Below are positions 1 to 27,292 of a stretch of DNA of 27,292 bases, piece by piece. The stretch is from NCBI GenBank assembly GCA_001275005.1, contig JWZX01003150.1, positions 1-27,292 on the forward strand, in the 5' to 3' direction. How positions within the stretch are numbered: the first letter of the stretch is position 1; each line of letters starts with the position of its first letter. Both the position numbers and the translations under genes were made by a program. The DNA comes from Chrysochromulina tobinii (lineage: Eukaryota; Haptophyta; Prymnesiales; Chrysochromulinaceae). The notes below the pieces were generated by a model. It was not told where the DNA came from. It saw only the letters and a list, made by a program, of their open reading frames with translations, and ran no database searches.

Positions 1-425
<425 letters not shown>

Positions 426-1140
426 AGATTGCGTCGCCGGGGAGGCGGGCGGCTATCAAGGGCATTCGCAGTGTAGAGAGAAGAGCGGGGAGAGAGGTGG
501 GAGTGACCGAGCGTCGTGAGCAATGACAACTGAGAACTGTGGCGCCCCGAGGTTTTAGCTTTTTCGCGCGCGACTCTGGTCGCGGGTCGGCCGGCGGTTC
601 ACTTCCGGCTATGAATCGCTTCGCTCGCCGGCCCGGCCGGCGGGCGGCGGCAAACGCACGACCGGGACCGCCATAGTGCGCCAAGAATACCGGCCGCGGC
701 CCGGCCGGCGGACCGAAACGCGTACCGGCCTCGACCCGGCGGGCGACGGCCACACAGATTATCAGTTTTTTACAGGTCAAAACCCCGTTCCTGTCTCCCG
801 CGTCCGACGCCGCGGCGACCCGACACGTGATCGTAACGCTGCGACACTCAAGCCTCCACGAGGGAGTACTCGATAACTTGAACCGTGGTTGTACTAGGAG
901 GCTCCTACGTCGCGTCTCGACGTTTCGCAACAACTATCCGGATACAGCTCGAACTCCACCTGCACTTGTTCACGGCCCGCCGCGCAAGCGTAGCCCTATC
1001 AGCTCCGATCATTGGGCGATCCAGGGGCCAACGCACTGACGGGTCGGACGCGCACTGACAGAAGTCAGAACAGCGCGCCGACCGACAAAATGGCCTCATG
1101 GTCGCAAGATGACGAGGGCTGTCCTCCAACGGCCGGCGCT
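426..1140. other. Intergenic region, no gene seen
   Basis: This 715-bp GC-rich stretch separates the convergent ends of the ubiquitin-thioredoxin and amine-oxidase genes. It holds only short overlapping open frames rich in Arg and Pro on both strands, with no recognisable motif. It presumably contains the two 3' UTRs. No RNA gene was recognised. Confidence 0.6.
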
Positions 1141-2811
1141 TCAACGGGCAAACGAGGCTCGCCACCTCAGGACGGCGCGCCCACGCTTCATCTGATCGCG
1201 TCCGAGAGTCATATCGCAGCCATCGTTCGCGGCAAACGAGCCGTTCACTCCGAGGGCCGCGAGCACGCGGGTGGCATCGCGCCGGCCAGAGATGAGGCCG
1301 CCGTGGACGAAGCCGTTGTATCTGGGACAGAGGGCCTCGCCTGAGAGCCACACGCGGGGCGGGCACGCGCGGGGTGGGAACTGCCCGGAGGCTGGTGGCG
1401 TTGGTGCGGAAAGCGGCATTCCGGCACGCAGATGATCTTCGGCCGTCGAGTCGCCCCAGTCGGAGTAAGCCCCGTAGGAGAGCGGATCGATGGAGTGTCG
1501 TGTCATGTGGAAGGCACTTGGCAGCGGGATGGCCTTGCCCGGGTGCACACGCTGAAGCTCGGCCACGAGCTTTGCTTTCGCGGCATCATCATCAAGTTGC
1601 TCCCATTCGGACGCCTGGGGATCGCCAAGGTCGAACAGGAGCGTGCGCGACGAGGGCAGAACAGATGCGTGAGCGAGGTTACGCACAGATGGCAAGGTGC
1701 CGCCGTTGAAGCCGTCATTCGCCTGCACCCACTTGTACACGGACGCGTTCCACCACACCTCGTCCCACTGCGCATGGATCTTGGTGTAATTGGACATTGA
1801 AATGCGCCCCAGCGCCTCGCGCTGACCAGTCAGCATTGGGGGCGTGAAGATCTCGGGACGGCGCTGTAGCACTCCGAGAGGGAGGGTGCTGATGACGTGA
1901 AGGGAGTGCCACGAGCGCCCATCCTTGGATCTTACGGTCACATAGTCACACTCCAGCTCGATACGATCGACCTCGGCCCCCAGCACGAGCCGCCCCTTGT
2001 CGAGAGCCTTAGCGCCACCGTCCAGTGCCCCGTCCGCGACCGCATGGATCACAGTCGAGTAGCCTAGTGGGTCCTGGTTCTTGAAGAAGAAGTCGTCCGC
2101 GCCGAAATCACCGTACGTTGGGTCGGGCAGGTAATTCTCCGCCCTCATTTTGCTCACGGGGAGACCACTCTCGCCCGTGAAGAGTTGCCACTCGATGGCA
2201 GAATCGAGACCATCCGGATTCGGCGCCCAGCCGCATTCGGAGGCAGCGTCGACAGCGGACGTGTTGGAAAAGCGCCCAGAATCGACGCCCTTCGAAATGC
2301 AAGTCGTCACATTGTTGGCAAGCGTGCGCCTCTTGCCGTCAAGGTCGGCCGAATTGCCAAACTCGTCGTAGGCGTCCCAATTCGACATGTTGGTGGCCGA
2401 GCCGGGTACACGGACCAACTGCAGGCCCATGTCGTTGGCGAGCTTGAAGACTGGATTCACTTGGCCTTGGTCCCCCCTCGGAGCGCCACTTATCCAGTTA
2501 GCGCCGTTTTCGATCATGATTTGCGGACCCGAGCCAAAGGGGAGCGCCTGGACACGGCCGCCAATGCGATCAGTGGCTTCGAGCACGGCAAAATTGCTAA
2601 GCCCCCCTCCACGCAAGAGAGCCGCAGCTCCGACGCCAGCGGCACCGGCACCGATTATCAGGGCATCCAGCATCGGCGCGGACGGCGCCACCTTCTGAAG
2701 TTGTACCCGGCCATTCTGGGCGGACATCGACGGGCGGACGGAAGAAAGGGAGGACATGTGAACGTTCATGTTAATACACACAACACGTAAGCAGCACAGC
2801 TGTGAAGACAA
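1141..2811 (-). CDS. FAD-dependent amine oxidase, polyamine-oxidase-like
   Basis: A 556-residue flavin amine oxidase. Such enzymes oxidise polyamines such as spermine or spermidine, producing an aminoaldehyde and H2O2. Near the N-terminus is the dinucleotide-binding motif LIIGAGAAGVGAAALL (about residues 51-66), followed by LEATDRIGGRV (77-87), the usual FAD-ribose Glu and GGR signature. In the middle, SNYTKIHAQW contains the YTKI segment that in maize polyamine oxidase carries the active-site Lys. Near the C-terminus are DPLSYGAYSDW and LSGEALCPRYNGFVHGGLISG, the second FAD contact. Length is typical (about 500 aa) with some 45 extra N-terminal residues. Starts at Met15 (2769) or Met19 (2757) are as likely as the first Met, and no convincing signal peptide is seen. 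It is transcribed divergently from the kinesin-ArfGAP gene. The family is secure; substrate preference is not determinable. Confidence 0.88.
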   Translation of the reverse strand: MSSQLCCLRVVCINMNVHMSSLSSVRPSMSAQNGRVQLQKVAPSAPMLDALIIGAGAAGVGAAALLRGGGLSNFAVLEATDRIGGRVQALPFGSGPQIMIENGANWISGAPRGDQGQVNPVFKLANDMGLQLVRVPGSATNMSNWDAYDEFGNSADLDGKRRTLANNVTTCISKGVDSGRFSNTSAVDAASECGWAPNPDGLDSAIEWQLFTGESGLPVSKMRAENYLPDPTYGDFGADDFFFKNQDPLGYSTVIHAVADGALDGGAKALDKGRLVLGAEVDRIELECDYVTVRSKDGRSWHSLHVISTLPLGVLQRRPEIFTPPMLTGQREALGRISMSNYTKIHAQWDEVWWNASVYKWVQANDGFNGGTLPSVRNLAHASVLPSSRTLLFDLGDPQASEWEQLDDDAAKAKLVAELQRVHPGKAIPLPSAFHMTRHSIDPLSYGAYSDWGDSTAEDHLRAGMPLSAPTPPASGQFPPRACPPRVWLSGEALCPRYNGFVHGGLISGRRDATRVLAALGVNGSFAANDGCDMTLGRDQMKRGRAVLRWRASFAR

Positions 2812-3127
2812 TACAATACAATTGAGGCCACACCAAGGAGGCCAATGGAGTTAGTGAGTGGGCTTACATGTACCCTGCATGCCGAGTACATCTTACAGCC
2901 GCTCGTGGCGCCATGTAGGCGGGGCCCGGTGTTTTAACGGTTCGTTCTAATCAGCAGAAGGCAAAAGAAAGGAGGTGAGACGGCCGGGGTGCAGGGGTGC
3001 TCAGGCTGTTGCAAGGCTGTCGTCAGCTCGTCGTGATTTTGACTTACATGTAGACATTGCATTTTACCGGCCGCCGACACAAATGAGGAAAACGAACAAA
3101 TGATTTGCCACATGCCTCTCACATCAA
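2812..3127. promoter_or_regulatory. Shared upstream region of two divergent genes
   Basis: A 316-bp gap lies between the start codons of the amine oxidase (leftward) and kinesin-ArfGAP (rightward) genes, so both promoters and 5' UTRs should be here. No canonical TATA box or strong repeat is evident. The region is less GC-rich than the flanking coding sequence. Confidence 0.5.
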
Positions 3128-6100
3128 ATGGAAGACACGCCTCTCTCGTCGATCTCATCGATCTCATCGAATTTGATTGATATGGAGGCCATGGGCAACG
3201 TGTGCGTGGCCATACGGTTCCGACCGCCATCGATTTACAATGATGAGGCTGAGGCTGACATTGCCTTCAATGAGACGGCGGGCATGATCGGCGTGACACC
3301 GCCCAAAATGAGACGAAGAGAGATGTTCGCTTTTTCGTCAGTGCACGTGCGAGAGAGCAATGAAGCGATTTTTGAGGCGTACGGCATGCCGCTCTGCAAT
3401 TCAGTTTTGGGCGGCTACAATGGAGCGCTGCTAGCCTACGGCCAGACAGGATCGGGCAAAACATTCACGATGGGTGAGACTGCCCGGATTGGCAGCCTGG
3501 AGGAGGGCATGTCGCATCGTATGGTGCGGCAGCTGTTCTCGGCCATCGCTGCCGACAGTGGACACTCGTACGATATCAGCATGCTCTACGTCCAGGTCTA
3601 CTGCGAGAGGATTTACGACCTGCTTATTGAGAAGCAACCGGAGGTGGTCTCGAACCCCAAATTCGCGGTACCGTCAACGTCGTCACCGGCGCAGCCACGT
3701 TCTCCGCGTCCGCCGCCCGCGCCTGCTCGGCGCGAGCCGGACAGCTTTGGCTCGCCGAGCAAGCGAGAGGACACATCCCTCTCCGTGCGCGAGGACAAGA
3801 AGAACGGCGTCTTTGTGCAAGGGGCGACGACCAACAGGGTCAGCTCAGCTGAGGAGGCGCTTGCTCTAATGGAGCGGGCGTCCGCGCAGCTTGTGTTCGC
3901 CTGGACGAAATTGAATCAGCACTCGTCGCGATCGCACTCGCTCTGCACCCTTCTTGTGAAGCGCACCGAACGCGCTCAGCGTGGCACCGCCGGTGATCAA
4001 GAAGGGGGGCCGCCCAAGTCTGACGTGCACGCAAAGCTCGTGCTGGTGGATTTGGCGGGCTCGGAGGACGTTGGCCGCTCGGGCGTCACGGGGCAGTGCC
4101 TTGCCGAAGCGCAGAAGATCAATCAATCCCTCCTCGCCCTCGGCAACGTGATCCACGCTCTGACCCGCACGGAGGGAGGCAAGAAGATCGGCAGCGCGAC
4201 GACACACGTTCCGTTCCGGTCGTCGGTACTCACACGGCTGCTTTCGGATTCCATAGGGGGCAATTGCCGCACGACGCTCATCTGTTGCTGCTCGCCAGCC
4301 TCGGCCGACGTCTCCGAGACGCTTTCGACGTTGAGATTCGGCTGCCGTGCCAAGCTCGTCCGCTTCGACTCCACACTCAATGCAGCCCTGCCAGCAAACA
4401 TGCTGCTCAGCAACCTCCTCCCGTCGCAGACCGGATACATCAAGTACATGCGCCAAGTCAAGACCGACACGATCACGCAGGCGGAGCTGAACAAGCTCCG
4501 AGACCTCCCGTGGAACTCGACGTGCTTCGATTGCACTGCGCTCGAACCTGCCTGGGTGGCGCTTCCGCATGGCGTGTTCATCTGTGTCGACTGCGCGCAG
4601 ACGCACCGCAACATGGGACAGCACGTGAGCCAGACGAAGGCGATCAACACCAGTACTCATTTATGGTCCCCTGCCGAGCTGGCTGTGGTCCATGAGGTTG
4701 GAAACGCCGTCGCCGCGGTTGCTTACGCTGACTTTGCCCTGCCTCCCAAGCCATCGTGGGCTGCGACACCAGCTGCGAAGATGGCATACTCGCAGGAGAA
4801 GTATGGCCGCGGCTCTCCTGATTTCAAGGCGGCCGCTGAACAGCTGCATGCGCAGCCCGCGCTGTGGACACATCTGGCGCGCGCGGCGGAGGCCCAGATT
4901 GCAGAGGCAAAGGTGAAGGCGATAGCAGAGGATGAGGCATGGGCGGCGCAGGCGCAGGCGAAACCGAAACCGACAATGGCAGTTGCCACACAGGCGGCAG
5001 GGGCGGCAACGGCGGCAACGGCAGAGGCGGGAAGCTGCGAGGAGCAGGAGGCTTTGGCATGCGAAATGGCATTGGCGGCAAAGAGCGAGGCAGAGCAGGA
5101 GGCGGCGGGGGAGCTGGGGGAGGTATCAGATGAAGCGAGGGACGCGACGGCTAGTCGCGCCACCATCCTGCAGCAGCAGCAGCAGCTGACGCCAACGCAG
5201 CAGCCGCAACCACCCCAGCCGTCTCAGGTGCCGCCGTGGCAGAAGCAGCAAACGCATCAGGATGGGGCCCGGGAGGAGGCCGTCCGTGTGACCTTCGCGG
5301 CCGCCGAGCTGAGGGCGGTCTCGGCTTCGGCGCTGGTTGTTGAGGCTCAGCAGGTGGCCGAGGGGCCTGTGACGGTCAAGGCGGCCGAGGCAGCAGAGAC
5401 GGCCAAGGCAGAGGCGGTCGAGGCAGCGAAGGCGGAAGTTGCCAAGGCGGCCGCCGAGGCGGAGGCGATCAAGACTGCCGAAACGAAGGCGGCCACGGCA
5501 GCAGAGACAGCCAAGGCAGAGGCGGTCGAGGCAGCGAAGGCGGAAGTTGCCAAGGCGGCCGAGGCCGAGGCGGCGAATGCGGCGGATGCAGAGGAGGCCA
5601 AGAAGAAAATGTATGAGGATGATGATGACGAGTTTGATCTCTGGGATGCGCCTCTGTCTGCAGCCCCTGCATTGAAGAAGACTGCTTCATTCTCGAAGGC
5701 GGCAGCCGCTGAGAAGGCGGCAGCCGAGGATGCCTTGGTTGCGTCAATGAAGGCTCGTGCGGTAGCGCAGAAGACGGAAGCCAAGAACGCGGAAGCTGAG
5801 ATCGCAGCGGCTTACGCAGCGGCCAAGGCAGCAGAGGCGCAGGCGGCAAAGATGATCGAGGTGGAGGCGGTCGAGGTCGCCCCACTCTCCATCCACCCCC
5901 CAGCTCTCACCACTGCCGCCGCGGAGCAGAAGGAATACGAGGCAATCATACCGAATAAGGCACCTGATCAGTCCATCGTACGTCGACTTGAACCGCAGGA
6001 AGAGGTCGCTCTGTACGCTGTCATGCAGCAGGCCGTGACGGAGGCCGAAGAGGAGGCTGAGGAACAGGTTGAAGCAGAAGCTGAGGATGAGGCCTTGGAG

Positions 6101-7435
6101 ATGGAGGCCAAGGAGGAGGCGTCCGGCAGTGCCAATGCCAGTCCTCTGGGGGACAGTGCCTCAGGCTGCCCCTCGGCTGCGGCCTCCGGCTTCGCCAGCG
6201 AAGCCTCGTCTCCACCTTCATCTTCCACGTTCATCTCCACACACTCGAGGCCCGATGTCTTTCTGAGCCTAGAGGCGGGCCTCGAGGAGCTGGCCAAGGT
6301 TTGCACCAAGGCCGGCACCAAACGTGATTCGATCAGTGTCCTCGCCGAACATCTCAAGCGCAACAACCCGCGGCACAGCCCAGCAGCATCGCAGAAACTT
6401 GCGGACATGCGCGCCGAGGCGGCGCGCCTTGCAGCCGCGAAGGCGGCGATGGCGAGCGGTTCCGCGGGCGGCGGCCGCGAGAAGCGTAGCGAGAAGCCGC
6501 CTCGCCCCGTGCGTCCTCAGCATGTGGCCACGGGCATCGGCTACCCGGATGTGGACTTTGCCTTCACCACACAGACGATGTGCGACGATTCAGCAGCTGC
6601 ACCTCGAACAAAACCGCAGCCGTCTGAAGACGAGCTCCTCGACGAAATGCCATCAGCTAGTACGCTGCTCATGCCGCAACAAGATGACGACCAACACAGC
6701 CTCTCCGAGTTTCTAACGACCACGTGGAAGCTCAACATCTTGGAGAGCCTCCGGAGGGAAAGCACCGCCGAGCCGTCAGCTGGATCGGATGGAGGGGACG
6801 CGGGTAACGACGCGAGCGTCGCTACTTTGGAGACCACGCCCCATGGTGGTCTCCAAAGTCCAAGGTCTCCTAGGTCTCCAAAGACCGCGCCAAGGATGTC
6901 TCCAGCTGCGGCTGAGCCAGATGCTTCTGCAGCTGTGGCTGAGCCAGGGACAGCTGAGCGCCTGCTGCAGCCTTCTGCATCGGGCCGCGAGAAGCCCCCT
7001 CGCCCCGGGCGTCTTAGTGCGCCGACTGATGCGAGCGTTGCCTTCACCTCACACAGTCTAGGTGCTGGCAATCGCTCGCCGCCGCCTCGCGCAGGACGTC
7101 TTTATGCGGCGACAGGCTTCGGCGAGCCGGATGCAGGCACCATCACCCCACGATCCACACCTGGCGCCACATCGTCGGCTGAATCGGCGGTTGTTTTCGA
7201 GACGCCGCTCTGCCATGGGCGTCCATATATGGGCGAGGCGGCAACCGGGTTCGGAGCGGCGCTAGGAGCAGCAGACGCTGCTTCCAAACGCAGCACGCCA
7301 CCTGGCCACGTCGATCTCTTGAAGGCCTTGCTAGAAAACACGGGACAGTTTTTCAAGAAGAGCGGCGACGAGATTGGCAAGGCATTCAGTCCTGACAGTC
7401 CTGGCTGGAGAAAGCCACGTGAATCGTGTCTGTAG
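3128..7435 (+). CDS. Kinesin motor-ArfGAP fusion protein with long low-complexity tail
   Basis: One uninterrupted 1435-codon frame, with start context CAAATGG. Residues about 20-412 are a kinesin motor: P-loop GQTGSGKT (105-112), switch I NQHSSRSH (263-270), switch II DLAGSE (308-313), then KINQSLLALGNVIHAL and TTLICCCSPASADVSETLST, most like kinesin-1-type motors. A Pro/Ser-rich insert interrupts the motor near 175-215. Residues about 452-575 are an ArfGAP domain: zinc finger C466-x2-C469-x16-C486-x2-C489, with the catalytic arginine finger at R494 (THRNMG), and downstream LWSPAELAVV and the E-K-Y-G element. Residues about 580-1000 are Ala/Glu/Lys-rich, probably helical or coiled coil, containing an acidic EFDLWDAP motif. 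The tail carries degenerate PPRPxR...ATGxG repeats. Catalytic residues of both enzymes are present, so an ATP-driven microtubule motor able to stimulate GTP hydrolysis on Arf is inferred. Confidence 0.93.
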   Translation: MEDTPLSSISSISSNLIDMEAMGNVCVAIRFRPPSIYNDEAEADIAFNETAGMIGVTPPKMRRREMFAFSSVHVRESNEAIFEAYGMPLCNSVLGGYNGALLAYGQTGSGKTFTMGETARIGSLEEGMSHRMVRQLFSAIAADSGHSYDISMLYVQVYCERIYDLLIEKQPEVVSNPKFAVPSTSSPAQPRSPRPPPAPARREPDSFGSPSKREDTSLSVREDKKNGVFVQGATTNRVSSAEEALALMERASAQLVFAWTKLNQHSSRSHSLCTLLVKRTERAQRGTAGDQEGGPPKSDVHAKLVLVDLAGSEDVGRSGVTGQCLAEAQKINQSLLALGNVIHALTRTEGGKKIGSATTHVPFRSSVLTRLLSDSIGGNCRTTLICCCSPASADVSETLSTLRFGCRAKLVRFDSTLNAALPANMLLSNLLPSQTGYIKYMRQVKTDTITQAELNKLRDLPWNSTCFDCTALEPAWVALPHGVFICVDCAQTHRNMGQHVSQTKAINTSTHLWSPAELAVVHEVGNAVAAVAYADFALPPKPSWAATPAAKMAYSQEKYGRGSPDFKAAAEQLHAQPALWTHLARAAEAQIAEAKVKAIAEDEAWAAQAQAKPKPTMAVATQAAGAATAATAEAGSCEEQEALACEMALAAKSEAEQEAAGELGEVSDEARDATASRATILQQQQQLTPTQQPQPPQPSQVPPWQKQQTHQDGAREEAVRVTFAAAELRAVSASALVVEAQQVAEGPVTVKAAEAAETAKAEAVEAAKAEVAKAAAEAEAIKTAETKAATAAETAKAEAVEAAKAEVAKAAEAEAANAADAEEAKKKMYEDDDDEFDLWDAPLSAAPALKKTASFSKAAAAEKAAAEDALVASMKARAVAQKTEAKNAEAEIAAAYAAAKAAEAQAAKMIEVEAVEVAPLSIHPPALTTAAAEQKEYEAIIPNKAPDQSIVRRLEPQEEVALYAVMQQAVTEAEEEAEEQVEAEAEDEALEMEAKEEASGSANASPLGDSASGCPSAAASGFASEASSPPSSSTFISTHSRPDVFLSLEAGLEELAKVCTKAGTKRDSISVLAEHLKRNNPRHSPAASQKLADMRAEAARLAAAKAAMASGSAGGGREKRSEKPPRPVRPQHVATGIGYPDVDFAFTTQTMCDDSAAAPRTKPQPSEDELLDEMPSASTLLMPQQDDDQHSLSEFLTTTWKLNILESLRRESTAEPSAGSDGGDAGNDASVATLETTPHGGLQSPRSPRSPKTAPRMSPAAAEPDASAAVAEPGTAERLLQPSASGREKPPRPGRLSAPTDASVAFTSHSLGAGNRSPPPRAGRLYAATGFGEPDAGTITPRSTPGATSSAESAVVFETPLCHGRPYMGEAATGFGAALGAADAASKRSTPPGHVDLLKALLENTGQFFKKSGDEIGKAFSPDSPGWRKPRESCL
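5389..5565 (+). repeat. 108-bp tandem duplication in the kinesin-ArfGAP tail
   Basis: The segment around 5392-5455 recurs at 5500-5563 with about one mismatch, offset exactly 108 bp (36 codons), so the frame is kept. Each copy encodes AETAKAEAVEAAKAEVAKAA. The near-identity points to a recent duplication extending the predicted coiled coil. Confidence 0.85.
6475..7265 (+). repeat. Degenerate C-terminal repeats of the kinesin-ArfGAP protein
   Basis: A protein motif of the form (K)PPRPxR followed by ATGxGxPD or DASVAFT recurs at about 6496-6580, 6985-7060, 7075-7145 and 7210-7260. Examples are EKPPRPVRPQHVATGIG, EKPPRPGRLSAPTDAS, PPPRAGRLYAATGFGEPD and GRPYMGEAATGFG. The repeated unit suggests a multivalent short linear motif; no family was recognised. 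Confidence 0.7.
6824..6859. repeat. Perfect 14-bp inverted repeat inside the coding sequence
   Basis: Arms 6824-6837 (ACTTTGGAGACCAC) and 6846-6859 (GTGGTCTCCAAAGT) are perfect reverse complements with an 8-nt loop. The right arm's GGTCTCC core recurs twice more just downstream, up to about 6893. A stable hairpin could form in the mRNA within the kinesin-ArfGAP tail. Confidence 0.9.
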
Positions 7436-8123
7436 TGACCCTTGTTGCGTGCCCGTCGTCGTGTCCGCAGACCTGTGCGTGACATCACATACCACACATA
7501 GTAGTGACATACAGACCGGTTGTGCGCGTCAGTAAACCGCGTCCTGGGACGTCCCGGTCGCATGCGTGTTAAGTCGACGTCTAAGTTACGTCAAGGCTCA
7601 AGCGCCGTCGCCGCCCCGGTAAGTAAGCGCGCGGAGCGTCTCCAGACTCCACGGACCACGCGCGCGTGGAACTGGAAGCGAGAACGGTTTGTGTGTTCAG
7701 TGCCGGAGACGTCAGACGACCAAGTTGCAAGTACACCCGTTACTTACACACGACCTTACCAACTTCAGCCGAAGTCCCATACCGGTACCGCATATGGACC
7801 AGGACTACAGTTGAGTACCCGTCGGACCCCGCCGACGGCTTGTACAAGGGCTCCGGAAGCCGTGGAGGGCCGCCGGTTGCCAGGTTCGAGGTCTTGTCCG
7901 CCGCCCTCTTCTGTTACGTACTATCTACTATGTACTAATAAGTATCTATAGTGATCGAGTGCTATACCGACCGTACTCGAGTCACGACACACGAGTCTCG
8001 AGTGTCGAGAAAGTTCAAAGTTAACGCTCGTACCGCGCGAATATAGCGGACTTCTGACTATACGACTACTTATAACTTAATTTGTGTGTGTGGCGCGGGT
8101 CCCTACTTTCCATGTACCTAGGC
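7436..8123. other. Convergent intergenic region, no gene seen
   Basis: This 688-bp region lies between the 3' ends of the kinesin-ArfGAP (+) and LKB1-like (-) genes. Its right half is A/T-richer. A cluster of short CTCGAGT-type palindromes occurs near 7975-8010. Open frames in it are short, overlapping and lack motifs. It presumably holds two 3' UTRs. Confidence 0.55.
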
Positions 8124-9449
8124 TCATTGGACATTACATTCCGCGTCAGCCGAGCGCGTACGCCTCGGCTTGCGCCGGAAACTCTCGCCCTCTGCTTCCT
8201 CGGGTTCGGGGGCCTCGGCGAGCTGCTGGGAGAGCGCATCCATGCTTTTCGCCCCCCCCGGAAATTCGCCGGTAAGCATGCGGCGCAGTGCCCGCCGCCC
8301 GAGCGCCGGGGATTTGTTCTCTTCCCCACCACCCTCGGCCGTCAGCGCATCGCACTTCGGTTCTCGTAGCGGCGGCACGGCCGCGGGTGCAGAGTCGTCG
8401 AGCAGCGGCATCGCGGGCGTCGGCGGCTCCTCTAGTGCATCCTCTAGCGGCGGCTCCTCGCCGTACATGCGCGCGACGCTCCGCATCACCACCAGCGGGC
8501 GCACCGAGCCGAGCACCACTGCGCTCACGAGCCGCCGGTCCTCGTCACTCCAACCCTCGTCCTCGGCGCCGTCGAGCCACGTATGCTTGCGCGCATCCTG
8601 CACGCTGAGCCGCGTGGTCTCATCGACGACAAGCAGGCCGCAGATGAGGTCGCGCAGCTTGGCGTCGGCGGCGATGCGCTCGGGGATGTCGTACTTGCCC
8701 AGCTCGATGAGCTCCCACAGATGCAGGAGCGACGATCCCTCGAAGGGCACCTGGCCGCTCATGAGCAGGAAGAGGGACACGCCGGCGGCCCACACGTCCA
8801 CCTTGAAGCCCGAGAAGGACTCCTTGCCGGCGGCGACCTCGGGCGACTGGAAGGCGGGCGAGCCACGGCTCTTGGAGCACGTGTCGTGCTCGTCATACCG
8901 GTCGAGCTCCTCAGCGACGCCAAAGTCGCCCACCTTGAGGACGCCCTCTATCGAGATGAGCAGGTTGGACGGCTTGATGTCGCGGTGCACGACGCCGCAG
9001 GAATGGCAGTAAGCGAGCGCGTCGAAGAGCTGGTATGTGCAGCGGCGCATCAGCGTCGCTGGGAGCACGTTGTCTGGTAGGCTGTCCGCCACGTCCTGCA
9101 GCGAGCCACCTGCGACGTGCTCGTACACGATGTACACCTTCTGCTTCTCATCGTTGACAAAGGAGTCGAGCATCTCGATGACGTGCTTGTGCTTGAGCTT
9201 GCTGTGGATCGTGATCTCTTTGCGCAGATTCTCCTCCGCATGGCGGATCTTCCGCAGCTGCCGCAGGTTGATGCGCTTGATGGCAACCCTTTGGAGCGTC
9301 TCGGAGTCGATCGCCTCGCGCACCTTGCCCTGTGCGCCCTCGCCAAGGATCTCGCCCATCATGTACTGCTTGTGCTTAGAGGGTGGCTTCCGCAGGTCCA
9401 TCAGCTTGAACGGCTTCTTCTCTTGTTGCGAGATCGTCACGCCGGGCAT
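8124..9449 (-). CDS. LKB1/STK11-type serine/threonine protein kinase
   Basis: A 441-residue single-exon kinase. LKB1 is the upstream activator of AMPK-family kinases in cellular energy sensing. Catalytic elements: glycine loop GEGAQGKV (36-43), VAIK Lys58, HRDIKPSN (155-162, catalytic D157), DFG (175-177). LKB1-diagnostic stretches are YMMGEILGEGAQGKV near the start, SKLKHKHVIEMLD, and especially GSPAFQSPEVA (196-206) and FSGFKVDVWAAGVSL, which parallel animal LKB1 closely. Animal LKB1 has DLG where this has the standard DFG. The domain ends near 292. The tail (about 150 aa) is acidic and Pro-rich, then basic (RRKPRRTR), with no C-terminal CaaX box, so the lipid anchoring of animal LKB1 is not evident. 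It starts about 220 bp from the oppositely oriented AOX gene. A related CaMKK-like kinase is the main alternative. Confidence 0.9.
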   Translation of the reverse strand: MPGVTISQQEKKPFKLMDLRKPPSKHKQYMMGEILGEGAQGKVREAIDSETLQRVAIKRINLRQLRKIRHAEENLRKEITIHSKLKHKHVIEMLDSFVNDEKQKVYIVYEHVAGGSLQDVADSLPDNVLPATLMRRCTYQLFDALAYCHSCGVVHRDIKPSNLLISIEGVLKVGDFGVAEELDRYDEHDTCSKSRGSPAFQSPEVAAGKESFSGFKVDVWAAGVSLFLLMSGQVPFEGSSLLHLWELIELGKYDIPERIAADAKLRDLICGLLVVDETTRLSVQDARKHTWLDGAEDEGWSDEDRRLVSAVVLGSVRPLVVMRSVARMYGEEPPLEDALEEPPTPAMPLLDDSAPAAVPPLREPKCDALTAEGGGEENKSPALGRRALRRMLTGEFPGGAKSMDALSQQLAEAPEPEEAEGESFRRKPRRTRSADAECNVQ

Positions 9450-9669
9450 GGTTCGCCTCTGTTTTCATTCTCGCCACGCTTGTCTTCGCTCTCACTGTGA
9501 ACACCTCGCAGACTGCTTGTGAACCACACAAACCCTGGACAACCGCCTCGCCTGACCGCCGTGGTCGCGTTAAACTTTACGCTCTCGACACGTGGGGAAA
9601 AACTGGGGAAGCTCGTCATCAGCATCGGGGACTACTGTCGGGTGGCGATCGCCGCAAATGCGAGCATCC
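9450..9669. promoter_or_regulatory. Bidirectional upstream region of the LKB1-like and AOX genes
   Basis: About 220 bp separates the LKB1-type start codon (leftward) from the preferred AOX start codon at 9670 (rightward). Both genes must take their core promoter from here, so co-regulation is possible. No TATA box is obvious. Confidence 0.5.
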
Positions 9670-10747
9670 ATGGCGTTCTTGCCCCGCTCGACTGCGACGA
9701 TCCGCCTTCAGTTCAGCCGCCTTTCCAGCCCGCTGAACGGCGCCTGCATTCGTCCGCTCTCGAACTGGCCCACGCACTTCAGGCATTCGAAGGCGCTGCA
9801 TCCTCTGCATGCCAAGCCGACACTCACAGAGATCGCGAATGAGGTGAGCACGCCGTCCTCGGTAGTATATGCTCGGTAGTATATGCCGTCTTGCTCATTG
9901 CCCTCTGCTGCCCCGCCCCGTTTGTTAGCGTGATATGGCCGATCACATGGGTCGTCAGCAGAACCACATCTGGAGCAAGTCCGAGTTGGAAAAGGCTCTC
10001 GCAACGTCGCATGATCACCACACGCCCATCACGCTGCCTGACAAGCTCGCCTACGGCGTCATGTACTACGGCCTATACCACCCGTTCAATTTCATCACGG
10101 GCTACACCAAGATCGATCCGTCGCCGCGGGCAATCGAGTGGCGCCTCATCGTGCTCGAATCCTTTGCCGGGGTGCCCGGGTTCGTCGCGGCTGGGTTCCG
10201 TCACTTTCGCTCGCTGCGATCCCTGCAGCGCGACCACGGCTGGATCCACACCCTTCTCGAGGAGGCCGAGAACGAGCGGATGCACCTTTTGGTGTGCCTG
10301 ACGATGTTCCAGGCCGGCCCCATCACCCGACTCATGGTCGTGGGCGCCCAATTTGCAATGACCCCTTTCCTCTTCCTCACGTACATAATCTACCCAAAGG
10401 CGGTGCATCGCTTCGTCGGCTACCTCGAACAAACGGCCTGCACTACCTACAAGAACATCATCGACCACATCGAAACGCCAGGCACGCGCCTGCACGAGGC
10501 CTGGGCCAACCTTCCCGCGCCCGAGATGGCCAAAGGGTACTGGAAGCTCTCGGACGACGCTAAGTGGGTGGACACCCTCAAGTGTATTTACGCCGACGAA
10601 ACCCACCATCGGGACGTCAACCACACCTTTGCGGATATGAAAACCGACGATCCTAACCCCTTCGTCACGATGCACCGCGAGGACGCCATTCGCGCGTGGA
10701 AGATCAAAAACGACTCTGCAGCCTCGTCCTCCGGCGTAGCCAATTGA
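9670..10747 (+). CDS. Mitochondrial alternative oxidase, two exons
   Basis: Ubiquinol oxidase that reduces O2 to water and bypasses respiratory complexes III and IV. The catalytic part on exon 2 has all six di-iron ligands: E in LESFAGVPG, E and H in NERMH, E in GYLEQTA, and E and H in DETHHRDVNH. In place of the usual LEEEA it has LEQTA, keeping the ligand Glu and the Tyr seven residues later. An in-frame TAG at 9926-9928 blocks extension of exon 2, and its first ATG (9935) would leave no targeting peptide. Joining exon 9670-9843 to 9929-10747 in phase 0 adds a presequence beginning MAFLPRSTATIRLQFSRL, rich in Arg and Ser with no acidic residues, an ideal mitochondrial signal. This gives about 330 aa, the usual length. 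Start contexts at 9658 and 9592 are alternatives. The intron is predicted, not proven. Confidence 0.88.
9844..9928 (+). other. Predicted spliceosomal intron in the AOX gene (85 nt)
   Basis: Donor GAG|GTGAGC at 9843/9844, and a pyrimidine-rich 3' end finishing in TTTGTTAG at 9928. Both exons are in phase 0 across the junction (...TEIANE|RDMADHMG...). Confidence 0.8.
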
Positions 10748-12081
10748 GTGATCCGTCGGTTCACCACGGGGCATGTGAGAGGCTTGCGCGCGGCCAGACG
10801 CGAGGGGGGTGGATGGCTGCCACATCGATCACGTCGCGCGATACGGTTCTCTGTAGAAGCGTGATAGTGAGGCCACGCGCTCGACACCTAGCAATGCTGG
10901 GGTTCATGCGATTGGAGGTTCCAGGTTCGGTTATGTGCGCTGGGCTCTGACAACACTGTATGCAAGGCACGGCGCACTGGCGCTCGAGGGGTGTACGTAC
11001 ACGCGGGGAGGGTTTTCGAACTGTGTGTGGCTTCTAGGAGCGCGCGCGAGCGCCCGCGGCTTGACACTGAGTTCAAAATCAGGTGGTGGAGATAGCGTGT
11101 GTGAATCCAGAAAGAATACCCGCTCCCCTACCCCTTTGGGTCAACCACTGAGTCGCAAAATCAGGTGGTGGGGATAGTGTGTGAAGAAGAAGATCCAGAA
11201 AGAATACCCTCCCCTACCCCTTTGGGTCAAGATGAGGCGAGTGTCGTCAATTGAGTGCGCGTCCGCACAGCGGCCACACCTCGACCTCAACGAAATTGTA
11301 TAATACTCTACAGTATAGAGAATAGACTATAAGCGGGCCCCATAGTATAATGTCCCCATTTTTGCCGCCAAACCAACCCACAAGCAGAGAACGAGCAGAT
11401 AAAAGACGGTCGCACCGATGGCGGTCGCCCCGATTAACAGGTGTTGATATTGAAGCCGCTTTTGAGATTCAAGTCAGACCAAGTGAGCGATGCGTCAAAC
11501 AGCTTAGCGACAAACCCGCCAGCGAAGCAGAGACAAAAGAGGCCCATCACGGACAGCGCAAATGGATGGAAATCGGCCAGGCGACTCGACTCACAATTGG
11601 TCCACCTCCACGTCGCACCTTGTGCTGCATTAAATTCCCAAACAGGTGTAGGGGTGGGGCTTATAAACATGAAGTAGACCACTCCCCCTTTATGGCGCTT
11701 GGGTCAAGCCTCATGGTCAAGCCTGCACACCTCCGACCAGCGACCTCTCGACGCTTTAAGTCCAACCGGTAAACCCCAACGCGCGAACGACCGCACCGAG
11801 TCTCACCGAGAGAAAGAGCGCGCGCAGAATGCGCCTCGCCACAGTGTGCGTTTTAGAAACGGGCTCACGGGCACAGCCCCCGCCGCCCGGCGCCGCGTCT
11901 TGTTTTCCCATAGTCGAATGGTCCGCCTGGGACGAAGGTCCCGGGCCCTCCCCCAAAACGAAGATGCGAGTTCTTTAGTGAAACACAGCCGACGCATGAA
12001 TTAAATCACCAATACTTGAGGCCGAGGGTCAAGTTTGCCACATTTGTGCATCAACTTTTGTCATCGCATCGCACAACAACG
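10748..12081. other. 1.3-kb region without a convincing gene
   Basis: It contains an 81/85-bp direct repeat (11065-11230), an AT-rich patch (11292-11345) with the small inverted repeat CTCTA-CAGTA-TAGAG, and motif-free open frames. Two overlapping frames deserve mention: 11350-11772 (+, 140 aa, basic) and 11434-11682 (-, 82 aa, with a hydrophobic stretch FALSVMGLFCLCFAGGFVA). Neither resembles a family known to me. Confidence 0.5.
11065..11230. repeat. Two-copy tandem direct repeat, 81 and 85 bp
   Basis: Unit 1 (11065-11145) and unit 2 (11146-11230) share CACTGAG, AAAATCAGGTGGTGG, ATCCAGAAAGAATACCC and CTCCCCTACCCCTTTGGGTC, separated by small substitutions and indels. The copies abut directly. 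The unit also contains the small palindrome-like CCCCTTTGGG. Confidence 0.88.
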
Positions 12082-13059
12082 ATGGACAGGACGCGAACCC
12101 CTGCGCCACCGCGCCAGCCGACGCGTCGGCAACGTATGTCCTTAGCGATGGTTGTGTGGCCATCCGTCACGCTTCCTGTCGAAGCAAAGTCTGGGGTGGA
12201 CACCTATTACGACAGAGCTGGCTGGCGACATTGGGGAACATGTGAATTCCAGGCCATCGGGCCGCTGGATCAGCTGATCTTTCAGTTGTTTGGAGGACGG
12301 GTCGAACAGCTAGGCAGCACTTGCCGCGTGGGAACGGTGGCCCCGTGGCAACGAAAGCAGAAGGTTTGCAAATGCTCGTCACCTCTCGATCTCATCGGTC
12401 CCAATCACACCGTGGTGGAAATTGGGGCCAACGACGGCTTCCACATGTCTAACTCGCGCTTCTTTGAGCAACACCTGGGCTGGCACAGCCTCTGCGTGGA
12501 GGCGAACCCGCTGCTATTTAGAAAGCTCACGAGCAACCGTCCTCGGTGCACGAACGTCAATACGCTCGTCTCGCTGCGCCAAGACTTTGCAAATCCCGAC
12601 GCTGTGCCCTACATCTCGTTTGGGCGTCCCGAAGGGGAGGTCGAGGTGCGCGGCAGACTCGGTTGGGAGACGGGCGTGAGCGGCATTGAGTCGAAGAATG
12701 CGAGTAACGAAGAGATTCGCACGTTTACTCGCGCCAAGACCTTTGCGAGGCGTATGGGGCTGCACGTACAGCGCGACTTCCTTCGGGTCACGCCGTTCTC
12801 GACCCTCTTCCAGAGGCACAGGATCCAGACGATCGATTTGCTGTCGGTGGACGTCGAAGGGGCCGAGCTCTCGGTCCTCAATTCAATCGACTTTCGTGCG
12901 GTCAAGATCCGGTTCATAGTGGTGGAGAAGGCCACCGCGGAGATCAACAAGCTGCTTTATGCGGCGGGCTTCCTCGACCTCGATCTTGAGACGCGCCTTG
13001 GTGACCGCATCTTTCACAACACGCAGTGGTTCACCGGCCCACAGGCGGTGGAGAGATGA
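12082..13059 (+). CDS. FkbM-family SAM-dependent methyltransferase
   Basis: About 325 aa from the ATG at 12082 (context AACGATGG), chosen over the more upstream ATG at 12016. The SAM-binding region is VVEIGANDGFHMS (residues about 111-123), with LGWHSLCVEANP as the following acidic strand. The FkbM signature TIDLLSVDVEGAELSVL lies near residues 250-266, then FIVVEKA. FkbM enzymes O-methylate sugars or other hydroxyl groups. Many algal relatives are membrane-anchored: here a short hydrophobic segment MSLAMVVWPSVTLPVEA near the N-terminus could be a signal anchor, but it is weak. It is followed on the same strand, 264 bp away, by a glycosyltransferase-like/O-acetyltransferase fusion, which fits a role in glycan decoration. 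The substrate is unknown. Confidence 0.87.
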   Translation: MDRTRTPAPPRQPTRRQRMSLAMVVWPSVTLPVEAKSGVDTYYDRAGWRHWGTCEFQAIGPLDQLIFQLFGGRVEQLGSTCRVGTVAPWQRKQKVCKCSSPLDLIGPNHTVVEIGANDGFHMSNSRFFEQHLGWHSLCVEANPLLFRKLTSNRPRCTNVNTLVSLRQDFANPDAVPYISFGRPEGEVEVRGRLGWETGVSGIESKNASNEEIRTFTRAKTFARRMGLHVQRDFLRVTPFSTLFQRHRIQTIDLLSVDVEGAELSVLNSIDFRAVKIRFIVVEKATAEINKLLYAAGFLDLDLETRLGDRIFHNTQWFTGPQAVER

Positions 13060-13323
13060 GCTGCGGGGCAGAATGACGGTGCCTCGCTCTTCGCTCGGTG
13101 ACCTTTCGCCAGCAGCGCAAGTCAACATTTGTGAATTGTTTAAATACGAGGTAGCAGGAGCGTGCATTAGACCTTTCTTCCCAGGTATCGTGTTTTACAG
13201 TTTCGAGTCTCCATATTCTGCAATTGCATGCATCCTCTTTTCAACGAACGTACATATAGAACGTGAATCGCTATTCATATCGGTCCAAGGTGCAAGGACC
13301 AAGCTTGAAACTATAGCTTGCGC

Positions 13324-15642
13324 ATGACCTCGTCCTCGACGGCGGCTGCAGGTCAAATGCTTGTGCGACTGGTCGTGGCCATAGCTACTATTCCACAACG
13401 GGCGCACCTTGTCGACCGCTCCGTGCGCTCCCTCGCCCGTCAGATACACCCGCCATATCGTGTCCTCGTGCTCGTTCCAAGAGCGTTTTCTCGCTGGCCA
13501 GGGCTCATGGTCAATCGGACACATATTCACGCACACCCTCTGCTAGAGGTGCGCACATGCGAGGCTGACGACGGGCCGGGCACGAAACTGCTCTGTGCGC
13601 TGTCGCGCTTCCTCGAACTCTGTTCCTCTGCGCCAGCGACCAGTGCCCTTGTTCTTGCTGACGACGACCGAGAGTACAAGCCAACGGCGCTGACGCTGCT
13701 CGCATCCGCGCTGCACCACGCGCCGCTGTTCGCATACTCGTTTATGCGATATACGCTGCCGGATAGTGGAGGGCTCAACGTCGGCCAGGGAGCCGACCTG
13801 TTTGCTTTACCCTTCGAGACCCTGCGTGCACCTCACACAGTCCGCGCCTACTTTGAGGCTGCACTGTCGGTCGACGACCGCTTCCGTTATCACGATGATG
13901 TCTGGATCTCGGCATATCTGGCCGACGCCGCGGCCACGAGTGTCTGCCACGTGCCCACCATCGATATCCCCGCAGCGAACGGCGACCACGAGCAAAAGAA
14001 GAAGCCAGCGGCGTCGGCGCCGCCGCAGTTCCTCGGCCCTGTGCACGGGCCTCGTGAGACGTGGTCGACCGCCCTGCGAAGGCTGGGCGCGGGGAACGAG
14101 ACGCGAGGGGTTCCCCGCAAGGCGCTCAACAAGCTGCTTGGTGCCAAGAGGGCGATGCTGCGTGTGCAGGCGGGTCGGCGCGGTGTGCGGATGGCTAACG
14201 CGAGTGAGCGTGTGCTGTGCGAGGAGGACGAAGACCGAGCAGCTGCCCTCAACCCCACTTCGGCTCACGATGCGCTCCAAAACCGCCAGCCTCCCACTAC
14301 ACCTCACCAGTCAGAGACCAGCCAATCAGACGGGCAACCCGCAATGCAGCAGCGCCGCACGCCAACGCCGGAGCAAGAGCACCTAGGTGAGCACCTGTAC
14401 GCTCACACCATCGTACGCCCAGCTGCTGACCCAGCCGCGGCGTTTGGCATCGACGTCAAGGATGCGGAGGCGCGATGGGCTCGCGACGCGTGCCCGTTCG
14501 AGGAGACGCGGCACAACTGCTTCTTCTTTGGCCAGCCGAACGCCGGCGAAGTGGCTCGCCGCGCGCTTGGGATGCTCGGCACGACCAATCGAACCTCTCG
14601 AAGCAGCAGCAGCACCGCCAGCCTGCTCGCGGCGCTTCGCGGGCGCAGGATCCACTTCGTGGGCGATTCGGTGCTGCGGCAGCTGTGCCAGGCCGTCATG
14701 TGTCGGCTGCGCAGCTACCTCGTGCACGACGGCACCAATTGGTGGGACCCGATGAAACGTCGGCATCCGGCCCTTGATTATAAGGGCATGTGTCCGTATG
14801 CGCAGGCTCGCCATTGTGAGATGCGGTACGGATGCGCCACCTTTGCTGCGCGCACATCGAGCAGCACGAGCACCGGTGACCAGAGAAAGGGAGGAACGAG
14901 CGGTGGAGCGCAGCAGGAGGTTGGGGCCCATGAGTCGACCCATGAGCGGCCGTTGACCATCTGCTACGTGAAGGAGGAAAGGCTGGGTTGGGAGGGGCTC
15001 ATCGGCGCGCTGCGCAAGGTGACTCCCGCGGTGCCCAGCGGGGAGACCAGGACCATCGGCGCTCGGGGAAAGGACGCCCACAGGAGCATACGAGGCACAG
15101 CACCCCACTCGCCCGACGTCCTCGTCGTCAGCAGCGGGCGCCATCACTCGCCCATTGAGTCTCTCCATGCGGCCCTCTGGCGGCAATGGGGTGGCACCAA
15201 CGACTCGTCGGTAGCCACGCAACGAGCGAACTTTCACAGCGCCTTCCGTGAGGCGTTGCTGGCGCGGGAGCGCGCGCAGCTGCCTCCGCTGCAACTGCTC
15301 TTTCAGCAAGCGGAGCCGCAGCACTTCCCCACAGCGGATGGTGGCTTCGTCTCGAGCAGCCGTGGCAAGAGCATCGGGCTGCGCCAGTGCACGCCTCTGC
15401 AGACGCTAGGCGCGGGCGTGGGCCTGCTGGAGCGTCAGCTTGTGCTCCCTTACCTCTCGGCCATGGGAGCTCAAGTCCTCGAGACAAACGCCCTCTCGGA
15501 GGGTGCGTGGTGGGCGCACACATACTCGGCGCCCACTCCCTCGGGCAACAGCGACTGCACGCATTATTGTATGCCGGGCGTGCCGGACGTCTGGGCGAGC
15601 CTGCTGCTAGGGCAACTCGCAGCTCGCCCGTTGCACGGGTGA
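13324..15642 (+). CDS. Glycosyltransferase-like domain fused to a TBL-type O-acetyltransferase
   Basis: 772 residues from the ATG at 13324. The N-terminal part begins VRLVVAIATIPQRAHLVDRS and has an acidic triad in LVLADDDREY (D113-D115), then RYHDDVWISAYL, the layout of an inverting GT-A glycosyltransferase-like domain (about 10-225). A low-complexity linker follows. Residues about 380-770 are a PC-esterase/trichome-birefringence-like (PMR5/Cas1 type) domain: CPFEETRHNCFFFGQPN, the GDS nucleophile block RRIHFVGDSVLRQL (S449), and the DxxH block DCTHYCMPGVPDVW (D744, H747), equivalent to the plant DCxHWCLPG motif. Plant TBL enzymes acetylate wall polysaccharides in the Golgi. No N-terminal membrane anchor is visible, so an upstream exon may be missing. 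The esterase half is secure; the GT half is less so. Confidence 0.82.
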   Translation: MTSSSTAAAGQMLVRLVVAIATIPQRAHLVDRSVRSLARQIHPPYRVLVLVPRAFSRWPGLMVNRTHIHAHPLLEVRTCEADDGPGTKLLCALSRFLELCSSAPATSALVLADDDREYKPTALTLLASALHHAPLFAYSFMRYTLPDSGGLNVGQGADLFALPFETLRAPHTVRAYFEAALSVDDRFRYHDDVWISAYLADAAATSVCHVPTIDIPAANGDHEQKKKPAASAPPQFLGPVHGPRETWSTALRRLGAGNETRGVPRKALNKLLGAKRAMLRVQAGRRGVRMANASERVLCEEDEDRAAALNPTSAHDALQNRQPPTTPHQSETSQSDGQPAMQQRRTPTPEQEHLGEHLYAHTIVRPAADPAAAFGIDVKDAEARWARDACPFEETRHNCFFFGQPNAGEVARRALGMLGTTNRTSRSSSSTASLLAALRGRRIHFVGDSVLRQLCQAVMCRLRSYLVHDGTNWWDPMKRRHPALDYKGMCPYAQARHCEMRYGCATFAARTSSSTSTGDQRKGGTSGGAQQEVGAHESTHERPLTICYVKEERLGWEGLIGALRKVTPAVPSGETRTIGARGKDAHRSIRGTAPHSPDVLVVSSGRHHSPIESLHAALWRQWGGTNDSSVATQRANFHSAFREALLARERAQLPPLQLLFQQAEPQHFPTADGGFVSSSRGKSIGLRQCTPLQTLGAGVGLLERQLVLPYLSAMGAQVLETNALSEGAWWAHTYSAPTPSGNSDCTHYCMPGVPDVWASLLLGQLAARPLHG

Positions 15643-16099
15643 GCGGCGCGGATAACGGCGCTGTGGCTGTGGCGGCGCGGGCGCTGGCCGCTGCCAAGTG
15701 CCCATGTGGCGTCGCGTGGTGACTCGGGCGTCGGGCCGTCTAGGCCGGTCCGTTTGGGTGTGAGCGTGTCACCGCCCGGAAACCATGTGACGGAGCGTGT
15801 CCGGCGTCCTCTCGAATTTCAGAGAGCTATCTCTAGACTCTACACTGATCACTGTAACCCGCCGGCCGGGCCGCTCGCGCAGGCTCTACAACCCGGGCGC
15901 TCATATGAATGAGAAATCGAGAAACCATCTCCAGTGGACAAGGTGGTTTGAGAACCCGATGACGTCCATCTCTCGTCGTATCTCACGCGGTTTGCACCGC
16001 GTTCTCTTCTCCATCTCAAAGCTTGCGAGCCGCATAAGCTTGCCGCACATACCACAGCTCTGTCTCGAGAGGCAGCGACAGGCGGCGCAGGGTGTCTTG
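15643..16099. other. Convergent intergenic region, no gene seen
   Basis: This 457-bp interval lies between the 3' ends of the GT/O-acetyltransferase (+) and the small membrane-protein gene (-). Only short motif-free frames are visible, and it presumably contains 3' UTRs. Confidence 0.55.
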
Positions 16100-16762
16100 T
16101 CACTGGGTGTCTTTCCGCTTCTGCTTCTTCACGTGCAGGAAGGCGCCCATGCCCACATCCATGAGTAGCACGGTGATCAAACACGCAAGAAGCGCGTGCA
16201 CTGCTCCCAATTCGACCGTCCACTCGAGTCGCCTCTCGAGCCGGCGGCGGTAGCGGCGTGGCAGCTGCACGTAGACGGCGCGACAGGCGAGAAAGCTGCT
16301 CTCGATGGCGTCGCTGACTGCAATGGGCAGGTAGGGTGCAACCAGGTGCGTCACGGGCAGCGAGAAGGACATGGTGCCGTTCTCTTGGAAAATGACTGCA
16401 CCCGAGTCGAGCTGTGCCAAGAAGTGCAGCCACATTCTCTCGGCGCGTGCCTCGTCCACCGAATCTCCGGCTGTGGTGTTCATCTGTTGCACAAACTCGG
16501 GTTTGGTAATCTGGAGCTCTTTCTTTTTGATCTCGTACGCCATCGCATCGTCGTACTCCTCAGCGAGTGCCTCGTTGATCGTCAACGCCGCATTCTCCCG
16601 TGCCATAGTGCGATACTCCGCCTCCGTGCAGTCCCTGCACCAGAGCCCGCGCACGTAAATCATGCGCTTGAGCGTGGGTAGGCTATACTTATCAAATGGA
16701 TCGGCATCCCCTCGAGATGATGCCGACACGAGCATCATCGAGGCGAGCAGCGAACTTTTCAT
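16100..16762 (-). CDS. Small type I membrane protein with a MANF/SAP-like CxxC segment
   Basis: 220 residues. An N-terminal signal-like stretch MKSSLLASMMLVSASS is followed by a segment LKRMIYVRGLWCRDCTEAEY (about 31-50). This resembles the C-terminal SAP-like CxxC helix region of MANF/CDNF-type ER proteins (leucine-rich helix, RG, CxxC, acidic residue). The middle is charged and helical. A C-terminal hydrophobic segment VHALLACLITVLLMDVGMGAF (about 188-208) is followed by a basic tail HVKKQKRKDTQ. The predicted layout is a lumenal domain, one membrane span and a short cytosolic basic tail, as in ER residents, although the tail is not a canonical KKxx. The function is unknown and the SAP resemblance is tentative. 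It is divergent from the coiled-coil repeat gene with about 180 bp between them. Confidence 0.72.
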   Translation of the reverse strand: MKSSLLASMMLVSASSRGDADPFDKYSLPTLKRMIYVRGLWCRDCTEAEYRTMARENAALTINEALAEEYDDAMAYEIKKKELQITKPEFVQQMNTTAGDSVDEARAERMWLHFLAQLDSGAVIFQENGTMSFSLPVTHLVAPYLPIAVSDAIESSFLACRAVYVQLPRRYRRRLERRLEWTVELGAVHALLACLITVLLMDVGMGAFLHVKKQKRKDTQ

Positions 16763-16943
16763 CGAAAACTTGGCAACTTAGTTCACATGTTTCCTCCTCT
16801 GTGAAAGCGCTGACTCTTTCCGTCGCAATTTCACAGAGCGTTCCTGCATCGACTTGCCGCGGCAACTTCAAGAGCCGAAACCGACTCTCGCACAGTTCGC
16901 ACTAGGAAATTCCTACCCGCTGTCGGCGGCGGCGCTGAGGTCA

Positions 16944-18383
16944 ATGGGCCGTCCTGGCACGGCGTCGTCCGTGGCAAAGACGGGCACGAGCGCGACGCTG
17001 CAGAGTGTGCAGCGACTCCCGACGCTCGAGAATCTCTCAATCCAGGACGTCGAGCTCAGCGCGGGCGTGGTGGATGACGTGAGCCTCGAGGTGGTGCTCA
17101 ACAAGTCGGGCTGGAAGGAGCCTGCACGTCAGATGCTGCCGGTGCGCTACCTGCGTGCGGGCCTTCAAGACCTCACCTTTCGCGTTCCGCGGCTCGGCCA
17201 GGTGACCATCTCGCTCGACTATGCGCCCGCTGACCGAGGCGGCGCGCGGGAGGAGGCAGAGCGGCGCGGGCGTGAAGCTGCTGCACGTCGGGAGGCGGAA
17301 GAGCGCGCCCGTGCGGCCGCGGCGTCCGAGGCTGAGGAGCGGCGCCTGCGTGCGGAGGAGGCCGCAAAGCAGGCCGAGGAGGATGCCAAGCAAAAACGTG
17401 AGGCGGCTGAGGCGAAGCGACGCGAGGCAGAGCTTGCGGCGCAGGCGGCGGCCAAGGCGGCGGCCGAGGAGGAGGCCCGTCGCAAGGCCGAGGCGGCCAA
17501 GGCGGCGGAAGAGGCGCGCGCGGCGGCCGCCGCGGCCCAGGCGGATGAGGCCAAGGCCAAGGCGGAGGAAGCGCGTGAGGCGGTGCGCAAGAAGGAAGAG
17601 GCGCGTCAGCAGCGACAACGGGAGATTGAGGAGGCTCGACAGGCCGAGGAGGAGATCTTGCGCGAGCAGCAGCGGAAAAAGGAGCTGCGGCTCGAGGCGG
17701 AGAAGAGGGCGGCCGAGATTGAGCGTAACAAGGCCGAGGCGAAGGCGGCCGAGGAGGAGATCTTGCGCGAGCAGCAGCGTAAGAAGCAGGAGCGGATCGA
17801 GGCGGAGAAGAGGGCTGCTGAGGCGGAGGCACGCGTGGCGGCCGAAAAGGCGGAGGAGGAGGCACGGCTGGCGAAGGAGAAGGCGGCGGCTGAGAAGGCG
17901 GCGGCCGAGAAGGCGGCGGCCGAGAAGGCGGCGGCCGAGAAGGCGGCGGCCGAGAAGGCGGCGGCAGAGAAGGCGGCGGCAGAGAAGGCGGCGGCAGAGC
18001 AGGCGGCGGCCGAGCAGGCGGCGGCAGAGAAGGCGGCGGCAGAGAAGGCGGCGGCCGAGCAGGCGGCAGCCGACCAAGCAGCAGCAGACCAGGCAGCAGC
18101 CGACCAGGCAGCAGCCGACCAGGAGCTGCACACGCCCACGATCCCTACCGCGCCTACGACAGTTGCCTACGTGCCTGGCGCGAAGCCGCATCTCGGACTA
18201 CACACGCCCACGACCCCTACCGCACCTACGACAGTTGCCTATGTGCCTGGCGCGAAGCCGCATCTCGGCCTGCACACGCCCACGACCCCTACCGCACCTA
18301 CGGTCGCCGCTGTGCCCGCGAGGCCGCATCTCGGCCTGCACACCCCCACTTCATTGCCAACAGAGCCCAGGGCGTCGCAATAG
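16944..18383 (+). CDS. Coiled-coil protein with AAAEK and 24-residue C-terminal repeats
   Basis: About 479 aa from the first in-frame ATG (16944). The frame stays open upstream to about 16782 without another ATG. The N-terminal 100 residues ([20 protein letters not shown]... [16 protein letters not shown]) look like a small beta-rich domain I do not recognise. Then come about 300 residues of Ala/Glu/Lys/Arg helix with repeated [11 protein letters not shown], ending in about 15 copies of the pentapeptide [15 protein letters not shown]. The C-terminus has three and a half copies of an extended repeat [20 protein letters not shown] plus PHLG. The protein probably forms a long single helix or coiled coil, perhaps structural or cytoskeletal. 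Arg-rich and Leu-rich frames on other strands here are shadows of the repeats. Confidence 0.8.
17876..18122 (+). repeat. 15-bp coding minisatellite ([15 protein letters not shown])
   Basis: About 15 tandem copies of a 15-bp unit GCGGCGGCCGAGAAG, with variants GAGCAG and GACCAG accumulating toward the 3' end. This gradient is typical of repeat expansion by slippage or unequal exchange. Confidence 0.93.
18126..18365 (+). repeat. 72-bp coding tandem repeat
   Basis: Units at 18126-18197 and 18198-18269 (72 bp, 24 codons each) differ by few bases. A shorter third unit (18270-18335, 22 codons) and a partial fourth follow. Each begins LHTPT and ends PHLG. Confidence 0.93.
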
Positions 18384-19090
18384 GCGTTAATCATGGGCGC
18401 ACTGGACGACGTCACCGCGGTGCCAGTTGCACCCGGTGCTCGAATAATTTATGGGTTTCGTCACCGCCTTGCCAGTCGCACGTAAAGGGGGGTGGGATAC
18501 GGTAAGGGGGGGGTAAGGCCTTAGTCGCGAGGCCTTGGGTAAGGGTAACGGCCTACAATTAGGGGAGGCTGAGCGCGCATGGTAAGCGCTCGCGTCGCCA
18601 GCCTGCAGCCTCGAGTCTCGACTCCCGCAGGAGGAGACTGTGAGCGATACGAACGCGATCTTAAATATAAATTCGCATGCGCGATGGGTTCAGCCTGAAA
18701 ACGAAAGGATTTGCCTGGTCTCTACACACGTCAATCGCACATGGTCAATCGTCATCTTCGCGGCCTATCTGTATCTCTGGAGTCTCTCCGCTCGCTCTCC
18801 GACCTCCTTTTCCTCCCCACTCCCTCTCCCTCTTTGAGTTCCGTGCGAACCAACGAAAGGCGCGGCCCACGGGGCAAGCGTTGTACCACTCAAAAAGCGA
18901 CGGCTGGCCGTCTGTAGACATGCCAGCCTGGCTTCTCGAATGCCGGGTTCGTCAGCAGAGCTCCATGCTCTGCTCAAGCGACACTATCTCGGACACTATC
19001 TCGCGATCGATCGATCGAGCCTCCCCTCGAGGTGCTGATCTCCGTCTCGTCACATGACTTGTACTTGGGCGGCTGCGTGGGCGCGCCTGC

Positions 19091-19128
19091 GCGCCATGAT
19101 GAGCGCGCGCCATGATGAGCGCGCGCCA
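19091..19128. repeat. 16-bp tandem repeat
   Basis: GCGCCATGATGAGCGC occurs twice in tandem (19091-19106, 19107-19122) with a partial third copy. Confidence 0.9.
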
Positions 19129-19246
19129 CAGCTCGCCCTCGGGTGCCCTCGGGTTCCCGACCAGACCCCACAGCTGAGCCCCAGCTCCCCTCCCTCTTCT
19201 TCCTAGCGACCCGTGCCTCTGTTGAGACCGCATGACCTTTGGGCCA

Positions 19247-19286
19247 CTTGCGGCTTGCTCATCCTTGCGGCTTGCTCATCCTTGCG
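19247..19286. repeat. 17-bp tandem repeat
   Basis: CTTGCGGCTTGCTCATC occurs at 19247-19263 and 19264-19280, with a partial third copy CTTGCG. Confidence 0.92.
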
Positions 19287-19379
19287 CCGCGTCCACGTGC
19301 GCCCCCACTCTTTCGACCGCGCTCACTATGGCGCCCATGTGCGTCTCCGAGCCATAATTAGGCCCTCCAGTCGGCCTTA

Positions 19380-20834
19380 TTAGGCAGTCCAGTCGGCCTT
19401 GGGCTCGCCCTTGAGGAGCGCCAGGCCGGCCGCGAAGGGCCCTTGCCGGCGCGCCGCCGCATGCTTCGTCAAGTCCTTGGGCAGCTCCCCCCCTGGGGCC
19501 GCTTTGTCGCCCCAGGGGGCTTTGACCTTGGCGCTCGGGACCGCGCGTTTCGTCGATTTCGTCGGCTCGGTGAGATGGCCAGCTGCCGTGAAGGCGGAGA
19601 GCTCTTCCGAACGGTTCGACCACTCGCCCGAGGAGCGAGGGTCGCCAGTTTCGTCGAGATAGGACGAGATCGTGTCCGTCGAGACGCGCTCGCCGGAATG
19701 GCGACCATCGGTCGTACGTGCGGCGGAGCGCTCCGACGCGTCATCTTGGGCATCCGAATCGCTCGAGGCTCGGCGCGAGCGCTTGTCAGCTAAGCTGGCG
19801 TACAGAGGATTGAGCGTCGCCGCGGGCGGCTTCCACGCGGTCTCCGGGCGCTTCGGTGTGGGCGGCGCGGAGAGGTCCGACAGAAGCTCAATGTCGTCCG
19901 CCAAGGCGTCGAGTACATTGCCCGATAGGATACGAGGCAGCCGTCGCCTCATCATCTCGACGGGCGAGTTGGCGGGCACGGGCGAGAGGGGTCGCTGTGC
20001 CTCGTCCGAATTGTTCGACGAGGTCGATGTGTCCGCCTCGGCCTCGTCATCCGCCTCGATGGACCCAGAATCGTCTTCGTTAACCTCCTCGGCGCCGGCG
20101 TGGTACAAGTTGAGCCAGCCCATGCGAGCAATCCACGCATCGATACGCATAGCCGAAGAAAAGGCATGCGAGCGCGGGGCGAGGCTACCGTACGTCGGGT
20201 CGTTGACGCGGAGCAGCTCGAGGTGCTCGACGGACTTGGCGCCGCGCGCCGTGCGCAGGAGCGGCGCCATCGCCGTCCAGCGCGCGAGCGGATCGTACGA
20301 GTGCTCGGTGGGCCCGACGTTCAAGCAGCGGCGCCACTTGAACAGGATGCCTTGCTTCAGACCGAGCTTCTCTTCGAGTTCTTTGACGTCCTTGTTGGCA
20401 AAGGCCGAGGACGTGATGATCTCCCCGACGAGCTGGGGGTACTTGGACCCGTAGTTGAGGACCATGTCCTTCTGGTTGTCGGACAGGCGCCTGGGCACGA
20501 GAGGCATGCGTAAGATGAGCTTCGTCGCCGCTAGGCGCTGCATACATAATTGTTGGGGAGGGGCAACTGTTGTGGCCGCGTACATCGTGCACGGCTGGAA
20601 CGCCAAGTCATCCTTGACTGGGCGTGTTTGCTCTTCGAGGTCGCGAGGGCAGACGGTAGCGGGATCGGTATCGTTATCCTCCTCCACCGGCATCATGAGC
20701 TCTGCCCACCGCGCCTCAAAGTCGAGAGTCTCTATGTTGGAGTGTTGCATGTGCTCGAGATGTTGGGCTGGGTTCGGGTGTCGATGCTCGGCCGCCCGAT
20801 GGACGATGCAGAGATTCCGGCGGCGGTTCGTCAA
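19380..20834 (-). CDS. Unrecognised protein with a possible helix-turn-helix segment
   Basis: 484 codons from the first Met; Met29 (20750), beginning MQHSNIETLDFEARWAEL, is the more natural start and gives 456 aa. I do not recognise the family. Residues about 117-172 form a compact helical segment RRLSDNQKDMVLNYGSKYP ... LEEKLGLKQGILFKWRRCLN. Its last helix has the WRR-type basic pattern seen in homeodomain-like recognition helices, so DNA binding is possible but unproven. A second conserved-looking block follows (DPLARWTAMAPLLRTA, then AWIARMGWLNLYHAG). The rest is acidic and Ser-rich with SP/TP sites (PLSPVPANSP, APPTPKRPE), resembling a disordered, phosphorylatable regulatory tail. It is transcribed divergently from the GILT-like gene. 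Confidence 0.72.
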   Translation of the reverse strand: MTNRRRNLCIVHRAAEHRHPNPAQHLEHMQHSNIETLDFEARWAELMMPVEEDNDTDPATVCPRDLEEQTRPVKDDLAFQPCTMYAATTVAPPQQLCMQRLAATKLILRMPLVPRRLSDNQKDMVLNYGSKYPQLVGEIITSSAFANKDVKELEEKLGLKQGILFKWRRCLNVGPTEHSYDPLARWTAMAPLLRTARGAKSVEHLELLRVNDPTYGSLAPRSHAFSSAMRIDAWIARMGWLNLYHAGAEEVNEDDSGSIEADDEAEADTSTSSNNSDEAQRPLSPVPANSPVEMMRRRLPRILSGNVLDALADDIELLSDLSAPPTPKRPETAWKPPAATLNPLYASLADKRSRRASSDSDAQDDASERSAARTTDGRHSGERVSTDTISSYLDETGDPRSSGEWSNRSEELSAFTAAGHLTEPTKSTKRAVPSAKVKAPWGDKAAPGGELPKDLTKHAAARRQGPFAAGLALLKGEPKADWTA

Positions 20835-21014
20835 AACATCTTCAGGTTCGTCAAATGCGTGCCGAAGTCCCCGAGATCTTACGATGCAAGACGCGTGGCG
20901 GCGCTTGATCGCAGCGCGCTGGCTGGAGCACGTAGCAGGATATCAGTAGGTTGGGAGGCGCCGTCGTGGGACTCGGAACACCCGACGAGGTCCTGTCCCC
21001 CCCTCTCCAAGAAC

Positions 21015-21632
21015 ATGTTGTCGCTGCTCGCCCTGTCTGCTGGTGCGCCCACCCTCGCGCCCAAGGTCACCGTCCTTGCGTGCACCGAAGCCTTCTGAGG
21101 TGGGTGCGCCGACTTCGTCGTCGGTCCGCTGAAGGCGGCCGTCGATGCAGCTGGCGTGCTCGACATCATGAATGTAACCATGGTGCCGTATGGCAACTCG
21201 CGCACAACCGGTGGCAAGACGACATGCCAGCACGGCGAGAACGAGTGTATTGCTGACTCGATCGAGCAGTGCGCGATTGACATCTACCCGGAGTTCACCA
21301 AGCACTACCCGTTCCTCTACTGCATGGAGGGCCACGGCAGCAACATGCTCAAGTACACGGAGGAATGCTCCAAGACGGCCGGGCTCAACTACACGCAGAT
21401 CGAGGCGTGCTCCAACGACGCAGCCCGCGTCGTCGCCCTGCAGGCCAGGTTCGCGGCCATGACGCCGTCCGACCACAAGTACACGCCTTGGATCTTGGTC
21501 AACGGCGTGCTGTCCAAGAGCGACGGCGACAAGCTGCTTGACGAGGTCTGCACGGCGTACACCGGCACGTGGCCCGCTGGCTGCAACACGGTGCTCAGGG
21601 AGACGAACCAGAAATGCTCCGCCGATTGGTAG
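21015..21632 (+). CDS. GILT-family thiol reductase with in-frame UGA, predicted selenoprotein
   Basis: From the ATG at 21015 the frame encodes a signal-like MLSLLALSAGAPTLA and VTVLACTEAF, then TGA at 21096-21098. It continues in the same frame as GGCADFVVGPL...LDIMNVTMVPYGNS to a TAG at 21630-21632. In this family (gamma-interferon-inducible lysosomal thiol reductase) the active-site CxxC stands exactly here (CGGC in human GILT, as I recall it), followed by LNVTLVPYGN. The TGA thus replaces the first catalytic Cys and C31 is the resolving Cys: U28-G-G-C31. The family signature CQHGENECIADSIEQC (71-86) and PWILVNG confirm the call. Length is 205 aa with selenocysteine, normal for GILT. A SECIS-like hairpin lies about 75 nt past the stop. 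GILT reduces disulfides in acidic compartments. Starting at 21156 instead would remove the active site. A nonsense mutation or an assembly error is the alternative. Confidence 0.83.
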
Positions 21633-22255
21633 ACGGTCGCTTCACCTTGGCACGTGCGACGGAGGTGGACGAGAGGGACGAGGCCCGACGGTGACATGGC
21701 CCGGGACGCACCACAAAATGACGGCCGCTTCGCTCACCTACCTTTGGCGAGGCGGCTCGAGCTTTAATGCTGGCGCTGATCGGGCATTCTCGGCGGGCTC
21801 CATCTCGGCGGGCTCCATCCTTCCGCCGCCGCCGAGGTAAGTACATTCGTCTGTAGGGGCCTACCGATGGAACGCATGATCGCCTTCCGAAGTTCAATCG
21901 TAACCATGATCGTAACACCTCTGACTGAGATACTGCGTTGAGTACAGCCGTAACACAGTTTTGGTTGCGGGGAGGGCGGGCAGATCCGCACCGGACGCAC
22001 CTCTCATATGGTTTGATACAAGGTTACACACTCCACTTACGGCTTGTACATGTACTGATCTTGCAATGCCGCTTGTCCGGTCCGGTTGCACACTGTGCGG
22101 ACGCGCACGTCGTTGCGACACTCTTGAGGGATTGTAACAGGGATCGATCGGGTCGGGTAGTTGCGCAACGCAAGGGGTCGTTGCTGCGACAACGTTCGAC
22201 GCCAGGATTCAACGTCCGGGAATCGTGGAGTTGACCACGCAGACGAGACACAGAC
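21633..22255. other. 3' UTR/intergenic region between the GILT-like and tweety genes
   Basis: This 623-bp region contains the SECIS candidate near its left end. The remainder has no gene-like frame. It includes a 15-bp repeat GGCGGGCTCCATCTC/GGCGGGCTCCATCCT at about 21797-21826. The flanking genes are convergent. Confidence 0.55.
21708..21776 (+). promoter_or_regulatory. Candidate SECIS element in the 3' UTR of the GILT-like gene
   Basis: The core ATGA is at 21718-21721 and its partner GA at 21759-21760, giving the tandem sheared G-A pairs of the SECIS quartet. Between them is an 11-bp helix, 21723-21733 with 21747-21757 (GGCCGCTTCGC with GCGAGGCGGCT, two G-U pairs), closed by a 13-nt apical loop. 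Below the quartet, AAA (21715-21717) can pair with TTT (21763-21765), then an internal loop, then GCACCA (21708-21713) with TGGCGC (21771-21776), one mismatch. The apical loop lacks the usual AA but has CC, as in the minority CC-type elements, a few nt further from the quartet than usual. Assessed by eye only. Confidence 0.6.
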
Positions 22256-24221
22256 TCACAGCCCCTCATTCGGCGTGCAAGACCTCTCGCGCAGCCCGTC
22301 CGGAGCGGCGCCTACGATGATGGCGGTCGAGGCGTGGTTCGAATCCAGCACGGCTAGGGTTGCCGCAGACAGGGGCGCGACGAGAGGGCTTCCCGAGGGT
22401 GCCCTTGACGGCGCGGGGCTTCCCGACGGTGCCGCCGATGGTGGCCACGACGGCGCGGGGGCCTCGCCGCTGCGCCACACCGGTAGAAGCATGGGCGTTC
22501 GCATGCTCGACGCGTTCGCAGCGCGCGAGAGAGCCTCCTCGCCCTCGACGGGCTCCTGGATGTCGCAACGGCCGCTGTAACGTCCCAGCAGGCGCGCCGG
22601 GCTGGCCGGCACGCATGAGCGCGCGCAACGTCGGCAGACCGCCGACGCGGCCGTGGCGCCCGCGACGGCGCCCGCGCGCACGAGGCGCAGGCACGCTACT
22701 GCGGCTGCAGCCCAGGCAGCGGGCGACGTGGCCTGCCTCTGAAATTCGCGCCAGCTCGTCGGCAGACGGTGCACATATGGCGCCGACCGCCTGCTGTTGA
22801 GCAACATGTGCAGCCACATGGCGGTTGGCAGGTTGTGCGAGTGCCAGAGCGCGGGCAGCACGAGGGAGGTGAGGATGAGGATCCCGCCGGTGCAGAGTTG
22901 CCAGACCCACAGCTGCACGAAGCCAATCCCAACGTGCCCGCACAGTCCGTCCACCGCTCCGCTCTGGAAGAGCTCGGCCACCACGCCCTTGCCGCCACAC
23001 GCCTCGACGCCGCCGAGCGGCCCGAGTACGTCGGCGATCGCCTGGTCGAGTTCGACACGGCGATCCTTCTCAGAGAAGGCGGTGCAGTTGGACGGGACCT
23101 TGGGGAGCGAGAGCAGCCCATCGTACGCCGCCTGGCAGTTGTCGGCGATCGCGAGCAACGACGAAGTGACCGGGTTCTTGAGCTCGCACCCCCAGGGGGC
23201 AAGGTAGTATGCCGAGAGGTTGTAATGCCAAAGGTCGTTCGGATTGGGCTTGTCGTGCCCCTTGAGAGCCTCGGTGCGCAGCACGTGCAGCGTCGTGTCG
23301 AGCGCGCTCCCGCACGCGTCCGCGAACCCCACTGAGATCGCAAACTCGACCGACACGACCGCACACATCATCCACCAGACGATGACGGCCACAAACTGCG
23401 CGAGAAGTAGCAGGTTGCGACGGCCGGCGATCGAACCGACGAAGAGGGCGGCGGCGGTGCAGGTGAAGGCGTACAGGGGCAGGAAGGCCGCCCCCACATG
23501 CCAGCCCGTGCTAATGTCCACCAGGTTCGCCAGCCGGAGCCCCTGCGCTTGCGCAGAGATGATGCTGCGGTTCATCTCCGCCGCTTCGCTGATCAGGCGC
23601 GGGGCGAGCGCGAGGCCTTCGCAGAGCTCGTGGAGCGTTGAGTTGGACGGAACCACGGGCGTGCCGTTGTATACGTCGAAGCAGCCGAGGCACGACGCCG
23701 TCTTGATCAGTGACGCGTTCAGGTTGATCGCCGCCTGCGCCACCGCTTGCTGGTGGGCGGACGATTTCGCGGAGAGCCGCGCGAGCTCGCGCATCGCCCC
23801 GGTCGCGCTACCGAGGCCGGCAGAGATGCTCACGCTGCCGTCGATGCTGTAGGACATGACGAACACGAGTGCCCCAGACAGCGCGATCACGAGGTTGCGC
23901 AACCACCACGGTGGCCTGATGAGCGGCTGCATAAACGTGATGACCAGGCACAGGTGTAGCGCCAGCAGCACGAGCACGACGAAGCCGGCCGCGAGCACGA
24001 GGGCGACGATCATCATCAGGGCCTGCAAGTCTGCGGGCGAGTGGACGCACGCAGCGATCGGGGGTGAGTTCTCTGCACTCGTGCGCAGATGGTCCATGAA
24101 GAGCGTGCCGCGACTCACATGGTACGCTGACGTCGAATTGCGGATCCACGGGTACCAGCATGAGCGAGAGGTGCCAGACGCGGTGCAACGACATCAGGAC
24201 GTCCATCCAGAAGTCACCCAT
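22256..24221 (-). CDS. Tweety-family multi-pass membrane protein, two exons
   Basis: Modelled as complement(22256-24030 plus 24119-24221), 625 aa. Hydrophobic segments are MMIVALVLAAGFVVLVLLAL, WLRNLVIALSGALVFVMSY, VGAAFLPLYAFTCTAAALFV, LLLLAQFVAVIVWWMMCAVV and VGIGFVQLWVWQLCTGGILI, the two-loop-two-loop-one order of tweety (TTYH) proteins. Landmarks match animal TTYH: ISVGFADACGS and YNLSAYYLAPWGCELKNPVT, with Cys-rich glycosylatable loops. Exon 1, in another frame, encodes MGDFWMDVLMSLHRVWHLSL...PVDPQFDVSVP. Splicing joins this to Y-LQALMMIVAL, paralleling the YQQALLLVAAL of human TTYH. TTYH proteins have been tied to volume-regulated anion currents and to lipid handling. The C-terminal 150 residues are Ala/Pro/Ser-rich and cytosolic. 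Without splicing, the frame could start at 24118 but would lack the conserved N-terminus. Confidence 0.82.
24031..24118 (-). other. Predicted intron in the tweety-like gene (88 nt)
   Basis: On the minus strand the donor is CAT|GTGAGT (intron begins at 24118) and the acceptor CCCGCAG|AC (ends at 24031). Removal changes phase by one, as needed to join the upstream frame, and forms a Tyr codon across the junction (VP-Y-LQAL). A shorter alternative ending at 24073 would create a stop codon. Confidence 0.75.
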
Positions 24222-24545
24222 CTTGACAGGCAGCACCGGCAAACCCGAGTAGATCTGCTTCCTGCACAACAAAGAAGTGCACAGAAGGAACCCGTTCTGG
24301 ACACAAACTTGAGGGGGGGGGAAAAAGGGGGTTGGTTGGGGGGCCGGTTGCAAGTCAAGTTCAAGATCAAGTGTCAGTCAGTCAGTCAGTTTCGTCGCGG
24401 TCCCCCCGCGCTCAAGTGACACGCTCGACAAAGCGAAGTATTCCCGAGTCGGAAATAAAACGCGGAGGTCGACCTTCCACCTGCGTGTTTTATGACGCTG
24501 CACCCAGTGTGCAGAGACTACAGACTTCGCGTTCGTCGCCGCGCT
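24222..24545. other. Tweety upstream / IPK1 downstream region with G-run tract and microsatellite
   Basis: This interval holds a G-run tract (24312-24342) and a four-copy TCAG microsatellite (24374-24391). On the minus (gene-sense) strand the tract is a long C/T run ending CCCCTCAAG at about 24309. That resembles a polypyrimidine tract plus acceptor, so a 5' UTR intron of the tweety gene is possible. No gene is seen. Confidence 0.5.
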
Positions 24546-26818
24546 CTATATGGAGCATCGCCTCGCGGGCGGCCCGCCGCGTGCGGTCCAATGCGCGACC
24601 ATCGTCGCGTCTAGCTCGGCGTGCTCCTCCACCTTGCGCGTCGGCTTGGGGCGCATGTCGACCACAGCGAGCCGGTAACAGAATCGCCGCCTGTCGGCGA
24701 GCACAACCACGCCGGGGGCGAGCAGATCGTCGACAGGCTGCGCATGCGCGCCACTACCCGCCGCCGCGTCTGTCCCTCGCGCCTCCCGCACACGTTCGAT
24801 CGCGAGCATCAAACTCACGTCAGAGGCCGCGAGGCCGAGGAGCCATTCCGACACGAGCGTGACACACTCGTCCAGGCTGCCCTCGGCGTCGTGCTGAGCA
24901 CTTGCATGCGTGAGCGTGACACACTCGTCCAGGCTGCCTTCGGCGTCGTGCTGAGCACTTGCATGCGTGAGCGTGACACACTCGTCCAGGCTGCCTTTGG
25001 CGTCGTTTTGAGCACTTGCATGCGTGTCCTCGCCCCCATCGACGCCGTGTTGAGCACTTGCATGCGTGTCATCGACGCCATGTTGAGCACTTGCATGCGT
25101 CGAGATCCCCTCGACGTGCACTACCGCCGCCACCCCCGCCACCCCCGCGACATCCTCCGCCTCCACCCCCGCTACATTCTCCGCCTCCACCGCCGCTGGT
25201 GCCGCCAGCAGCGCGTCCACACGCATGCATGTGCTCGACACGGCGCCGTGTCGTGCCGCCAGCAGCTCGATGAGTGCCGCGGCGCCGCCCGCGAGCCTCA
25301 GCGCGCGCGCATGCAGCCGTGCCGCGCGCGCGCTGCCCACCGCAGCGCGTGCTTGCGCACTCTTGAGCCGTTCGAAAAGCGAGCACTCTTGGCGAAGGAT
25401 GGCGCACCTGAGGACGAGGGTGATGGCGCCGTTGTGAGCGCTTGCATGCGTGTGGGCGTGCCATGGCGCCGTTGTGAGCGCTTGCATGCGGATGGGCGTG
25501 CCATGGCGCCGTTGTGAGCACTTGCGTGCTAGGCAGGGGGGCTCAATCGACACTCTTGATGAAGGATGGCGCGCACACAATCTCGACGACGAGATTGAGG
25601 TCCTCATCCGCGCCCGCCACGGCGCCCGACGCCCCATCCGCCGCCACATCCGCCGCCAACGCCGCCGCGTCCACCGCATCCGCCGCCGCCTCGGCCACTT
25701 CCTCGTCCCTTGCCGCGCCGTCCACTTCCTCGTTGAGAGCCGCGCCGTCCGCTGTCGCCTCGTCCTCGCCACAGCGCTCGCCACAGCGCCCATCACAGCG
25801 CCCAGCACAACGCCCATCACAGCGCCCATCACCGCGCCCATCACCGCGCTCGGCACAGCGCTCGCCAGCGCAGCCGAGCGGCGCGGCACGTGCTCGGCAC
25901 GGCGCTCGCCACGCGCGGCGCAGCAGCGTGCGCAGCGCACGCAGCGCGCCACGCTCGCCGCCCGCCGCGCCCCCCGAAGACGAGCCGTCCAGTACGGCCC
26001 TCAAAGACCTTCAGATTGTTACGCGGCCGCCGCAGCAGAGCCCGCAGCGCGCGTTGGCCGCGCGCGCCGTCGTGAGCGACCGCGTACAGGTCGAGTGGGC
26101 AGAACCGTTGGGCGCCGTCGTGGGCGTGGGCGCCGTCGTGGGCGTCCTCGCGCTCTTCCGCAGCGCTCGCTGAGAGGCCCGCCGTGCGCGCTGTCTTGAG
26201 CGCCTTGAGCTGCTGGTACAGGCAGAAGCGGCAGCGGCCGGGTGCAAAGGTCGCCAACGGCGCACCCTGGGGCACCACGCAATCAAGGGAGGTCATCAAT
26301 GAGGTCATCAGGGTCATCGAGGGCAGTCAAGGCATTCGTACCTGAGGCAGTACGCCCGCCTTGGGCTTCAGCTCGATGCACACGCCGCCGCGGCTGTCGC
26401 AGCCCGCCGCCAAGCGCATAAAGTCTCGCTCGATCCACGCTGCGTGCTGGCCAGAAGAAGGCGACGACGGCAACGGCTTTCCCGGAGCTGCCTCGGCCAC
26501 CGCCGCCTCCATGGCCGCGTGCACCGCGCGAGCCACAAAGCGAGCAGGCGGTACACCGTGTCGTGCCGCATCAGAGAGAGCGCAGGCGAGCGACGATTCA
26601 AGTGGCACCGCACAGATCGGCTCGGCAGCGTACTCTTGGCCGAGTGCTTGGACCAGCGCGGGCAGGGGAGCCACTGACGCAGCTCGAGCTGCAACAACCG
26701 CGTGGCTCAGCTTCAGCACGCATCCAGACAATCGTGGGTCAGAGCCGTTGTATCGGTAGACCGCGTGCTCGGTGCCGCAACCCACCAGAAGAGGCGCGGA
26801 CGACTCGGGTCCTTCCAT
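24546..26818 (-). CDS. Inositol-pentakisphosphate 2-kinase (IPK1-like), multi-exon
   Basis: IPK1 phosphorylates the 2-position of inositol pentakisphosphate to make phytate. Exon 1 (26818-26342) starts MEGPESSAPLLVGCGTEHAV, with GSDPRLSGCVLKLS as the N-lobe and the hallmark GGVCIELKPKAGVLPQ. Exon 2 (from 26266) has RCRFCLYQQLKALK, QRFCPLDLYAV and PRNNLKVFEGRTGRLVFGG, matching the family's RFCMHQ.LK, PLDL and NNL..F blocks. A further exon in another frame ends ADEDLNLVVEIV at 25577. The last exon (25407-24546) has CAILRQECSLFERLKSAQ and the C-terminal LGLAASDVSLMLAI and RRRFCYRLAVVDMRPKPTRK, matching the family's end. Between these lies a repeat insert of THASAQH... units. The junctions after FGG (about 25760-25970) could not be resolved. 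A start at 26932 is possible but less family-like. All exons are open, so the gene may be functional. Confidence 0.83.
24851..25102. repeat. Exonic minisatellite of IPK1, 57-bp units plus shorter variants
   Basis: Three 57-bp units (GAGCGTGACACACTCGTCCA at 24855, 24912 and 24969) are followed by 42-bp and 33-bp derivatives. All end in TGAGCACTTGCATGCGT. Every unit length is a multiple of three, so the minus-strand frame is kept (19, 14 and 11 residues, each starting THASAQ). Confidence 0.93.
25408..25576 (-). other. Predicted IPK1 intron containing a minisatellite (169 nt)
   Basis: Minus-strand donor ATTGT|GTGCGCG (starts at 25576) and acceptor CGTCCTCAG|GTGCGC (ends at 25408). Phase 2 is conserved, giving ...LVVEIV-CAILRQECS.... 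The intron's first bases copy the start of the next exon. Confidence 0.65.
25425..25530. repeat. 40-bp intronic minisatellite
   Basis: The unit beginning GGCGCCGTTGTGAGCGCTTG repeats with period exactly 40 bp (GTTGTGAGC at 25431, 25471 and 25511), about 2.6 copies. It lies inside the predicted IPK1 intron. Confidence 0.93.
25786..25862. repeat. 12-bp tandem repeats within the IPK1 gene
   Basis: On the minus strand a GTGATGGGCGCT-like 12-bp unit repeats about six times with variants. It sits between the NNLKVF exon and the next in-frame IPK1 block, so it is probably intronic. Confidence 0.75.
26267..26341 (-). other. Predicted IPK1 intron 1 (75 nt)
   Basis: Minus-strand donor CCTCAG|GTACGA (starts at 26341) and acceptor GTGCCCCAG|GGT (ends at 26267). 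Both flanking exons are in phase 0, joining ...KAGVLPQ to GAPLATFAPG.... Confidence 0.85.
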
Positions 26819-27060
26819 GTCTGACTCACCCACCCCGCAAACATAGACCCTGTGAATGTGGCAGTCCGACCAACGCTGCGCCCCCAATGGAATGTACATT
26901 CGGTTTTTGATTGTGGTGTTAGATTGTACCACCGCGTCGCGAACCCCGTAACTACCCGTTCACAAGGCGAGACGGTTCCAACCGCCCGCGATCGCCAGGT
27001 GCAAGCGAGGCAGGTTCAGACGGACGCACACGTCAAGGTCGCCTGTTCTTTGCGTGCCCC

Positions 27061-27292
27061 ATGAGATATGTCAGAATTGCCATCACAATTGCCATCACAC
27101 TACAGTGCGTATTGAGTCAGTCGAATGGACCGCCACCGCCACCACCTTCTCCCTCACCACCGCCGCCGCCGCCGTCTCCGCCGCCGTCTCCGCCGCCGCC
27201 ATCACCCTCTCCTCCACCGCCCGCTCGACCACCCACGCCTCCGCCGCCGCCCCCATCACCACCACCCTCGCCGCCACCTCCCTCACCGCCGC
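27061..27292 (+). CDS. Secreted proline-rich (pherophorin/extensin-like) protein, 3' partial
   Basis: ATG at 27061 opens MRYVRIAITIAITLQCVLSQ, a clear signal peptide (basic start, hydrophobic core, small or polar residues before a likely cut near LSQ-SN). It is followed by NGPPPPPPSPSPPPP and further PPPSPPP and PPPARPPTPPP blocks, open to the end of the window. Proline codons alternate CCG, CCA, CCC and CCT and keep one frame over 160 bp. Ser-Pro-rich stretches of this kind are the hydroxyproline-rich rods of algal wall and matrix proteins such as pherophorins, and also linkers in secreted algal enzymes. The functional domain would lie beyond the window. The Val/Ala-rich frame on the opposite strand is a shadow. 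Confidence 0.78.
   Translation, partial: MRYVRIAITIAITLQCVLSQSNGPPPPPPSPSPPPPPPSPPPSPPPPSPSPPPPARPPTPPPPPPSPPPSPPPPSPP

Follow-up and report, generated by a model that had tools for sequence, protein, structure and literature searches.

An in-frame UGA in place of the first active-site Cys of a haptophyte GILT, very probably read as selenocysteine

The GILT gene in the window and its two paralogues

The window, i.e., the whole stretch of 27,292 bases that was analysed, is a complete contig (C1991) of an assembly of 53.15 Mb in 2253 contigs. On its forward strand lies a gene of the GILT family of thiol reductases, and a TGA is the sole interruption among the 205 codons of its translated frame (Table 1). 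A profile search with Pfam GILT (PF03227) gave the translated protein 77.3 bits, with a cut-off of 22.4, over residues 23–120 in one stretch, covering profile positions 5–105 of 107. This match opens upstream of the TGA and extends beyond it, and past the TGA the frame remains open and GILT-like for 177 codons, in agreement with an initial annotation of this DNA, which had described the frame and the family blocks as continuous across a single TGA.

The only solved structure related by sequence to the window protein at E ≤ 0.001 is that of human GILT (PDB 6nwx, E = 6.6e-19), an active-site Cys of which aligns opposite the window TGA, and the window active site therefore reads U-G-G-C. The TGA thus falls exactly on the first active-site Cys, where the initial annotation had put it. 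Human GILT shares with the window protein the family and the conserved pattern and spacing of cysteines; however, its active site is a CxxC with Cys, whereas that of the window protein is a UxxC, such that the CxxC of the family is found here only as a Sec variant (UGGC) with the second Cys kept. From the GILT signature, which we take to be CQHGxxECxxNxxExC, the window protein departs once (Asp for Asn). It had also been foreseen that standard gene calling would truncate the protein, and the mechanically called ORF indeed opens at a GTG downstream of the TGA, exactly where expected.

Table 1. Coordinates of the proposed Sec-GILT gene and of its candidate SECIS element in the window
Feature	Position	Strand	Details and basis
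Proposed Sec-GILT coding sequence	21015..21632	+	ATG at 21015; 205 aa if the TGA is read as Sec; TAG stop at 21630-21632
Short hydrophobic N-terminus, possible secretory signal	21015..21062	+	Sequence; both paralogues also have short hydrophobic starts
Proposed Sec codon (TGA) for residue 28, which opens the UxxC	21096..21098	+	Alignments to paralogues, relatives and human GILT
TGC encoding Cys31, the second active-site residue (UGGC)	21105..21107	+	Sequence, alignment
GILT signature CQHGENECIADSIEQC, Asp replacing the presumed Asn	21225..21272	+	Sequence, alignment
Truncated ORF from mechanical calling, 158 aa, GTG start	21156..21632	+	ORF list; catalogue protein P0001 begins at the same residue
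3′ structure proposed as SECIS, lower helix GCCCGG/UCGGGC	21699..21786	+	Fold
Core of the SECIS-like hairpin	21718..21760	+	ATGA at 21718-21721, helix of about 11 bp, loop with CC, GA at 21759-21760

A six-frame search of the assembly with the GILT profile returned four matches, which correspond to three genes, each with a TGA as the first active-site codon, giving UGGC in the window gene, UPGC in a paralogue on contig C1362 and UPPC in another on contig C1321. Identity to the window protein is 36% for the C1362 paralogue and 34% for the C1321 one. The C1362 gene (L010 1210–2212) appears to contain an intron of 70 nt, which lies downstream of the TGA site, and the C1321 gene (L011 1927–2619) is a single open frame save for its TGA. 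No Cys-type GILT was found in the same six-frame search, which a heavily intron-split gene could escape.

We note two further features of the paralogues. The C1362 protein ends in a hydrophobic segment followed by basic residues and is apparently membrane-anchored, and the C1321 protein no longer carries the cysteines that belong to CQHG and EC in the family signature.

Catalogue relatives, selenocysteine machinery and control selenoproteins

A search of the protein catalogue with the window protein returned 19 proteins. One of these, P0019, corresponds to the ORF upstream of the TGA and has its exact end there; it is catalogued from four contigs, one of which is possibly the window itself, and was excluded from the counts of relatives. 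Of the remaining 18, 13 open 7–76 residues past the Sec position and five cross it. In a second search with the C1362 protein, among the best 8000 candidates by shared words, which were the ones scored, all 14 relatives begin 2–29 residues past the position. Pooled, 27/32 relatives begin 2–76 residues beyond the site, so that automatic annotation hides Sec-GILT by calling them without the first active-site residue, and 5/32 cross it. All five crossing relatives carry Cys at the site in the alignment (ALCHGC, SYCPDC, LCSAC, SKCPYC and ECPAC); homologues of this kind, with Cys opposite the TGA, were what the initial annotation had suggested searching for. Judging by the start positions of their calls alone, the truncated relatives would carry a TGA at the site; two of them, P0140, the start of which falls within a putative intron, and P0016, which starts far downstream, say little in this respect. 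Among GILTs assigned to a named organism, that of Triparma retinervis is nearest (41%), and a search of viral contigs with the window protein as single query found no relative.

These data bear on two ways in which the TGA could be something other than a Sec codon. If the TGA were a nonsense mutation, the window gene would be a pseudogene or a prematurely terminated allele, which would be in keeping with a frame broken by a single stop codon and with a hairpin that is not canonical (see below). However, the same codon is also TGA in the two other GILT genes, with their 36% and 34% identity, the frame downstream of it is still open and family-like, and the same cut-off recurs in most of the catalogue relatives, all of which makes a nonsense mutation very unlikely. 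The TGA could also lie in an intron or stem from an assembly error. Introns do occur in this genome, including the putative one of the C1362 paralogue, but the latter is located downstream of the site. Moreover, alignments to GILT run through the site from one flank to the other with no gap there, and three contigs have the TGA at this position. The ORF ending exactly at the TGA (P0019) is likewise known from several contigs, and P0143, another relative beginning past the site, is also present in a transcript collection (MMETSP), so that an intron is unlikely as the cause of its late start. We consider an intron or an assembly error extremely improbable.

The genome was also examined for the machinery of Sec synthesis and insertion, the absence of which had been named in the initial annotation as evidence against a Sec reading. 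A tRNA-Sec match of 70.7 bits lies above the gathering score (four weaker matches lie below it) and is identified by ARAGORN as tRNA-Sec with the anticodon TCA. SepSecS (417.5 bits; 515.2 bits with TIGR03531) and SPS (292.8 bits) are present, and the SepSecS is 88% identical to that of Chrysochromulina tobinii and 74% identical to that of Prymnesium parvum, among the best candidates. This suggests a prymnesiophyte haptophyte as the source, rather than Aureococcus, which had also been considered; since the SepSecS is encoded in this assembly but on a different contig from the window, the placement of the window is indirect, and the assembly may be a mixture. The machinery is thus found in part, whereas PSTK gave only a partial match (52 bits vs. 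a cut-off of 382) and eEFSec was not recognised, since all eight of the 16 selB rows that had loci and were tested are other GTPases. These eight are EF-Tu, IF-2, TypA (two), LepA, eIF2-gamma, eIF5B and an EFL1/EF2-like factor; the best selB match was rejected as an eEFSec candidate, being EF-Tu. Two Pfam eEFSec domains found no match in the genome and were equally silent on control sequences, so that their silence does not demonstrate a lack of eEFSec.

Standard selenoprotein families served as controls. An in-match TGA occurs in 9/13 rows of GPx, 6/6 of Rdx (SelW/SelT) and 5/5 of SelM/Sep15, and 19 of these 20 matches had loci and were examined, two of the loci (L034 and L035) being near-identical copies. 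Each of the 19 genes has a single in-match TGA, at the Sec site. The motif is ASxUG in seven of the eight GPx genes and ACEUG in the remaining one, and it is CxxU in all 11 other control genes; we take the ASxUG-type (GPx) and CxxU (SelW/SelT, SelM/Sep15) positions to be the known Sec sites of those families. The first in-frame stop past the match is a TGA in 8/19 control genes, some of which an intron could explain.

A genome-wide reassignment that made TGA an ordinary codon for Cys or Trp would allow the window frame to be read through, with TGA as Cys. However, reassignment sits poorly with control genes that all hold a single in-match TGA at a known Sec site, with TGA as the first in-frame stop in several of them (introns aside), and with a tRNA-Sec bearing the anticodon TCA, and we regard its probability as practically negligible.

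The window gene is thus very probably a secreted or lysosome-type GILT thiol reductase in which UGA codon 28 is decoded as Sec, as the initial annotation had proposed. Three lines of evidence lead us to this reading. First, a TGA occupies the site in all three GILT genes. Second, the calls of the relatives begin beyond this codon, or else they cross it and have Cys there. Third, the genome contains tRNA-Sec, SepSecS, SPS and many standard selenoprotein genes.

The 3′ hairpin and SECIS candidates

The ATGA of the hairpin begins 86 nt past the TAG stop of the window gene. The elements on which the initial annotation had relied, i.e., the ATGA/GA pair, the helix of about 11 bp and the lower helix, do exist; however, the loop has CC where AA is usual and there is no third helix, making the hairpin the weakest of the signals put forward. 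In mammals, SECIS elements are known in which CC replaces AA. In unconstrained folds, the G of the GA pairs with the C after the ATGA, and the quartet is not drawn. The fold of 21699–21786 has a z-score of −4.09 (0/200 shuffles as good), that of 21680–21790 a z-score of −2.82 (2/200) and that of 21695–21775 a z-score of −1.84 (8/200), the scores varying with the stretch and the stretches having been picked after the fact.

The frequency of such hairpins was assessed by scanning both strands of 12 sequences, the window included (142,784 nt), for NTGA, a helix and GA. A site was called canonical if it had ATGA or GTGA, an unpaired AA, a core of 38–56 nt and an energy of −15 kcal/mol or lower. 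There are three canonical sites in this background vs. 13/19 control genes with one at most 500 nt from the first stop, a contrast that is descriptive, since the control genes had been inspected before the thresholds were fixed. ATGA hairpins at −21.9 or lower number 11 in the same background, which corresponds to a chance of roughly 4% of finding one within 500 nt. By loose criteria, such hairpin starts number 50 across both strands of the window.

A canonical element (L010:2322) with GTGA, ACAA and a third helix lies 110 nt past the stop of the C1362 GILT gene, and the C1321 gene has a similar layout (L011:2718), with UAGA where AA is usual, 99 nt past its stop. The extended folds, on stretches likewise picked after the fact, have z-scores of −2.38 (3/200) for C1362 and −2.44 (4/200) for C1321. 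We also observed, in the 3′ regions of the SelT-like pair L034/L035, a SECIS candidate with GAGA where AA is usual, rather like the UAGA of C1321. Given this pair and the C1321 gene, the genome may use SECIS elements without the AA.

The Rfam model SECIS_1 found no match in the window gene region or anywhere else in the genome, and it also misses the canonical-looking elements that our scan identified. When 10 of 14 listed SECIS candidates of the genome were aligned, they were in register only at the ATGA. The window hairpin is likely the SECIS of the GILT gene, and on its own it is modest evidence for Sec.

Proposed mechanism and known Sec-GILTs

For actual Sec insertion and for the compartment, catalysis and substrates of the window protein, we infer a scheme modelled on the family. 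Sec-tRNA, together with the SECIS hairpin in the 3′ UTR, would recode the UGA at codon 28. By analogy with ordinary GILT, the selenolate of Sec28 would attack a substrate disulfide, and Cys31 would then resolve the mixed selenenylsulfide, as happens with the Cys/Cys pair of the ordinary enzyme. Animal GILT acts in acid compartments (lysosomes) and has a role in antigen processing, which need not carry over to the algal protein. The pKa of a selenol is lower than that of a thiol, and a selenol stays ionised at an acid pH at which a Cys thiol does not. Tentatively, and with more doubt than confidence, we suggest that the whole detected GILT set of three genes was converted to Sec, that Sec-GILT is common in plankton and hidden by truncated calls, and that Sec makes a better reductase for the acid digestive vacuole of phagotrophic algae because the selenol would remain ionised there, whereas a Cys thiol would not.

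The initial annotation had left open whether a Sec-containing GILT was already described. It was: a Global Ocean Sampling survey of 2008 introduced GILT as a new family of eukaryotic selenoproteins, with three sequences and a SECIS predicted for one of them, and stated that no organisms with Sec-GILT were known (PMC2398784). The Global Ocean Sampling protein is, like the window protein, a eukaryotic GILT with Sec, but it comes from marine metagenome reads, whereas the three genes described here sit in one assembly that also encodes part of the machinery. A survey of algal selenoproteomes from 2020 counts GILT as one of the Sec families with the narrowest distribution (PMC7539508). In Aureococcus anophagefferens, GILT is named in a figure legend of a 2018 study, among 35 selenoproteins changing under virus infection (PMC5917014). 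The Aureococcus protein is likewise described as an algal selenoprotein, but Aureococcus is a pelagophyte, whereas the present assembly appears to be that of a haptophyte. A paper found for Chrysochromulina and selenoproteins makes no mention of GILT, and the present trio of GILT genes may be unreported. A rarely reported Sec-GILT family hereby gains a genomic setting with three genes.

Elsewhere in the window, three other open frames drew our attention. The forward strand carries, at 3128–7435, an open frame of 1435 aa with a kinesin motor (residues 59–410) followed by an ArfGAP domain (452–558), a pairing that seemed unusual to us. A low-complexity frame rich in EKAAA repeats lies at 16854–18383, also on the forward strand, and tandem repeats of RERDTLVQAAFGVVLSTCM are found in a mechanically called ORF at 24621–25517.
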